Origin: an uncultured Arenicella sp.
GTDB lineage: Bacteria; Pseudomonadota; Gammaproteobacteria; Arenicellales; Arenicellaceae
Assembly: GCA_938048185.1 (NCBI GenBank)
Contig: CALIVT010000002.1
Location: 1-64,000 of the forward strand
DNA length: 64,000 bases
Direction of reading: 5' to 3'
Position 1 is the first letter of the stretch. Every line of letters begins with the position of its first letter. Under the pieces are notes generated by a model. That model did not search any database, had not been told where the DNA came from, and saw only the letters and a program-made list of their open reading frames with translations. Shown piece by piece: positions 1-64,000 of the stretch. The position numbers and the translations under genes were made by a program.

Positions 1-519
1 CAGGATAGACTCAGGATGAAACTGCACACCTTCGACCGCGAATTCGCGATGTCGCAAGCCCATAATTTCACCTTCGTCGGTCCACGCGGTAACTTCTAGA
101 CAATGTGGCAATGTCTTTTCTTCGACCACCAATGAGTGGTAACGCGTCACCGTAAATGGGTTGTTGAGACCTTTGAAAACACCTTGGTTACGATGCCGAA
201 TTGAGGACGTTTTGCCGTGCATAATATGTTTTGCGTGCACAATTTTTCCGCCAAACGCTTGACCAATACTTTGATGGCCAAGACAAACACCCATTAGCGG
301 CACCAAACCTTTAAAGTGCTCAATCACCGACAGCGAAATACCCGCTTCATTCGGAGTGCATGGGCCTGGCGAAAGCATAATACGATCGGGGCGCATTGCC
401 TCAATATCATTAATCGTTATTTCGTCGTTACGAAAAGTTCGAACTTCTTCACCCAACTCGCCAAGATATTGCACGAGGTTGTAGGTAAACGAATCATAGT
501 TATCAATCATTACTAACAT
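1..519 (-). CDS. trpG: Anthranilate synthase component II, glutamine amidotransferase (3' end cut by window edge)
   Basis: TrpG hydrolyses glutamine and passes ammonia to TrpE for anthranilate synthesis, the first step of tryptophan biosynthesis. The reading frame runs off the left edge after 173 codons. It opens [20 protein letters not shown], the usual class-I amidotransferase start. The nucleophile Cys79 lies in GVCLGHQS, and the catalytic His/Glu (about 169/171) lie in VQFHPES right at the edge. The ATG at 519 has a strong AGGAGG Shine-Dalgarno just after the trpE stop, 9 nt away, so the two are translated as one operon. Some bacteria use this subunit for folate as well (PabA role); that cannot be decided here. 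Confidence 0.95.
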
Positions 520-528
520 AGCAACCTC

Positions 529-2055
529 CTAATTTTTTGGTGATGTGGCAGTAGCCGAAAGGCCCAAACCTGTGCTCGCCATTTCAACGGCTTTGACCAT
601 CACGCGAGCCTTGTTTAAGGTTTCTTTCCATTCATATTTAGGGATTGAATCTGCAACGACTCCGGCACCCGCTTGCACATTGACAACTCCGTCTTTGATA
701 ACCGCCGTACGAATCGCGATAGCGGTGTCCATATTACCATTCCAACCTAAATAACCGACAGCCCCAGAATATATTCCTCGCTTAATTGGCTCGAGTTCAT
801 GAATAATCTCCATGGCTCGAATCTTCGGCGCACCACTGACGGTCCCCGCCGGAAACGTTGCTTTCAACACATCAATCGCATCAAATTCAGGGCGAATTTT
901 ACCGTCGACATTCGAAACAATATGCATTACGTGTGAATAGCGTTCGACAATCATGCGCTCGGTCAATTGCACCGAGCCTATAGCCGCGATACGACCGACG
1001 TCGTTACGCCCAAGGTCTATCAGCATTAAATGCTCAGCCAACTCTTTTTCATCAGTCAATAGCTCGGCTTCTAGTTCGACATCCTGCTCTGGGGTCACGC
1101 CGCGTTTACGAGTACCGGCAATGGGTCGAACCGTGACGGTATCGTCTTGAACACGCACTAAAATTTCCGGCGACGAGCCAACAATTTCAAAGCCACCCAT
1201 GTCTAGAAAATACATATAAGGCGACGGGTTTATGGTGCGCAATGCTCGATATAAATCAATAGACTGCCCAGCATAGGCAGTAGACAGGCGCTGCGACAAC
1301 ACCACCTGCATAATATCACCGTCGCGAATATAGTCGCGACAGTGCTCCACTGCGGCTTCGAAATCAGTTTGTTCAAAATGGAAGTCGTAGTCACCCTCAG
1401 CAACCACCGCATCGGAATGGTGGGGGCTTGGTGCAGCAAAATTCGAAGCAAGCCCGGCCACACAGGAGTCAAGATGCGTTTGCGCTTTCTGGTAAGCGTC
1501 AGCGTCATCAAGACTCGCTAAGGTCACCATGAAAATACGTCCAGAAAGGTTATCGAATACTAAAACATCTTTGGATACCATCAACATGACATCCGGCGAC
1601 CCTAAGGCGTCAGCCTTGTTCTCAAACGCCAAGCGCGGTTCGATATAGCCAATGATTTCATAGCCAAAATAACCAACCAAGCCGCCAAGCATTTCTGGCA
1701 GACCATCATACTCTGCTACTCTATATTGAGCCTGTAGTTCTCGAACTTTATCGAGCGGATCTTCTACCTCGACAGTTTCACAGATCACACCATCTTGCTC
1801 AACCGTCAGCTCGTTACCAAAAAAGCGATAAACGGTAGCACAGGGCAGGCCGATAATAGAATATCGCCCCCATTTGTCACCACCCTGTACCGACTCAAAT
1901 AAATAGGTATAAGGCTGAGACGCGAGTTTTAGATAGGTGCTAACCGGTGTATCGAGATCAGCAAGGGTTTCACGTACCACGGGCACATGACTGAAGCCTT
2001 GCTCACGCAATGGCGCAACAAAGGCATCAAATTCGGATTGAGAAGAAAAAGGCAT
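529..2055 (-). CDS. trpE: Anthranilate synthase component I
   Basis: TrpE converts chorismate and ammonia to anthranilate. Its 508 aa are normal for the family. The N-terminal domain carries YLFES at residues 51-55, the position of the LLES motif that binds feedback-inhibiting tryptophan, followed by NPSPYM (276-281). The chorismate-binding domain shows RPIAGTRKRG (310-319), FPAGTVSGAPK (401-411) and GAGVVADS (463-470). These support TrpE over PabB or an isochorismate synthase. The ATG at 2055 lacks a clear Shine-Dalgarno. A trp leader peptide and attenuator-like region lie upstream, so control is probably by both attenuation and feedback. trpG follows directly. Confidence 0.97.
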   Translation of the reverse strand: MPFSSQSEFDAFVAPLREQGFSHVPVVRETLADLDTPVSTYLKLASQPYTYLFESVQGGDKWGRYSIIGLPCATVYRFFGNELTVEQDGVICETVEVEDPLDKVRELQAQYRVAEYDGLPEMLGGLVGYFGYEIIGYIEPRLAFENKADALGSPDVMLMVSKDVLVFDNLSGRIFMVTLASLDDADAYQKAQTHLDSCVAGLASNFAAPSPHHSDAVVAEGDYDFHFEQTDFEAAVEHCRDYIRDGDIMQVVLSQRLSTAYAGQSIDLYRALRTINPSPYMYFLDMGGFEIVGSSPEILVRVQDDTVTVRPIAGTRKRGVTPEQDVELEAELLTDEKELAEHLMLIDLGRNDVGRIAAIGSVQLTERMIVERYSHVMHIVSNVDGKIRPEFDAIDVLKATFPAGTVSGAPKIRAMEIIHELEPIKRGIYSGAVGYLGWNGNMDTAIAIRTAVIKDGVVNVQAGAGVVADSIPKYEWKETLNKARVMVKAVEMASTGLGLSATATSPKN

Positions 2056-2111
2056 GGCAACAATTACTCATTAAATTGCAGCGGAGTTATCAGGAAATTA
2101 GCTGCGGTTAC

Positions 2112-2178
2112 AAAAAAAAGTCTGCGCGGACCCTCTGGTATTGAGCGCCCACAAAAAGATCAGCGCCAGCGGCGCCAA
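2112..2178 (-). promoter_or_regulatory. trp attenuator region
   Basis: Four GCGC segments occur in order on the transcript, at 2172-2175, 2163-2166, 2145-2148 and 2124-2127, followed by eight U (2112-2119). Segments 1 and 2 form a tight hairpin (GCGCC, loop GCU, GGCGC) that overlaps the Trp codons. Segments 2:3 and 3:4 can pair in the alternatives expected of an attenuator. The 3:4 stem is weak by eye (4 bp, possibly extended by a CUC/GAG pair), so the exact terminator fold is uncertain. Confidence 0.6.
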
Positions 2179-2213
2179 CTCAAATCAGATTTTTGTACCA
2201 AGTAATATTGCAT
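2160..2213 (-). CDS. trpL: trp operon leader peptide, 17 aa
   Basis: A short ORF between rpe and trpE translates as MQYYLVQKSDLSWRRWR. Its two Trp codons (2175-2177 and 2166-2168) sit just before the stop. That is the layout of trp attenuation leaders: when charged tRNA-Trp is scarce the ribosome stalls there and changes the downstream fold. The ORF lies about 105 nt before trpE and is followed by GCGC-containing segments and a run of eight U. No good Shine-Dalgarno is visible before its ATG. The identification rests on position, Trp codons and the following structure; the peptide itself is too short for homology. Confidence 0.75.
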   Translation of the reverse strand: MQYYLVQKSDLSWRRWR

Positions 2214-2246
2214 AATTAAAAATGAGGGTTTAGTCCTCAGGGGTGT

Positions 2247-2275
2247 ATGATTACGCGACGACGCGTTCAGGTCAA
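2247..2275 (-). promoter_or_regulatory. Possible trp promoter
   Basis: Just past the rpe stop, the minus strand reads TTGACC (2270-2275), a near-consensus -35 box. About 16-19 nt downstream is an A/T-rich TAATCATA stretch, which matches a -10 box only moderately. The position, about 35 nt before the trp leader ATG, fits an attenuated operon. Confidence 0.35.
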
Positions 2276-2279
2276 GCCC

Positions 2280-2954
2280 CTAATTCGTAGCCTCGGCGAT
2301 ATTTTTACGCATTGCGTCAATCACCTGAGCATAATCATCTTGATTAAAGATCGCCGAACCAGCCACAAAGGTGTCTGCCCCAAGTGCCGCTAGCTCACCA
2401 ATGTTACTTGCTTTAACACCACCATCCACCTCTAGGCGAATGTCTCGACCGCTGGCATCAATTATTTTTTTCGCTTCAACGATCTTATCTTTTATATAGG
2501 GAATGAACGATTGGCCGCCAAAGCCTGGATTGACCGACATCAACAAAATCATATCAACTTTATCAATAGCCCACTCCAAAACAGACAGCGGCGTCGCAGG
2601 GTTAAACACCAAGCCAGCTTTACAGCCTTCGGCTTGAATCAATTGCAAGCTGCGGTCTACATGCTTACTGGCTTCAGGGTGAAAAGTGATGGTGGTTGCG
2701 CCCGCTTGCGCAAAATCAGGAATGATCCTATCCACTGGTTCGACCATTAAATGCACGTCAATAGGGGCACTCACACCGTGGTCTCTTAGCGCCTTGCATA
2801 CCATCGGCCCGATCGTTAAGTTGGGCACGTAGTGATTATCCATCACATCAAAGTGCACCCAATCCGCACCAGCAGCGAGTACATTATCAACTTCTTCACC
2901 CAATTTGGCGAAATTAGCGGACAGAATAGAGGGCGCGATCACGTAGTCAGTCAT
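2280..2954 (-). CDS. rpe: Ribulose-phosphate 3-epimerase
   Basis: Rpe interconverts D-ribulose 5-phosphate and D-xylulose 5-phosphate in the pentose phosphate pathway. The 224-aa product is full length with TIM-barrel landmarks: [16 protein letters not shown] at the N terminus, a DVHLMVEP segment, [12 protein letters not shown] and LEVDGGVK, which carry the metal- and phosphate-binding residues. It lies upstream of the trp leader. In Pseudomonas-type genomes a phosphoglycolate phosphatase gene (gph) often sits between rpe and trpE; here it is absent. No strong Shine-Dalgarno precedes the ATG. Confidence 0.96.
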
Positions 2955-3093
2955 GATTAAATCGAAAAATGTAATGTTATTTCGCTGAGATTATAGCTGA
3001 CTGCGCCGTAGCAGCAACGAAGAGTTGCAAGACCCATCACCGGGTGAGCTACAGGCGAATTTTCAGAGGCGCAAAAAACCGCGGCAAATACAC

Positions 3094-4440
3094 TTATTGC
3101 AGCAGCAAAAATAGCGCGCCATTACCGCGCACAATATTGAGCATCAATACATCCTTGCCTTCAATCGCAGCTCTTAATGAGGCCAAATCGTTAACCGACT
3201 TTCGGTTTGCAGACACAATTAGGTCGTTTTCACGGACACCGTGCTCCCAGGCCACACTGCCAGACTTAACCTGACTTACCAACACACCGTCTTCTTGATT
3301 GGTACTGACCTGTCGCGTATCACGCTCTTTGAAAGTGGCACCCTCAAGTTGATGATGAATCATCGTGCCGCGTTTCGAGGCCTTAGTCGCTGACTCTAAA
3401 ACCGGCTGCAAGCTGAGCCGGTTGCCTTGTCTGGCAACCGTCATCGCCAAGGTGTCGCCCGCGAACTGTTGACTAATAATGCTACGCAAGTCATTACTGC
3501 GACCAATCGATTGAGACCCTGCGCGCAAAATTACGTCGCCAACCTCAATGCCTGCGTCATCTGCACTGGAACCCTCGGACACGCTGGTGATCACCGCGCC
3601 ACCCGCCTGAGTGATGTTAAACGCATTGGCTAAATCAGGCGTCAAATCTTGAACTTGTACCGCTAAAAAACCGCGTTGCGGCGCACCGTATTTAACCAAC
3701 TGCTGCTGAACGCGCATAACCGTGTTCACCGGCGTCGAAAAACCGATACGCAAACTGCCCGCGGTTTGTGCGGACTTAGCAATATTTAAACCAACCAGTT
3801 CGCCATTTAAATTAACCAGCACCCCAGGGCCCGTTGCCGCATCGCTACGAATAAAATTCTGATGAACTTGCGCACTATTGAGTTTAGCCAGCGCGCTCAC
3901 AATGCCGGTCGCCAAGGTATTTTCATCACCCAACGGATCTCCAACTGAAACCACAAAATCACCGACTCGGAGGTCATCTGAGTTAGCAATATCTATCGCG
4001 CTCAAACCGGCCGCATTCACTTTTATAACGGCGACGTCAGACGTTGGGTCTGAGCCAATAACGTCACCCTCAATCATGCGCCCATCGCTCAAGCTGACAT
4101 TAACTTTGCTGACCGACCGCACAGAGTGTTCGTTGGTAAGGATTAGCCCCTGTTCGCTATCGACTACGACGCCGACTGTGTACACATCACGCACCTTACT
4201 CGACGTGCGACGTTGATCAAAGAAACGACGGAAAAACGGATCATCAAATGGGTCGCGGCGACTCGATACACGGGCTTTCACGCCAATTCGCACTAAAGAG
4301 TCTTGGACCCGCTCTACCATCGGCGCAAGCGAGGGTAGACGCTGCCCATCTACTTCAAGTGGTAGCGTCGCAGCGGCAGGTTTTGGCAACGTCGCCATCA
4401 AAGCTGCACTGATCAACAGTGCTGTCGTTAGTCGCTTCAT
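3094..4440 (-). CDS. HtrA/DegQ-like periplasmic protein lacking the catalytic serine motif
   Basis: The 448-aa architecture is that of DegQ/MucD-type HtrA proteases: a signal peptide (about 1-24, ending PAAA), a trypsin-like domain (about 40-250), PDZ1 (about 256-346), PDZ2 (about 380-445) and a hydrophobic end, FLLLQ. The triad His is present (His105 in LTNEHSV) and so is the Asp (Asp135 in DPTSDVAVIKV). Active homologues have DAAINPGNSGGALVN; here residues 200-210 read DAATGPGVLVN. Four residues are lost, including the nucleophilic Ser and the oxyanion-hole glycines. The usual GSG before the His strand is also replaced by TVG. The frame is intact, so this looks like a maintained pseudoprotease or chaperone rather than a frameshift. 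No partner gene is evident nearby. Confidence 0.9.
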   Translation of the reverse strand: MKRLTTALLISAALMATLPKPAAATLPLEVDGQRLPSLAPMVERVQDSLVRIGVKARVSSRRDPFDDPFFRRFFDQRRTSSKVRDVYTVGVVVDSEQGLILTNEHSVRSVSKVNVSLSDGRMIEGDVIGSDPTSDVAVIKVNAAGLSAIDIANSDDLRVGDFVVSVGDPLGDENTLATGIVSALAKLNSAQVHQNFIRSDAATGPGVLVNLNGELVGLNIAKSAQTAGSLRIGFSTPVNTVMRVQQQLVKYGAPQRGFLAVQVQDLTPDLANAFNITQAGGAVITSVSEGSSADDAGIEVGDVILRAGSQSIGRSNDLRSIISQQFAGDTLAMTVARQGNRLSLQPVLESATKASKRGTMIHHQLEGATFKERDTRQVSTNQEDGVLVSQVKSGSVAWEHGVRENDLIVSANRKSVNDLASLRAAIEGKDVLMLNIVRGNGALFLLLQ

Positions 4441-4591
4441 TATTAGTTTTTTCTCTTACTCTTTTGTTTTGCCGCGGCTTTCTTTTGCTATTAACCGACG
4501 ACACCTATCTTCTATTACCTGAGGCCTGTGTATCTCAAGACACCTAACTCGGGCGGTGTACTACTTGTATTTTTATTAGTGGTTTACCCAA

Positions 4592-5494
4592 TCATCTATT
4601 GTTCGCTACGCCATTAGGCACGTGCCCGGTTGGCACATGTTGCCTAGCCGAGTCACAATGACCCTCTTGATCATCAAAAAAGATATCGGCCCCAAAGGTT
4701 CTTAAAAATTCACCTTTTGGTAAGCCGCCTAAAAATATGGCTTCATCTATGCGGATGTCCCACGCTCTTAAGGTTCGAATTACGCGCTCATGCGCCGGGG
4801 CAGATCGAGCCGTTACGATCGCAGTTCTAACCGGCGATTCATCGGCCGGAAATTCCGACTGAATTCGGTGCAAAGCGGACAACATATTTCTGAACGGGCC
4901 ACCAGGTAAGGGTTTACGTGCGGCATTCACCTCATGCTTCGCGAACTCGATAAGGCCTTTGGACTTGTATACTTGTTCAGCCTCATCAGAGAACACAACC
5001 GCGTCTCCGTCAAAGGCAATACACAACTTATCTTGGCTGTCTTTAAATTTTTTGCTATTGGATGGCAGCATCGTCGCGGCAGCAAAACCCGCCTCTAGGG
5101 TGCTGGCAACATCATCAGGATCAGTCGATAAAAACACGTCAGCACCAAACGGCTCTACGTATTTAAATGGGCTGCTTCCGTTGGTGAACGCGGCGCGTGT
5201 AATCGGCAGGTCGTGCTCTTGTATGGAGTTAAACACCCGCAGCCCGGTATCTGCGCTATTGCGCGACAGCAGCACCACTTCGACGCGTTCACGAGGAACT
5301 CCGAGCTGATTTAAATTAAGTAACTTCTGCACTAACGGAAATGCAAAACCAGGCTGTAAAACCTCGCCTTCTCGTTCTATTTGGTAACGACAATACGCCT
5401 CTACACCCTCTTTCATAAAGATATGGTGACTTTCTTCGAGGTCGAAAAGAGCACGCGACGAAATTGCGACAACCATTTTTTGTTTGTCACTCAT
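4592..5494 (-). CDS. Cytosolic 5'-nucleotidase family protein
   Basis: The 300-aa product resembles the bacterial members of the 5'-nucleotidase family related to animal cN-I, which dephosphorylate nucleoside monophosphates. HAD-type motifs are visible: FDGDAVVFSDE (161-171) as the nucleophile loop and IFFDDQEGHC (271-280) as the acidic Mg loop, with GLPKGEFL before it. I chose the ATG at 5494 (MSDKQKMVVAISSRALFDLE). The frame stays open upstream to a TTG at 5575, but those 27 residues do not look like the family. It stands alone between the HtrA-like gene and dinB, and its substrate cannot be told from sequence. Confidence 0.85.
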   Translation of the reverse strand: MSDKQKMVVAISSRALFDLEESHHIFMKEGVEAYCRYQIEREGEVLQPGFAFPLVQKLLNLNQLGVPRERVEVVLLSRNSADTGLRVFNSIQEHDLPITRAAFTNGSSPFKYVEPFGADVFLSTDPDDVASTLEAGFAAATMLPSNSKKFKDSQDKLCIAFDGDAVVFSDEAEQVYKSKGLIEFAKHEVNAARKPLPGGPFRNMLSALHRIQSEFPADESPVRTAIVTARSAPAHERVIRTLRAWDIRIDEAIFLGGLPKGEFLRTFGADIFFDDQEGHCDSARQHVPTGHVPNGVANNR

Positions 5495-5921
5495 ATCAAC
5501 CAGCTCGTTAAACCGTTTTTTAACGACGGCACAAATTTTAAAGGCATGTCTCCAACCATTCACGGAGTTTAGCAACTTTCCAACAGTAAGCTAAAAAGCT
5601 AACAAACTATTTAGTTTCAGACTGAGCCTAATTTTAGAATACGCCGGACCTAAAAAGAGCCATCCAAGCAAATGCGCAAGCAGGCCTTAATGGAATGCAT
5701 TCTTGGGGTGCAGCCGCGTTGTGACTTACAAAGTTCGCATGAACAGGTAAGCGTAGTTTACTGGCCAGATAAAGAAAACATCCTTTGCGAATACTTCCAC
5801 CACCGAGTCTAAAGCCTCAATAGCCAACCACCCTATAGAAAATCCCAATTACGGGTGTGCGGCACAGCGACACAACACTACTTCTTAATTGAGCGGCGGC
5901 CGTTACGTTCTAGAACGAGTC
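5495..5921. other. Intergenic region without a clear gene
   Basis: This 427-bp gap separates the nucleotidase from dinB. I see no tRNA, terminator or repeat in it. The only coding possibility is a 46-codon plus-strand ORF, listed separately. Confidence 0.6.
5672..5812 (+). CDS. Possible small ORF, 46 aa, unknown
   Basis: A plus-strand ORF runs from ATG to TAA in the 427-bp gap before dinB. Its translation begins MRKQALMECILGVQPRCDLQ and ends with a Trp-, Tyr- and His-rich tail, a protein-like composition. It has three Cys (residues 9, 17 and 39), no signal peptide and no membrane segment. Only a weak purine stretch precedes the ATG, and I recognise no family. It may be a chance ORF or a remnant of an older gene. 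Confidence 0.2.
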   Translation: MRKQALMECILGVQPRCDLQSSHEQVSVVYWPDKENILCEYFHHRV

Positions 5922-7016
5922 TTAAAATAGGCCAAGTTGCGGATGCTCTTGTACAGGGTTGTTTGATTTTTTATCGGGCATTTCGTCTATTTGATACAGA
6001 TTCGCGAGGATGACTCCGATCAATCGAATGGGCCGTCTACCGACCTCGGTTTTACGCAGTAATTCAGGCAAGGCGGCCGTCATCTGCTGCTTACTTATAA
6101 ATCCATTAGCGTCGGTTTTACTGCGGGTGTTCAATTCGAAGTCAGAGTACTTGATTTTAAGCGTAATGGTGCGAGCCAACATTTTTTTATCGTCGAGCAC
6201 CGCCTCAAGGCGCTCAGCGATTCCAAGCAGCGTTTGCCAAATAACCGCTTTATTGACGATATTGCCATCAAAGGTGGTTTCTTTACCAATCGACTTGCGC
6301 TTGCTAAAGGCTTTAACTGGACGGTCATCGATGCCACGCGCGACTCGATAGTAATACGCGCCCGAGGACCCAAATTCGGTTTGCAACTCGACTTCGCTCA
6401 GCTGCTTCAAATCTGCGCCGGTGAAAATCCCCAGTGCGTGCATTTTCTTTTCGGTCACTTTTCCAACACCATAGAATTTACGAATCTCAAGCTGCTCAAT
6501 AAACGCTTCCGCGACCTCAGGTCTAATCACATATATACCATCAGGCTTATCCATGTCCGAGGCAATCTTAGCTAGAAATTTATTGTAGGACACACCTGCC
6601 GAAGCGGTTAGGTCGACCTCATCTTTTATTTGCTGCTTGATCAGAGCCGCGACCTCAGTTGCCGAACCGTGCGTTAACGCACTTTCGGTAACATCTAAGT
6701 AAGCCTCGTCTAGTGACAAGGGCTCAATCATTGCAGTAAAACGCTTAAACACCTCGTGAATGCCCTGCGAAGCCGCACGATATGCGTCAAAACGCGGAGG
6801 CATAAACACTGCATTCTTACACAGCTTCACTGCTTGAGATGACGGCATAGCCGAGTGTACGCCGAAAGCTCTCGCCTCATAGCTACACGCCGCTACGACA
6901 CCTCGACTCTCCGGCCGCCCCCCAACAATCACCGGTTGACCGCGCAGCTCAGGGAAGTCACGTTGCTCGACCGACGCATAAAAGGCATCCATATCGATGT
7001 GCAATATTTTCCTCAT
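5922..7016 (-). CDS. dinB: DNA polymerase IV (Y family, translesion)
   Basis: DinB copies damaged DNA without proofreading. The 364-aa product has the catalytic acidic residues Asp8 (HIDMDAFYASVEQ) and Asp103/Glu104 (SLDEAYLDVT), then ASAGVSYNKFLAKIASDMDKPDG and the helix-hairpin-helix element GVGKVTEKKM. The last five residues, QLGLF, form a canonical beta-clamp binding motif. It lies 33 nt after ung in the same direction, so the two repair genes are probably co-transcribed. No LexA-type box was obvious near it. The ATG at 7016 gives the exact family N terminus. Confidence 0.96.
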   Translation of the reverse strand: MRKILHIDMDAFYASVEQRDFPELRGQPVIVGGRPESRGVVAACSYEARAFGVHSAMPSSQAVKLCKNAVFMPPRFDAYRAASQGIHEVFKRFTAMIEPLSLDEAYLDVTESALTHGSATEVAALIKQQIKDEVDLTASAGVSYNKFLAKIASDMDKPDGIYVIRPEVAEAFIEQLEIRKFYGVGKVTEKKMHALGIFTGADLKQLSEVELQTEFGSSGAYYYRVARGIDDRPVKAFSKRKSIGKETTFDGNIVNKAVIWQTLLGIAERLEAVLDDKKMLARTITLKIKYSDFELNTRSKTDANGFISKQQMTAALPELLRKTEVGRRPIRLIGVILANLYQIDEMPDKKSNNPVQEHPQLGLF

Positions 7017-7049
7017 CTAAACGTAAACTGTTTCGAAATATCTGAACGG

Positions 7050-7730
7050 CTAAACTTGCCAATCAATGGCGCGATAGCCGTTCGCAAGCAAGTATTCGTT
7101 GGTTTGGGAGAAATGACCGCATCCAAGAAAGCCCCTGTGCGCCGAGAGTGGTGATGGGTGAGGTGCGCTCAACACTAGGTGCTTGTTAGCATCGATCGCT
7201 TGGCCCTTTTTCTGCGCGTATGCTCCCCAAAGCAAGAAAGCCACGCCAGCGCATTCGCGGTTTATCACACTTATAACTTGGTCAGTGAAACGCTCCCAGC
7301 CTTTGCCTTGATGACTGCCCGCTTGCGCCTTCTCTACCGTCAACACTGAATTAAGCAGCAAGACACCTTGATCGGCCCAGGCCTGTAAATGTCCGTGCGC
7401 TGGAATATCTAGACCAAGGTCGTTATGCAGTTCTTTGTATATATTTTTTAACGATGGGGGAACGCGCTCGCCCGGTAACACACTAAAACTGAGACCATGC
7501 GCTTGGTCCAGACCGTGATATGGGTCTTGTCCTAGAATTACAACTCGCACCTGACTGAGCGGCGTTTTATTTAACGCAGTAAAGATATTGTGCGCCGCAG
7601 GGTAGATCGTCTTGCCGCTCGCGAGTTCACTGCGCAAAAATGCAGATAAGGTTTGCATATAGTCAGCATCAAATTCTTGCTGCAAGTGGTTTAGCCATTC
7701 TGGCTCTAAGTCGACAGTGCGAGAATTCAT
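7050..7730 (-). CDS. ung: Uracil-DNA glycosylase, family 1
   Basis: Ung excises uracil from DNA to start base-excision repair. The product is 226 aa. The water-activating loop GQDPYHG is at 67-73 (general base Asp69), [26 protein letters not shown] follows in the middle, and the minor-groove loop [13 protein letters not shown] starts at 191 with its catalytic His. I chose the ATG at 7730; a TTG directly before it would add one residue. A GAGAG stretch lies about 11 nt upstream. It is probably the first gene of an ung-dinB unit. Confidence 0.96.
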
Positions 7731-7792
7731 CAAGTTTTAACTCTCTAAATTTAAGGTTAAACGGCGCGTAGCATTAACAAAACGTAACCAGC

Positions 7793-7798
7793 TATGAT
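7793..7798 (+). promoter_or_regulatory. Possible -10 box
   Basis: TATGAT matches the -10 consensus in five of six positions and lies 27 nt before the tiny ORF at 7826. No good -35 box is visible 16-18 nt upstream. It could drive the tiny ORF and the secreted-protein gene at 8053. Confidence 0.3.
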
Positions 7799-7825
7799 GA
7801 CTACGTTTAACGATTGAGGTGAATT

Positions 7826-7870
7826 ATGGCGTATTTTACTAATTTTAACGTCACTGCTTACGCAGTTTAA
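7826..7870 (+). CDS. Tiny ORF with strong ribosome-binding site, 14 aa
   Basis: ATG to TAA encodes MAYFTNFNVTAYAV. GAGGTG lies 4-5 nt before the ATG, one of the better ribosome-binding sites in this window, where many genuine genes lack one. The peptide has no run of one amino acid that would mark a classical attenuator. The next gene starts 182 nt further on; the gap between holds no other gene or clear hairpin. It could be a small protein, a regulatory leader ORF or chance. Confidence 0.3.
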   Translation: MAYFTNFNVTAYAV

Positions 7871-8052
7871 ACCATCAAAAAACCTAACCAAAAGTTCATA
7901 AACTAGCGGCAGCCGTTACCGAAGAGTAAGGCTGATTGAGCAATTGCAGGTAGCAACCTAGACTTCTGTTATCGGCGACATCGCTGCCCTACAATCGATG
8001 TTGTGCCCGAAACCCTACGAACCGACCTACTCAAATATATCGAGGAACGATC

Positions 8053-8340
8053 ATGTTATCGACTAAATCAGTACTACCAAATTTTTTGAAATCTCTCCTT
8101 ATCGCATCACTAACACTTGCGAGTGCGGCGACGTTCGCAGGCCATCACGAGAAAGGTGAAGAGGCAATTGGCGAACTTAAAGATATGAAAATTGAAGCGA
8201 CTGAGCTCAAAGCCGACGAGCTAACAAACCAGCTAGATGCCGGTGCGGTAGAAGGAGAAATGACAGATAAGGCTAAAGAGATGCTAGACGAGTCAGCCGA
8301 AAAAATGAAAGACAAGGCAATGGAAGTAGAACCTAACTGA
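8053..8340 (+). CDS. Small secreted Lys/Glu-rich helical protein
   Basis: This 95-aa product has a clear signal peptide, probably cleaved after TFA near residue 29, leaving a mature part of about 66 aa. The mature part is rich in Glu, Lys, Ala, Met and Asp, has no Cys, and should form one or two amphipathic helices. The composition resembles small periplasmic stress or chaperone-like proteins, but I recognise no family. GAGGAACG precedes the ATG. A strong terminator follows 19 nt after the stop, so it is probably a single-gene transcript. Confidence 0.75.
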   Translation: MLSTKSVLPNFLKSLLIASLTLASAATFAGHHEKGEEAIGELKDMKIEATELKADELTNQLDAGAVEGEMTDKAKEMLDESAEKMKDKAMEVEPN

Positions 8341-8358
8341 GCGCATTAAATAGTTAGT

Positions 8359-8389
8359 AAAAAAGGCCCAGCGTCGCTGGGCCTTTTTT
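8359..8389 (+). terminator. Rho-independent terminator
   Basis: An 8-bp stem (GGCCCAGC / GCTGGGCC, loop GTC) is flanked by six A on the left and six T on the right. It follows the small secreted-protein gene and could also act on the other strand. Confidence 0.92.
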
Positions 8390-8518
8390 GTTGCTAATTA
8401 TTATTTCCAAATTGCCGAGCTGCTTTATACTTAAACCCCAAATTTTGAACCACAGCTCTTTCGAATTCGCGTTCATTTAACAGCTGTAGACTAACCATCT
8501 CGACACAGGAGTTACCCC

Positions 8519-8992
8519 ATGATCAAAGTAGGCGACAAGATTCCAGCAGCAACGATTACCGTAATTAATAAACAAGGCCAAGATAATGTGGCATCAAGTG
8601 ATTATTTCGCTGGCAAGAAAGTTGTTTTATTTGCGTTACCCGGCGCATTTACGCCAACGTGCTCAGAAGCCCACCTGCCTGGCTTTGTTGTGAAGCATGA
8701 CGATATTATCGCGAAAGGTGTAGACACCGTCGCGTGCCTGTCGGTTAATGATTCGTTTGTAATGAAATCATGGCAGGACGCTCAAAACGCCGAGCATTTA
8801 GACATGATCGCAGACGGTGGAGCAGCGCTAACTAAAGCAATGGATTTAGTTCTAGACACCGGGGACTTTGGCGGTATTCGCTCGCAACGCTACTCGATGA
8901 TTGTGGATGATGGCGTGGTAACTCATTTTAATGGCGAAAACGGCGGTGGCTATGAAGTCAGTGATGCTGAAACAATCCTGACTCAGCTTTAG
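8519..8992 (+). CDS. Peroxiredoxin, Prx5 type
   Basis: This thiol peroxidase reduces hydrogen peroxide and organic hydroperoxides in the cytoplasm. The 157-aa product has the Prx5 signature PGAFTPTCSEAHLPGF with peroxidatic Cys48 and the supporting Arg124 (IRSQRYSM). The only other Cys is Cys73 (VACLSVND), a position common in the family. No C-terminal resolving Cys is visible, so a 1-Cys mechanism or an external thiol donor is likely. There is no fused glutaredoxin. CAGGAG precedes the ATG. A terminator follows, so it is monocistronic. Confidence 0.94.
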   Translation: MIKVGDKIPAATITVINKQGQDNVASSDYFAGKKVVLFALPGAFTPTCSEAHLPGFVVKHDDIIAKGVDTVACLSVNDSFVMKSWQDAQNAEHLDMIADGGAALTKAMDLVLDTGDFGGIRSQRYSMIVDDGVVTHFNGENGGGYEVSDAETILTQL

Positions 8993-9057
8993 GCCTTCAT
9001 AAAGCCAATTTTGGCTAGGTACTCTACCTGGATAAAAAGGCAAGTCATAAAGAGAAT

Positions 9058-9119
9058 AGTGTGGCAAATCATCGCAAAGCTATGCCCCAATGAGCGATAA
9101 GCTGCCACGCTGTTTTTTT
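9058..9119 (+). terminator. Rho-independent terminator with a long composite stem
   Basis: AGTGTGGCA (9058-9066) pairs with TGCCACGCT (9103-9111) over 9 bp with one G-U. ATCGC and GCGAT form an inner stem. Seven T follow at 9113-9119. It ends the peroxiredoxin transcript at the junction with a convergent gene. Confidence 0.8.
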
Positions 9120-9120
9120 A

Positions 9121-9582
9121 CTACTCCACGCCCATTGGCACGCCCAGTTGCCCGTTTGGCTCATAACGAGTTGCGCATTGATTGTTCTCACACACCAGAG
9201 TCGGGGCGGAATGATAGACACAAGGACTCATGAGCTTATTTAGCGCATTAAGCTTACTGTCTACTTCCTTGCTGCGCTCGGCTAAGTGAATGAGCTCGGC
9301 TATTTTATCCTTGCCGATTGCCTGCGAATACGCGAGGTAACTCGCTGGCCCGCCGCATGCCATGCTGCCGACTGGGGTAATCGCACAATCGGACGCAGAG
9401 CTGCAACTTTTGTCGCTGAGCAGGTCGTTCATCTGAGAATAGACTTGGGCTTGCTCCGCGCGTAACTTGCCTTCTTCGGAACCCGTGACACAGCCGCTAA
9501 ATAGTAGCGTGGCCGTTGCAAACAACCAAAACGATCTCCTTGGTGGCGTGGCAAGGCGTTTCTTGACAGGCTTATATAACAT
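9121..9582 (-). CDS. Lipoprotein of unknown function, Cys-rich
   Basis: The 153-aa product has a basic N terminus and a lipobox LFSGC at about residues 27-31, so it should be lipid-anchored. The mature part has six further Cys, including a CSSASDC segment, a MACGGPASYLAYS segment, and the C-terminal pair in LVCENNQCATRYEP. This pattern (paired Cys, central CGGP, C-terminal CxxxxC) recurs in small hypothetical lipoproteins and suggests disulfides in the periplasm. I cannot name a function. It converges with the peroxiredoxin gene at a shared terminator. Confidence 0.8.
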   Translation of the reverse strand: MLYKPVKKRLATPPRRSFWLFATATLLFSGCVTGSEEGKLRAEQAQVYSQMNDLLSDKSCSSASDCAITPVGSMACGGPASYLAYSQAIGKDKIAELIHLAERSKEVDSKLNALNKLMSPCVYHSAPTLVCENNQCATRYEPNGQLGVPMGVE

Positions 9583-9676
9583 TAGTTACTCCGATCAAAT
9601 TAGCGACATAGAGTAATAGCTTAAAGTAGCGAATTGCGGATCAAGCCTTGTATGACACAAACATAATTTGCCGCGC

Positions 9677-9994
9677 TCACATCGACATCTCAACTATTTC
9701 AGATAACTCTAAAGAGCCGCCAACCTTGAGATAAGGGCAATCTCTGACCACAAGCAGCGCGGCATCATAGCTCTCGGCCTGAATCAGGCTATAGCCTGAC
9801 ATAGTAGTAGCGCTGCCCGCACTTAGCGCACCGGCTGAGTTAATAACGTGAGTGTTTTTCAAAGGGTTAGCAGGGCTAAGCAAAGACTCACCTAAGGAAG
9901 CCATCCACTGTTTATACTCAGCCATGTGTTGCTGACCTTCTTGCGGGCTCATAGGCTTCGGCGAGCCTAAGTAGCTAATCATATAATTTGGCAT
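9677..9994 (-). CDS. YCII-related domain protein
   Basis: The 105-aa product has the pattern of the YCII/DGPF superfamily: MPNYMISYLGSPKPMSPQEG at the start, an Ala/Gly-rich middle and ESYDAALLVVRDCPYLKVGG-SLELSEIVEM at the end. These are small dimeric ferredoxin-like folds. Relatives occur as stand-alone proteins or next to sigma factors, mostly without known activity. No sigma factor is adjacent here. The neighbours are a lipoprotein downstream and an aldo/keto reductase upstream, both on the minus strand. Confidence 0.8.
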   Translation of the reverse strand: MPNYMISYLGSPKPMSPQEGQQHMAEYKQWMASLGESLLSPANPLKNTHVINSAGALSAGSATTMSGYSLIQAESYDAALLVVRDCPYLKVGGSLELSEIVEMSM

Positions 9995-10076
9995 CGCTAT
10001 TCTCCGTCATTTAAGGGCCCAAGAGATAGTTTCTCGGTTAACCGTGATTAGTGACCATAAGAACCATAGACCACGA

Positions 10077-11129
10077 TTAAAAAGGTTGCGGGTATTGTTT
10101 GATTACCGCACCGACCTCTTGCAAAATTTCGTCTGAAAGGGCGACATCGTACGCGCTGAGATCCTCTTTTAATTGCGCCATCGAGGTCGCACCAATAATC
10201 GTAGAGGTAACGCCCGTAAATTGGAATACCCACGCCAAGCTCAACTGAACTAGGCTAAGTCCATGCTTGTCAGCAATGGCTTGATACGCCGCTATCGCTT
10301 GGTGCGAGTGCGCAGTGTCACGGAATATGCCATTGCGCTGCAACATCGTCCAACGGCAACCCTCAGGCTTAGCACCATTCGCGTATTTGCCCGATAGTGC
10401 ACCGCCGGCTATCGGCGACCACGGCAAATAGGCGACACCATTAAGAATGCAATTCTCAATTAAATACGGCCAGTCTTTAAGGTGCAATAAACTGAATTCA
10501 TTTTGAACCGAAACCATCTTTGGTAGGCCGTGATCTTTTGCCAGTTGCAGATACTTGCTGATACCCCAGGGCGTGTCATCGGACAAGCCACAATGACGGA
10601 TCTTACCGTCTTGCATCGCATCATTAAGCGCGTTGAGTATGTCCAACATGCCAGCTTCTTCTGCCGCGGCATCGGTCTCAAGCGGGTTTATGTGGCCCGG
10701 CCAGTGGCGTGAGAAATGCGGGGTTACTCGATTCGGCCAATGCAATTGATATAGGTCAATATAATCGGTCTTCAAGCGTTGCAACGAGCCGTCGATCGCA
10801 GCCTTAACACTCGCGCCAGTGATTGCGCCGCCATCGCGCACCCAGGGCACACCATTGCCTGCTATTTTCGAGGCTAAAACTAAATTCTCACGTTTACCCG
10901 GATTCGCTTCAAACCAGTTACCAATTATCTTTTCGGTTGCACCAAATTTTTCTTTACTCGGTGGCACTGAATACATCTCAGCGGTGTCGATGAAGTTAAT
11001 ACCAACATCAACTGCGTAATCGAGTTGCTCAAACGCCTGCTCTTGGGTGTTCTGCAACCCCCAGGTCATCGAGCCTAGGCACACTTCGGTGACACTCAAG
11101 TCACTGCTTCCGAGTTTTATTTTTTTCAT
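10077..11129 (-). CDS. tas: Tas-type NADPH-dependent aldo/keto reductase
   Basis: The 350-aa product aligns by eye along its whole length with the E. coli Tas group of aldo/keto reductases. It begins with LGSSDLSVTEVCLGSMTWGLQNT. The catalytic tetrad can be seen: Asp and Tyr in FIDTAEMYSVPP (about 46-57), Lys in LVLASKIAG (about 87) and His in LYQLHW (about 130). The NADPH-binding end carries IIGATSMAQLKEDL. The physiological substrate is unknown. It lies on the same strand as the downstream YCII gene with an 80-nt gap. Confidence 0.9.
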   Translation of the reverse strand: MKKIKLGSSDLSVTEVCLGSMTWGLQNTQEQAFEQLDYAVDVGINFIDTAEMYSVPPSKEKFGATEKIIGNWFEANPGKRENLVLASKIAGNGVPWVRDGGAITGASVKAAIDGSLQRLKTDYIDLYQLHWPNRVTPHFSRHWPGHINPLETDAAAEEAGMLDILNALNDAMQDGKIRHCGLSDDTPWGISKYLQLAKDHGLPKMVSVQNEFSLLHLKDWPYLIENCILNGVAYLPWSPIAGGALSGKYANGAKPEGCRWTMLQRNGIFRDTAHSHQAIAAYQAIADKHGLSLVQLSLAWVFQFTGVTSTIIGATSMAQLKEDLSAYDVALSDEILQEVGAVIKQYPQPF

Positions 11130-11190
11130 GCTACTTATATTTTGGATATTTTAGAATTTGGTTTTAAATATTTAGAGTTTCGATTTAGGT

Positions 11191-14100
11191 TCAATTTTCG
11201 GTGGTCAGAGACTCGTTGTCACCAACATAAGGCCAACTAATCAACTCTTTTAAGAGCGGAAAGTATACAGCGAGTTTTATCGGTCGTTCATCGAGTTGCT
11301 GTAATAAACTACCGTACTTTTCCAGTTGCGGCTTATGCCGAGCCTCTACCTGCTCACGCGCAAACGTCGCGACGTCACCTTGATCATGTGGTGTGCTTTT
11401 ATAATCCACGATCCAGCGAACGTTGTGCTCGTCAACAAAGGTGCGATCAATACGATAGGTTTTGACACTACCCTGTTCGACCGCAGACAAGGCAAACTCA
11501 TTTTGTTGTTCTGGATAGTCATTAAACAAGAAGTGTGCTTGCGTATGCGTTTGGATATTTCGCACCGCAGTGTGTAGGCGCTGTAAAGCGTACTCTATTT
11601 TCTGCACCGGCACTCTCAGCTCTAGTAATTCGGCACGCCAACGATGTTCTAAGGCAGGTGTTATGTGCGCCGTTAACGCTTTTGACCCTCGGTGTTGCAA
11701 CCAGCCGTGCAAAATAATACCAACGCCCTTGGCGACCGAGGTCGCCCAATCGTATTCTTTTAGCTCCTCGCGATCGGGTACGTCCGGTGCGCTATTGAGT
11801 TGTTGCTGGACTTCCCAAACAATTGACTCAACATGAGATCGTGAATAATCGTCCGGCAATCGCAGCAGAGTTTGGGGTAGGTCGTCACTGTCCTCGGGCA
11901 GCTCAGAAGCCACATCAATGACGTCGAATTGGTCTTGCACTGCATCCCATACCGTTGCGAGCAAACTGCTCTTGATTGGCTTAAGAATGTCACCGGTGCT
12001 TTCGCTGCGCTTCGCGCGCGCGAGTAACACCAGCTTTTGTTCCGCGCGAGTGGCGGCTACATACATCAGCCGCACTGACTCGTTAGCAGCGCGCTTAGCC
12101 TCTAGATATCGCAGGTACTGATAATGTGCGCTTACCGAATTTTGCTTAGACTTTCCTTGATCGTTACTTGGACGGCTAAACGGCGCAAGCAATAAACTTG
12201 AGTTTCCTTTTTCCGTTTGCGCTTCGGCCCACATTAAGACTTCTTTGTCATTGTTCGCCGACGCGCTCGCCAAGCTTGGTAAAATCACGGTGTGGTATTG
12301 CAAGCCCTTAGCCTTGTGCATGGTCGAGACAATCACCTTGGGCTCATCGTTCAGCGCGTAAGTTTTCGGCTGGGCAAACAAACCCTCTAAGGCTTTTTCC
12401 AACTCTCGCATCGACGTCAAGTCACCACCGCGCTCTAGACCCTCAATCAGCGTGAACACCATCTCAACATCATCAATATTCGCATCGAATAAGGTGTCCT
12501 GGCCACCTAACGACACCCAGGTCCAGCGAGTCAAACTCGCTAACGAAACTTTTTGGTATTGCTGCATAGCGCGCTGCATGATAGTCATAAAACGCTGCAA
12601 ACGCGGGTTCGAGCCTAAACCTTCCTCGGCCGCCCCTAAAGCCAGTCTCGATTGGCTTTGTAGTTGCGCCCATACTGTCTGATCTTGCCGTCCAACCAAT
12701 AGTTTAAGGTCGGATAAGGACAGACCGCACCAAGGACCGCGCAGTAGCGCCAGCCAGGCGACTCGGTCATCAACTCGGCAAATTGCTTTACATAGGGCCA
12801 ATGCATCGATTACCGCTTGCTGGTCTGCAAGCGGTTGGATATCAAGGCCAGTATAGTGAATGCCTGCCTGATCTAACATCGGTAATACCAAGTCGAGTTG
12901 TGAGCGCGCACGCACCAAAATTGCGACTCTGTCCTGCGCGCTTGGCAACTGCTCAATGGCTGCTGTGACCGCATCAAGCAGCAACTCAGCTTCGTGCTCT
13001 TTGCTGCTCGCTAAGTAGTATTCACACGACTCGTAATTGTCGGTTTCTCGGCAGCTCGCCTGAGCGTAAGTGATTGCACCTGAAAGCACGTCATCGCGCC
13101 TCGGAAAGCTTTGTTCGAAAGTGCGATTAAACCAGTTCACTAAGCTATTTGATGAACGGAAGTTCTCGGTCAAGCGAAGAGGGTGAATAGCGACATTCGG
13201 AAAAATTTCAGTATTATCGTTATCCGTGACCTGCAAAAACAAACTAACGTCCGCCTCGCGAAAACGATAGATAGATTGCATTGGGTCACCAACCAAGAAT
13301 AGCGTTTTGTGCTGATTCTCAGCCTCAGATTCCGCTTCCCGCGCACCCCAACCTAGGGTAAGCTTTTTCAGCAATTCGATTTGTCCGTGCGAGGTATCTT
13401 GAAACTCGTCGACCAGAATGTGCTGTAGGTGGTGATCCATGCGCAAACCCAAATCGGTTGGTTTATCGAGCTCTTGCAACGCGAGGTTGGCGCGTTGAGT
13501 AACCTCACTATGATCACATTCGCCAGTGGCTCGGAAACGTAATTGCAATAAGGCGGCAAGCGATTTGAGCACTTTTTCTAAGGCCAACATCTGCTGCCAA
13601 TCCGCCTCACTAAAACGCGTATCTGGCAATTCTTTCGTTTCCACTAAAGCGTCCAATAATAGGGGGTCATCGGCAAACTCAGCGAGCATGTCATGCAGTC
13701 TATTAGTGGGGGCTGTCTTCGCTTCAAAGCCTTGTCGTATATCGACTTTTTTTCTAAGTGCCGAGCCGGTTAGCAGCATTGTTGCAAGCCCACGCCAGTG
13801 CTCTACGCTAAGCGCGTCGCCCACTTGGAACTCCAAGAAAGAGTGCAGATGACCTGCGTGTCCGTGCTTGCCTAAAAAGTTCGGTGCTGCATATACCGCT
13901 AAGCCCACCAGCTCATCGATTGTCGCTTGCGGCAACAGACTACTGAACGCCTTGACTTGTTGATCAGCAATAGTCTGCCACGCCAGTTCAAGGCTCTCGC
14001 GCATGGCGCTCAAATCACTGTGTACTAGATGTCGCAGCCATTGGTCGCGCTTGGCGAGCATTGACGAAAACAATGTGCGCGCTTTGTTGTAGTTAAAATC

Positions 14101-14631
14101 CAACTCCAACATCACCGCACTTAGAGATGGTATGAGGGCCGAACTTGGATCGAGAAACTCGTTAAATAATTGCTCAATCGCCGAGGCATAATGTTGCTCG
14201 GCTTGGTCGGTGGTTTGCGGTCGATCACCAAGCCGGCTCAACCACGGCATGCTGCTAGTCAGCTTGGCGCAAAAGGAATCAATGGTTAACACTTGTAATT
14301 GATGCGGCGTATCAAGTAAACGCCATGTGTGCTTGCGGTCTTGCGTTAATACTGCCTGAGCTAAATCAATACCGTGTTGTTCGAAAGCATCATCGCTACG
14401 CCTATTTTGCTCGGCATGACTCAGCAACTCGACTAAACGTTCGCGCATTTCAGCGGTGGCTTTGCGCGTAAACGTGATCGCGAGCACTTGCTGCGGCGCA
14501 TCGACCGTTGCCAACAGGGTTAACATGCGGTACACCAACAAGCCGGTTTTACCCGACCCGGCTGGCGCTTGCACGATAAAAGAGCGCTGGGGGTCGAGCG
14601 CCGCTTGGCGCGCGCTTAAGTCGCTAATCAT
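11191..14631 (-). CDS. AddA/RecB-like UvrD-family helicase with C-terminal nuclease domain
   Basis: This 1146-aa protein is a superfamily 1A helicase fused to a RecB-type nuclease. Motifs are Walker A (APAGSGKT, 22-29), motif Ia (AITFTRKATAEMRERL), the DEFQDT box (about 410), GDPMQSIYRFREAD, VSTMHKAKGLQYHTVILP and YVAATRAEQKLVLLA. Near residue 1075, RTFVDE...WIVDYKS is the D...DxK nuclease centre. It overlaps the upstream nuclease gene by 4 nt (ATGA), so the two are translationally coupled and probably form a two-subunit AddAB-like break-resection enzyme. It is too divergent to call canonical addA. RecBCD is not in this window. Confidence 0.88.
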   Translation of the reverse strand: MISDLSARQAALDPQRSFIVQAPAGSGKTGLLVYRMLTLLATVDAPQQVLAITFTRKATAEMRERLVELLSHAEQNRRSDDAFEQHGIDLAQAVLTQDRKHTWRLLDTPHQLQVLTIDSFCAKLTSSMPWLSRLGDRPQTTDQAEQHYASAIEQLFNEFLDPSSALIPSLSAVMLELDFNYNKARTLFSSMLAKRDQWLRHLVHSDLSAMRESLELAWQTIADQQVKAFSSLLPQATIDELVGLAVYAAPNFLGKHGHAGHLHSFLEFQVGDALSVEHWRGLATMLLTGSALRKKVDIRQGFEAKTAPTNRLHDMLAEFADDPLLLDALVETKELPDTRFSEADWQQMLALEKVLKSLAALLQLRFRATGECDHSEVTQRANLALQELDKPTDLGLRMDHHLQHILVDEFQDTSHGQIELLKKLTLGWGAREAESEAENQHKTLFLVGDPMQSIYRFREADVSLFLQVTDNDNTEIFPNVAIHPLRLTENFRSSNSLVNWFNRTFEQSFPRRDDVLSGAITYAQASCRETDNYESCEYYLASSKEHEAELLLDAVTAAIEQLPSAQDRVAILVRARSQLDLVLPMLDQAGIHYTGLDIQPLADQQAVIDALALCKAICRVDDRVAWLALLRGPWCGLSLSDLKLLVGRQDQTVWAQLQSQSRLALGAAEEGLGSNPRLQRFMTIMQRAMQQYQKVSLASLTRWTWVSLGGQDTLFDANIDDVEMVFTLIEGLERGGDLTSMRELEKALEGLFAQPKTYALNDEPKVIVSTMHKAKGLQYHTVILPSLASASANNDKEVLMWAEAQTEKGNSSLLLAPFSRPSNDQGKSKQNSVSAHYQYLRYLEAKRAANESVRLMYVAATRAEQKLVLLARAKRSESTGDILKPIKSSLLATVWDAVQDQFDVIDVASELPEDSDDLPQTLLRLPDDYSRSHVESIVWEVQQQLNSAPDVPDREELKEYDWATSVAKGVGIILHGWLQHRGSKALTAHITPALEHRWRAELLELRVPVQKIEYALQRLHTAVRNIQTHTQAHFLFNDYPEQQNEFALSAVEQGSVKTYRIDRTFVDEHNVRWIVDYKSTPHDQGDVATFAREQVEARHKPQLEKYGSLLQQLDERPIKLAVYFPLLKELISWPYVGDNESLTTEN

Positions 14632-17444
14632 AACGGCTCTCTGCCTGACTCGGTCGGTGCGGTTTGCGTTGTTGCCGGTTGCGCACTCGCTGGATTCAAG
14701 TTAGCGTGACCTGTTTTTGAATAGTCTCTTAATTGCGAAACTCGGCATACCGCGTGTAATTCACAATACTGGCACGTGGTTTTATCAATCGGATTTACCG
14801 CGGCGTAACCCGCTAGAAAGTCTTCGGCGAGTCGCGTAAAAATCACAGGCCAACCGGCTCGACTTTGCACCCACTTGTCGGCAACTTTTTTCGATGCCGT
14901 GCTTTCTTTACGAAAGATTCCGGTTTCCGACAATTCGATAAACTTAGCCTCTCCCGGCTTTAGTGAGGCATAGGCTACCCCTGACGTTGGAGTGTGTTTT
15001 TGCTTGTCCAACGCCAACGCATAGAGCGGCATTTGGGGGCTCTTGAGGCGCTCGCCTAGCCAATCATTGCGATTCACCGCACCGGTCTTATAGTCAATGA
15101 TAACGCTCCGCCCATCGGCGGTTAAATCGACCCGGTCAATAATATAGCGATACGAAATACCACCAAATTCACCTTCGCGCTGCTCTTCACGCTCGACCAC
15201 CGAGAACGAGGTCGGGCGTTGCGACTCAACGTCGAGCCAATCGAACAGCAGATTTTCTAAACGTGCGCGCTCATGTCCTAACAGACTTAGCTTCTCATTG
15301 CTTAATCTGAGCGAGCCGTCGTTAATGGTGCGCTCGACCAGGTCGCGCAGCAGCTCACGGCGCGCATCGATATCAAGACTGAGTAAATTTTCTTGGGTTT
15401 GCAGAACTTGCCACAACCGGTCGAGCAAGTGGTGCACAATATTACCTCGATCCAGCCCATCCAAACCAAACTCCGCTTCGTCATCTCGGTAAAAACCCAA
15501 CTGATGAGTCACAAACGCTTTAAACGCGCAATTCGACTGATTTTCAAATATTCTAGAACCACCTTTTGCGCGACCAGGCTCTAACCACGCCGGACCTTGA
15601 ATGTCCACATAAGGCTCAAGTGCGCGTTTATTTGCAATAGCATTTGAGCTGGGCTCAGCAGCAACAAACACGTGACTACGAAATAGAGGCGACACCTGCA
15701 TACTGATTTCGCGGTTCGTCTCATTAGTTGACGCATAAGAGATAATTCGATGTGCTGAGCACGCTAGCAAGTTGTCCAGCACCGACTTGGTGTGCTCAAA
15801 GCTACTTTCAGCATTCGCATTGGGGTGCCCCACCTTGACCAAAAACCGATTTGCGATAAAGGCATCGTGGCGCGGTGGCGACGGGTAGTCTTGATGCATG
15901 CCAGTCAAAATACACGTATCCACTTCTCGACCACTGGCCTCAAACAAACCACTGATCACCAACGGCGCAGCCACACCTTTAGGCAGGAAAACGGTATTTT
16001 GCGTCAGCTGCCGCAACAACTCTAGCGCCCGAGTCAAACCAACACGTGTCTGCACTGAAGCTAAGCTGGCAAACTCCTCGAGCACGCCGTTCCAGCGGTT
16101 CAACAGTTGATATTCAAGTGAGTTCATTTGCGCATCGTCAACTTGAGTGCGCCAGCCCCAAGCGGTCAACCAATCGCTTAGTACCCTTGCCCACTCGACA
16201 AACGACAGCGCTGAATAATCTGATGTAGACTTAGCGTCGCGTAGGCTCTGCTGCACGGCTTGACGCCTCTCAACCAATGACTGAAGGTGACCGAACAATG
16301 GCGAGCTTTCTGGCGTCTGATCTGCGCCTTGATCGCGCTGACTGCCGTGCTCTAAACATTGTTGATACAGACTTGGAAGCTGATCAAGCATCACACTGTG
16401 AATGCGCTGGCGCGCAAGCCAAGTCTCAAAAATTCGAGTTTCTGGTGCATATTGCGCACATAGATTTAGGTAACGACTGCGCAGCACGAAACCAAGGTCG
16501 AGCATAGTAGTCTTATTTTTCAGCAAACCAATCACACTAAGCGCCGCCTCAATCGGGGCTAGCTCGGTTAGTGGCTTACCTAAACTAAGGCGATACACCG
16601 AGTTATTATTGAGTACATCAAGCGGTGATTCCGACGCGTAAAAGACATCGCGCGCCAACTCTTGAACCTGGTTTTGGCGATGCTGTAGGTCTGGTATTAT
16701 CAGACTCAAGCGGTGATCTGGGTTTTGTTCTAAAGTGCGACGCGCATGAATTAAGGCGGCTTTTATTTCCGCAGCGGCATCGGGATAACAATAGTAATGC
16801 TCGGAGCGGCTAGGCACGTGCGGTTGATGATGCTCAACGTCAATACCATTAGTGCGCGCAGCCTCAATATGTTTTTGTTGCGCGGCATTAACTAAATCAT
16901 AGGATACAAATACGAGCTGTTGAAAGGGGTAATCTAGAGCCGAATCCGACAAGGCACTTAGTAATAGACTTTCATCGACTAGGTAGCGCTTGTCCAACAA
17001 GGCAGTGTAGGCTCGTGCCCAAGCAATAAATTGCTCGGTGTCAGCAACATGATCTAGTGCTAATTGCTCAGCGTCGACTCGCCACTCATGCATCAGCTTC
17101 CAACTGCGCTGAACTGCGCGCACTGTTTGTTGCACATTGAGCAGCGCTAACTCATCTTCTTGCCGACGTGTCGCCTCGATAATCCGTGTCCATAAGAGCG
17201 AAGCTTGTGATGAACTAATTAAGGTGTTCGCTTTTAACAAGTCACGATTGTGTTGCCAGACGAGCCTGACATAATCAGACCAAACTAAAATATTAGGCGC
17301 GGCCCACACTGTTTGACCCTGGCGCGTGCGCGCGAGTGCAATACGTTCATTTAGCTCATTCGCCAAACTCCGCGTAGGCACGATCAATGCCGTGGTTTGC
17401 AGTGAATACGTTTGTTCTAAATTGCCGAGCCATTGATCGTCCAT
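14628..17444 (-). CDS. AddB-like PD-(D/E)XK nuclease, probable DNA repair protein
   Basis: The 938-aa protein matches the group annotated in proteobacteria as a probable DNA repair protein, a relative of AddB. The N terminus is an inactive helicase-like region: TTALIVPTRSLANELNERI sits where a Walker A would be. The C-terminal nuclease shows IDRVDL...IIDYKTG (about 770-790). Four Cys are arranged as an AddB/Cas4-type Fe-S staple: one before the nuclease (SNCAFKAF, about 639) and three near 890-899 (TTCQYCELHAVC). It is the first gene of the pair and its stop overlaps the helicase start. Confidence 0.85.
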   Translation of the reverse strand: MDDQWLGNLEQTYSLQTTALIVPTRSLANELNERIALARTRQGQTVWAAPNILVWSDYVRLVWQHNRDLLKANTLISSSQASLLWTRIIEATRRQEDELALLNVQQTVRAVQRSWKLMHEWRVDAEQLALDHVADTEQFIAWARAYTALLDKRYLVDESLLLSALSDSALDYPFQQLVFVSYDLVNAAQQKHIEAARTNGIDVEHHQPHVPSRSEHYYCYPDAAAEIKAALIHARRTLEQNPDHRLSLIIPDLQHRQNQVQELARDVFYASESPLDVLNNNSVYRLSLGKPLTELAPIEAALSVIGLLKNKTTMLDLGFVLRSRYLNLCAQYAPETRIFETWLARQRIHSVMLDQLPSLYQQCLEHGSQRDQGADQTPESSPLFGHLQSLVERRQAVQQSLRDAKSTSDYSALSFVEWARVLSDWLTAWGWRTQVDDAQMNSLEYQLLNRWNGVLEEFASLASVQTRVGLTRALELLRQLTQNTVFLPKGVAAPLVISGLFEASGREVDTCILTGMHQDYPSPPRHDAFIANRFLVKVGHPNANAESSFEHTKSVLDNLLACSAHRIISYASTNETNREISMQVSPLFRSHVFVAAEPSSNAIANKRALEPYVDIQGPAWLEPGRAKGGSRIFENQSNCAFKAFVTHQLGFYRDDEAEFGLDGLDRGNIVHHLLDRLWQVLQTQENLLSLDIDARRELLRDLVERTINDGSLRLSNEKLSLLGHERARLENLLFDWLDVESQRPTSFSVVEREEQREGEFGGISYRYIIDRVDLTADGRSVIIDYKTGAVNRNDWLGERLKSPQMPLYALALDKQKHTPTSGVAYASLKPGEAKFIELSETGIFRKESTASKKVADKWVQSRAGWPVIFTRLAEDFLAGYAAVNPIDKTTCQYCELHAVCRVSQLRDYSKTGHANLNPASAQPATTQTAPTESGREPL

Positions 17445-17483
17445 GGCAGGAGTTTATCATCGCTAGCTCGCACATTGATAAAA

Positions 17484-18380
17484 CTACAACCCAAAGCTGA
17501 CCATACCGTCTTGCACCACATCGCCAACCACAGGGCTTGCTGCGGCACGCTCAAAAGCGGCATCAATTGCTTCAAACCGTTTCTGTGCAACCGCTCGCTG
17601 ATCTGGATGAGTAAAAATATACAGCTCGCCTTGCGTTATTGCTTCGACCACGCGTTTTGCTACCAGCTCAGCTGGAATACCATTCTCAACCAGTGTTGCC
17701 GCCGGGTTAACGGCTTTTTCAGCATCAGGGTTGTACGCGTCTTTGCGAGCACTGGAGTCTACCCGATGATGATCTTGGCGATTGCGTCCCGACAAATGAA
17801 TGCGCGTCTTTACAAATGCGGGGCAAAGCACCGAGACCTTAATGTTATACGGTTCTAGTTCTGCATGCCAAGACTCAGACATGCCGACCACCGCGACTTT
17901 AGTAGCGGTGTAAGCGCCCGCGTAAGGCACACCCACCATGCCAGCCATCGAAGCGACGTTAATCATCCAGCCACCTTCACCGTGCTGCTTAATTAAGGGC
18001 ACAATCGCTTGCGCGCCATACAACACGCCTTTTAGGTTGACGTCAATGACCCAATCCCAGTCTTTACAATTTGCACTTTCAAGTGGCCCGGGTGCCGACG
18101 CCACCCCGGCATTGTTAACCAACATATGAACCTTGCCGAAACGCGCGACTGCGGCGGCGCCCAGAGCGTGCCATTGATCTGGGTCGGTAACGTCCATCTT
18201 TTGCGCTAACACCGCAATACCTTCTCGCTCCAAACTAGCCGTCGCCAACCGCAATTGCGCGTCGTCTATATCGCCAAGTACTACGTTCATACCTTGGCGA
18301 CCCATGGCCTGCGCAATACCAAAGCCGATGCCCTCGGCACCACCGCTTACCAATACCGTTTTGCCACTAAATTCACTCAT
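17484..18380 (-). CDS. Short-chain dehydrogenase/reductase (SDR)
   Basis: A classical NAD(P)-dependent SDR of 298 aa. The nucleotide-binding loop is GGAEGIG (13-19), Asp37 (LGDIDD) hints at NAD preference, NNAG is at 89-92, and the catalytic residues are Ser144, Tyr157 and Lys161 (YTATK). A C-terminal extension (about 200-298) is longer than in minimal SDRs. I chose the ATG at 18380 (MSEFSGKTVLVSGG); an in-frame start at 18449 would add 23 unsupported residues. It is divergent from the speD operon. The substrate is unknown. Confidence 0.9.
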   Translation of the reverse strand: MSEFSGKTVLVSGGAEGIGFGIAQAMGRQGMNVVLGDIDDAQLRLATASLEREGIAVLAQKMDVTDPDQWHALGAAAVARFGKVHMLVNNAGVASAPGPLESANCKDWDWVIDVNLKGVLYGAQAIVPLIKQHGEGGWMINVASMAGMVGVPYAGAYTATKVAVVGMSESWHAELEPYNIKVSVLCPAFVKTRIHLSGRNRQDHHRVDSSARKDAYNPDAEKAVNPAATLVENGIPAELVAKRVVEAITQGELYIFTHPDQRAVAQKRFEAIDAAFERAAASPVVGDVVQDGMVSFGL

Positions 18381-18489
18381 GAGATTCTTACCCGCTTTTT
18401 CTCTTTTTACTTGGTTGTTTGTATTGTAGGCGTTCAAACCATCGAACACTGAGACGTATGCGACAGCTAATCCTAACCGGTAAGCGAAC

Positions 18490-18495
18490 TATAAT
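18490..18495 (+). promoter_or_regulatory. Probable -10 box of the spermidine operon
   Basis: A perfect TATAAT lies 181 nt before the speD ATG. No good -35 is seen 16-18 nt upstream, so an activator may be needed. Transcription would start near 18502 and give a leader of about 175 nt. Confidence 0.45.
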
Positions 18496-18585
18496 TTTCA
18501 CCGTGTAACAAAATTTACTTGTGTTCTGAGAAAAAAAAACTAAACTAGCGAGTCATTTTTTAAGCCTTCGGGATTTTTATGTATA

Positions 18586-18667
18586 GCCGCTAACGGCGCG
18601 TGATTGGAGCGTTTTCAAGATCGAAAACAAGCCTCACAAAAACGCGTTAGCCAACCCTTTTTGTGAG
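18586..18667 (+). promoter_or_regulatory. Structured speD leader that can sequester the ribosome-binding site
   Basis: Three hairpins lie within 90 nt of speD: GCCG/CGGC (18586-18597), GTTTTC/GAAAAC (18611-18628) and a perfect 10-bp stem CTCACAAAAA (18633-18642) with TTTTTGTGAG (18658-18667). The 3' arm of the last contains the only Shine-Dalgarno-like sequence (GTGAG, 9 nt before ATG). Its 15-nt loop contains CGTTAGC (18645-18651), exactly complementary to GCTAACG at 18589-18595 in the first hairpin, so a pseudoknot or switch is possible. The pairings are direct; regulation is inferred. Confidence 0.55.
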
Positions 18668-18676
18668 TATGTTTCG

Positions 18677-19216
18677 ATGACACTCGAATTAAATGAATCT
18701 ATCGGCGAGCTCGCCGCAAACGATGCTGGCGATGCCTCATGGCCAAGCCACAACCAAGCCACTGAATTCGACACAGTCGATCACTTTATCGTTCGCAACG
18801 GCGTCGAATTCGCGGGCACCCACATTATTCTCGACTTATGGGGTGCGCAACAGTTAGACGATATTCAGCATATGGAGCGCACCTTGCGCAAAGCGGTACA
18901 AGTGGCTGGCGCAACCCTTTTACACATTCACCTGCATCACTTTACGCCCAACGGCGGTGTCTCTGGGGTAGCGGTATTAGCTGAATCACACATTAGTGTG
19001 CACACGTGGCCTGAGCGAGACTTCGCCGCATTTGATGTCTTTATGTGTGGCGACGCACAACCAGAACTGACCATCCCAGTGCTTCGCGAGGCGTTCCAAC
19101 CCAGTGGCATTAATATTTCAGAACATTTGCGTGGCACCAATTTACCTAGTCTTGAGGCCAGCAAGCTAGCGGCCAATGATACGGTCGCCGAGCAGGTGCA
19201 CGAACAACAAGCATGA
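18677..19216 (+). CDS. speD: S-adenosylmethionine decarboxylase proenzyme
   Basis: SpeD decarboxylates S-adenosylmethionine to supply the aminopropyl donor for spermidine. The product is 179 aa. The core has LAESHISVHTWPERDFAAFDVFMCGD: self-cleavage before Ser104 (between Glu103 and Ser104) would create the pyruvoyl cofactor, and His109 and Cys124 are the conserved processing and catalytic residues. This is the short prokaryotic class-1B type, with an N-terminal extension of about 30 residues. Its stop overlaps the speE start (ATGA). A folded leader precedes it. Confidence 0.95.
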   Translation: MTLELNESIGELAANDAGDASWPSHNQATEFDTVDHFIVRNGVEFAGTHIILDLWGAQQLDDIQHMERTLRKAVQVAGATLLHIHLHHFTPNGGVSGVAVLAESHISVHTWPERDFAAFDVFMCGDAQPELTIPVLREAFQPSGINISEHLRGTNLPSLEASKLAANDTVAEQVHEQQA

Positions 19217-20073
19217 AATATTTTAAAGAAACCCTGTACGACGCGGTGTGCCAAGAATATCGCGTGGATAAACTGTACTTCGAAAGCAAGACCGAACATC
19301 AGCATTTGATGATCTTCCATAACGCAATGTTAGGTCGGGTAATGACCTTAGACGGCATTGTTCAAACCACCGAAGCCGACGAGTTCATCTACCACGAAAT
19401 GTTAGCCCACGTGCCGATGCTAGCGCACGGCCAAGCCAAGCGAGTACTGATTATTGGCGGCGGCGATGGTGGCATGTTACGCGAAGTGGTCAAACACCCG
19501 ATCGCGCATGTAACACAAGTTGAGATCGACCAATCGGTGGTGGATATGGCAATCGAGTACCTACCAAAGCACTCGAATGGCGCCTATAACGACGCTCGTC
19601 TTAACCTAGTTATTGATGACGGATTTAATTTCGTAAACACCTTTGCCGCCAGCGATAACGAAAAATTTGACGTCATTATCTCAGACAGCACCGACCCAAT
19701 CGGCCCAGGCGAGGTGCTATTCAGCGACGATTTTTATCGTTTGGCAAAAGCGTGCTTAAAATCAGATGGCATTATGGTCACTCAAAACGGGGTGCCTTTT
19801 TTTCAAGCCGATGAAGTGCAAAATACGCAAACACGAATGGGCGCGTTATATCGCGACATGCGTTTTTACTGCGCGCCAATACCTACCTACTATGGTGGCT
19901 TTATGACCTTCGCGTGGGGCACTGATAATACGTCGGCCAGCGCGCCAGACGCCGCTGATCTTAACCATCGCTTCGAAGCGCTTGCCCTCGAGACGCGCTA
20001 TTACAACCCCGCAATTCATACCGCTAGCTTTGCGTTACCGCAATATATACACAAGGCGATAGAAAGCGCATGA
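19213..20073 (+). CDS. speE: Spermidine synthase
   Basis: SpeE transfers the aminopropyl group of decarboxylated SAM to putrescine. The product is 286 aa with the usual short N-terminal beta domain and a Rossmann methyltransferase-like core. IIGGGDGGMLREVVKHP (about 80-96) binds the donor, Asp158-Ser159 lie in the catalytic SDSTDPIGPGEVLFSDDFY loop, and the YYGGFMTFAWG segment is family-typical. It is coupled to its neighbours by 4-nt overlaps on both sides, which should keep the three spermidine enzymes in balance. Confidence 0.97.
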   Translation: MKYFKETLYDAVCQEYRVDKLYFESKTEHQHLMIFHNAMLGRVMTLDGIVQTTEADEFIYHEMLAHVPMLAHGQAKRVLIIGGGDGGMLREVVKHPIAHVTQVEIDQSVVDMAIEYLPKHSNGAYNDARLNLVIDDGFNFVNTFAASDNEKFDVIISDSTDPIGPGEVLFSDDFYRLAKACLKSDGIMVTQNGVPFFQADEVQNTQTRMGALYRDMRFYCAPIPTYYGGFMTFAWGTDNTSASAPDAADLNHRFEALALETRYYNPAIHTASFALPQYIHKAIESA

Positions 20074-21269
20074 CGCAGACTAGTGAAAACCAGATCGATA
20101 CGCGCCCGCTGCTAACCGGTGACACCGTTAGTGCCGACGAAGCTCAGGCTGCCGCGGAACTTTATCGCGAACTGATTAGCCAACATGGTTCGCCCTTGCT
20201 GGTGTTTGACGCAAACGTGCTGCGCGAACAATTTAGGTCCTTACAAGCAGCGCTGCCCAAGGTCGAGTTGTATTACGCCGTCAAGGCACACCCCGACGCT
20301 AACATTATTAAAGTAATCGACGAGCTTGGGGGTGGCTTTGATATTGCCTCAGCAGGTGAAATGGACTTATTGCTCGACCATCAAGTATCTGGACGTCGCA
20401 CGATTCACACACACCCGATTAAGAAAGATCAGGAGATACGTGACGCCCTACGATTCGGCGCGACCACGTTTGTAGTCGATAATTTTCATGAATTAAAAAA
20501 ACTCGTCAACTACCGCTCACGCGTCGGCGTGTTGCTGCGGGTAAGCTTTCGCAGTGCTTCGGCGAAAGTAGATCTATCTAAAAAATTTGGTTGCTCGCCC
20601 GACGAAGTATTAGCCTTGGTCGAACAGGCAGAGCAGCTCGGCATACATATTAAAGGTTTATCGTTTCACGTGGGCTCGCAGGTAGAAGACGCAAGCAAAC
20701 ATGTAGAAGCCATTCATGCCTGCAGGCAATTGATGTCACAGATCAACCGCCAAGCGGAAAAGCCACTAAGCGTATTAGATATCGGCGGCGGCTTTCCAGC
20801 AGACTATGAGTTGGCCGGCTTTAGCATTAATACATTTTGCGCGCCGATTCGGAACGCACTTGCCGAACTGCCCAGTGACTGGCATTTGATCGCCGAGCCG
20901 GGACGCTATCTGATCGCGCCTGCGGTAACCAGCATTACTTCCATTGCTGGAAAATCCCAGCGTAACGGTTTCGCTTGGTACTATCTGGACGATGGTATTT
21001 ACGGTTCTTATTCAGGTCAGTTGTTTGATCACGCAACATACCCACTGCAAGTTTTTCGAGGCGGCCAAACCGCTGCCAGCATCATCGCTGGCCCGACCTG
21101 TGACAGTATTGACATTGTCGCGGAAAACATAATGCTGCCGTCACTCGAAATTGGTGACCTAGTCGTCGGGCATCAAATGGGGGCCTACACCGCAGCAACT
21201 AAAACCCGGTTTAATTCTCTACCGGATGCGAAGCTGGTAGTTCTAAACGCATCGGCAAGGGTAGACTAG
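20070..21269 (+). CDS. Ornithine (or lysine) decarboxylase, PLP fold type III
   Basis: This 399-aa enzyme is of the eukaryotic-ODC/alanine-racemase fold. The PLP lysine is Lys72 (YYAVKAHPD), His200 stacks on the cofactor (SFHVGSQ), GGGFP (239-243) and EPGRY (276-280) bind phosphate, and Cys344-Asp345 in GPTCDSID are the substrate-side catalytic pair. The pattern fits ODC better than diaminopimelate decarboxylase, and its place as third gene after speD-speE agrees: it would supply putrescine. Lysine activity giving cadaverine cannot be excluded. A terminator follows 37 nt after the stop. Confidence 0.9.
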   Translation: MTQTSENQIDTRPLLTGDTVSADEAQAAAELYRELISQHGSPLLVFDANVLREQFRSLQAALPKVELYYAVKAHPDANIIKVIDELGGGFDIASAGEMDLLLDHQVSGRRTIHTHPIKKDQEIRDALRFGATTFVVDNFHELKKLVNYRSRVGVLLRVSFRSASAKVDLSKKFGCSPDEVLALVEQAEQLGIHIKGLSFHVGSQVEDASKHVEAIHACRQLMSQINRQAEKPLSVLDIGGGFPADYELAGFSINTFCAPIRNALAELPSDWHLIAEPGRYLIAPAVTSITSIAGKSQRNGFAWYYLDDGIYGSYSGQLFDHATYPLQVFRGGQTAASIIAGPTCDSIDIVAENIMLPSLEIGDLVVGHQMGAYTAATKTRFNSLPDAKLVVLNASARVD

Positions 21270-21305
21270 AACACGTATTAACGCTGAACGTCAACGTTGC
21301 CTCTC

Positions 21306-21336
21306 AAAAAAAAAATCGGCTGTAAGCCGATTTTTT
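21306..21336. terminator. Bidirectional rho-independent terminator
   Basis: ATCGGCT and AGCCGAT (loop GTA) form the stem, with ten A on the left (21306-21315) and six T on the right (21331-21336). It lies between the convergent decarboxylase and cytochrome c4 genes and can serve both. Confidence 0.92.
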
Positions 21337-21366
21337 ATTCTGATTAACGAAACCGCTGAGCTATAA

Positions 21367-21987
21367 CTAATTAAGCCCTGCCATGTACGCCGCTAATTCT
21401 TTGATTTGCTGCTCGGACAAGCCAAACGCAATGTTCCACATCATCTCGTTGTATCCTTTTCGATCGCCACGCTTAAATGCCAGCAGCTGTTGCTCGAGAT
21501 ATTCTCGGTGTTGGGCCGAAACACGAGGGTAGTGAATTGGAATGCCGTGACCGCTAGGTCCATGACAACTCATGCAAGCTGCAATACCACGCTCAGCATA
21601 ACCACCACGATAAATGGCTTCACCGGCCTTCGCTAGTTCAGCCTCTTGCTCCGTTAGGGTAACCTTTAGATTCGGCACCATTGACGCGTAATACGCATCA
21701 AGATCGGCCATGTCCTCTTCTGATAAGCCTGCTGACTGACCCATCATAATAGCGTTCGCTCGCTCGCCTGATTTAAACGCTTTTAATTGGGACGCGATGT
21801 AGCCTGGCACTTGGCCCGCCAAATTTGGATTTACCGGAAGCGCACTTATGCCCTCAACACCATGACACGCTGCGCAAACGGCCGACTTGGCCTTACCCGC
21901 TTCAGCGTTACCGGCCGCAAAAGTAGCACCGCTCATCACGATGCCTGAAACCAAAATCACGGCAGATAAATATAATTTTTCGAACAT
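21367..21987 (-). CDS. Cytochrome c4, diheme
   Basis: A 206-aa periplasmic electron carrier. The signal peptide ends near TFAA (residue 25). Two heme-binding CxxCH motifs lie at Cys38-Cys41-His42 (CAACHG) and Cys138-Cys141-His142 (CMSCHG), one per pseudo-symmetrical domain. Candidate axial Met residues are in the NAIMMGQSAGLS and YNEMMWNIAFGLS segments. c4 cytochromes pass electrons to terminal oxidases, often cbb3. A GGAGG Shine-Dalgarno precedes the ATG. It is divergent from engB, a common arrangement in Pseudomonas-like bacteria. Confidence 0.95.
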   Translation of the reverse strand: MFEKLYLSAVILVSGIVMSGATFAAGNAEAGKAKSAVCAACHGVEGISALPVNPNLAGQVPGYIASQLKAFKSGERANAIMMGQSAGLSEEDMADLDAYYASMVPNLKVTLTEQEAELAKAGEAIYRGGYAERGIAACMSCHGPSGHGIPIHYPRVSAQHREYLEQQLLAFKRGDRKGYNEMMWNIAFGLSEQQIKELAAYMAGLN

Positions 21988-22143
21988 TTAAGGAGCCTCC
22001 AACAATAAGCTCAAGAGATGCATTTCTTAGTGGCGGTTTTATATCACGCCACACACCTGTCCTCAAGGGCGCATTGATGTTTTAACACAAATTAAGACTA
22101 CCATTTACACTCGATAGAAACACATGATACACGGCTTTTTTGC

Positions 22144-22149
22144 TACACT
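22144..22149 (+). promoter_or_regulatory. -10-like box 6 nt before engB ATG
   Basis: TACACT matches the -10 consensus in four of six positions. Only six nt separate it from the engB ATG, and no Shine-Dalgarno is present. A start of transcription at or next to the ATG is possible. Confidence 0.3.
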
Positions 22150-22155
22150 TCACGA

Positions 22156-22818
22156 ATGTCAGAGCCATCTAATACGCCGCCCGAAACAGGCAGCAATAGC
22201 AGCACATCGTCGAATGCCCAGCTACCCGACGTTTTGCGTAATCCTGAGTTTTTGCTAGGCGCTGCCGAACCCCACCAGTTCCCCGATGATGAGCTTATCG
22301 AGATCGCCTTCGCTGGACGCTCAAATGTAGGTAAGTCGAGTGCGATCAACGCGATCTGTAATCGCCGCAAGTTAGCACGCACCTCCAAAGTTCCTGGTCG
22401 CACCCAACAAATTAATTTTTTCTCGATGGGAGACAACGCTCGCCTAGCTGATTTACCGGGCTATGGCTTTGCACAGGTGCCGCTGGCGGTTAAAAAAAAA
22501 TGGCAAGACACGATCCATAAATACTTGGCCGAACGCCAAAATTTGCGAGTGCTTGTTCTACTAATGGACATACGCCACCCATTGACCGACTTAGATTGGC
22601 AGATGGTTCACTGGGCTGGCGAATCTAATTTGCCAACTCAAGTACTATTAACCAAAGCCGATAAGTTCAAGCGCGGTAAAGTAGCAGCGACGACCCTTAG
22701 CGTAGAGAAGCAACTCGCCAACGTGGCGGGGCAGTTCGAAGTAGAACCGTTCTCGTCGCAGAGCTATTTAGGGGTTAACGAAATGCGCCAACAACTCGCC
22801 GAATGGGTTGCTACTTGA
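22156..22818 (+). CDS. engB: Ribosome biogenesis GTPase EngB (YihA/YsxC)
   Basis: EngB is a small GTPase for maturation of the large ribosomal subunit. The 220-aa product has G1 GRSNVGKSS (54-62), the switch region RTSKVPGRTQQINFF with its conserved Thr, G3 DLPGYGFA, and G4 TKADKFKRGK. The C terminus carries the usual SSQSYLGVNEMRQQL segment. The first 30 residues are Ser/Thr/Pro-rich and disordered. The ATG at 22156 lacks a Shine-Dalgarno. It is divergent from cytochrome c4. Confidence 0.97.
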   Translation: MSEPSNTPPETGSNSSTSSNAQLPDVLRNPEFLLGAAEPHQFPDDELIEIAFAGRSNVGKSSAINAICNRRKLARTSKVPGRTQQINFFSMGDNARLADLPGYGFAQVPLAVKKKWQDTIHKYLAERQNLRVLVLLMDIRHPLTDLDWQMVHWAGESNLPTQVLLTKADKFKRGKVAATTLSVEKQLANVAGQFEVEPFSSQSYLGVNEMRQQLAEWVAT

Positions 22819-23401
22819 ATGATGATCAGTCGGCTCCTCGAGTTACCAATAGAGTCGTGACCAAGTCGTCATCAAGCGCGTAACTGCGCCGACCCAAGAG
22901 ATTTAGCGTTTTTGCATAAAACTGTCTTGTATTCGCTACACTTTTGAATTATCTTCGCCAAGTCAGCAGTAATTACTCGAAGAATACAACTATTATTCTC
23001 GATTTTAGAGACCGTTATTTTACAAGCGTAAGCCAAACAGGTTGCACAACTTGAATTAGCCGGTCCTTTAAAGAATTGCCTAGGGCAGAATGTCCCCCCA
23101 AACGACATCCCCTTGGAATACCCCACACACGGTATTTCTCCTGCCCTAGGCATCTTCATATCCGCCTTACAGAATTACAAAGAGTTCTCTTTTTAATTCC
23201 CAATAAGGAACTAATCTTAATTAATCCCTCGCGAAACTGCTCTTCGCTTAGAACCATTAAGTAGAACCATCAAGTGCAATTTTTTGCTCTCGTTACAACG
23301 GGTGGCAAATAGTCATCGACGCTAATATGTAAGTCGTGTTTAGGTTTGCGATGTCATATACTCAAGTCATGCTTCTGATTTATTTATTCTTTGCCTAATT
23401 C
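22819..23401. other. Intergenic region, 583 bp, holding a palindromic element
   Basis: No convincing gene is seen. A 95-codon minus-strand frame (22872-23159) begins inside the palindromic element and has unusual Cys-rich composition; I do not call it. The main features are the three-way-junction palindrome (listed separately) and a short direct repeat, AGAACCAT-T/C-AAGT, twice near 23250-23275. The stretch is A/T-rich compared with the flanking genes. Confidence 0.6.
23077..23152. repeat. Palindromic element folding as a three-way junction
   Basis: A perfect 12-bp inverted repeat (TGCCTAGGGCAG at 23077-23088, CTGCCCTAGGCA at 23141-23152) encloses two smaller hairpins. One is ATGTC/GACAT (23090-23094 with 23104-23108). 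The other is GGAATACC/GGTATTTC (23115-23122 with 23131-23138, one G-U). The whole forms a cloverleaf-like three-way junction. It could be a REP- or MITE-like repeat, a structured RNA or a protein-binding site. No transposase is nearby. Confidence 0.65.
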
Positions 23402-24679
23402 ATGCGAATCCAGCGCTCGTTTTTTGCTTTTATGTTTGTCGCGAAGCGGCCTTTTGCCCCCGAATTTAGACACACACTCCGGGCTACCAAAATGCTCATT
23501 GCGCTTGCCGGTACGCTGTCTATGGTCGGGTGTGATATGCGCGCCGATAATCAGAAAGCGACAGACAGCGAGGTCGCTGAAACACAAGAGACGCCTGTCG
23601 ACGTAACTACCGACCCGCAAGAACCCAATGACAATAAGGCGGAGAATCTATTTGATGATGGATTTTACGTAGACACCCAAATTGACCCCGCACAGCTCGG
23701 TGATACCGCGGTTACTCAAGAAGACGCCGCGGGTCCGAACGCGGAACGCACAATCAATGACCAAGCATCTTCATCATTAATCGAAGATCTTGGTTTTTCA
23801 GGCGCTGAAACAGACCAAGTCGAGGTGGAAGTTGATACGCAGGTTGAAGAGCTGTACTGCTTGTCGCAACAATCGCAAACCGAAGAACTGCCCGCTGAGA
23901 TTTGCGAACGGATATCTAACCGACTCTCGAGCGTAACTCTTGCAGCGTGCAATGCGGCACGTCTGGTGCCCACAGGGTGCAACTCAGTAAAAGGGTTTCC
24001 GATTTTGTTGCGCGAATTTCCGCCTTTAGCCGACCGGATTCCTAAAGGGCGAATACTTATTATCGGTGGCACGCACGGAGATGAGCTGACGTCGGTCAGT
24101 GTTAGCCTACGTTGGATTGAAAAACTCAATCAACACCATTCTGGTCTTTACCATTGGCATATCGCGCCGCTAATGAACCCGGATGGCGTCTTGAAACGTG
24201 CGGCCTCTCGAACCAATCAAAATAGCGTCGACCTGAATCGCAACATGCCGTCTGACGATTGGTCGGAAAAGGCGCTCAAATATTGGAAGCAAAAAGGCGA
24301 TAAAGACCCTCGAAAATTTCCTGGAGAACAGCCCGCGAGCGAACCTGAAACACAGTGGTTAATCGACGAAATCAATACCTTCAAACCCGATGCAATTATT
24401 AGTGTTCACGCGCCGTATGGAGTTGTCGACTTTGACTCCCTACTGTTAAATACCGCACCCAAAAGCCTGGGGAAACTGCATCTTAATTTGTTAGGCACGT
24501 ATCCGGGCTCACTTGGCAACTACGCAGGCATCAATCGAAATATTCCTGTAATCACCCTTGAACTACCACATTCTTGGGTTATGCCGACCGAAAAAGAAAC
24601 CACAAAAATTTGGGAAGATATTGTGAGCTGGCTAAAAACAAATATAAATAAAGACGTCGCTAGTAATGACAGCCAATAA
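23402..24679 (+). CDS. M14-family zinc carboxypeptidase, murein peptide amidase (MpaA)-like, probably lipid-anchored
   Basis: The C-terminal half of this 425-aa protein is an M14 metallopeptidase. Zinc ligands are His225 and Glu228 (GGTHGDE) and His336 (SVHAPYG). NPDG and VDLNRN shape the substrate pocket, and Glu387 (TLELPHS) is the likely general base. This resembles MpaA-type amidases that cut peptidoglycan peptides. A probable lipobox (SMVGC, Cys44) follows a hydrophobic run, then about 150 acidic, disordered residues lead to the catalytic domain. The start is uncertain: 23402, 23432 and 23492 are all ATG without Shine-Dalgarno. The neighbouring minus-strand gene is an L,D-transpeptidase, which fits an envelope role. 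Confidence 0.8.
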   Translation: MRIQRSFFAFMFVAKRPFAPEFRHTLRATKMLIALAGTLSMVGCDMRADNQKATDSEVAETQETPVDVTTDPQEPNDNKAENLFDDGFYVDTQIDPAQLGDTAVTQEDAAGPNAERTINDQASSSLIEDLGFSGAETDQVEVEVDTQVEELYCLSQQSQTEELPAEICERISNRLSSVTLAACNAARLVPTGCNSVKGFPILLREFPPLADRIPKGRILIIGGTHGDELTSVSVSLRWIEKLNQHHSGLYHWHIAPLMNPDGVLKRAASRTNQNSVDLNRNMPSDDWSEKALKYWKQKGDKDPRKFPGEQPASEPETQWLIDEINTFKPDAIISVHAPYGVVDFDSLLLNTAPKSLGKLHLNLLGTYPGSLGNYAGINRNIPVITLELPHSWVMPTEKETTKIWEDIVSWLKTNINKDVASNDSQ

Positions 24680-24709
24680 GAAGCGCACTTCAAGGCATTG
24701 CTCGAAGAA

Positions 24710-25915
24710 CTAACCCTCGTAAATAATTCGCCATTGTCCCTGCTGATCGCGCTTCCAAAGCTGCTCTTTAGATGACTGCCCAGCAAAATTATCGCTCAGA
24801 TATCGTTGCTCGTAAGTCACGATAAACATGTCTTTCTCACCAGGGTATGCAAACAAACTTTTGATATCCAGATCTACCTGAACAAAGTTTTTCTCTTCAT
24901 TTACACTGCGTTTACGCTCAACCCAAGCGGCGTAATCACCTTTGCCTAAGTTAAAGTCTTGAGGCTGGTAGTGGGCAATATACGCCTGCGTATCAAGGCT
25001 TTCCCAATCACGCTTCCATTGCTCAATCACGTCTAACAAATTTCGTTTGCGTTGCTGCAAGTCGCTAAGAGTTAACCACTCAATATCGTCGCTCAGAATA
25101 ACTGGCGTGCGCTTCTCGGCGCTTACGTATTGTCCAATGTCGAGCAAATCGTCGTTACTCAAAACAAAACATCCTTCGCTGGCCCATGGCGAACGCGCGT
25201 AGGTATCAGATGGCGTCCCGTGCAGCCAAATGCCGTAACCGGTACGATTTAAGTAACGGTCATAGCGGTTCGGGTAGTTCACTGGAAACGCGCCTTTGCC
25301 GTACAAGTCGGGCAGAGCTCGACCTTCGATATAGCGATTTATATTATAAACGCCGATGGGTGTTTTGTTGTCGCCCTCAAGCTCTTTACCGTAACCAGCC
25401 GACCCCACGGTCATATAGTAGTCGCGAATCAGCTCCGGCACGCCATTGTTGTTTTTATACAGATATAAGCGGCCATCTGGCATGTCTGCCACCACCACAA
25501 ATTCGTGGTCGCCCATATCCAGCAACGCGGCTGGAAAGCGACGATGCACAATCGCCTCACCCTGCACAGCGTGCCGCCAGCGATTTCGCAACTGATGCGT
25601 TAACCCCTTGAGCTGGTCCGCTGGAATAGATGAATTTGCACCCGGCGTTGATAATTCACCCGTCAGGGCATTTAGAATATCGGCCTTAAGTAAATGACCA
25701 ACCTGGCTTTTAGGAAATTTAGACAAATGTTGATCAGCCGCCGCCAGGGCGACTTCCAGCTCACCGCTCTTCAGAGCTTCAATGATCTCAAGCACGGCCG
25801 ACTCGTAGTCGCCATTAGCTTGATGCGCATGCAGTTGTTTTATCTCACTCTCATCGGCGGCAACCGGCACAGCACTCAACAATAATGAAAGAAACAAACC
25901 AACAACTAGTTTCAT
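24710..25915 (-). CDS. L,D-transpeptidase (YkuD domain) with C-terminal NTF2-like domain
   Basis: A 401-aa exported enzyme: signal peptide (about 1-20), a helical region (about 25-130), a YkuD catalytic domain (about 138-275) and an NTF2-like tail (about 300-401). The catalytic motif is GYGIWLHGTP (His232) with SEGCFVLSN (Cys249). YkuD enzymes form 3-3 peptidoglycan cross-links or attach lipoproteins; the tail is like that of the Cds6 group. It is the second gene of a pair, 21 nt after a coiled-coil protein with the same kind of tail. The M14 peptidase gene converges on it. Confidence 0.88.
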   Translation of the reverse strand: MKLVVGLFLSLLLSAVPVAADESEIKQLHAHQANGDYESAVLEIIEALKSGELEVALAAADQHLSKFPKSQVGHLLKADILNALTGELSTPGANSSIPADQLKGLTHQLRNRWRHAVQGEAIVHRRFPAALLDMGDHEFVVVADMPDGRLYLYKNNNGVPELIRDYYMTVGSAGYGKELEGDNKTPIGVYNINRYIEGRALPDLYGKGAFPVNYPNRYDRYLNRTGYGIWLHGTPSDTYARSPWASEGCFVLSNDDLLDIGQYVSAEKRTPVILSDDIEWLTLSDLQQRKRNLLDVIEQWKRDWESLDTQAYIAHYQPQDFNLGKGDYAAWVERKRSVNEEKNFVQVDLDIKSLFAYPGEKDMFIVTYEQRYLSDNFAGQSSKEQLWKRDQQGQWRIIYEG

Positions 25916-25936
25916 ACCTTGCGACTCCGAATCACT

Positions 25937-27571
25937 CTAGCTATTTAGCTTAGGCACTAAGCGTTCGCTGACAATCTTAGCCTTGGCCCAATCATCGCCT
26001 TGCTTATCAAAAATCAAACGTTTGCGCACGATATCGTCAACCGTGTTTGACTGATAATGCTGATCAAACGTTACCGAGAATTGCGGGCCGAGGTCCTTAA
26101 TCTCAAATTCACTTACCTTCACCTTTATAAACGCTTTATTGGTTAGACGCACTTGGCGTTGCTCAAGCCATTGGGCACGCGTGATCGAGCGACTCGATGA
26201 ATAGTTTTCAGCGTAATGCCCCACATACTCGTCGACTGCTTGAGCGGACCATGCTCGAGCCCAGCTTTGTATCCGCGCGATCGCATCTTGTTCTTGACGC
26301 GCTTTTAGCGCTTGAGTTTCTTGGGCTTCGTCGGCAGAGGCCTGTTGTTGTGCAGCGAGCTCGGCTTTCCTAGCCGCATCTAACTTAGCTAGACGTTCTT
26401 GCTCGCTTTTTACCTGCTCAGCTTTTGCCAACTGAGCACTCAAGGCTAACGCCTGCTGCTGCGACTTTAGCGCTTGGTTCTCGTCTCGTAACTCATTCAA
26501 GGCTTGCTTAGCTGCATCAAAATCTTGTGCAACCAAGGCTTGTGCTTGCGCCTGTTGTTCAGCTTGAGCAATCATCTTACTTTGCTGAGCGAGCAAACCT
26601 TGCGCGTCTTTAAGCTGCGCCTGCGCCTCGCTCGAAGCCTGTTGCTGCTCGGCCAACTCCGCCTTCAATTGAGCAAGTTGTGAAGCGGTATCTTGCTCTG
26701 CTCGCACCACTCGCGCTTCAGCTTCTCGCTGCGCAGTTTGAGTGGCAAGCAAGCTTTGAGACTGCTCAGACAATTGTGCGTTCAACGCGGCAATTTCTTT
26801 TTCAAAATTACTTTTCGCACTGGCGGCGGTCTTTTCAGTTGCCAGTAATTTGTCGTTTAATTCGGCGATTTGCTTATTCTGGGTCTCATTAAATAGTGAC
26901 TCTGACTTCGCTTCATTCTCAAGTTGCGACTTTAGCGCCCGCAATTCTCGACTTTGGTCAAAGCGGGTGACCAACGCGTCAACCAGCGGTAACGAGGCCT
27001 GCACTGTTATGGCATCCGCGTTGGTGTCGAGTGCTTTGCGATAGGCGCTTGCGGCAATCGCGCCATGCACTTTCTTTAGTCCAGTGAACAACATCCCGGC
27101 CTTTTGATTAGCATCGATACCGCGCATTAATGTGGCGCGCGCCATCTCTAAATCATCTCGCTGTGCATAGATTGACGCCAAGTTTAGGTAGGGCTCGACC
27201 ACACTCGGATAATCTTTAATGACTGAATTCAATTGCTCAATAGCGGACTCAGTTTTACCATCGCTTAGTGTCTGGTTAGCCTGTTCGAAGCGCGTTTTAA
27301 GATCCGAATTACTGCGCTCATCGAGTTGCACCTCAGGCCTTTTGGGGCGTTCATAAAATCGACCGCTAACCACTCCATTTTCAGACGGGTCAGCGCTGGC
27401 CTTGGCGATCGGTTGAATCACCGAGGCGATTGAATCTGATGAAGGTTGCGAGTCCTGCGCAGTAGTAGCCTTCTGATCGCTTGCATCACCATCAGCGAAC
27501 ACCACCCAAAGCAGAAGCGCCACAGGCAATGCAAACATCAACAGTTTTATCGGAAATTTATCAGTCATCAT
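25937..27571 (-). CDS. Membrane-anchored TPR/coiled-coil protein with NTF2-like tail
   Basis: The 544-aa protein has one N-terminal membrane segment (about 8-25), TPR-like repeats (about 75-180, with YPSVVEPYLNLASIYAQRDD), a long Gln/Ala/Glu-rich coiled coil (about 195-430) and a C-terminal domain (about 433-540, SWARAWSAQAVDEYVGHYAENY...). That last domain has the pattern of the L,D-transpeptidase tail encoded 21 nt downstream, so the two proteins probably share a ligand or work together at the periplasmic face. The exact function is unknown. It follows polA after a 21-bp tandem repeat. Confidence 0.75.
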   Translation of the reverse strand: MMTDKFPIKLLMFALPVALLLWVVFADGDASDQKATTAQDSQPSSDSIASVIQPIAKASADPSENGVVSGRFYERPKRPEVQLDERSNSDLKTRFEQANQTLSDGKTESAIEQLNSVIKDYPSVVEPYLNLASIYAQRDDLEMARATLMRGIDANQKAGMLFTGLKKVHGAIAASAYRKALDTNADAITVQASLPLVDALVTRFDQSRELRALKSQLENEAKSESLFNETQNKQIAELNDKLLATEKTAASAKSNFEKEIAALNAQLSEQSQSLLATQTAQREAEARVVRAEQDTASQLAQLKAELAEQQQASSEAQAQLKDAQGLLAQQSKMIAQAEQQAQAQALVAQDFDAAKQALNELRDENQALKSQQQALALSAQLAKAEQVKSEQERLAKLDAARKAELAAQQQASADEAQETQALKARQEQDAIARIQSWARAWSAQAVDEYVGHYAENYSSSRSITRAQWLEQRQVRLTNKAFIKVKVSEFEIKDLGPQFSVTFDQHYQSNTVDDIVRKRLIFDKQGDDWAKAKIVSERLVPKLNS

Positions 27572-27706
27572 TATCAGTTACTACTACCCACCCCGCGCAA
27601 CGCTTGCAACACCCCAAGAGTTGCACACTCGCTTGGCGAGAATTCTAAACCATTCGGCTATACGTGTCAGCGCCGTTAACGGTCATTATGGAACTGTGGC
27701 GACTAT

Positions 27707-27769
27707 TCAGAGCAGATAAACACCTGGTCAGAGCAGATAAACACCCGGTCAGAGCAGATAAACGCCCGA
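27707..27769. repeat. Three tandem copies of a 21-bp repeat
   Basis: The unit TCAGAGCAGATAAACACCYGG occurs at 27707-27727, 27728-27748 and 27749-27769; the third copy diverges slightly at its end. It lies between the polA stop and the next gene. The period is exactly two helical turns. Confidence 0.9.
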
Positions 27770-27778
27770 ATTATAGTG

Positions 27779-30481
27779 CTAATGGGCAAGCGCCCAGCTA
27801 CTTCCCTCTCCCGCTTCGACTAACAATGGCACTTTGAGTTCGACGACATTTTGCATAAGTTTACAAATTGTCTTTTTATTTGAGCTTAATGACGCATCAT
27901 CCACTTCGAAAACCAATTCATCGTGCACCTGCATCACCATTTTTATATCGTCGCGCTCGGCGACCCATTTATCAACGGCAATCATTGCCAGCTTAATGAT
28001 GTCGGCCGCGGTACCTTGCATTGGCGCATTGATTGCGGTTCGCTCGGCATATTGGCGCACATTGTGATTTTTCGCATTAATGTCAGGCAAGTACAAGCGC
28101 CGACCAAACACGGTCTCAACATAGCCCTGCTCACGGGCATATTCGCGCGTATCTTCCATGTAGCCCTTAACGCCCGGGTAGCGCTCGAAATACTGATCGA
28201 TATAAGCCTGAGCTTGTTTGCGTTCAACATTCAGTTGCTTGGCTAGACCGAAGGCCGACATGCCGTAAATCAAACCAAAATTAACTGCCTTTGAGTGTCG
28301 GCGTTGGTCGTCGGTAACCGCGTCTAATTCGACGGAAAATATTTCGGCCGCAGTCGCACGATGAATATCTAAGTTGTTGTTAAAGGCACTAACCAAGGCT
28401 TGGTCACCCGACAAGTGCGCCATAATTCTTAGCTCAATCTGCGAATAGTCGGCCGCCACAATTTGACAGCCCGCAGGCGCGATAAACGCTTCTCGAATAC
28501 GACGACCTTCTTGTGTGCGAATAGGGATGTTTTGTAAATTCGGGTCACTCGACGACAAGCGGCCAGTCGCGGTGACCGCTTGATGATACGACGTGTGTAC
28601 TCGCCCGGTCTTCGCATTAATCATCGTTGGCAGCTTGTCGGTGTAAGTCGACTTTAGCTTGCCCAAGCTACGATGCTCTAGGATTAAACGCGGCAACTCA
28701 TGCTCCACAGCCAGTTCTTGCAATACCTCTTCGGCGGTGGATGGCGCGCCCTTGGGCGTTTTCTTTAGCACCGGCAAACCCATTTTGTCGTAAAGAATTT
28801 CCTGAATCTGCTTGGGCGACGCCAAGTTAAAGTCACCTTCGGCCAACTCATACGCCTTTTTCTCAGCCGCTTGCATGCTCATCGCTAACTGCTGACTTTG
28901 CTGCAATAACATATTGTCATCGATCAACACTCCATTACATTCTATCCTCGACAAAATACTCACCAGCGGCATTTCCAGCTCGGTGAAGATGCGGTGCAGT
29001 TTTGGCTGACGCGCGAGGGTTGGCATTAGCACGTGGTGTAAACGCAGAGTCACATCAGCGTCTTCCGCGGCGTAATGTCCACCCTTATCAATATCAACTT
29101 GGTCAAAGGTAAGCTGCGCTTTACCTTTGCCAGCAACGTCACTGAAAGGCACTGGCGTATGACCAAGGTGGGTTTGCGACAGCGCATCCATATTGTGTCG
29201 CGAGCTAACACTGTCCAACACGTATGATTCGAGCATGGTGTCAAACGCGACACCTTTGGTATTGATATCGTAGTTCGCCAGCACGCTCATGTCATACTTT
29301 AGGTTTTGACCAATCTTGGGTAGTGCCGGATTCTCTAACAACGGCTTCAATTGTGCCAACACCCAATCACGGCTTAATTGCTCTGGCGCCCCCATATAAC
29401 TATGCGCTACCGGAACATAAACCGCTTCGCCTATCTCGATGGCGAACGAAATTCCAACCAGCTCGGCTTCTTGAGCATTAACCGACGTAGTTTCAGTATC
29501 AAACGCAAAGCCTTCGCTGTCGGCCAAGCGCGCAACCCAGGCTAAAAACTCTTCTTTCTCAAACACGACTTGATAATTGCCAGCCTTGAAGTCTTGTGGC
29601 GGCGCGCCGGCACTCGCTGGTTGATCGGCACCCAGTTCGGCTAACCATTTCTTAAACTGCAGTGTTTGATAGATTTCAATCAGCTTTTCTTGGTCTTGTG
29701 CAACTTGTTTCAAGTCGCCCAACGCTGGCTCAACTTCGAGTTCGCAGCGCAAGGTAACCAGATCCTTTGAGAGCGGTAACTGAGGGATAAACTCGCGCAA
29801 GTTCTCGCCGACTTTGCCACCAATTTTATCCGCGTTTTCAATAACACCATCCAAGCTATGGTATTCATTAATCCACTTAACCGCTGTTTTAGGCCCCACT
29901 TTGGGCACACCAGGCACGTTATCCGACGTGTCACCCATCAATGCGAGGTAATCAACAATCTGGTCGGGCCTGACACCAAATTTTTCAACCACACCGGCCT
30001 CGTCCAAAATCACCTTTTTCATGGTATCGATTAGATTTACCTTGGTGTTGACGATTTGCGCTAAATCTTTATCGCCGCTGGCGACCAACACCGATTGACC
30101 GGCTTCACTTGCTTGCTTTGCGTAGGTACCAATCACGTCGTCGGCCTCGACGCCGGGCATGGCTACCAGCGGCAAGCCCAGAGCTTGAACCGCGCTATGC
30201 ACGTACTCTACTTGACTGCGCAATTCATCTGGCATTGAAGGTCGGTTAGCCTTGTAGTCGGTGTATAACTCGTGTCTAAAATTCTTACCCTTGGCATCAA
30301 AAATAGCCACAATATTTGAGTCGGGATACTCAGACATCAGGCTCTTAATCATATTTACGATGCCAAACACGGCCCCAGTTGGCTGGCCTTCGGTGGTTTG
30401 CATACGTTTTAGTTGAGGCACATAAAAAGCGCGATATAGGTAAGATGAACCGTCGATTAAAATTAGTTGAGGTTGCTGCAT
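27779..30481 (-). CDS. polA: DNA polymerase I
   Basis: PolA fills gaps in repair and removes RNA primers. The 900-aa product has all three domains. The 5' nuclease (1 to about 260) starts LILIDGSSYLYRAFY and carries a DTSDNVPGVPKVGPKTA helix-hairpin-helix. The proofreading exonuclease (about 300-490) has DTETT near 327. The polymerase has DYSQIELRIMAHLSGD (about 682), KAVNFGLIYGMSAFGLA and MQVHDELVFEV (about 855). Nothing is missing. It is divergent from a DUF2782 gene, as in other gammaproteobacteria. Confidence 0.98.
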   Translation of the reverse strand: MQQPQLILIDGSSYLYRAFYVPQLKRMQTTEGQPTGAVFGIVNMIKSLMSEYPDSNIVAIFDAKGKNFRHELYTDYKANRPSMPDELRSQVEYVHSAVQALGLPLVAMPGVEADDVIGTYAKQASEAGQSVLVASGDKDLAQIVNTKVNLIDTMKKVILDEAGVVEKFGVRPDQIVDYLALMGDTSDNVPGVPKVGPKTAVKWINEYHSLDGVIENADKIGGKVGENLREFIPQLPLSKDLVTLRCELEVEPALGDLKQVAQDQEKLIEIYQTLQFKKWLAELGADQPASAGAPPQDFKAGNYQVVFEKEEFLAWVARLADSEGFAFDTETTSVNAQEAELVGISFAIEIGEAVYVPVAHSYMGAPEQLSRDWVLAQLKPLLENPALPKIGQNLKYDMSVLANYDINTKGVAFDTMLESYVLDSVSSRHNMDALSQTHLGHTPVPFSDVAGKGKAQLTFDQVDIDKGGHYAAEDADVTLRLHHVLMPTLARQPKLHRIFTELEMPLVSILSRIECNGVLIDDNMLLQQSQQLAMSMQAAEKKAYELAEGDFNLASPKQIQEILYDKMGLPVLKKTPKGAPSTAEEVLQELAVEHELPRLILEHRSLGKLKSTYTDKLPTMINAKTGRVHTSYHQAVTATGRLSSSDPNLQNIPIRTQEGRRIREAFIAPAGCQIVAADYSQIELRIMAHLSGDQALVSAFNNNLDIHRATAAEIFSVELDAVTDDQRRHSKAVNFGLIYGMSAFGLAKQLNVERKQAQAYIDQYFERYPGVKGYMEDTREYAREQGYVETVFGRRLYLPDINAKNHNVRQYAERTAINAPMQGTAADIIKLAMIAVDKWVAERDDIKMVMQVHDELVFEVDDASLSSNKKTICKLMQNVVELKVPLLVEAGEGSSWALAH

Positions 30482-30551
30482 TTAGGGGGCCGGCGTTTTA
30501 AGGTGAAATAGTGATGGCGGAAACAAGGTATAATATCACGACCGTTGACTC

Positions 30552-30568
30552 CGCTTAGTAACTAAGCG
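30552..30568. promoter_or_regulatory. Operator-like inverted repeat in the polA/DUF2782 divergent region
   Basis: CGCTTAG-TAA-CTAAGCG is a perfect 7-bp inverted repeat. It sits between a TTGACT (30544-30549) and a TATCAT (30572-30577), whose 22-nt spacing is too long for a normal promoter. A separate TATAAT lies at 30529-30534. A binding site is plausible but unproven. Confidence 0.3.
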
Positions 30569-30627
30569 CACTATCATGCTTATGAGTTACGCTCATTCTC
30601 AAGAATTAATAAAAGTGGAGAAAGAAA

Positions 30628-31062
30628 ATGATGAATCGAAAAAAAATAGATCAAATTAGACCACTCATTTTCGTGAGCGTGCTTAGTACAAGCCTGTGTG
30701 CCAGCATAGCCGCATTTGCTCAAACGGCGCCCCCGCCCAGCTTAGGCCAAGACACCAAAGGGCAACCCGCTATTGAAGAGGCTGTTGAGCCCAAGGCGCA
30801 GGAGCCAGCGGCCGATTCGGCCTTACCAGACAGTAACGCGATTGGCGAAAAATCCGAGAAAAATAGCGGAGGACCGCTCGGCACCGCGACCATCAAAGAA
30901 TCTCGCCGTGAAAATGGTCAAGTGTATTTGATCGAGCTAGAGCACTCGGCTGGCGCGAAGCAATATATTGAAGAAAACGACTCAGACGGTAATATTGAGC
31001 TAAAATCTGACGATCTCGACGAAACACCTAATCTACCAAAATGGAAAATCGGCTCTTGGTAA
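30628..31062 (+). CDS. DUF2782 family secreted protein
   Basis: The 144-aa product has a signal peptide (cleavage likely after FAQ, about 35), a Pro/Ala/Glu-rich linker, and a C-terminal domain with GTATIKESRRENGQVYLIELEHSAG, a DSDGN stretch and LPKWKIGSW. This ending and the position divergent from polA match the DUF2782 family, whose function is unknown. A GGAGAAAG Shine-Dalgarno precedes the ATG. It overlaps the next gene by 22 nt, so the two are co-expressed. Confidence 0.78.
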   Translation: MMNRKKIDQIRPLIFVSVLSTSLCASIAAFAQTAPPPSLGQDTKGQPAIEEAVEPKAQEPAADSALPDSNAIGEKSEKNSGGPLGTATIKESRRENGQVYLIELEHSAGAKQYIEENDSDGNIELKSDDLDETPNLPKWKIGSW

Positions 31063-31448
31063 AACACGCATTTATTGTTAGTTGTCTTTTAGTTTGCACA
31101 AGCGCTTTTCACGCTAGCGACGCACTCGGAAAAGACCGACAAGACATTCGTTTTTATAAAATCAATAAAGACGAAATCACCCAAAAATTACGTTTTACAA
31201 ATCGTAAGGCACGCAAGCCCGGATGCCATAATTTTATCAAACGAGCACGCTTACACCGTACTGTTCAGTTTGGCTACAAAGTGTGTCGGGTTTACGCCAA
31301 AAAAAACTGTAAAGACGAATCGTTGATGAGTTTTTATCGCGAAAAGGAACCCGAATTCAAAACCACCGAACTTAGCCAAGGTTACGGATGGTATCCAGTA
31401 GGAGAGCACAAACGAGGCGAAAAGGTCAAATCTTGGTATTGTGAATAG
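31041..31448 (+). CDS. Small secreted basic protein with four Cys
   Basis: The 135-aa product begins inside the end of the DUF2782 gene in another frame. A signal peptide is likely (hydrophobic about 9-24). The mature part is basic and aromatic and has four Cys (in PGCHNF, KVCRVY, KNCKDE and the last residues WYCE), enough for two disulfides. A pattern with GYGWYPVGEH near the end suggests a conserved family, but I cannot name it. The 22-nt overlap implies translational coupling with DUF2782. Confidence 0.65.
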   Translation: MENRLLVKHAFIVSCLLVCTSAFHASDALGKDRQDIRFYKINKDEITQKLRFTNRKARKPGCHNFIKRARLHRTVQFGYKVCRVYAKKNCKDESLMSFYREKEPEFKTTELSQGYGWYPVGEHKRGEKVKSWYCE

Positions 31449-31684
31449 TACGTTATCGCTAAGCGCTTTCACTCTGCCCACGAGGGCCTAAATTCATCAA
31501 CCAGCTTTTTGAGAAGCCGATATTTTTCGAGAAATTTAGACTAAAGGCTTTGAGAAAATTCGTAACCGTCCAGCCCAGGCACTCATTCTTTGTTTTCAAT
31601 TTCAACGATAGCTGTGCACCATTTTTCATAAGAAGGCTGATCAGCCTCTATATGATTTATCGAAACACGCTCAACCAGTTACCT

Positions 31685-32791
31685 TTAAACCTTATGGCTC
31701 AACGCTAAATAGTCATGCGATTGCATTTCCTGTAACCGGCTTATAGTTCGCTTGAACTCAAACGCCACACGCTTGCCCGCGTAAAGCTCAGTTGCTTGGG
31801 CCTGGGCTGAAATTATTAGCTTTACATTATGATCGTAAAAAACGTCGACCAAGTTGATAAAGCGTCGCGCTTGGTCTTCGTGCAAACGATCCATTACCGG
31901 TATGTTCGACAACAGTACCGAGTGAAAGGTTTTTGCCAATTCGATGTAGTCGTTTTGAGATCGAGGCCCGTCACAAAGCTCGCTAAACTCAAACCAAATT
32001 ACGCCGTCCGCGCGTTTGATGAAATCTAAATCTCGACCTTCGATTTCAATCACCCCCTTGTCAACACCCACATCGGGCGCGAGGTGCTCGAAGTTATAAA
32101 GCATGCCCGCACTCGCCGTCTCGTCTACTGGGTGGAAGTAAGTTTCGGCTTTGTCTAGAAAACGCAGTCGGTAGTCAATGCCTGAATCAATATTCACCAC
32201 ATCGGTGTATTGGTAAATCATATCGATTGCGGGTAAAAACAAATCGCGTTGAAGGCCGCCTAGGTATAGGTCTTTCGGCTCGACATTGCTGGTAGCAACT
32301 AAGCTAACACCCTCGTCGAACAGTACCCGCATTAGCTTCACAAGAATAACCGCATCAGCAACATCGTTAACCACGAACTCGTCGAAGCACAACACGCGGG
32401 TTTCACTCGCTAAGCGTTTGCCTATCACTACCAAGGGGTCAGCCTGATCGCGCAGTTGCTTCCGATCTAAATGCACCCGATGCATAAAGCGATGAAAATG
32501 CATGCGTCGCTTTTCTTCAAAAGGCAAACATTCAAAAAAGGTATCGACAAGGTACGTTTTACCGCGCCCAACTCCGCCCCAAAAATAGAGCCCTTGAACC
32601 GGTGGCCTAGGCTTCGAACCCCAGCCCAGCTTCGCGAGCAAACCTAATTTTTCAGGCGGTTGTGCGACCAACTCATCGTACAATCGCTGCAGGTTATCCA
32701 CGGCAATGCGCTGCGCCTCATCGGGCTCAAATTCGGGGTTTTCTAGGTCTTTTTGATACCGTGAACGAGGGGTATTTGGCATGAATCGCAA
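31685..32791 (-). CDS. zapE: Cell division protein ZapE, AFG1-like ATPase
   Basis: ZapE is an ATPase that acts on the FtsZ ring under stress and is related to mitochondrial AFG1. The 368-aa product has Walker A GGVGRGKT (72-79) within GLYFWGGVGRGKTYLVDTF, the HFHRFMHRVH segment, Walker B VLCFDEFVV, and sensor residues in LVATSNVEPKDLYLGGLQRDLFLP. The length is typical. The start could be Met1 or Met4. It is divergent from the gamma-carbonic anhydrase gene, 68 nt away. Confidence 0.95.
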   Translation of the reverse strand: MRFMPNTPRSRYQKDLENPEFEPDEAQRIAVDNLQRLYDELVAQPPEKLGLLAKLGWGSKPRPPVQGLYFWGGVGRGKTYLVDTFFECLPFEEKRRMHFHRFMHRVHLDRKQLRDQADPLVVIGKRLASETRVLCFDEFVVNDVADAVILVKLMRVLFDEGVSLVATSNVEPKDLYLGGLQRDLFLPAIDMIYQYTDVVNIDSGIDYRLRFLDKAETYFHPVDETASAGMLYNFEHLAPDVGVDKGVIEIEGRDLDFIKRADGVIWFEFSELCDGPRSQNDYIELAKTFHSVLLSNIPVMDRLHEDQARRFINLVDVFYDHNVKLIISAQAQATELYAGKRVAFEFKRTISRLQEMQSHDYLALSHKV

Positions 32792-32859
32792 GGTTTGCTA
32801 TTGCGGGGAATCGAGTTTACCGTATCGTATGACTTTTGTTAGAGTATTTATTTGTAAGC

Positions 32860-33396
32860 ATGAGTATTGAATTGCCACTGTTCCCTTATCGCGGCGTGTT
32901 ACCGAAAGTGCACCCACTGGCGTTTGTCGCGCAAACGGCTGCGATAATTGGTGACGTAGAAATTGGTGCGGGCTCTGGCGTCTGGTATGGCTGTGTGATA
33001 CGCGGCGACGTCAACGAGATCCGCATCGGCGAACGCACGAATATCCAAGACTTAAGCATGATACATTGCGCTGAACTTGGCCAAGGCACCTATCTCGGTA
33101 ATGACATTACGGTGGGGCACTCGGCAGTGTTACACGCGTGCACCATCGAAGATAACGCACTAATCGGCATTCAAGCCTGTGTGATGGATGATTGTCTTAT
33201 TGAAAGTGGCGCAATGGTCGCCGCAGGTGCTCTGGTTACCCCCGGAAAAATTGTGAAATCTAACGAGGTATGGGCTGGACGACCCGCGAAAAAACTGCGC
33301 GACGTATCGGAAAAAGATTTGGAGTTTTTAGAGATTAACCGCAAACGTTACGAACGCATGGCACACGAATATCGACATGAACAGTATGAACGCTAA
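32860..33396 (+). CDS. Gamma-carbonic anhydrase family protein (YrdA-like)
   Basis: A left-handed beta-helix protein of 178 aa with hexapeptide repeats (IGDVEIGAGSGVWYGCVIRGD and later turns). The three metal-binding His are in MIHC, VGHSAVLHAC, as in CaiE/YrdA-like gamma-carbonic anhydrases. Many members show no measurable hydratase activity, so the role is open. I chose the ATG at 32860 (MSIELPLFPYRG); a TTG at 32836 would add eight unsupported residues. The TspO gene overlaps its end. Confidence 0.9.
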   Translation: MSIELPLFPYRGVLPKVHPLAFVAQTAAIIGDVEIGAGSGVWYGCVIRGDVNEIRIGERTNIQDLSMIHCAELGQGTYLGNDITVGHSAVLHACTIEDNALIGIQACVMDDCLIESGAMVAAGALVTPGKIVKSNEVWAGRPAKKLRDVSEKDLEFLEINRKRYERMAHEYRHEQYER

Positions 33397-33868
33397 ACAG
33401 CCAGCGACGATGCAAAAAGAAGCTCGCTGGCAACTATTACCCATTTTTCTAGTTGTTTGCTTCTTGGTATTTGCCTTTGGAGGCTTGTTCCAACCTGGGC
33501 CATGGTATCAAGCGCTGATTATCCCGCCATGGACGCCGCCAAATATCGCATTCCCGATTGCATGGAGTATTTTATACCTATTTATCGCACTGGCAGGCTG
33601 GTTAATATTCGCGAGTGGCAATCGACCTTTACAGATACTCTGGATAAGCCAACTCGTGCTTAATGGCTTATGGTCATGGATTTTCTTCGGTGAACACTGG
33701 GTTCTGCTTGGTCTTGTCGATATAATATTAATTGACATTTTGGTGATAAATCTAGTTCTCAAAACGCGCCGTGCGGGTCTAAACTGGGCCGCCGCGCTGA
33801 TGTCGCCTTACCTCATTTGGCTGCTACTCGCGACCAGCCTAAACGCCTATATCTTCCTCGCTAATTAG
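33377..33868 (+). CDS. TspO/MBR family tryptophan-rich sensory protein
   Basis: TspO proteins are five-helix membrane proteins that bind porphyrins and affect tetrapyrrole and stress physiology. The 163-aa product shows five hydrophobic segments and the family motifs WYQALIIPPWTPPNIAFPIAW in loop 1 and LVLNGLWSWIFF in helix 3, ending SPYLIWLLLATSLNAYI. With the ATG at 33377 it overlaps the upstream gene by 20 nt. Starts at 33386 and 33410 are also possible, and 33410 would remove the overlap. A terminator follows about 90 nt after the stop. Confidence 0.9.
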   Translation: MNSMNAKQPATMQKEARWQLLPIFLVVCFLVFAFGGLFQPGPWYQALIIPPWTPPNIAFPIAWSILYLFIALAGWLIFASGNRPLQILWISQLVLNGLWSWIFFGEHWVLLGLVDIILIDILVINLVLKTRRAGLNWAAALMSPYLIWLLLATSLNAYIFLAN

Positions 33869-33955
33869 GAAATGCCTAGCTTAACGATTACCGTGGCGCG
33901 GTATTGTCGTAACCAATTTAGGCTTATCGTCTTTATTAGGCCAAACAATACACAT

Positions 33956-33999
33956 AAAAAAAAGCGAGGCCGCATCCCCATACAGACCTCGCTATTTTG
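33956..33999 (+). terminator. Rho-independent terminator
   Basis: AGCGAGG (33963-33969) pairs with CCTCGCT (33987-33993) over 7 bp, flanked by eight A upstream and ATTTT downstream. It closes the carbonic anhydrase-TspO unit. Confidence 0.75.
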
Positions 34000-34128
34000 A
34001 CCCGCTCCCTCGTCATCCTGTAATGAGGATAAACCAAAGAAAATGTTAGACATATGACCCATATGGGGTGTTTTGAGTCTCAGCGCCACAAGCAATGGGC
34101 ATTTACCGTCGAAACGAAGAGCAAAGAA

Positions 34129-35205
34129 ATGACAGACAACTCAATGAAAGCCGTCGTAACCATTGGTAACGGTGGCTATGAAAAACTGGTCTATCAAGAT
34201 GTGCTAATTCCTGAAATAGAAACGGGCGAGGTGCTTGTCGAAGTGTTGGCTGCTGGTGTTAACAACACAGAGATCAATACGAGATTGGGATGGTATTCAT
34301 CTTCAGTTAGTGGTTCCACTATCGAAACAGTAGAATCAAACGTAAAATCACCTCCTTCAATTAATGACGGGGGTTGGAATAAAGAAACCCCTTTCCCATT
34401 GATACAAGGAACAGATTGCTGTGGGTTAATTCAGAGTGTCGCAAACGATGTTGACACCAAACTGATAAATAGACGAGTGATTATTCGCCCTTGTATTCGC
34501 AAGTTCGGATTTGATAATTTAGATAATATTTGGATGGGCTCCGATTTTAATGGTGCTTTTGCTCAATACTTAAAAATTAAAGCAAGTGAGGTGTTTCCGA
34601 TAACTTGTGATTGGACAGACTCAGAACTTGGCACCATTCCGTGCTCTTACGGAACCTCGGAAAACATGCTTCACAGAGCCAATGTGAGGTCAGGAGAAAC
34701 GGTGCTGGTAATGGGGGCATCTGGAGGCGTTGGTTCCGCTACGGTGCAACTTGCAAAACGCAGAGGAGCAAAGGTTATCGGGGTTGCGAGTGAGAACAAA
34801 CATGAACAAATGTCTAAATTTGGAGTGGACATCTTGTATGGACGTTCCGCCAATCTAATCGATGAATTAGGCGAAGAATCAGTGGACGTCGTGATCGACA
34901 ATGTCGCCGGTGAATCGTTTCCGAGCATGCTCAAACTACTGGTGCGCGGAGGAAGGTTAGTGTCGTCGGGGGCAATATCCGGCCCCATTGTCGAGCTAGA
35001 TATGCGCGACATGTACTTAAAAGATATTACTCTTATCGGCACAACCGCTTGGGATGAAACAGTATTCCCAAATATTGTAAAGTATATAGAGCGAGGAGAG
35101 ATACAACCGATCTTAGCAAAAGCCTTTCCGCTATCATCAATTGCTGAAGCTCAAGCGGAATTTCTCCTAAAAAAGCATGTGGGGAATTTTGTGCTAATAC
35201 CGTGA
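34129..35205 (+). CDS. Zinc-type/quinone oxidoreductase-like medium-chain dehydrogenase
   Basis: A 358-aa MDR-superfamily oxidoreductase. The N-terminal GroES-like domain has EVLVEVLAAGVNNTEINTRLGWY; the Rossmann domain has VMGASGGVGSATVQLAKRRGAKVIGVAS (about 193-220). The structural zinc Cys cluster of alcohol dehydrogenases is absent, so a quinone-oxidoreductase-like enzyme is more likely. An insertion of about 30 residues follows Trp55. I chose the ATG at 34129, after AAGAGCAAAG. Codon use differs from the neighbours: AGA, AGG and GGA are frequent and the stretch is A/T-richer, which suggests recent acquisition. Confidence 0.85.
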   Translation: MTDNSMKAVVTIGNGGYEKLVYQDVLIPEIETGEVLVEVLAAGVNNTEINTRLGWYSSSVSGSTIETVESNVKSPPSINDGGWNKETPFPLIQGTDCCGLIQSVANDVDTKLINRRVIIRPCIRKFGFDNLDNIWMGSDFNGAFAQYLKIKASEVFPITCDWTDSELGTIPCSYGTSENMLHRANVRSGETVLVMGASGGVGSATVQLAKRRGAKVIGVASENKHEQMSKFGVDILYGRSANLIDELGEESVDVVIDNVAGESFPSMLKLLVRGGRLVSSGAISGPIVELDMRDMYLKDITLIGTTAWDETVFPNIVKYIERGEIQPILAKAFPLSSIAEAQAEFLLKKHVGNFVLIP

Positions 35206-35256
35206 TCCAGAGAAATGAGACACGTCAATCTGCTTAATTGTGACTGGCGACTAAGA

Positions 35257-35787
35257 TTAATTAGCCAATTTTTCTCGATATTTCTGGGCTTGCTCGGTAT
35301 CGCCACTCGCTTCATACGCGCCGGCCATCAGCACCCAATTTTGGCGGCGTAAATTTTCATTCGCTTTAGCTAATGTATTCGATTTCGCGGCGAGCTGAAT
35401 CGATTTTTTCCACGCTTTTTGATCATATCTAACCTCGGCCAAGCGCGCCCAAAGAGTCGCATTCCGTGGTTCAATACGCAGGGCTCGCTCAAGTAAACTC
35501 GCAGCACCATCCCAGTTCTGGGTCTGGCGCTCACGCCGAGCATCCGCCAACAAGCTCTTGACCACCGGTGACATTACTGGCTCACCCATTAGTGGCTCGG
35601 CCGTGACCACTGTGTCGTCGGGTAAGGGTAAAGGCTCGCCATTGACGACCACACGGTCCTCAACATCGGCGGGCGGTTGTACCGGCACATCTATCGAACG
35701 AGTGCTAATACAGGCGCTCAGCACTAACATTAGCGTGATCGCACCCGGCATTAGCGTGATCGCACCCGGTAATTTAAGGCGCGGCAC
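35257..35787 (-). CDS. TPR-containing lipoprotein next to PBP1b (LpoP-like candidate)
   Basis: The product has a lipobox VLSAC, a Pro-rich acidic linker and two TPR-like helical pairs (WDGAASLLERALRIEPRNATLWARLAEVRYDQ...). It directly follows mrcB. In Pseudomonas aeruginosa a TPR lipoprotein encoded beside the PBP1b gene, LpoP, activates that enzyme; this gene has the same position and domain type, so a similar role is a fair guess. The start is ambiguous: GTG 35787 gives a canonical signal peptide (RLK then a hydrophobic run) and no overlap, so I use it. ATG 35898 has a GGAG Shine-Dalgarno but makes an overlong n-region and overlaps mrcB by 86 nt. Confidence 0.75.
   Translation of the reverse strand: MPRLKLPGAITLMPGAITLMLVLSACISTRSIDVPVQPPADVEDRVVVNGEPLPLPDDTVVTAEPLMGEPVMSPVVKSLLADARRERQTQNWDGAASLLERALRIEPRNATLWARLAEVRYDQKAWKKSIQLAAKSNTLAKANENLRRQNWVLMAGAYEASGDTEQAQKYREKLAN
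35728..35769. repeat. Exact 21-bp tandem duplication inside a signal peptide
   Basis: CATTAGCGTGATCGCACCCGG occurs twice back to back (35728-35748, 35749-35769). In the lipoprotein it doubles the seven residues PGAITLM within the hydrophobic core of the signal peptide. The copies are identical, which implies a recent event. Confidence 0.95.
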
Positions 35788-35812
35788 TAAGTCTAAGAGT
35801 GGTGTTGAGCCA

Positions 35813-38368
35813 CTAGCCAAATACACGTTTCCACCAAGATTTTTTCTTGCTGCGCTTGGGGCTTGTTTCGGGTAAGGGTTCGAAGTGTTCAAGTTCATCA
35901 TCATGCTCCAAATCATACTGCAATAATTCAGCACAAGGTACGTTTTCTATTGCTAACGAGTCTACCAAGATTGGCAAACGCCGTGAAAGACTACAATCTT
36001 TATTTACTGGGTCCAAGGAATAATAGACCTCTTGTTTGAGCACCTCCGAACCATAGTTTAGGTCGAGGCGCTCGAGCGGCATGCTTTGCATCGCTTTGGC
36101 CCAAACTTTAGCAGCACCGCTCGAACCCGTTAGAGTAGTAGACTTGTTGTCATCGCGGCCAATCCACACCACCGTCAGGTAGTTGCCACTAAAGCCCGCG
36201 AACCAGCTGTCTCGATAATCGTCAGTAGTGCCGGTTTTTCCAGCCAAACCATAGTCGAATTTAAAACCGGTGAGCACGCTTCTGGCGGTGCCGTTACGAA
36301 CCACATCTTGCAACGCGTAGTTAATCAGGGTGGTGAAATCCGGCTCGATAACTTGCTCAATATCCAAAGAATAACGCGCTAATGGCTCATTTTCACCACT
36401 CAAAACTGCGCGTACACCTTTGATCGGCATTTTGAATCCGCCAGAAGCTAGACTCAGATAGAGCTGCGAAACGTCTATTACAGACATCGGAACGGCACCT
36501 AACAAGAGCGATGGCAGCTCGCTGAGATTGTCGTCAAACCCCACACGGCGTATGGTATCAGCAACCGCCGGCACACCGAGTTCTATGCCTAAATTCACGG
36601 TCGCTAAATTATACGAACGCGACAACGCGTCGATCATCATCACCGGCCCGTGCGGCAAACCGTCGTAGTTCTGTGGGCGCCAAGCCGGGCTGCCTTTCTG
36701 AGTCACAGTAATAGGTAAATCATTCACTAGACTCGCTAAGGAATAGCGCGCTGGGCGTTCTAACGCGGTCAAATATACGAACGGCTTTAATAAAGACCCA
36801 ACCGGCCGCTTAGATTTTAGAGCTCGGTTAAAACCTGAGAAACTCGGGTTGCGATCACCTAACATCGCGGCCACTTCACCGTTGTCTGTGCGCAGCACCA
36901 CAGCGGCTACTTGTAGGCTTCCCGACGCGATACTTTTACGCTTTTCAATTGCGTCTAGTTCACTGCGAACAGCCTGCTCTAGGCTCTGTTGAATTCGAGG
37001 GTTTAACGTTGTATGTATTTCTAAACCATCGCTTAGTAAGTCTTCTTGCTGATAATCAGCGGTTAAATTATCACGCACAAAACCCATAAAGCTCGGGTAC
37101 GAGAGCGTCGCGGCACGTACCGCCGTAGCACTTACGCTATGCTTGGCGGCAATTGCGGCTTGGTATTCAGGCTCTTCAATATGACCTTCAGAAAACATAG
37201 TTGTGAGCACTAGGTTGCGCCGCTCTAGTGCGCGCGCCGGGTGCTTAACCGGATTGTAGCGGCTAGGGCCATTATTGATCGCAACCAATGATGCAAGTTG
37301 ATGCAACTCTAGTTCAGCGAGCGGTCGTCCGTAGAAATATTCGCTGGCTAGCCCAAAGCCATGAATCGCGCGGTTGCCAGCTTGACCTAAAAATACTTCG
37401 TTTAGATAGGCCTGTAAAATTTCATCTTTGCTGTAGTGAAATTCCAACAGCATAGCCATGATCATTTCAACAAATTTACGGCGATAACTGCGCTCAGACG
37501 ATAGGTAATAGTTTTTGACAAGTTGCTGAGTAAGCGTGCTACCGCCCTGAACCACTCGCCCCGCGCGCAGGTTACTGAACATGGCTCGCGCGATGCCCAT
37601 CGGGTTAATGCCGAAATGTTGGTAGAAATGACGATCTTCATTCGCAATCAAGCCCGCAACTAACAACGGCGGAACTTCGTCGAGCTTTAGCAACTTGCGA
37701 TCTTCGTGACTCAGAGGCGACACGCTCCCGAACAGCCTCGGCTCAAGTCGAACGATCTCGATCTCTCGCACTTCGCCCGCGGGCGATTGCATCGTAATCG
37801 CCTGAATACGACCGTCGGCAAGTTTCAGGCGGATTATTTGTTTTGGACGCAGCCCGTCCCAGAAACGAAACTCGCGCTGATAGATCGCCAGCTCGGAATC
37901 GCTGGCGCTAAAACTACCCACTCTATCTAGGCTAGGGCGATCGACGTAACCCAGCTCATCAAGCTCGGCCTGCACCAAGTCGCTGTCGAATTTCTGACCA
38001 AGATAAAGCTCTAACGGCCGCGTATAAACATGGGCCGGTAGCGCCCATTTTTGCCCTTCAAATTGCTTACGGATACTGATGTCTAAATACATCGTATACG
38101 CGAGCACCGGGATTAATACGAATAGCCCAAGCCTCAAACCCCAAAAACCGATGAAGCCTAGAATTTTCCTCGCAGTCGAACGACCAGCAGTACGCTTGCT
38201 AGCGCTATTAATTTTTTGAGTACCTTTACGAGTGGCGCGTTTAGATTTTTTCGCGGTCGCCTTTTTACTTGCGCGCGGTCGCTGCTTTGCGGCATCCGCA
38301 CTGACGTTGATTACCCTTTTTTTACCCTTCTTCTTGCTTATCTTCTTGCTTATTTTTTTACTCACCAT
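35813..38368 (-). CDS. mrcB: Penicillin-binding protein 1B, bifunctional glycosyltransferase/transpeptidase
   Basis: PBP1b polymerises and cross-links peptidoglycan. The 851-aa product has a very basic cytoplasmic tail (about 1-68, including a doubled KKIS unit coded by a 12-bp repeat), a membrane segment (about 70-92), a UB2H-like region, a GT51 domain with catalytic Glu in EDRHFYQHFGINP (about 243) and GGSTLTQQLVKNYYL, and a transpeptidase domain. The latter has the active Ser in GSLLKPF (about 519), SYN in RSYNLATVNLG and KTGT (about 711). UB2H supports PBP1b over PBP1a. A TPR lipoprotein gene follows. Confidence 0.95.
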   Translation of the reverse strand: MVSKKISKKISKKKGKKRVINVSADAAKQRPRASKKATAKKSKRATRKGTQKINSASKRTAGRSTARKILGFIGFWGLRLGLFVLIPVLAYTMYLDISIRKQFEGQKWALPAHVYTRPLELYLGQKFDSDLVQAELDELGYVDRPSLDRVGSFSASDSELAIYQREFRFWDGLRPKQIIRLKLADGRIQAITMQSPAGEVREIEIVRLEPRLFGSVSPLSHEDRKLLKLDEVPPLLVAGLIANEDRHFYQHFGINPMGIARAMFSNLRAGRVVQGGSTLTQQLVKNYYLSSERSYRRKFVEMIMAMLLEFHYSKDEILQAYLNEVFLGQAGNRAIHGFGLASEYFYGRPLAELELHQLASLVAINNGPSRYNPVKHPARALERRNLVLTTMFSEGHIEEPEYQAAIAAKHSVSATAVRAATLSYPSFMGFVRDNLTADYQQEDLLSDGLEIHTTLNPRIQQSLEQAVRSELDAIEKRKSIASGSLQVAAVVLRTDNGEVAAMLGDRNPSFSGFNRALKSKRPVGSLLKPFVYLTALERPARYSLASLVNDLPITVTQKGSPAWRPQNYDGLPHGPVMMIDALSRSYNLATVNLGIELGVPAVADTIRRVGFDDNLSELPSLLLGAVPMSVIDVSQLYLSLASGGFKMPIKGVRAVLSGENEPLARYSLDIEQVIEPDFTTLINYALQDVVRNGTARSVLTGFKFDYGLAGKTGTTDDYRDSWFAGFSGNYLTVVWIGRDDNKSTTLTGSSGAAKVWAKAMQSMPLERLDLNYGSEVLKQEVYYSLDPVNKDCSLSRRLPILVDSLAIENVPCAELLQYDLEHDDELEHFEPLPETSPKRSKKKSWWKRVFG

Positions 38369-38618
38369 GTAACTCTTGGCATGTTTAGTATGTTCTCAGA
38401 AATAGCGTATTCTTTGCTGTGTTTGACAAACAAACTGCGTGAAAACCCCCGCCGCATAGTAGACCATAAATAGCCCAGTTACCCGAATTTGCTAACCTGC
38501 ATTTAACTCGCGACTGTCAAAATTTGGCGAGACCCTGTCAAAATACGCCAATCAAACCTCTTAAAACATTATTTATCAACATGTTGCGAGAATTTTAAAC
38601 AAATTACTTTAATGTTTT

Positions 38619-38648
38619 TTGACAAAGAGCAAGATGCTCCGATATTAT
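38619..38648 (+). promoter_or_regulatory. Strong sigma70-type promoter with palindrome in the spacer
   Basis: A perfect TTGACA (38619-38624) is followed after 18 nt by TATTAT (38643-38648). The spacer contains GAGCA-AGA-TGCTC (38627-38639), a perfect inverted repeat placed where a repressor would block RNA polymerase. It should drive the dynamin-family gene with a start near 38655. Confidence 0.75.
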
Positions 38649-38654
38649 GGCTCG

Positions 38655-38805
38655 ATGAAACGCTAAAAGCTTAAATCTAAACCAAGACAGAGCGTGAGAC
38701 GGGCAGAAAAAAGGGTAGAAGCCCACGCCTTTGCGTGATACAAAACAAGTCGCTTGTTAGCAGCACTAAAAGCAGCACTTAGAACGCCGGCTTAAGCTGT
38801 AAACG
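38655..38805 (+). promoter_or_regulatory. Structured 5' leader of the dynamin-family gene
   Basis: The predicted leader of about 150 nt contains CACGC/GCGTG (38724-38728 with 38733-38737, loop CTTT), an enclosing GGGC/GCCC option (38701-38704 with 38721-38724), AACAAG/CTTGTT (38744-38749 with 38753-38758, loop TCG), and a repeated AGCAGCACT. GCGTG at 38692-38696 could compete for the CACGC arm. I match it to no known riboswitch. Confidence 0.35.
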
Positions 38806-40869
38806 GTGCCGATAAAAATAACTCCGAATAACGACATAATTGTGGCCAACCAAATACTCAATACCGAAATTGAACAGTACTCTGACTGGCGCCTGAAAGT
38901 CAGTGGTGCCGTGCAAGACCTCAGCACATTCTTAAAGACCAACAATGTCACTGATTTACGCACGCACCATCAATTTGAAAATGTTCTGGGTGCCTTGGCA
39001 GACGATAATTTATCCGTCGCGTTTGTCGCGGAGTTCTCGCGCGGTAAATCAGAGATGATTAACACCATCTTTTTTGGTAATTACAAAAAGCGCATCTTGC
39101 CATCAGGCAGTGGCCGCACAACCATGTGCCCAACTGAGTTGATGTACGACCCCAACATCCCGAGTTGTATACGCCTACTGCCGATTGAATCTCGAGAAGA
39201 CGATCGACCTCTATTTGAGTTAAAGAAAGATCATGAGCTGTGGCACCAGATTGACTTTGATGCTGACGATGTAGCCAGTATCAGCGGCGCGATGAAAGGC
39301 ATGACAGAATCCAAGCTGGTGAGCAAATCCTACGCCAGCAAACTAAAGTTCGACCTCCTTGACGATGAGGGGTCCGAGCTTGGCTTACCCGTTAATAAAT
39401 ATGACGAAGTCGAAATCCCGAGTTGGCGCCACGCGGTGATCAACCTTCCACACCCGCTGTTGGAGCAAGGCCTCGTGATTTTGGATACGCCCGGCCTGAA
39501 CGCGATCGGCGCTGAGCCAGAGCTAACGATCAACCAGCTCTCGACCGCCCACACTGTCGTGTTTATTCTGTCACACGACACCGGCGTCACAACCACCGAC
39601 CTAGAACTTTGGGAACAGCACCTAGTAACCAACAAATCTGGCGCCGAAAAGAACCAACGTAAATTGGTTGCCTTAAACAAAATTGATTCGCTGTGGGATG
39701 GCATTCGTACTGAGGCCGAGATCGAAGATGAGATCTATCAGCAAGTTCGTGCCACCGCGAAAACATTAAACTTAGACGCTGAAAATATTTTCCCGGTATC
39801 GGCTCAAAAGGGGCTACTAGCAAAACTGTCAGACGACGACGAGCTGCTAAAACGCAGTAATATTGGTGCGCTAGAAGGCGCCATCGCGGGTAAGTTGATT
39901 CCTGAAAAACGCAAAATCGTGGTCGATAAAGTCCGCGGGTCCTTAGAAGAAATTCTGGAGTCAGCAGGGTCGATTTTGGATAATCGACTGAAGGATGCTG
40001 ATGCTCACATCGCCGAACTAAAGCAGTTGAGCAGTAAGAACACTGATGTGATTTCTCACATCATGTTAAAAGTGCAGTCGGAAAAATCATCCCTTGAGAA
40101 AGATATGCAGCGCTACCAAGCGTTGCGCGCTGTATACGCGAAAGAAACCACTAAGTTGGTTAAGATTCTAAGTGCTGAGCGCCTTGAAAAATTGATTGCC
40201 ATCACAAAACACAATATGGCGCGGTGCGCGTCGTCGATAACCCTGCAAAAAACTATTTCTAAGTACTTTGAACGCGTCAATCATTATTTAGACTCAGCGA
40301 TTACGCAAGCGAATGAAATCGCAGTGCTGTCTGAAGGAATTACACGAGATTTCGAGCACGATCACGGTATTGCTAACTTCCGTGTTAGACGTCTCAGATT
40401 AGAGCGCTTTAAACAAGAGGTGGGGCGCCTAGAAGCCAAGCATAGTAATTTGAAAGACACTAAAACATTGTTCTTCAAAGAGCAGATGTCGATCACCAAT
40501 CGCTTCTACGACTCTGTGTGCACAGTATCCCGCAAGATTTTTTCACGAGCATTGATTGACGCGACGAACTGGAACAACAATTTGATGGTGCCAATGGAAA
40601 CTTATGTCCGCGAGCATCATACGCAATTGCGTCGCCGCTTAGAGAGTGTGAAGCGCATTCATAAAGCGTCTGACACAGTAGAGCAACGCTTACAAGAGCT
40701 TACTACTATGCAAACTCAACTGGTGGCTCAACACGACCAATTCACTGTGCGCCAAAATGCACTGGTCAACTTGCTGGTTGAGGCTGAAAAAGCCAACACA
40801 CCGCCTGAACTAGAAAACGCAGAAACCACCGCCGACGTATTGTATTGGGACCATAGAGTCAAGTTCTAG
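38806..40869 (+). CDS. Dynamin-family GTPase
   Basis: A 687-aa large GTPase of the bacterial dynamin-like group. G1 is AEFSRGKS (75-82; the first Gly of the P-loop is Ala here), the G2 Thr is at about 105 in GRTTMCPTEL, G3 is DTPGLN (227-232) and G4 NKID (291-294). The rest is long helices with coiled-coil character (about 385-680), as in the stalk of dynamins. No membrane segment is obvious. Relatives in proteobacteria have poorly known roles in membrane remodelling. It starts with GTG, without a good Shine-Dalgarno, behind a strong promoter. Two PEGA-like lipoprotein genes follow after 207 nt. Confidence 0.88.
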   Translation: MPIKITPNNDIIVANQILNTEIEQYSDWRLKVSGAVQDLSTFLKTNNVTDLRTHHQFENVLGALADDNLSVAFVAEFSRGKSEMINTIFFGNYKKRILPSGSGRTTMCPTELMYDPNIPSCIRLLPIESREDDRPLFELKKDHELWHQIDFDADDVASISGAMKGMTESKLVSKSYASKLKFDLLDDEGSELGLPVNKYDEVEIPSWRHAVINLPHPLLEQGLVILDTPGLNAIGAEPELTINQLSTAHTVVFILSHDTGVTTTDLELWEQHLVTNKSGAEKNQRKLVALNKIDSLWDGIRTEAEIEDEIYQQVRATAKTLNLDAENIFPVSAQKGLLAKLSDDDELLKRSNIGALEGAIAGKLIPEKRKIVVDKVRGSLEEILESAGSILDNRLKDADAHIAELKQLSSKNTDVISHIMLKVQSEKSSLEKDMQRYQALRAVYAKETTKLVKILSAERLEKLIAITKHNMARCASSITLQKTISKYFERVNHYLDSAITQANEIAVLSEGITRDFEHDHGIANFRVRRLRLERFKQEVGRLEAKHSNLKDTKTLFFKEQMSITNRFYDSVCTVSRKIFSRALIDATNWNNNLMVPMETYVREHHTQLRRRLESVKRIHKASDTVEQRLQELTTMQTQLVAQHDQFTVRQNALVNLLVEAEKANTPPELENAETTADVLYWDHRVKF

Positions 40870-41076
40870 CCCAATACTCATCTATCCCATACCCATACTG
40901 GCACGACCGTTACTAACGCACGTTTTGCTTAACCAGCAACAACGGCCCAGGCGCTGCTGTGCCTCATACAAATTTCCGTAGCAAACTTACCGATTGTTAC
41001 GCTTAGTGAACAGTCGATCAAGCTGCAAACTTTACTATGCTATTATTTGCTCTAAATCAAAACTCACCACAATAAT

Positions 41077-41433
41077 ATGACTAACACATTTGTACTAAGA
41101 TGCCGAAAAGCGTCGATTCTTAGCGTGACCATTGCGCTTTCTCTCGCGTTGTCGGCATGCGGCGCGCACTATGGCGCCGCAAAAATCGTCTCCACACCAC
41201 CCGGCGCTGAAGTAATAAACCTAGACGACGGTACGGTAATCGGTAATACGCCGGTTACCATGCGCTGGAAGCATTCCAGCGGCGACCGTCAACACATACC
41301 TGTGCGCTTAAAAAAGCCTGGCTATTATGAAAAAGTATCGTCGTTTTGGCTAAGTATGCGCCATGGCAGCGAACAAGCAGCAAATGAAAATCCACAATTG
41401 GTTGAAATAACCATGCAAAAGAAAGGCGAATAA
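41077..41433 (+). CDS. PEGA-domain lipoprotein
   Basis: A 118-aa lipoprotein with a lipobox LSAC (Cys about 28). The mature part reads IVSTPPGAEVINLDDGTVIGNTPVTMRW, the hallmark of PEGA domains, small surface beta-sandwiches. KKPGYYEK and a hydrophobic end follow. It lies 11 nt before a second lipoprotein gene of the same size with a related layout, so the two form an operon and may be old duplicates. Function unknown. Confidence 0.82.
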   Translation: MTNTFVLRCRKASILSVTIALSLALSACGAHYGAAKIVSTPPGAEVINLDDGTVIGNTPVTMRWKHSSGDRQHIPVRLKKPGYYEKVSSFWLSMRHGSEQAANENPQLVEITMQKKGE

Positions 41434-41444
41434 GGCCAGCCGAG

Positions 41445-41801
41445 ATGACCATGAAAAAAACTATCAGATTATTACTCGTTTTAGCCGTCGCCAGCACCGT
41501 TTCAGCGTGTGGCAGCAGCAAGAAGAACTTTGCGATGAAAGTACATTCAGACCCACTGGGTGCCTACGCATTGATGCAGGTTAAATACAAAGGCGATGAA
41601 AACCCCGAGTGGATTTTTCTTGGCCCAACTCCGATCGTAGTCGATAAATCAATCAAGTTGAGTGGCGCAAGCAGTGTCTCGTTAAAGGTGATTCGACCTG
41701 GCTTTTTTGAGCAGGTGAAAAGTTGGAGTATCAAAGACTTTAAAAAGGAATACAGTCGAACCAAAAAAATCAGCTGGGTACCGAGTTTAGTTGAGCAGTA
41801 G
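41445..41801 (+). CDS. PEGA-like lipoprotein, probable paralogue
   Basis: A 118-aa lipoprotein with a lipobox VSAC (Cys about 22). The mature part has KVHSDPLGAYALMQVKYKGDENPEWIFLGPTPIVVDKSI and KVIRPGFFEQVKSW. These correspond to STPPGAEV...GNTPVTM and KKPGYYEKVSSFW of the preceding protein, so a PEGA-like fold is likely although the motif is weaker. The start may be Met1 (41445) or Met3 (41451). Function unknown. Confidence 0.78.
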   Translation: MTMKKTIRLLLVLAVASTVSACGSSKKNFAMKVHSDPLGAYALMQVKYKGDENPEWIFLGPTPIVVDKSIKLSGASSVSLKVIRPGFFEQVKSWSIKDFKKEYSRTKKISWVPSLVEQ

Positions 41802-42010
41802 GCGTTTTATTGGAGCGCATGAATTTTAGTCGTTAATTCGATGAGCGAACGTAAACTCGCTCATCGGTTCGCACAGGTCAAAGGGCGAATTTCCTAACCA
41901 CGCTTTAGCGCGACTTATCGGGCCTTTCGAACCTTCGAACCTGCCCGACACGAGTACTGTGAGTCGATTGTGCCCCGGCTATGCATCTACCTAAGTTCTA
42001 CTATGCGCTC
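41802..42010. other. Intergenic region with several stem-loops
   Basis: Between two convergent operons lie GATGAGCG/CGCTCATC (41840-41847 with 41858-41865), CGCT/AGCG (41901-41910) and TCGGGC/GCCCGA (41918-41923 with 41943-41948). The last encloses a tandem TTCGAACC repeat (41926-41941). None has a T tract, so simple terminators are not supported. Confidence 0.5.
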
Positions 42011-42788
<778 letters not shown>

Positions 42789-42805
42789 CCGTCTAGTATA
42801 ACACC

Positions 42806-43372
42806 TCAAGCCTGATAGAGCGTATAGCGACTGTGACCGGCCTTACCCTCTTTAAATATCGTCCAGCCGGGAGTTTGTTGAGGATCTTGTTTAGAAGCTT
42901 GTTCAACATAAACTAACGCTCCTTCGGTCAACCAACCGTTGTCTTGCAACCTAGTCATAACACGCACCAGCAAGTCAGAGTCAAACGGCGGATCAAGAAA
43001 CACCAAGTCAAATGGCTGCGGCGCAGCACGGCCAACAAAATCAAGCGCGTTCTGATTCAAGACTTCGCCGGTTTCAAGCGCATTTAATGTTTGTAAGTTC
43101 TGTTGCAGTTGCGCTGCGACGGATTGATCAACTTCGACAAACAACGCACTGTCAGCACCACGCGACAAACACTCCAAGCCGAGCGCACCTGTGCCGGCAA
43201 ACAAATCAAGGCAGCGTGCACCTGCGACATCGTACATAAGCCAGTTAAACAAGGTCTCGCGTACTCGATCGGTGCTAGGCCTTAGGCCTTCACGTGCGAG
43301 CACTGGCAGTCGACGACCACGCCATTGACCAGAAATTAATCGAATGGTATTTGATTTAGCGCGCTTGTTCAT
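42806..43372 (-). CDS. rsmD: 16S rRNA (guanine(966)-N(2))-methyltransferase
   Basis: RsmD methylates G966 of 16S rRNA in the small ribosomal subunit. The product is 188 aa. IRLISGQWRGRRLPV and LRPSTDRVRETLFNWL are the N-terminal family motifs, DLFAGTGALGLECLSRGA binds SAM, and LVFLDPPFDSDLL contains the catalytic DPPF. I chose the ATG at 43372 (MNKRAKSNTIRLI); the open frame extends 53 codons upstream without family features. It is divergent from ftsY, with 78 nt between. Confidence 0.95.
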   Translation of the reverse strand: MNKRAKSNTIRLISGQWRGRRLPVLAREGLRPSTDRVRETLFNWLMYDVAGARCLDLFAGTGALGLECLSRGADSALFVEVDQSVAAQLQQNLQTLNALETGEVLNQNALDFVGRAAPQPFDLVFLDPPFDSDLLVRVMTRLQDNGWLTEGALVYVEQASKQDPQQTPGWTIFKEGKAGHSRYTLYQA

Positions 43373-43450
43373 TGTGATTTTTTGGACAATCCCTACAATA
43401 CGGTTATCGAAATGGCTAAGTCGCCAAACACATAATAGCCTTATAGCAGC

Positions 43451-44530
43451 ATGACCGAAACCAATACTCCGCCGGACAAGAGCCTTCAGCAGGAAGAAAA
43501 TCTCGAGCCTAATAGCGATAACCCAGCGCAAAAAGCTACGAAACCATCCGGCTTTGCCCGCTTTTTTGGTCGCGGCAAAAGCACCACTAGCGAGCCAGAG
43601 CCAGAACCAGCACCGGTTAGTGTTGAAGAAGGCCTAGATAAAAGCCGCACTAGCTTAATGGGCAAAATCGGCAACGTCTTCAAGGGTTCATTCGACATTA
43701 ACGACGACCTATTCGATGAGCTTGAAGAAGTCCTAATCACCAGCGATATCGGTTTGGATGCTAGTTTGGAGTTAGTTGAACGTCTACGAGAACGTGTGCA
43801 AGCGGAGAAAATTCAAGACGCACAAGGGGTGGTCAATGGCCTAAAGGCTGAGATAGCTCAGATGCTTCTGCCCGCCGAACAGGAGTGGAACGTGCTACAC
43901 CAACGCCCCTATGTGATGTTGATGGTAGGCGTAAATGGGGTTGGCAAGACCACGACTACCGCGAAGATCGCCAAGCACTTTCAAGATCAAGGCAAGTCCG
44001 TGATGTTAGCCGCTGCGGATACCTTTCGCGCGGCGGCCGTTGAACAATTACAAGAATGGGGAAAACGCATGGACATTCCTGTGGTTGCTCAAGGCCACGG
44101 CGCGGATGCCGCTGCGGTGGCGCATGACGCCTTAAATTCAGCCATCGTAAAAGGCACTCAAGTCTTAATGATCGACACTGCAGGACGCCTACACACTCAG
44201 TCTGATCTAATGGAGCAGTTGCAAAAAGTGAATCGAGTATTAGCCAATCTGGACCCCTCGATGCCACACGAGGTGATGCAAATTTTAGATGCAGGTACCG
44301 GACAAAATGCTTTGTCACAACTTGAACACTTCAGAAAAGCGGTTAACGTGAGCAGTATCTGCTTAACCAAGCTTGACGGTTCGGCCAAAGGTGGCCTGGC
44401 GATTTCGCTTACGCAAAAACACAAACTCCCGATTCGATATATTGGGGTCGGTGAAGGCTATATGGACCTTAAACCGTTTTCAGCTAAAACCTTTGCAGAT
44501 GCCTTGATCCCCGACACACTCGGCAACTGA
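43451..44530 (+). CDS. ftsY: Signal recognition particle receptor FtsY
   Basis: FtsY receives ribosome-SRP complexes at the membrane for co-translational insertion. The 359-aa product has a short acidic A domain (about 1-60, with a PEPEPAP stretch) followed by the N and G domains. GTPase motifs are GVNGVGKTTTTAKIAKHF (about 158-175), DTFRAAAVEQLQ, DTAGRLHTQ (about 242) and TKLDGSAKGG (about 307). The C terminus has RYIGVGEGYMDLKPF. It leads the ftsY-ftsE-ftsX unit, a classical order. Confidence 0.97.
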   Translation: MTETNTPPDKSLQQEENLEPNSDNPAQKATKPSGFARFFGRGKSTTSEPEPEPAPVSVEEGLDKSRTSLMGKIGNVFKGSFDINDDLFDELEEVLITSDIGLDASLELVERLRERVQAEKIQDAQGVVNGLKAEIAQMLLPAEQEWNVLHQRPYVMLMVGVNGVGKTTTTAKIAKHFQDQGKSVMLAAADTFRAAAVEQLQEWGKRMDIPVVAQGHGADAAAVAHDALNSAIVKGTQVLMIDTAGRLHTQSDLMEQLQKVNRVLANLDPSMPHEVMQILDAGTGQNALSQLEHFRKAVNVSSICLTKLDGSAKGGLAISLTQKHKLPIRYIGVGEGYMDLKPFSAKTFADALIPDTLGN

Positions 44531-44536
44531 TAGGTT

Positions 44537-44542
44537 TATAAT
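44537..44542 (+). promoter_or_regulatory. -10-like box just before ftsE
   Basis: A perfect TATAAT lies 9 nt before the ftsE ATG, and no Shine-Dalgarno lies between. Transcription starting here would give a leader of only 2-3 nt. ftsE is probably also read from the ftsY promoter. Confidence 0.3.
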
Positions 44543-44551
44543 TTACCAACA

Positions 44552-45238
44552 ATGATAAAACTAAGTCATGTAAGCAAACGCTACCCAAATGGCCACGAAG
44601 CCCTCAAAGACGTGAGCTTCGACTTAGCCGCCGGCGAAATGGCCTTTTTAGCGGGCCATTCCGGGGCAGGTAAAAGCACCTTATTCAAGCTAATTACACG
44701 CATTGAAAAACCGACCTCTGGGCAAATCATCGTCGATAACCAAAACCTAAGTCGCATGCGGTCATCCAAAGTACCAGCGTTGCGGCGTGAAATTGGCGTA
44801 ATTTTCCAAGACCACAAACTTTTGTTCGATCGTTCGGTGTTTGACAATGTTGCTCTACCGCTAATAGTCATCGGCTTGCCTCACGATGAAATTCAAAAGC
44901 GCGTGCGCGCGGCCTTGGGCAAAGTAGGGCTAAGCGGAAAAGAAAAACAATACCCGGTAACCTTATCGGGTGGCGAACAACAACGCGTTGGCATTGCACG
45001 TGCAGTGATCAACCGCCCGAACATATTACTGGCTGACGAGCCAACCGGAAATTTAGATGAAGCACTGTCAGATGAGATCATCGACATATTTGCTGATTTC
45101 AACCAGGTTGGCGTTACGGTATTGATCGCAACCCACGATTTACGTCAAGTTGAACGCCTCAATAAACGCACGATTCACTTAGTTCAGGGCCAGTTAGTGG
45201 AGAACGCCATATCAAGCGGCAAGAGTGAGGTTGAGTAA
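44552..45238 (+). CDS. ftsE: Cell division ATP-binding protein FtsE
   Basis: FtsE is the ATPase of the FtsEX complex, which controls peptidoglycan hydrolases at the septum. The product is 228 aa. Walker A is GHSGAGKS (35-42), the signature is LSGGEQQRVGIARA, Walker B is LLADEPTGNLD, and the switch His is in IATHD. It shares one base with ftsX (TAATG), so the two are translationally coupled. Confidence 0.97.
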   Translation: MIKLSHVSKRYPNGHEALKDVSFDLAAGEMAFLAGHSGAGKSTLFKLITRIEKPTSGQIIVDNQNLSRMRSSKVPALRREIGVIFQDHKLLFDRSVFDNVALPLIVIGLPHDEIQKRVRAALGKVGLSGKEKQYPVTLSGGEQQRVGIARAVINRPNILLADEPTGNLDEALSDEIIDIFADFNQVGVTVLIATHDLRQVERLNKRTIHLVQGQLVENAISSGKSEVE

Positions 45239-46164
45239 TGGGCACCTATATTGCACGCCACTTACAGGTTTTATTCGCAACGCTGGGAGACCTACGTCGC
45301 ACGCCAATGTCGACGATTAATACCTTGTTGATAATTGCGATTACCCTGCTCTTACCGTGCTTACTCTATGTCACGGTAAAGAGTGCACAAACGCTGAGCG
45401 ATAGCTGGGAAGGGCGGCCACAGATCTCTATCTTTTTGAAAAAAGAAATCAGTGACGACACAGCGACGCTTATCTTTGAAGAAGTTAAACTGCACCCGTC
45501 AATCGAGCTGGCCGAATTTGTCACGCCGGAGCAGGCACTCGCAGAGTTCAAAGTGTTATCGAAGGGCGAAGCCAATCTAGAGCAAGAGCTGGCATTTCTC
45601 GGCGAAAATCCGTTACCGCCATCGATTGTCGTGATGCCAGACAAAGCCTCGGCCAAAAGCGAAAAGCTGATTGCGCTTAAAGATGAACTAAGCCAATTCG
45701 ATGGCATAGAGTCGGTTCGATTAGACCTTGATTGGACTGACCGCTTTAACGCTATGTTATTGGTCTTTAGCCGCGTCGCGATGTTACTCAGCGGCTTGCT
45801 TGCACTCGGTTTAATTTTGATTGTCGGCAATACCATCAAGCTATTGATTTTTAATCGCCGCCACGAGATTGAAATCACCAAGCTGGTCGGTGGCACCGAT
45901 ACATTTGTGCGTCGACCATTTCTTTACTACGGCACACTGTTTGGTTTGCTCGGCTCGATTATCTCTCTTGGCTTATTACTTGGTGCTGCAAGCCTAGTAG
46001 CACAGCCATTGAACCAACTCGCTGAACTCTATCAAAGCAATGGACTCATACATCAAGTGACCGCTTTAGAAATGCTAGCGGTAGTGCTAGTTGGCAGCCT
46101 ACTCGGCTGGCTAGCCGCGCGTTGGTCAGTCGCGCAGCACTTACGCGACATTCAACCTAAATAG
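45238..46164 (+). CDS. ftsX: Cell division protein FtsX
   Basis: FtsX is the membrane subunit of FtsEX and reaches the periplasmic EnvC-type activators. The 308-aa product has four membrane segments (about 22-44, 178-203, 230-256 and 275-300) and a large periplasmic loop (about 45-175). The RRHEIEITKLVGGTDTFVRRPF segment is characteristic. It is somewhat shorter at the N terminus than E. coli FtsX. No rpoH follows, unlike E. coli; ubiB converges 9 nt away. Confidence 0.95.
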   Translation: MGTYIARHLQVLFATLGDLRRTPMSTINTLLIIAITLLLPCLLYVTVKSAQTLSDSWEGRPQISIFLKKEISDDTATLIFEEVKLHPSIELAEFVTPEQALAEFKVLSKGEANLEQELAFLGENPLPPSIVVMPDKASAKSEKLIALKDELSQFDGIESVRLDLDWTDRFNAMLLVFSRVAMLLSGLLALGLILIVGNTIKLLIFNRRHEIEITKLVGGTDTFVRRPFLYYGTLFGLLGSIISLGLLLGAASLVAQPLNQLAELYQSNGLIHQVTALEMLAVVLVGSLLGWLAARWSVAQHLRDIQPK

Positions 46165-46173
46165 AAACGCGGA

Positions 46174-47799
46174 TTAGCGCTTTAAAACAATCAACACCAC
46201 ACCCAATGCCGCCACCCAAGCACCTGCGTCGGCGAACGGTAAATCAATGAACGCTGGATGCTGCATAGCTATGCTGTGGGCAATACCCAAGATCGTGGCA
46301 GCGATACCGAGCTTAGTTTGGAATGGCAGGGTGGTCGTGGGCGCTGGCGTATTAGCGACAGCTTGACGCTCGATCGTATCTTTGAGTAGTTGCGGTAGCT
46401 GCGGCAACAAAGCGCGTATTTGCGGCCACTCGCGCTGTAAATCTTCGATCAACCCTTTAGGAGATAACTGCTGTTTCATCCAGTCTTCTAAAAATGGTTT
46501 GGCGGTATCCCACAAATTAAGCTGAGGGTAGAGTTGCCGACCAAGGCCCTCAATGTTTAATAACGTTTTGTAGAGCAATACGAGTTGTGGCTGCACGGGC
46601 ATTTCAAAACGACGCACCGTTTGAAACAATTGCATCAATACATTGCCAAACGATATCTCACTGATTGGCTTAGCAAAGATAGGCTCACAAACAACCCGAA
46701 TCGCCTGTTCAAACTCGATCGGATTAGTGTCTGCGGGTATCCACCCAGCACGCAGATGGGCTTGCGCGATCACGCCATAATCTCGATTGAAAAAACCCAA
46801 TAACATTTGCCCAAGATAATGTTTGTCGTTGTCGGTCAACGTGCCCATGATGCCAAAGTCAATCGCAATCCACTTGCCCTTATCATCAACAAAGATGTTG
46901 CCAGCGTGCATATCGGCATGAAAGAAATTATCCTCAAACGCTTGTTTAAAGAACACTTGCACACCGTCTTCGCCAAGCGATTGCAAACTATAACCCTTGT
47001 CTTGTAGGGTCTTTATTTCACGAATCGACGTGCCGTAAATGCGCTCCATCACTAACACATTTTGCTTAGTGAAATCCCAGTAGATCCTGGGCACATAAAT
47101 TAGATCACTGTCTTCAAAGTTAGCCCCCATGCGCCCACCATTCGCCGCCTCAACGCGTAAATCTAGCTCACCGTGGATAGTGTGATCATATTCTTTAATC
47201 ACGTCCAAGGGCTTGAATTGCTTACCGCGAGACCAGTGCTTTTGTAAAAAGCCTGCGCCTTGATACATTACCTTTAGGTCGCTTTCAATTACCGCTTCAA
47301 TGCCAGGGCGCAGTACTTTAATAATGACGTCGCTGCGTGCTTCGCCATTCTGGCCGACGGTCGCAAGGCCCTCGTTTAACACCGCGGCATGCACCTGGGC
47401 GACCGATGCCGAGGCTAACGGTTGTTCTTCTACGCTCGCAAAAATTGCGTCAAATTCGTCACCATACGCAGCTTTAATAATACCTAAAGATTCGGCGGCC
47501 GAAAAAGGTGGTACTTGGTCTTGTAACTTGGTGAGTTCTTCAGCGATATCGCCCGGCAATAAATCAGGCCGAGTCGATAAGGTTTGACCGAGCTTAACGA
47601 ATACTGGGCCTAAATCTTCAAGGGCTTGGCGAATTCTCACGCCGCGCGAGTCAGTGTGTTCTTGCGCTCGACCAAACAGCAGGGACACGGCAAGGCGCGC
47701 TGGTTTAGAGAGCGTTAACTCATCGAACAACGACACCAAACCATATTGCTTGACGACGCGACGAATTTGCCACAGGCGAGCGGCTGATGAGCTAGCCAT
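46174..47799 (-). CDS. ubiB: Ubiquinone biosynthesis kinase-like protein UbiB
   Basis: UbiB is an atypical ADCK-family kinase-like ATPase needed for coenzyme Q synthesis. The 541-aa product has the KxGQ region VKLGQTLSTRPDLLP, an Ala-rich nucleotide loop (ASASVAQVHAA), IKVLRPG with the Lys, the HADMHAGNIFVDDKGKWIAIDFGIMG catalytic and metal loops, and two C-terminal hydrophobic helices for membrane anchoring. It follows ubiJ after 2 nt in the operon DUF971-ubiE-ubiJ-ubiB. Confidence 0.96.
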   Translation of the reverse strand: MASSSAARLWQIRRVVKQYGLVSLFDELTLSKPARLAVSLLFGRAQEHTDSRGVRIRQALEDLGPVFVKLGQTLSTRPDLLPGDIAEELTKLQDQVPPFSAAESLGIIKAAYGDEFDAIFASVEEQPLASASVAQVHAAVLNEGLATVGQNGEARSDVIIKVLRPGIEAVIESDLKVMYQGAGFLQKHWSRGKQFKPLDVIKEYDHTIHGELDLRVEAANGGRMGANFEDSDLIYVPRIYWDFTKQNVLVMERIYGTSIREIKTLQDKGYSLQSLGEDGVQVFFKQAFEDNFFHADMHAGNIFVDDKGKWIAIDFGIMGTLTDNDKHYLGQMLLGFFNRDYGVIAQAHLRAGWIPADTNPIEFEQAIRVVCEPIFAKPISEISFGNVLMQLFQTVRRFEMPVQPQLVLLYKTLLNIEGLGRQLYPQLNLWDTAKPFLEDWMKQQLSPKGLIEDLQREWPQIRALLPQLPQLLKDTIERQAVANTPAPTTTLPFQTKLGIAATILGIAHSIAMQHPAFIDLPFADAGAWVAALGVVLIVLKR

Positions 47800-47801
47800 C
47801 G

Positions 47802-48395
47802 CTACAGCTTACGTTGTATACGCGTCAAGCGCGCGAGTAAACGGTCAGTGTCGGCCCGCACTGTATCAACCTCATCTAAAAACGCCTCGACACTCTGTTT
47901 ATCGGCAACCAACTGCATGTCGTCTTTAATCAAGGTGTTTATGAAGCCCTTAAACTTAAGGCGCGATTCGTCGGCAAAAGACTTGGCTTGCCCAGCCGCG
48001 AAGCTCACTGCTCGCGCTGGCGACTCGCCAATATGTTCGGCTAATAAACCTTGCCAATCGATATCGAGATCAGAGATAACTTGCGCGAAACGTTGACCAA
48101 CGATGGGGTCACCGACAATTTCTAACTCGCCCGGCTCTAGCTCAGCATTGTCCAAGCCGTCACGCGAGATTTTAATCATCGCACCAATAGTAACGCTCAA
48201 AGTGACGTCAACATGTTCCGGCACACGCTGCGAAAACTCTAACCCCTCAGGGTGCGGTGTCACTGACAGCGACTGACCAATGCTTTTGATATTCAAGGTC
48301 ATGGTCTTACCTTGTAGCTTTAGTAATCGCGCCCTGGTCTGCGGACCATGCTCCAGTGTTTTATTACTAGCAAGTTCTAATAAGTCGAGCAACAT
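47802..48395 (-). CDS. ubiJ: Ubiquinone biosynthesis accessory factor UbiJ
   Basis: UbiJ is a lipid-binding SCP2-domain protein that scaffolds the aerobic ubiquinone complex. The 197-aa product has an SCP2-like N-terminal half, with LKLQGKTMTLNI and GDPIVGQRFAQVISDLDIDWQGLLAEHIGESPA, and a C-terminal coiled coil (about 160-197). Sequence identity in this family is low, so position between ubiE and ubiB is an important part of the call. Confidence 0.9.
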   Translation of the reverse strand: MLLDLLELASNKTLEHGPQTRARLLKLQGKTMTLNIKSIGQSLSVTPHPEGLEFSQRVPEHVDVTLSVTIGAMIKISRDGLDNAELEPGELEIVGDPIVGQRFAQVISDLDIDWQGLLAEHIGESPARAVSFAAGQAKSFADESRLKFKGFINTLIKDDMQLVADKQSVEAFLDEVDTVRADTDRLLARLTRIQRKL

Positions 48396-48409
48396 TTTAC
48401 GTTAAAGCC

Positions 48410-49162
48410 TTAATATTTATAGCCAATGTGCAGAGCGACCACTCCGCCGGTAAGGTTGTGGTAGCGCACGCGATCAAAGCCGGCATCTAACATCATTTGC
48501 TTTAGCTCTTCTTGTGGTGGGTGTTGACGAATCGACTCAACGAGATACTGATAACTTTCTCGGTCGTTAGAAATAAGCTCACCAAGCTTGGGTATCACAT
48601 TGAATGAGTAAGCGTCGTACACCTTTTTAAAGGCGTCGTTAGTGGGCTGCGAAAACTCTAAAATAATCGCGCGGCCTCCGGGCTTTAAACAGCGCGCCAT
48701 AGACGCCAACGCTACTTCTTTGTGGGTAACATTGCGCAAGCCAAAGCTGATCGAAATACAGTCAAAACGATTATCATCGAAAGGTAAATTTTCAGCGTTT
48801 ACTAGACAATAATTCACATTTCCAGCTATGCCAGCATCGGTCAGACGCTTGCGCCCCTGTTCAAGCATGGCTTCATTAATGTCGGTAACTATGACCTGGC
48901 CTTCGTCACCCACTTTTTTGGCAAACTTTAGCGATAAGTCACCGCTGCCAGCCGCCAAATCTAAAACCTTATCGCCCGTTTGCACCCCGCTTTGCGCGAC
49001 CGCAAACCATTTCCAGGCTCGGTGCACACCCATCGACATAGCATCGTTCATTACGTCATAGTTGCCAGCAACGGCACGAAACACCTCGCCAACTAGACCT
49101 TGCTTCTCGCGTTCTTCAACTTCTTGAAAACCGAAGTGCGTTTTATTTTGAGTATCTGACAT
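48410..49162 (-). CDS. ubiE: Ubiquinone/menaquinone C-methyltransferase UbiE
   Basis: UbiE is the SAM-dependent C-methyltransferase of ubiquinone (and menaquinone) synthesis. The 250-aa product has the family start [21 protein letters not shown], the VASNYDVMNDxMSxGxHRxWK-type segment (here [21 protein letters not shown]), the SAM loop [16 protein letters not shown] and ends [15 protein letters not shown]-like ([15 protein letters not shown]). It lies 2 nt after DUF971 and 14 nt before ubiJ. Confidence 0.97.
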
Positions 49163-49164
49163 TT

Positions 49165-49542
49165 CTAAATTAAATATTGGTCGTTACTTTGGGCTTCACG
49201 CGCAATGCCTTCGGCTTTTAGTTTGTTTAAATAGCATTGCCACTTAAGCAAACGCTGCGCACCAAGCTCGTGCAAATAATCCCACGAATACAGGCCAGAA
49301 TTATGCGAATCACTGAAGATAAGGCGCACAGCATAGTGACCGACTGGTTCGATCGCAACAATGTTGACGTCTTCTTTGTGGGTTTGCAACGTTTCTTGCC
49401 CTGGGCCATGGCCTTGCACCTCAGCCGACGGCGAGTGAACGCGAAGATATTCACATGGCAATGTGAAGTGCTCATCGCTAAACGTGATTTCGAGCACTCG
49501 GGACTTAGTGTGCAAACGTATGTCAGTCGGTGTATTTTTCAT
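49165..49542 (-). CDS. DUF971 protein (gamma-butyrobetaine hydroxylase-like N-terminal domain)
   Basis: A 125-aa single-domain protein: [19 protein letters not shown], a [16 protein letters not shown] segment, [28 protein letters not shown] at the end. The domain also forms the N terminus of gamma-butyrobetaine hydroxylases and occurs near Fe-S assembly genes. Stand-alone members often sit before ubiE in gammaproteobacteria, as here. Function unproven. Confidence 0.92.
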
Positions 49543-49657
49543 AATATGCTCAGATTATACCCCTAACAGCTCTATAACAAATCATGCTATTTTGAGGTCT
49601 CTTATCAGTCTTCGATCGATGCTTATCGAGCCGCCAACTATACCTATCGAGTAATAT

Positions 49658-50029
49658 ATGGAACATCACAAAATTGTCCTACCCGCTGATCTAAACGACT
49701 ACGGCAATCTGTTCGGTGGCACCTTACTCAAGTGGATTGATGAAATAGCCTACATTCGTGTCAGCCTAGACTTTCCTGGACGCCATTTTGTCACCATTGG
49801 TCTCGACGGTGTTGAATTTCGACACCCAGTGCGCAGCGGGCAAATATTGCGCTTTCGATGCAAAGCCACGCGCGTTGGCAACACGTCGGTCAGGTATAAC
49901 GTGAAAGTATACGGTGCTCGTTATAATAGCGAGTCAGAGAACATTCTCTTTGAAAACAACATCACCTTTGTGTGCTTGGACAACGATGGCAATAAAACTA
50001 AAATCGGAAAGTCTGAAACCGCCGTATAA
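49658..50029 (+). CDS. Acyl-CoA thioesterase, hotdog fold (YciA-like)
   Basis: A 123-aa single hotdog domain. DLNDYGNLFGGTLLKWIDEIA holds the active-site Asn and the central helix, and GLDGVEFRHPVRSGQILRFRCKATRVGNTSVRYNVKVY forms the sheet. This matches thioesterases that hydrolyse short or medium acyl-CoA; chain length cannot be told. It lies 9 nt before a DUF6498 membrane protein in the same direction. Confidence 0.88.
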   Translation: MEHHKIVLPADLNDYGNLFGGTLLKWIDEIAYIRVSLDFPGRHFVTIGLDGVEFRHPVRSGQILRFRCKATRVGNTSVRYNVKVYGARYNSESENILFENNITFVCLDNDGNKTKIGKSETAV

Positions 50030-50038
50030 CGAACAATA

Positions 50039-50710
50039 ATGCGTCACTCGCTTTCAATTTTTGCATTAGTTGCGGCTAACCTTATACCGCTCTTCGGGGT
50101 GCTGTTTTTCGACTGGAACACGAGCCTAGTACTGGCGTTGTTTTGGATTGAGAACCTAATAATAGGCGCTTTTAACCTAATTAAGATGGTCACCGTCTCA
50201 GTTCATGGAAAACGCGTAAACGACTTGGCGCTTTGCGCTTTTTTTGTCCTGCATTTCGGTATATTTTGCGCGGCTCACGGAGTATTCCTTTGGGATCTGC
50301 TTGGCTTTGATGACATTGACGCTGGGCATTTCTTTGCAAACCCTGAGTTCGGCCCATTTTCGCTGCTGTTTGACGGCGCAGCGGTATTCCTAAGCTTTAT
50401 AGAGATGCACGGCCCACTGATCCTTATTGGCATTAGCGCGTTGGTGTTGAGTCATCTTGTTTCATTTATCGAAAATTTCTTACTGCGCGGCGAGATATTC
50501 GAACTCAAAGCAGGCACGTTGATGGGCCAACCGTATGCCCAAATTGTCGTCATGCACGCGGGGCTCATGCTCGGTGCTCTCGCAATTGATAAATTCGGCT
50601 CGACCGTTTGGCTATTGCTAGTTATGGTGTTGTTTAAGCTTGCCGTTGACGTAAAGCTGCACCTTAAGCGTCGTAAAAAATATAATGAAAACCTTACTAA
50701 AGCCGACTAA
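50039..50710 (+). CDS. DUF6498-type integral membrane protein
   Basis: The 223-aa product has about six hydrophobic segments. Its N terminus shows NLIPLFGVLFFDWNTSLVLALFWIENLIIGAFNLIKM, with the W-E-N-x-x-x-G pattern of the DUF6498 family, and a HFGIFCAAHGVFLW helix follows. The C terminus is basic. No function is known. It follows the thioesterase gene closely. Confidence 0.8.
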   Translation: MRHSLSIFALVAANLIPLFGVLFFDWNTSLVLALFWIENLIIGAFNLIKMVTVSVHGKRVNDLALCAFFVLHFGIFCAAHGVFLWDLLGFDDIDAGHFFANPEFGPFSLLFDGAAVFLSFIEMHGPLILIGISALVLSHLVSFIENFLLRGEIFELKAGTLMGQPYAQIVVMHAGLMLGALAIDKFGSTVWLLLVMVLFKLAVDVKLHLKRRKKYNENLTKAD

Positions 50711-50771
50711 GGCTCTATTCACAACCGATGCTTAGTACACAATAACCGCGCCACTACTTTACTCAAAAATT

Positions 50772-51437
50772 ATGTTCAAGTTCATTGCTCTAATCTTACT
50801 TATTATCGTAATTGCTGGCGGTGTCGCGTGGTACTCTGCACAGTCTTTGCCCAGCTGGTTCGATGAGTCAGTCTCACAAGAAGACGTTACTATTGAGCAC
50901 CTAAGCGAAGAAATTAGGCGCCAGGGTGTTGCCAAGTTTCTCGGCGCCAAATTTTCAGATGTGCTGGACGGGTCAGTCGCGTTCAACGAAACCGAGTTCA
51001 ACGCTATTTTGCTCGCTAGCTTAAAAGCCGACACTGACGGCCAGAAATTATTATCCGTCAGTGACGCGGTGAAGGCGTTTATTCAAGACGATGAAATTGA
51101 GCTCACCGCCATTATTAATCTAGATAAACTTGAGAAAGTTGAACCTAAGGCGCGTGAGGCAGTGGAAAAATTTGATCGTATTTTCCCGTTTTTAAACGAC
51201 TCGCGCGTTGCGCTTACGGTCTACGGCACGCCCGTTGCGCGCAATGGCAACATAGCGATCCGCGATGACTTTCATATTAAAGTTGGCGCCATCCCTATCT
51301 CGAATGAATCATTGCGAGCACTGGGCGCTCAAGTAGAACGAGCAAACACAACCGACTTAGAGTTAAAATACTTAGCGTTGCAGTCAATCAATTTAAAAAA
51401 AGGGGAAATTGAATTTGGCGTGTTACCGAGATTTTGA
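50772..51437 (+). CDS. Membrane-anchored protein of unknown function
   Basis: The 221-aa product has one N-terminal membrane segment (about 4-20) with the rest outside the cytoplasm. The soluble part is acidic and alternates helices with beta strands (VRALTVYG-like SRVALTVYGTPVARNG, DDFHIKVGAIPISNESLRALG). It has no Cys and no motif I recognise. The last 15 nt overlap the convergent membrane-protein gene. Confidence 0.75.
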   Translation: MFKFIALILLIIVIAGGVAWYSAQSLPSWFDESVSQEDVTIEHLSEEIRRQGVAKFLGAKFSDVLDGSVAFNETEFNAILLASLKADTDGQKLLSVSDAVKAFIQDDEIELTAIINLDKLEKVEPKAREAVEKFDRIFPFLNDSRVALTVYGTPVARNGNIAIRDDFHIKVGAIPISNESLRALGAQVERANTTDLELKYLALQSINLKKGEIEFGVLPRF

Positions 51438-51677
51438 TTGCCAGCTGTTATAGATGCCGATCAAAGAAGCAGTAATCCAAAACAGCTCGATTATAAAACT
51501 GGCAACATTAAAGTGCACTAGTAGGCTGAGTAGCAAAAGGATGGCACCAAGTAGATTTACAACATTAAATGCCAGGTCCTTAGAGTCAAGTTTGTTAAGC
51601 TGCATTAGCAGGTAAGCGCTAACAACCAAAAAGGTGCCCATCACGCCAACAATATTAGCCGCTAATTCAATATTCAT
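51423..51677 (-). CDS. CBU_0592-like small membrane protein
   Basis: The 84-aa product is three hydrophobic helices: VVGTFLVVSAYLLMQ-type helix 1 (IVGVMGTFLVVSAYLLMQLNKL), AFNVVNLLGAILLLLSLLVHF and FIIELFWITASLIGIYNSW. This pattern matches small proteins named after Coxiella CBU_0592. Function unknown. It converges with the preceding gene, overlapping by 15 nt, and follows the cytochrome b561-YceI gene. Confidence 0.82.
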   Translation of the reverse strand: MNIELAANIVGVMGTFLVVSAYLLMQLNKLDSKDLAFNVVNLLGAILLLLSLLVHFNVASFIIELFWITASLIGIYNSWQSKSR

Positions 51678-51696
51678 TTTTTTACCTGCCTTGCGT

Positions 51697-52866
51697 TCAC
51701 AATGATGGTTGGCTGAACGCAGTTACCATGACGTCAACCTTAACCTGCTCGCCCACCCACGATGTGTCGGCCCAATCACCAGTACCTATATTCCACAACA
51801 ATCGATTCAACGAAGCGGTGCCCGTCAGTACGGCTTTGCCGTCTTTCTCAGTAACGCTAAAGTTGAGAACCGTATCACTGGTAGCACCTTTCATCGAAAG
51901 CTGACCTAAACTTCGAAACTGATCGCCGGCTTTTTCAAAGCGCTGAGCTAGATAACGCGCTTCTTTGAACGTGGCCACGTCGAAAAATTCGGGCGATGCA
52001 ATCGTCTCATCTCGCTCTTTGTCATTTGAAAACGCGGAGCTGGTATCAATCGTGACGTTGAAGCGTGCTTGCTCAAGTTGCGCGGCGTCGAATTGAATAT
52101 CAGCCGACCAGACCTTCCAGTCGCCAGTAAACGGGGCGCCCGCTTGGTCACCGCTAAACCTGATATAACTGTTGTCGTAGTCAATTTTCCAAATAGGTAA
52201 CTCGCTGCTACTCATAACTTGCACTGCATTGTCGCTGCCGCTCACCGCAAGATCCACACTGTCCGAACTTTCGAAAAATCGCCCAAATAATGCGATTACG
52301 AGAATGCTCACACCCAAGAATAAAACCAAACTACTAAGGCCAGCCATCCGCCGAAGTACATTATCTTTGTCAATAAAGTGGTGTTTCACGGCGGCAAGGA
52401 TATGCAACAGGGCAATCACAAACAGCGCCTCAGCCAGATAGTGGTGCACGGTGTGCAATGTATCGGCTAAAGGCTCGCTGGGCGCTACAAAATCAGGCAA
52501 AGCGAATAAGTTAAACCAACTGACTGAATAGGCTTTTGCGGACGACATCAACCAACCACTAATTGGCATAGCGAACAGCAAACCATAAAGTAGGGTGTGT
52601 GATGCGTGCGAAGCACTCTTCTGCCAAGCGGGGATGTCGCGCGGCAACTCGGGCGCTTTATTAACACAACGGTAAGCTAGCCGCAGAACCGCTAAGGCCA
52701 AAATGGTAATGCCAATTGACTTGTGATTAGCCAACAATGCCAGCTGTTCGAGTAAGCGATCATGGTGTTTCGCACTTTCTGCTAACTTGGCCAATACGTA
52801 CTGGCTAACAATGAGGCCGGCAACTGACCAGTGGAAGAAACGAGCAATACCAGAATAACGAGTCAT
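51697..52866 (-). CDS. Cytochrome b561 / YceI fusion protein
   Basis: The 389-aa product joins two domains. Residues about 1-195 form a four-helix cytochrome b561 membrane domain with candidate heme His in ARFFHWSVAG, NHKSIG, HTVHHYLAEAL and AVKHHF. A further membrane segment precedes a periplasmic YceI-like lipocalin domain (about 225-385), starting PIWKIDYDNSYIRFSG and containing SAFSNDKERDETIASPEFFDV. YceI proteins bind isoprenoid lipids such as ubiquinone, so electron exchange with quinone is plausible. I chose the ATG at 52866, 4 nt after the xerC stop. Confidence 0.88.
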   Translation of the reverse strand: MTRYSGIARFFHWSVAGLIVSQYVLAKLAESAKHHDRLLEQLALLANHKSIGITILALAVLRLAYRCVNKAPELPRDIPAWQKSASHASHTLLYGLLFAMPISGWLMSSAKAYSVSWFNLFALPDFVAPSEPLADTLHTVHHYLAEALFVIALLHILAAVKHHFIDKDNVLRRMAGLSSLVLFLGVSILVIALFGRFFESSDSVDLAVSGSDNAVQVMSSSELPIWKIDYDNSYIRFSGDQAGAPFTGDWKVWSADIQFDAAQLEQARFNVTIDTSSAFSNDKERDETIASPEFFDVATFKEARYLAQRFEKAGDQFRSLGQLSMKGATSDTVLNFSVTEKDGKAVLTGTASLNRLLWNIGTGDWADTSWVGEQVKVDVMVTAFSQPSL

Positions 52867-52870
52867 AAAT

Positions 52871-53770
52871 TTATTTCTTTTTGGCACGAGGGTGCGCGTC
52901 ATCATAAACTTGCGCGAGGTGTTGAAAATCCAAATGCGTGTAAATTTGCGTGGTACTTATATTCGCGTGCCCAAGCAATTCTTGTACCGCGCGCAGCTCA
53001 CCGCTTGATTCGAGCATGTGGCTCGCGAAAGAATGACGTAACATGTGCGGGCTCACTGAAACCTCAACGCCTTGTCTGGCCGCCCAATACTTAACTCTTG
53101 CTTGAATACTACGAACACTGATACGGTTACCATGCTGGCTCACGAACACCGCTTGATAGTCTTTTAGTGGCAAAGTATTGCGTTGAATCAGCCAGTTTCG
53201 TAGCGCCTGGTCAGCCTGCCTGCCAATCGGCAGGTCACGCATTTTATCGCCTTTACCGGTCACCCTCAGCATTTTGTCGGGCAAGTTAATGTCGTTCAGA
53301 TCTAAAGAACAAAGTTCGGATAAGCGTAAACCAGACGAATAAAATAATTCAAGAATAGCCTTATCGCGATAGCTCAATGGGTCATCTAGCTTAATTTCGA
53401 CCAAAGACGTGATTTGGTCAACGCTGAGGGTTTTTGGCAAACGCTTCTCAGACTTTGGTGCACGCACGTCATCAAACGGATTAACGCTGAGTTGCCCTTG
53501 CTGGATTAGGTAAGCCGCCAGACCACGGCCCGCCGACAATATTCGCTGTATGCTTTTTGGGTGCAATCCATTGGCATTTAAGCTCGCGGAGAATAGCCTA
53601 ATAATATGATTCGATAAGCCTTGCCATAACAATATACCGCGACCATCACAAAAATCTAATAACTTATTTACGTCGCGTCGATAGGCTTTAATAGTGTGAA
53701 TTGATAAGCGCCGCTCAACCGACAATACTTGTAGGTACTGTTCGACGTAATCACGTGCGGTATCAGCCAT
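52871..53770 (-). CDS. xerC: Tyrosine recombinase XerC
   Basis: XerC acts with XerD at dif to resolve chromosome dimers. The 299-aa product has the SAM-like N-terminal domain and the full catalytic set: Arg149 (SSGLRLSEL), Lys173 (TGKGDKMR), His242 and Arg245 (PHMLRHSFA), His268 (LLGHANIS) and Tyr277 (QIYTHL). Its place after dapF and DUF484 identifies XerC rather than XerD. No dif-like site was looked for beyond this window. Confidence 0.96.
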   Translation of the reverse strand: MADTARDYVEQYLQVLSVERRLSIHTIKAYRRDVNKLLDFCDGRGILLWQGLSNHIIRLFSASLNANGLHPKSIQRILSAGRGLAAYLIQQGQLSVNPFDDVRAPKSEKRLPKTLSVDQITSLVEIKLDDPLSYRDKAILELFYSSGLRLSELCSLDLNDINLPDKMLRVTGKGDKMRDLPIGRQADQALRNWLIQRNTLPLKDYQAVFVSQHGNRISVRSIQARVKYWAARQGVEVSVSPHMLRHSFASHMLESSGELRAVQELLGHANISTTQIYTHLDFQHLAQVYDDAHPRAKKK

Positions 53771-53778
53771 ATCACCGC

Positions 53779-54423
53779 TTAGCTAACGCTTGGTTGTAAA
53801 CGCGCTAAACAAAGCCCTGACATTAAGCCGAGGCGATCAAGGTGTGCTGTGCCCAACTCGTTAGTATAACGATCAGGGTCTTGCGACCCTAACGCGAGAA
53901 TACCAAGTGGTTGATTAGCGTCGTAGGTGCGCATTGGAATTAGCGCGGCAGAATTAATATCAGCTGAAAAGAATAAATTCATTATCGAGCTTGGCCAGCG
54001 GTTGTCACACACCGCCCTATTATTAACCATGCGGCGCACAGCATCATCATAACCCTCATTATCACTAGGTCGGCGTACCGCCGCTTGTGAGGTCTTAAAC
54101 GTAACTTCGTCAATATTGAACGTATTGCGCAGCTCCGAAGGAAATTCAGTCGCAAATTGTGAAAGGTTAGTAAAACCAATCAACTGACAAATAACATGCG
54201 AAAAACTATCGCTAATTTGCTCGTTCTCGCGCGCCACTTGCATAAATTGCGATTGCTGGTTTTTGTGCTCGCCTAAGCGTTCTTTCAACATCGCCACCTG
54301 ACGCTCTAATAGAGACGCCGTGCCGCGACTGTCGGTTAAGGTGACGAGCTCCAAAAATTCAGGGTACTGCTGAAAAATATTAGGGTTATCTTTTAAATAT
54401 TCGGCTAACTCCGCTTTGGTCAT
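53779..54423 (-). CDS. DUF484 family protein (GAF-like)
   Basis: The 214-aa product has LAEYLKDNPNIFQQYPEFLELVTL at the start, a helical linker, and a GAF-like C-terminal domain (SAALIPMRTYDANQPLGILALGSQDPDRYTNELGTAHLDRLG). This is the DUF484 family, found almost always between dapF and xerC. Function unknown. It overlaps dapF by 4 nt and is 8 nt before xerC. Confidence 0.93.
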   Translation of the reverse strand: MTKAELAEYLKDNPNIFQQYPEFLELVTLTDSRGTASLLERQVAMLKERLGEHKNQQSQFMQVARENEQISDSFSHVICQLIGFTNLSQFATEFPSELRNTFNIDEVTFKTSQAAVRRPSDNEGYDDAVRRMVNNRAVCDNRWPSSIMNLFFSADINSAALIPMRTYDANQPLGILALGSQDPDRYTNELGTAHLDRLGLMSGLCLARLQPSVS

Positions 54424-55253
54424 AGTGTGATCACCCCTTCAAACGATGTCTCAGCAGGCCCGGTCATCCTGACACTGTGACCCTCGCCTACCCATTCTAT
54501 TATTAAATCACCGCCGGTAAGATGCGCGGTCACTTTATTGTCTAACTGGCCTGCTTGAATACCCGCGACAACCGCCGCGCAAGCACCAGAACCGCAGGCT
54601 ATGGTCTCGCCAGACCCACGCTCAAACACCCGTAAGCTAATATCATTACGGCTGTTGATTTGCATAAAACCAATATTGGCTTTCTCTGGGAACATCGGAT
54701 GCACTTCTAACGCAGCGCCCAACTCAAGTACCGGCGCAGTAGAAACATTATCGACCACTAACACCGCATGCGGATTGCCCATAGACAAGGCCGCGAAATC
54801 TATAGGCACGCCATTGTGCTCTAACTGATAAGCTGGTTCGCGCTGCGGTCTATCCAAGGGAATATCTTGAGGCTCGAAGCGTGGTGCTCCCATATCTACG
54901 GTGACCGATTTACTCGCATCATCGGCACTCAAGGTCATTTCGCCCGTCAGGGTCTCAACGTTAATGGGGTTCTTGCTAGAGAGGCCTTTTTCATGCACAT
55001 AACGCACAAAGCAACGCGCGCCGTTGCCACACTGGCCAACTTCGCTACCATCGGCATTTAAAATACGATATTTAAAATCAAACGCTGCTCGTGAAGGCTG
55101 CTCAACTATCAAAATCTGATCGCAACCCACGCCAAAATGTCGATCAGCAATACGCGCGGCCTGCGCAGCCGAGAGCGGTACAACGTGCTTGGTAAAGTCC
55201 AAGACCACGAAGTCATTGCCAAGCCCATGCATTTTGGTAAATTTAAGTTCCAT
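54420..55253 (-). CDS. dapF: Diaminopimelate epimerase
   Basis: DapF converts L,L- to meso-diaminopimelate for peptidoglycan and lysine. The 277-aa product has MHGLGNDFVVLD at the start and the two catalytic Cys: Cys75 (VGQCGNGARCF) and Cys220 (ETIACGSGAC). SMGNPHAVLVVD and VFERGSGE are typical. I chose the ATG at 55253 (MELKFTKMHGLGN); the upstream frame lacks family sequence. It is divergent from the YrfG-like gene, 37 nt away, and starts the dapF-DUF484-xerC-b561 unit. Confidence 0.97.
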   Translation of the reverse strand: MELKFTKMHGLGNDFVVLDFTKHVVPLSAAQAARIADRHFGVGCDQILIVEQPSRAAFDFKYRILNADGSEVGQCGNGARCFVRYVHEKGLSSKNPINVETLTGEMTLSADDASKSVTVDMGAPRFEPQDIPLDRPQREPAYQLEHNGVPIDFAALSMGNPHAVLVVDNVSTAPVLELGAALEVHPMFPEKANIGFMQINSRNDISLRVFERGSGETIACGSGACAAVVAGIQAGQLDNKVTAHLTGGDLIIEWVGEGHSVRMTGPAETSFEGVITL

Positions 55254-55277
55254 GCCCGTATTTAAACACAGTTTAGG

Positions 55278-55283
55278 TATAAT
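55278..55283 (+). promoter_or_regulatory. -10-like box 7 nt before the YrfG-like ATG
   Basis: A perfect TATAAT ends 7 nt before the ATG at 55291. No Shine-Dalgarno and no good -35 are visible. Transcription would start at or next to the ATG. Confidence 0.35.
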
Positions 55284-55290
55284 CGCGCGC

Positions 55291-55932
55291 ATGCAATACG
55301 ATTGGCAAAATATTGATACAGTGCTGCTCGACATGGACGGGACGCTACTCGACTTACACTTCGACAGCCATTTCTGGTTGGAACATTTACCGCACGCATT
55401 CGCCCAGCGCAAGAACCTAATGCTCGAAGATGCGCGCTATAAGATATCGCAATTGATGACCGAGCATGCAGGCACACTAAATTGGTATTGCGTCGATTTC
55501 TGGAGCGAGTCTCTGGAGGTCGATATCATGCGACTCAAGAGCGAAGTAACGTATAAAATCGGCTATAGGCCAACCGCTGAGGCCTTCCTAAAGCATTGCC
55601 AACGTGAATGCAGTGATGTGCGCATGGTAACCAACGCCCACCGTAAAATTCTAGACCTAAAGATAGCCAAAACCAGCATCGATCAATACTTCGATCAATT
55701 GCTTTGCTCACACGAACTTGAGCACCCCAAAGAAGATGTCCGCTTCTGGCAACGACTTAACGAAAACAAGCCCTTCGACCCTGAACGCACTTTGTTTCTC
55801 GATGACAATGAAGCGGTACTCGAGTCAGCAGAACGCCACGGCATTAAGCACCTTTACAGTATCGCTGAACCAGATTCACAACGAAAAAGAAAAACGCCAA
55901 GCCGCTTCCCAATGTTAGCCAACTTAATTTAA
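55291..55932 (+). CDS. HAD-family GMP/IMP nucleotidase, YrfG-like
   Basis: The 213-aa product resembles E. coli YrfG along its length. HAD motif I is LLDMDGTLLDL (Asp14, Asp16), the cap has TLNWYCVDFWSESLEVDI, motif II is MVTNAHRK, motif III includes the Lys in HPKEDVRFW, and motif IV is LFLDDNEAVLESA. YrfG dephosphorylates purine monophosphates; substrate transfer to this protein is inference. The ATG at 55291 gives the family start. An in-frame ATG at 55189 lies inside dapF and is unlikely. Confidence 0.88.
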   Translation: MQYDWQNIDTVLLDMDGTLLDLHFDSHFWLEHLPHAFAQRKNLMLEDARYKISQLMTEHAGTLNWYCVDFWSESLEVDIMRLKSEVTYKIGYRPTAEAFLKHCQRECSDVRMVTNAHRKILDLKIAKTSIDQYFDQLLCSHELEHPKEDVRFWQRLNENKPFDPERTLFLDDNEAVLESAERHGIKHLYSIAEPDSQRKRKTPSRFPMLANLI

Positions 55933-55982
55933 ACGCTAGAACAACGAATTATTCGGTCGCTCTTAAAAAAACTGAAGCGTGT

Positions 55983-56279
55983 ATGATCTACATTTCTAGA
56001 GATAAATTTATCGCGATACTTTGTTATTGTTTGGTGAATACCGCCGTTTATCTTCGCGGTGATAATGAGCAACTACGAACGTCCTTGCTGATTCTAGGGG
56101 TGATTTTAATCCCGATCTTTTTGTCACGTATCTACGCGTGGTTTTCGAGCTGGGGTTTTATGGAAAGCCTCGCCAGAGATTTTGGCAAAGGCGTTTCCGC
56201 GGGCCATATATCGTTTTTCTACTGGCTAGTGTTCGCAGTGGTGTCCTTGTTTTTTCTGTTTAACTGGCGTTTGTACTAA
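55983..56279 (+). CDS. Small membrane protein of unknown function
   Basis: The 98-aa product has three hydrophobic segments: about 8-24 (FIAILCYCLVNTAVYL), 34-56 (LLILGVILIPIFLSRIYAWF) and 76-97 (ISFFYWLVFAVVSLFFLFNW). A short basic and glycine-rich loop lies between the second and third. I recognise no family. It follows the YrfG-like gene by 50 nt and may be co-transcribed with it. Confidence 0.65.
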   Translation: MIYISRDKFIAILCYCLVNTAVYLRGDNEQLRTSLLILGVILIPIFLSRIYAWFSSWGFMESLARDFGKGVSAGHISFFYWLVFAVVSLFFLFNWRLY

Positions 56280-56296
56280 TAAACACAGCTGGGCAT

Positions 56297-56316
56297 CCCT
56301 AATCCCTAATCCCTAG
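56297..56316. repeat. Short CCCTAAT tandem repeat
   Basis: CCCTAAT occurs twice followed by CCCTAG, in the 63-nt gap between two convergent genes. It is a simple heptamer run with no evident role. Confidence 0.8.
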
Positions 56317-56342
56317 TAGACAATAACTCACTCGGCGTCTCG

Positions 56343-56867
56343 TTATAACGCTAAGTGATATACATCAAGCTGAGTACCACCGTCTTCTATTTTCACACTT
56401 GTTTTGTTAAACCCTAGTTTATTGAGCAGGCCAAATGACGCTAAATTTTCTCGCTCAATACACGCCCTTACGCTTTTCACTCCGGGCTTAAATTTCAACG
56501 TGGCCAGAAGCTCAGTCATCGCTTCTATCATATAGCCTTGGCCCCATACCTCTTTGCTCAGCACATAACCAAACTCTAAGCTTTTATCGACATCGTTGAA
56601 ATTGAACACAAGACAGCTACCGATCACTTTTTTATCTCGTAAGCGCTCTAAAACATATTGTTGAGCGCTTTCTTCAAGTCTACGATGCTGTACTCTGGCA
56701 AACCAGTCTTTGGCAGCGTCCCAATCTTGCCAGGTGTTATACGGCAAATATCTATTTACTTCGTCGACACAGTGCATGTCATAGATTGCGCGCAAATCGG
56801 TGTTGAGCACAGGCCGAATCATTAATCTTTCGGATTCAACTGTTAAATTTTCAATGGCGCTATACAT
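56343..56867 (-). CDS. GNAT-family N-acetyltransferase (RimJ/RimL type)
   Basis: The 174-aa product has the Acetyltransf_3 pattern: ERLMIRPVLNTDLRAIYDMH at the start, the ERLRDKKVIGSCLVFNF strand, EFGYVLSKEVWGQGYMIEAM with the acetyl-CoA loop, and ACIERENLASFGLLNKLGFNK. The family acetylates protein N termini or small amines; the substrate is unknown. I chose the ATG at 56867, which has AAGGA just upstream. A GTG at 56891 would overlap the preceding gene by 4 nt and is also possible. Confidence 0.85.
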   Translation of the reverse strand: MYSAIENLTVESERLMIRPVLNTDLRAIYDMHCVDEVNRYLPYNTWQDWDAAKDWFARVQHRRLEESAQQYVLERLRDKKVIGSCLVFNFNDVDKSLEFGYVLSKEVWGQGYMIEAMTELLATLKFKPGVKSVRACIERENLASFGLLNKLGFNKTSVKIEDGGTQLDVYHLAL

Positions 56868-56887
56868 AAATCCTTGCCTTGGAAAAA

Positions 56888-57562
56888 TCACTCACGCTTA
56901 AATTGACCGGATTTCAAAAACTGTTTTACCTGTGTGATTACCCGTCGGTCAAGCATCATAAAAGTATGATCAACGGGTAATACTAGATGGTCAGCCATTC
57001 CCTCGACTTTCGAACTATCGACAGTGACCTTACCGTCTGACTCGTTGTTGAGTATCCGCCTATAGAAGAGGTTGTAATTCCGTGTGCCTGCAATTACGCC
57101 AAGCGGAAAATCGACAGCGCCCAATTGGTTTGGCCGGCTATATTCGCCGGTACCCAATTGACCACCAGCAGGGCCGTTAAGAGTGTTAAAGGTTAAGCTA
57201 AGAAAGGGACTACTTTGAAAAAAATCGACCAGCTCACTACCCTTGTTAGGTGGACCCAACATCACGACGTTACCCATATTCTCGAGCTTATGTTCGCTAA
57301 GGTATTGCCGTAGCAAAATGCCGCCCAGTGAGTGCGTGACGAAATGAATTTTCGCGTATTGCTTTGAACTGTCTTGACCGCATTTAGCTACGGCACCACC
57401 CACCGCAAGCCTCGCAAGTGCTTCAACGGTATAGCTTCTTGAGGGATAGGTTTCATTAACAATATCGTAGTCGGCTCGTAGTTCGCTTGCGAGTTTGCCA
57501 AGTGAATATTTAGTGCGTGACAAACCGTGCAGCATTACAACGCATTCGTTTTTCTGTGCCAT
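56888..57562 (-). CDS. Alpha/beta hydrolase, lipase-like
   Basis: The 224-aa product has the strand-turn start VVMLHGLSRTKYS (oxyanion residues after HG) and the nucleophile elbow THSLGG with Ser78. The likely acid and base are in NNESDGKVTV and PVDHTFMMLD. The LGPPNKGSELVDFF stretch is typical of triacylglycerol-lipase or PGAP1-like hydrolases. There is no signal peptide, so it is probably cytoplasmic. It lies 29 nt after uvrD and may be in its operon. Confidence 0.85.
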   Translation of the reverse strand: MAQKNECVVMLHGLSRTKYSLGKLASELRADYDIVNETYPSRSYTVEALARLAVGGAVAKCGQDSSKQYAKIHFVTHSLGGILLRQYLSEHKLENMGNVVMLGPPNKGSELVDFFQSSPFLSLTFNTLNGPAGGQLGTGEYSRPNQLGAVDFPLGVIAGTRNYNLFYRRILNNESDGKVTVDSSKVEGMADHLVLPVDHTFMMLDRRVITQVKQFLKSGQFKRE

Positions 57563-57591
57563 GCTCGCTCCTTAGCCTTGTTGTTGCGTAT

Positions 57592-59766
57592 TTAAAGTTG
57601 AGTCAAATTAGCGTAGGCAAGCACTAACCATTTACTGCCTACGTCACTAAAATTAATTTGGATGCGTGCATATTCCCCGTGGCCTTCTAAGTTGACCACG
57701 GTACCGTCACCAAATTTAGGGTGCCTCACGTTCATGCCTACCGCGATCCCGCTTTCATGAGCACTTTGGTCATCCACCCAAGCCGAGTGCTTGCGAACCG
57801 GCGCAGAGTATGGATTTTTGGGTTTAACGCGCACTGCCTGTAGCAGCTCGTCGGGAATTTCACCTAAGAAGCGTGAGGGGCTGGTGTATTTTTCTGAACC
57901 ATAGAGTCGCCTTGACTCCGCGTGAGTCAGCCATAGCTGCTTCATTGCCCGAGTCATACCAACATAGCAAAGACGGCGCTCCTCTTCGAGTCGGCCCGAG
58001 CCTTCTTCAAGTGAGCGTTGGTGTGGGAACAAACCTTCTTCTAAACCAGTGAGAAAGACCATCGGAAACTCCAAACCTTTGGCGGTGTGCAAACTCATTA
58101 ACTGCACACAGTCTTCCCACTCTTCGGCTTGGCCCTCACCGGCTTCAAGTGCGGCATGAGCTAAGAACGAAGACAATGGAGGCAAGTCATCTTCAGTTTC
58201 GTCAATTTCATACCCGCGTGCCGCGGTCACTAACTCTTGCAAGTTCTCGACCCTGGCTTGGCCCTTCTCGCCTTTTTCTTTCTTGAAATGCTCTATAAGC
58301 TGACTTAAATCCAACATGATTTCAATTTGTTGGAATAAATCTTGGTCAACAATTTGCGAGCGTATTTCTTGAATCAAATTCACAAAACCAGCCAAAGCCG
58401 ATTGTGCTCGACTAGTGAGTTGCGTGCTGGCAAGTAATTGATTAGACGCATCCCACATAGAGAGTTGGTTTTGCCGCGCGTACTCGCGCACGGTGTCGAT
58501 GGTCTTGTTGCCAATGCCGCGCGTGGGAGTATTCACCACACGCTCAAAGGAAGGGTCATTATCGGTGCTGTCAGCTAAGCGCAAATACGCCAGCGCGTCT
58601 TTAATCTCCGCACGTTCGAAGAAACGCAGGCCACCGTAAACGCGATACGGCATTCCGGCATTTAGTAATTTTTCTTCGAAGGTGCGAGACTGTGCATTCG
58701 ACCGATAAAGAATCGCGGTCTCACTGCGCAGCCCGCCATCTTTCACCCACGCATGAATTTGATCGATGACGAATTTAGCCTCGTCCCCTTCGTTGTACGC
58801 GGTGTAGAGTTTTACCGGTTCACCGTCTTCGCCAGCGGTCCATAGATTTTTGCCGAGGCGCGTGTCGTTGTTTTCGATGACCGCATTCGCCGCATTTAGA
58901 ATGCTAGTGGTGGAACGATAGTTTTGTTCAAGCCTTACAACTTTGGTGTCGGGAAAGTCTTTTTCAAATTGGAGAATATTTTCCACTTTCGCACCGCGCC
59001 AACCATAAATACTTTGGTCATCATCACCCACTGCAAATAGGCAATGTGACTTTTGCACCAACAATCGCAGCCACGCATATTGAATGGAGTTAGTGTCCTG
59101 GAATTCGTCGACTAACACATGTTGAAAACGGTCTTGGTAGCGCGCGCGCAGTACTTCGTTGTTTTTTAACAACTCGAACGCGCGCAGCAATAACTCCGAA
59201 AAATCGATTAGACCAAATCGCTGACACAAGCCTTCATAATGGCTATAGACCGCCAGCATAGTTTGCTGTTGTTGATCATTGCTTTGCGGCACACTACTGG
59301 GCCGCCGACCCTCTTCTTTATGGCCGTTGATATACCATTGCAATTGTTTGGGCGGCCAATAAGCTTCATCCAATGCAAGCTCTTTTAGGCTGCGCTTCAC
59401 CATCCGCAATTGGTCGTCGCTGTCTAAAATTTGGAACGCTTGCGGTAAGTTTGCTTCTTGGTAGTGCTGGCGCAGCAAACGGTGCGCTAGGCTGTGGAAC
59501 GTGCCAATCCACATACCAGACATCGGCAAGCCCAACATGTCTTCAATTCGCGAACGCATTTCACGACTGGCCTTATTAGTAAAGGTAACCGCCAAAATAG
59601 CCAATGGCGATACCTGATGGCCTTCGACTAAATAAGCAATGCGCGACGTCAGCACGCGTGTCTTACCACTGCCCGCACCGGCCAGTATTAAGATCGGCGA
59701 TGGCGGCGCGGCCACTGCCTCACGTTGAGCATCATTTAGCTCATTGAAAATATGCGAAATATCCAA
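57592..59766 (-). CDS. uvrD: DNA helicase II
   Basis: UvrD unwinds DNA in nucleotide-excision and mismatch repair. The 724-aa product has LNDAQREAVAAPPSP then Walker A AGAGSGKT (about 29-36), AVTFTNKASREMRSRI, VDEFQDTNSIQY (about 218), VGDDDQSIYGWRGAKV, QNYRST, LMSLHTAKGLEFPMVF and YVGMTRAMKQL. The C-terminal Tudor-like piece (GMNVRHPKFGDGTVVNLEG) separates UvrD from Rep. The start is TTG at 59766, which gives the exact E. coli-like N terminus; no Shine-Dalgarno precedes it. It starts 1 nt after the glmS stop. Confidence 0.95.
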   Translation of the reverse strand: MDISHIFNELNDAQREAVAAPPSPILILAGAGSGKTRVLTSRIAYLVEGHQVSPLAILAVTFTNKASREMRSRIEDMLGLPMSGMWIGTFHSLAHRLLRQHYQEANLPQAFQILDSDDQLRMVKRSLKELALDEAYWPPKQLQWYINGHKEEGRRPSSVPQSNDQQQQTMLAVYSHYEGLCQRFGLIDFSELLLRAFELLKNNEVLRARYQDRFQHVLVDEFQDTNSIQYAWLRLLVQKSHCLFAVGDDDQSIYGWRGAKVENILQFEKDFPDTKVVRLEQNYRSTTSILNAANAVIENNDTRLGKNLWTAGEDGEPVKLYTAYNEGDEAKFVIDQIHAWVKDGGLRSETAILYRSNAQSRTFEEKLLNAGMPYRVYGGLRFFERAEIKDALAYLRLADSTDNDPSFERVVNTPTRGIGNKTIDTVREYARQNQLSMWDASNQLLASTQLTSRAQSALAGFVNLIQEIRSQIVDQDLFQQIEIMLDLSQLIEHFKKEKGEKGQARVENLQELVTAARGYEIDETEDDLPPLSSFLAHAALEAGEGQAEEWEDCVQLMSLHTAKGLEFPMVFLTGLEEGLFPHQRSLEEGSGRLEEERRLCYVGMTRAMKQLWLTHAESRRLYGSEKYTSPSRFLGEIPDELLQAVRVKPKNPYSAPVRKHSAWVDDQSAHESGIAVGMNVRHPKFGDGTVVNLEGHGEYARIQINFSDVGSKWLVLAYANLTQL

Positions 59767-59767
59767 A

Positions 59768-61603
59768 CTATTCGACCGTCACTGATTTAGCCAAATTTCT
59801 TGGCTTATCAATGTCAGTCCCCTTTAAGAGCGCAACGTGATACGAGAGCAGCTGCAGCGGTATGGTGTAAATCACCGGCGCGATGTAATTGTTAACCGGC
59901 GCCACTTTTAATACCAACGTGCTCTCGTCCGACTCTAAATCAGAATTTGCATCCGCGAAAACATAAAGCTTACCGCCGCGCGCACGAACTTCTTCTAAAT
60001 TGGACTTAAGCTTTTCTTGTAATTCGTCGTTAGGCGCGACGGCAACAACGGGCATGTCTTCGTCAATCAATGCCAACGGACCGTGCTTAAGCTCGCCGGC
60101 GGCGTAGGCCTCTGCGTGAATATAGGAAATTTCCTTTAGCTTTAACGCCCCCTCGACCGCAATAGGGTAATGTGCGCCGCGACCGAGGAACAAGGTATGG
60201 TTTTTATCTGCAAAGTGCTTAGACATAGCGATTATGTCATCTTCTAAGTCTAAGGCGTTTTCAATTTGTTGCGGCAGACTGCGAAGCTCTTGAACAATCT
60301 CCGCCTCCATCACGTCGGCACTTCGCCCATCGCCCAAGCGACGGCGGCGCAGGCAAATTGCAAGCATTAATAAGGTCACCAGCTGAGTGGTAAACGCCTT
60401 AGTAGACGCCACGCCAATTTCTCGGCCGGCGTGCGTAAAGATGGTTAAATCGCTGGCGCGAACCAATGAGCTCTCGGGTACATTGCAGATACACAAGGTA
60501 TTGATATAACCCAGAGTCTTGGCCATTTCTAAGGCGGCCATCGTGTCGAGCGTTTCGCCCGATTGAGAAATGGTCGCAAACAAGGTACCTTCGTTGACCA
60601 CGTGTTTACGATAACGGTACTCGCTTGCGATTTCGACATCACACTTGATGCCGAACTCTTCGAACCAATAGCGCGCGACACACGCAGCGTTGTAGCTTGT
60701 GCCACATGCGATAATTTTTAGCTCTTTGGTTTTATCAAAAATTTCACGGGCGTTTTCACCGAAAGGCAGATCGAGCACACTGTCGGCGCCTAAACGACCC
60801 TCTAAAGTTTCGGTAATCGCGCGAGTTTGCTCGTGAATTTCTTTTTTCATATAGTGCGCAAAGCCACCTAAATCGGTCTCTTCGTCACTGAGTGTGCTAA
60901 TCAATACCGCCCGTTCAACCGGGCTGCCCTGGAAATCAAATATCTCGATCGAAGTGCTCGTGATTTTTGCGATATCGCCGTCTTCCATCACCATGTATTT
61001 TTGCGATACCGGAATAAGCGCCGACATATCAGACGCGATAAAATTTTCACCATCGCCTAGGCCGACGAGTAGTGGCGATCCGCTGCGCGCGGCCACCAAT
61101 ACACCAGGTTCATGCTTTGACACGACCCCTAAACCATACGCGCCGTGCAATTCCGATACCGTCGTTCTGACTGCATTGAACAGGTCTTGGCCTTGCTGCA
61201 TATGCCAATCAATTTGATGCACAATCACCTCAGTATCGGTTTCTGAACTAAACACAAAGCCACGCTCTTTTTGCACCAGTCTTAGTTCATTGTGGTTTTC
61301 GATAATACCGTTATGCACCACCGCAACTTGCGACGAACTGGTGTGAGGGTGCGCATTGTGTTCGGCTGGGCGCCCGTGAGTCGCCCAACGCGTGTGCGCA
61401 ACCCCAATTTGACCGCTAATACCCCCGCAAATACTTTCTAGGCTGGCGACACGACCAACACTGCGACGTAAATCGAGTTCATTGTTCTCAGCGACAACCG
61501 CCAATCCGGCCGAATCATAGCCGCGGTACTCCAGTCGCTTTAAGCCATCAATTAAGGTGGCCGTTACATCACGGCTTGCCACCGCGCCTACAATTCCGCA
61601 CAT
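59768..61603 (-). CDS. glmS: Glutamine--fructose-6-phosphate aminotransferase (isomerizing)
   Basis: GlmS makes glucosamine 6-phosphate, the committed step to UDP-GlcNAc. The 611-aa product starts MCGIVGAVASRD, so Cys1 of the mature enzyme is the glutaminase nucleophile. TRWATHGRPAEHNAHPH is in the glutaminase half. The two SIS domains have CGTSYNAACVARYW and SQSGETLDT, and the end is DIDKPRNLAKSVTVE. AGGAAAC precedes the ATG. There is no sign of the Gram-positive glmS ribozyme. It follows glmU by 37 nt, so glmU, glmS and uvrD probably form one unit. Confidence 0.98.
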   Translation of the reverse strand: MCGIVGAVASRDVTATLIDGLKRLEYRGYDSAGLAVVAENNELDLRRSVGRVASLESICGGISGQIGVAHTRWATHGRPAEHNAHPHTSSSQVAVVHNGIIENHNELRLVQKERGFVFSSETDTEVIVHQIDWHMQQGQDLFNAVRTTVSELHGAYGLGVVSKHEPGVLVAARSGSPLLVGLGDGENFIASDMSALIPVSQKYMVMEDGDIAKITSTSIEIFDFQGSPVERAVLISTLSDEETDLGGFAHYMKKEIHEQTRAITETLEGRLGADSVLDLPFGENAREIFDKTKELKIIACGTSYNAACVARYWFEEFGIKCDVEIASEYRYRKHVVNEGTLFATISQSGETLDTMAALEMAKTLGYINTLCICNVPESSLVRASDLTIFTHAGREIGVASTKAFTTQLVTLLMLAICLRRRRLGDGRSADVMEAEIVQELRSLPQQIENALDLEDDIIAMSKHFADKNHTLFLGRGAHYPIAVEGALKLKEISYIHAEAYAAGELKHGPLALIDEDMPVVAVAPNDELQEKLKSNLEEVRARGGKLYVFADANSDLESDESTLVLKVAPVNNYIAPVIYTIPLQLLSYHVALLKGTDIDKPRNLAKSVTVE

Positions 61604-61640
61604 AGAGTTTCCTGAGTAAGGTTTTGAAAATTACTGTTGT

Positions 61641-63029
61641 TTATGTTTTGTTCTTAGCTGGTCGGTGCCAGCCGTCGATTTGTCGCTGCTTAGTACGACT
61701 GATCGCGAGCTTATTCTCGCCAACATTCGCAGTAATGGTCGAGCCCGCGCCAATTGTTGCACCATCGGCAATCGTCACGGGCGCAACTAACTGACAATCA
61801 GACCCTACAAAGACGTCTTTGCCAATGGTGGTTTTATGCTTATTAGCACCGTCGTAATTACACGTAATCACGCCGGCACCGACATTGGTGTTGCTTCCCA
61901 CTGTCGCATCACCCACGTAACTCAAGTGATTCACTTTCGCACCGACGTCGAGCTGGGCATTCTTGGTCTCAACAAAATTACCAATGCGCACATTATCACC
62001 CAACACCGTGCCCGGGCGTAGACGCGCAAACGGGCCTACATTGACACCGGCACCTAAGCTAGCGCTGTCGATTACGGTATTCGGGTGTATGTTGGCATTA
62101 TCTTCAATCGTACTGGCCGTGATGACGCAGTTTGGCGCAATGTTCACAAAGCTACCAATGCGCGTCGGCCCCTGAATCACGACGTTAATATCAATGACGG
62201 TATCTTGACCAATTTGCACGTCGCCGCGAATATCAACTCGCGAAGGGTCGATAAAAGTGACACCTTGCTCCATCAGCGCACGCGCACGCGCGCGCTGATA
62301 CAAGCGCTCCACTTCGGCCAATTGCACTCGACTATTTATACCCATTACCTCGGCGTTGTCCGTCGGGTGGAGCGCCGCTATCGGGTTACCGTCAGCATAA
62401 GCGAGGCCGATCACATCCGTTAGATAGAATTCTTTTTGCGCATTACTATTATTAACCTTAGATAGCCAGCCGTCTAAACTTTCCTTATCTGCGCAAATAA
62501 TCCCTGAATTAATTTCTTTAATGGCCTGCTCATTAGCATTCGCCTCTTTTTGCTCAACAATGCCAGTAACTGCATTCGTATCATCGCGCGTAATTCTGCC
62601 TAAACCGTCAGGATCACTCAATATTGCGGTAAGTAGCACCAGCGGCGAGGTTGCCATAGCGTCGACCATGGCGCGCAAGGTACGTGCCTTGATAAGCGGC
62701 ACGTCCGCCGTCAGCATCAATACGTTTGCACTACCACTGATCGATGGCAACGCCTGCGACACGGCATGTCCGGTACCGAGCTGTTCCGTTTGCTCGACCC
62801 AGTTAATCAGCTCAATTGACGGGTACGTCTTGAACGCGTCAATGACTTGCTCCTTACCATGCCCAACCACAATATGTATTTTCTCAGGCTGCAGCACCAG
62901 CGCACTGTCGACCACATGCATTAGGAGTGGCGTATTGGCAATACAATGTAACACCTTCGGCGTATCTGAACGCATTCGGCTACCCTTGCCAGCGGCGAGA
63001 ATAACGATATGAAGTGGTTTTTGGCTCAT
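61641..63029 (-). CDS. glmU: Bifunctional UDP-N-acetylglucosamine pyrophosphorylase / glucosamine-1-phosphate acetyltransferase
   Basis: GlmU acetylates glucosamine 1-phosphate and joins it to UTP. The 462-aa product has the uridylyltransferase motif ILAAGKGSRMRSDTPKVLH near the start, TADVPLI, and EFYLTDVIGLA. The C-terminal left-handed beta-helix has hexapeptide repeats and the acetyltransferase segment HLSYVGDATVGSNTNVGAGVITCNYDG. It directly precedes glmS, the next enzyme's supplier, so the two UDP-GlcNAc genes are linked. It is divergent from pdxA. Confidence 0.98.
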   Translation of the reverse strand: MSQKPLHIVILAAGKGSRMRSDTPKVLHCIANTPLLMHVVDSALVLQPEKIHIVVGHGKEQVIDAFKTYPSIELINWVEQTEQLGTGHAVSQALPSISGSANVLMLTADVPLIKARTLRAMVDAMATSPLVLLTAILSDPDGLGRITRDDTNAVTGIVEQKEANANEQAIKEINSGIICADKESLDGWLSKVNNSNAQKEFYLTDVIGLAYADGNPIAALHPTDNAEVMGINSRVQLAEVERLYQRARARALMEQGVTFIDPSRVDIRGDVQIGQDTVIDINVVIQGPTRIGSFVNIAPNCVITASTIEDNANIHPNTVIDSASLGAGVNVGPFARLRPGTVLGDNVRIGNFVETKNAQLDVGAKVNHLSYVGDATVGSNTNVGAGVITCNYDGANKHKTTIGKDVFVGSDCQLVAPVTIADGATIGAGSTITANVGENKLAISRTKQRQIDGWHRPAKNKT

Positions 63030-63119
63030 GGTAAATCCGAGAAGATCTAAAGTATGGATTCTAGCAAACCACGACCACTCTAACGAGACAAAATAAGCGC
63101 TAGTGTTGCTAGGTCACGT

Positions 63120-63125
63120 TATAAT
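63120..63125 (+). promoter_or_regulatory. -10-like box 6 nt before pdxA ATG
   Basis: A perfect TATAAT ends 6 nt before the pdxA ATG, where transcription would start at the A of ATG. No Shine-Dalgarno is present and no clear -35 was found. Confidence 0.35.
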
Positions 63126-63131
63126 GCGGTA

Positions 63132-64000
63132 ATGAAATCGACGCACAAAATCGCCTACACCGTCGGCGAGCCCGCGGGCATTGGCCCGGAACTTATTCTT
63201 CAGCTCGCGCAAACCGACGATCTAAGCGATGTGATCGTAATAGGCGACGCTCGACTACTCAAGCAACGCGCTGAAACCTTGGGCCTCAGTCTCGACAACC
63301 TAGCCGTACTCGACACCCCCGTTAATGATTTTAGGGTCTGTGGGCAGCCAGATACCAGTAATGTTGATGGCGTTATTAACATGCTTAACCGCGCCATAGA
63401 TGGGTGTTTAAATCATGAATTTGCAGCCATGGTCACCGGCCCACTACACAAAGGCATTATCAACGACGCTGGGATAGATTTCTCGGGGCATACAGAATAC
63501 TTGGCAGAGCGCACTAAGGCCGCCAAACCGGTTATGCTGCTAGCCACCTCGTCGTTACGCGTCGCCTTAGTGACCACTCACCTTCCGCTTAAAGACGTGT
63601 GCGCCGCAATTACCGAAGAGTTGATCATTGAAATTTGTCAGATTATCAACCAAGACTTACGTCAAAAGTACGCCATTGATGAGCCAAGACTGATTGTGTG
63701 CGGCTTGAACCCTCACGCCGGAGAAGGGGGCCATTTAGGCATGGAAGAAATCGATATAATCGAGCCGGCTTTAGCCAAGCTAAAAGAGCAAGGCATTAAT
63801 GTTGTGGGCCCGTTACCCGCCGACACCTTGTTTACGCCTAAATACTTAGATAAGGCCGACGTGGCGGTCGCAATGTATCACGACCAAGGGCTGCCAGTGT
63901 TAAAGTCACAAGGTTTTGGTGACGCGGCGAATATAACCCTCGGCTTACCGATTATTCGCACATCAGTTGACCATGGAACAGCGTTTGATCTCGCGGGCAC
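63132..64000 (+). CDS. pdxA: 4-hydroxythreonine-4-phosphate dehydrogenase (3' end cut by window edge)
   Basis: PdxA oxidises 4-phosphohydroxy-L-threonine in pyridoxal phosphate synthesis. The visible 289 codons start with [46 protein letters not shown] carries a metal-binding His, [14 protein letters not shown] the next, and [44 protein letters not shown] runs to the edge with the third. The frame is intact. An ATG at 63132 gives the family start. Confidence 0.95.
   Translation, partial: [289 protein letters not shown]

Follow-up and report, generated by a model that had tools for sequence, protein, structure and literature searches.

The window, the whole 64,000-nucleotide stretch of DNA analysed here, carries on its forward strand an operon in the order speD, speE and an ornithine/arginine-type decarboxylase gene. 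The first gene encodes S-adenosylmethionine decarboxylase (AdoMetDC; speD, 18677-19216; PF02675) and the second, which overlaps it, spermidine synthase (speE, 19213-20073; PF01564); the third encodes a PLP-dependent decarboxylase (20070-21269; PF02784/PF00278), and neighbouring genes overlap by a few bases at each junction. Upstream of speD, also on the forward strand, lies a mini-ORF of four codons, ATG TAT AGC CGC TAA (MYSR, 18579-18593), which is identified by length-class enrichment and by comparison with relatives. It is preceded by a weak Shine-Dalgarno (SD) sequence, CGGGA (18569-18573), where most relatives have GGGG or GAGG. The mini-ORF had been overlooked in the initial annotation, and its stop codon falls within what was there called an upstream hairpin. 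The same device, consisting of a promoter, an SD, an ORF of three or four codons and two helices (H1 and H2), recurs in related speD leaders from several gammaproteobacterial lineages.

The helix nearest to speD, H2, had been described as a perfect 10-bp hairpin that buries the speD ribosome-binding site, and this description is correct. CTCACAAAAA (18633-18642) is fully complementary to TTTTTGTGAG (18658-18667) across a loop of 15 nt, and the SD GTGAG (18663-18667) lies within the 3' arm, 9 nt ahead of the ATG at 18677. H2 can be extended outward by the pairing of ATCGAA (18620-18625) with TTCGAT (18673-18678), so that the speD start codon is covered too. On the basis of pairing and of the relatives, the 5' arm (ATCGAA...CTCACAAAAA, 18620-18642) is both anti-SD and anti-start, while the 3' arm (TTTTTGTGAG...TTCGAT, 18658-18678) holds the SD and part of the ATG. 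The 62-nt H2 region has a predicted fold of -18.7 kcal/mol. The 64-kb window contains five hairpins with a perfect 10-bp stem and a loop of 3-20 nt, compared with a mean of 0.9 in shuffled sequences; such a hairpin is therefore uncommon, and this one is also well placed. The stability of the 241-nt leader region taken alone is not unusual (z -0.40). In the relatives an anti-SD located upstream pairs with the SD of speD and often also with its start codon. The recurrence of an SD-hiding helix in relatives with different sequences supports the earlier proposal of a translational switch ahead of speD.

Where does the leader begin? A TATAAT located 181 nt before the speD ATG had been taken to define a long leader. 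The hexamer is present (18490-18495), but a promoter scan found no sigma-70-type pair there, and it is probably not the promoter. It was rejected as a candidate on the grounds that its position is not conserved, unlike that of a second pair, TTGTGT (-35, 18519-18524) and TAAACT (-10, 18541-18546), separated by 16 nt. The assignment of this promoter follows from the fixed spacing among relatives: in 26 of 29 leaders, 29-32 nt lie between the end of the -10 element of the best-scoring pair and the mini-ORF ATG, and the spacer of the pair is nearly always 16 nt. Transcription would then start near 18553, which makes the leader about 124 nt long rather than 181 nt or more.

Is the mini-ORF more than a chance occurrence? 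SpeD relatives were gathered from the window's order, from its class and from a genome collection, and ORF enrichment was measured in 102 unique speD loci for which protein similarity was the sole selection criterion, with expected counts taken from dinucleotide shuffles. SD-preceded ORFs with two sense codons after the ATG occur at 8 loci (1.35 expected) and those with three at 15 loci (1.27 expected), counts that are not independent events because the carriers mostly belong to one SpeD clade, with several losses and a few carriers elsewhere. ORFs with one or with 4-12 sense codons after the ATG are found at chance expectation in the same 102 loci. In all, about 28 leaders bear a mini-ORF, some of them closely related. 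The four-codon peptides are MYSR, MFSR, MLRR, MVPR, MFQR, MFFR, MNIR, MLIR, MHTR, MLVR, MFYR, MFHR, MFIC and MFYQ, and the three-codon peptides MFT, MYT, MVT, MCN, MFP, MYS, MFF and MDI. Codons 2 and 3 vary freely (12 and 18 forms), and TAA, TAG and TGA all serve as stops. Codon 4 is an arginine CGN codon in 16 of the 18 four-codon ORFs (14 CGC, one CGT and one CGG). Five relatives within the carrier clade have no intact mini-ORF (L010, L021, L037, L136 and L097). As read by eye, L021 aligns ATA with the start codon and TGG with the stop codon and keeps the H1 stem; H1-like arms are also kept in L037. In L097 the start is retained, TAA has become CAA, and the frame runs open into speD.

The second helix, H1, connects the mini-ORF stop with the loop of H2. 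It had been noted that the loop carries CGTTAGC, complementary to an upstream GCTAACG, and this holds; the upstream segment forms a small local hairpin (GCCG-CTAA-CGGC, 18586-18597) that spans the mini-ORF stop and is not kept in this form by most relatives. The pairing of the loop with the upstream segment is conserved as H1. In the window the 5' arm of H1 consists of GCTAA (18589-18593) and CGCGT (18597-18601), at and just past the stop codon, and the 3' arm is ACGCGTTAGC (18642-18651), so that GCTAA and CGCGT pair with TTAGC and ACGCG. The sequences differ between leaders, with GCATC/GGTGT in L133, GCACC/GGTGT in L134, GCGTCT/AGACGC in L059, GCGTC/GGCGC in L022 and ACGTC/GGCGT in L025. Whether the ORF has three or four codons, the 5' arm begins 2-5 nt past its stop in 23 of 24 leaders; in the exception, L126, the H1 piece used starts at +8, and a shorter GCG piece is found at +5.

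H1 and H2 together give the order a-b-a'-b', which was first read as a pseudoknot and which is seen in the leaders where both helices could be placed. The second helix is conserved, and with a single base common to H1 and H2 in the window a structure holding both is possible there; the two cores likewise hardly overlap in L025 and L034. In several lineages, however, the two helices claim the same bases (L008, L022, L059, L126, L133 and L135), although in L022 the overlap of the cores is again slight.

Since the helices were first chosen by eye, pairing was tested without any choice of helices, by comparing native with swapped arms. The H1 arms (mean -2.35 kcal/mol; p 6e-5 and 3e-4) pair better within their own leader than with the arms of other leaders, and so do the H2 arms (-2.0; p 4e-4 and 2e-3). 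When the offset was scanned, the H1 signal appeared at stop+3 to stop+6 only. A shuffle test of pairing gave combined p-values of 6e-6 and 2e-8; as the leaders are not phylogenetically independent, all these p-values are optimistic. When the window clade is aligned with MAFFT, 91% and 76% of cells retain the stem pairs, with no two-sided compensation in H1 or H2. The one-sided changes within this clade were the reason for using arm swaps across clades. The stem covariation that the initial annotation had called for is thus found across clades, where the arms co-vary, and not within the window clade.

Comparison of the sequences establishes the mini-ORF, the constant spacing between it and H1, and the leader-specific pairing of both helices. 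How might they work together? We consider the leader to be a translational attenuator operated by an upstream ORF (uORF), in which a ribosome lingering at the mini-ORF stop represses speD, and give this reading a probability of about one half. That the mini-ORF is translated and that ribosomes pause on it are inferences of ours, as are the nature of the signal and the direction in which it would act. A conserved, translated-looking ORF of three or four codons, set at a constant distance from H1, suggests that the sensor is the ribosome. The promoter-proximal SD would load a ribosome onto this short ORF, MYSR in the window. A ribosome with a stop codon in its A site covers roughly the next 10-12 nt, and this is the stretch occupied by the 5' arm of H1; a helix starting a few nucleotides past the stop would therefore lie within the ribosome footprint. 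H1 would compete with H2, which hides the SD and start codon of speD. With rapid termination on the mini-ORF, H1 would form first and speD would be translated; when the ribosome lingers, H1 would be prevented, H2 would close and speD would be switched off.

Two features are generally looked for in uORF attenuators: an SD-preceded leader ORF that is conserved as an ORF, and competing helices at the uORF stop and over the downstream SD. Both are found in the speD leaders, with strict mutual exclusion of the helices in only some lineages. In constrained ensembles of the window leader, the probability that the speD SD is open is 0.00 when a ribosome occupies the uORF stop and 0.35 with H1 formed, and the corresponding values for the AUG are 0.02 and 0.62. 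For the whole family the SD is open at 0.26 with the ribosome and at 0.29 with H1 (p 0.20), which favours neither direction. Of the two folds H2 is the more stable in the window, and H1 would therefore need to form during transcription. Against an attenuator stand the weak SD that precedes the uORF in the window group, the absence of two-sided compensation within the window clade, the near-separateness of H1 and H2 in the window, and the relatives in which the mini-ORF is missing or, in L097, has lost its stop.

The simplest signal would be an excess of polyamine that slows the release of the short peptidyl-tRNA, giving end-product feedback as in mammals. Mammalian AdoMetDC mRNA carries a six-codon uORF, MAGDIS, at whose stop codon ribosomes stall when polyamine is high, and the main ORF is repressed (PMC4505036). 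The likeness lies in a very short uORF ahead of the same enzyme; the mammalian element differs in acting as a block to eukaryotic scanning, in having six codons and in lacking an RNA switch helix, and its sequence is unrelated to the speD mini-ORFs. The hexapeptide itself is absent, since the bacterial peptides have 3-4 residues and are mostly MxxR or M[FYV]x, with a single MDI (L011).

The nearest case that has been worked out is Salmonella speF, in which pausing at the stop codon of orf34 has been proposed to prevent a hairpin located downstream of the stop, whereupon the RBS is made inaccessible (PMC6386406). Like the speD mini-ORF, orf34/speFL is a leader ORF of a polyamine enzyme, with a proposed role for a ribosome at its stop in blocking a helix further downstream, and E. 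coli SpeFL ends in FFNAR-stop, with an arginine before the stop as in the four-codon mini-ORFs. It differs in its 34 codons, its sensor domain, Rho-dependent termination, induction by ornithine and in the gene controlled, speF and not speD; the window ORF has four codons, in place of the 34-codon ORF with an HIRRT core that marks this family (DUF2618). In the E. coli mdtU leader of mdtJI, the spermidine response requires translation of the uORF, and base-pairing is predicted between the uORF region and the RBS that follows it (PMC7815308). There, too, the ORF has 34 codons, and the leader serves a spermidine exporter through induction and Rho termination.

By analogy with speF, mammalian AdoMetDC, SpeFL and mdtU, a polyamine is a natural guess for the signal. 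A sensory uORF of three or four codons, coupled to an H1/H2 switch and controlling gammaproteobacterial AdoMetDC as polyamine (or SAM) slows termination, is put forward tentatively, and equally tentative is the suggestion that it would be a bacterial counterpart, of independent origin, to the mammalian AdoMetDC uORF. A search of the open-licence literature found no account of a leader ORF ahead of bacterial speD. If the proposal is true, bacteria and animals separately reached tiny uORFs for the same polyamine enzyme, and the leader would offer a very small system for studying how a metabolite acts on termination when the peptide is too short to extend deep into the exit tunnel. For mutation, the three elements (mini-ORF, H1 and H2) are cleanly separable targets.

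Could control run in the opposite direction? The a-b-a'-b' structure with both helices in place might repress speD; H1 would then be broken, and translation activated, by a ribosome occupying the mini-ORF. The order of the arms is compatible with this, as are the nearly separate cores in the window, L022, L025 and L034. In many three-codon leaders the post-stop UAGCCCA can pair with AUGGGU at the speD start, which a ribosome would free, and in several three-codon leaders (L022, L076, L090, L126 and L135) the SD is more open with the ribosome than with H1. The use of the same bases by both helices in L008, L059, L126, L133 and L135 argues against it, as does the window H2, which stays closed in the ribosome-parked state; the Salmonella speF model also runs the other way (PMC6386406). 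Activation by the ribosome is unlikely on balance, with some weight left to it.

The initial annotation had suggested a polyamine or SAM sensor, and a metabolite-binding riboswitch would make the mini-ORF incidental. Small SAM riboswitches share the pseudoknot-like topology with a sequestered SD, and the polyamine gene context would suit such an element. Aptamers conserve unpaired nucleotides; no unpaired core conserved between lineages was noticed in the leaders compared. Rfam gave no riboswitch match at the gathering score for the window or 11 relatives; when the window and L002-L008 were scanned with permissive E-values, only chance matches appeared. The enrichment of one exact ORF length class would also be left unexplained. 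Spermidine riboswitches do occur in other bacteria, the known one being a SAM-I variant with a large aptamer that controls transcription termination (PMC10853860). It resembles the speD leader in controlling polyamine genes, including speD; no such aptamer is present here, and its Rfam covariance model was not matched. The alphaproteobacterial speF element (RF00518) is a long multistem RNA before a different gene (PMC1273637); it is likewise a structured polyamine-gene leader of unknown trigger, and its family model has no match in the speD leader. A riboswitch is accordingly unsupported and improbable.

Just as improbable is a role in ribosome loading, in which the mini-ORF and its SD would protect or space the mRNA without sensing anything, as has been reported for the six-codon mini-ORF of LEE4. 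Leader minigenes of two to six codons (axe-txe, LEE1, LEE4) alter downstream expression in cis (PMC8708949), and they are precedents for a promoter-proximal SD with a very short ORF. They differ in having no conserved switch helices and no polyamine gene, and protection or coupling has been proposed for them; loading would leave unexplained the fixed distance from stop to H1, the leader-specific H1/H2 pairing and the two favoured ORF lengths. An arginine gauge, in which slow decoding of the Arg codon at low charged tRNA-Arg shifts the H1/H2 balance, is very improbable, since despite the arginine directly before the stop in most four-codon ORFs and the sensing of arginine by Salmonella orf34 through Arg codons 12-13, ten leaders have three-codon ORFs without Arg, the remainder mostly have one single CGC codon, and the Salmonella Arg adjoining the stop is dispensable (PMC6386406).

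A covariance model of the window clade found the leader only before speD in 369 genomes of the class, which is weak evidence for its absence elsewhere because the model misses most distant leaders. One extra match (L147, E 0.088) has an unrelated gene downstream and looks like chance.

The survey of speD loci also brought to light other conserved leaders. In Thiomicrorhabdus, Hydrogenovibrio and relatives (L026, L028, L030, L032, L039-L041, L050 and L052), a separate element, AAAAATGGTTAA..CCTCAC..GTGG(C/T)TGGGGTT..AACTA(T)GCC..TTAATCATTCATCCG, lies 100-180 nt before speD; L028, the only locus of this group scanned, has no Rfam match. In Kangiella and relatives (L053, L062, L071, L080, L082 and L084) speD is preceded by a block AGTAGGTCTGGGAAGTTT..ATCGTTACGCCCCCAGAA..AAGCTTGTTTATGGCTTCCC, without an Rfam match in L084, and in Pseudohongiella and relatives (L029, L038, L047, L058, L060, L064 and L065) by a block like CACGCATGGTGTGGAGGCTTATAGTCCAGAC..GACGGTCTATGAGTTCACCGCCATCTTTTTTTGGGG (no Rfam match for L029). 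Another family of the window's order (L013, L014 and L017) has the leader CACGGCACCGAAGGCGGCA..GGCTGTCCGGGGGTGCACGGGAGTTACTACTGGTT..GCATCAACAACTGGGGGACTTGCCG before a divergent speD, with no Rfam match for L013 and L014. Finally, a TCATCTGCTGGTTGGGGAGG-like block, for which Rfam gave no match in L066, L067, L094 and L098, stands directly 5' of speD and contains its SD in loci mostly from alphaproteobacteria (L046, L051, L063, L066, L067, L069, L074, L085, L092-L096 and L098); in the Hyphomicrobiaceae it is preceded by repeated AAGGTCAAGGA / AAAGGTAAGGAGCGG.
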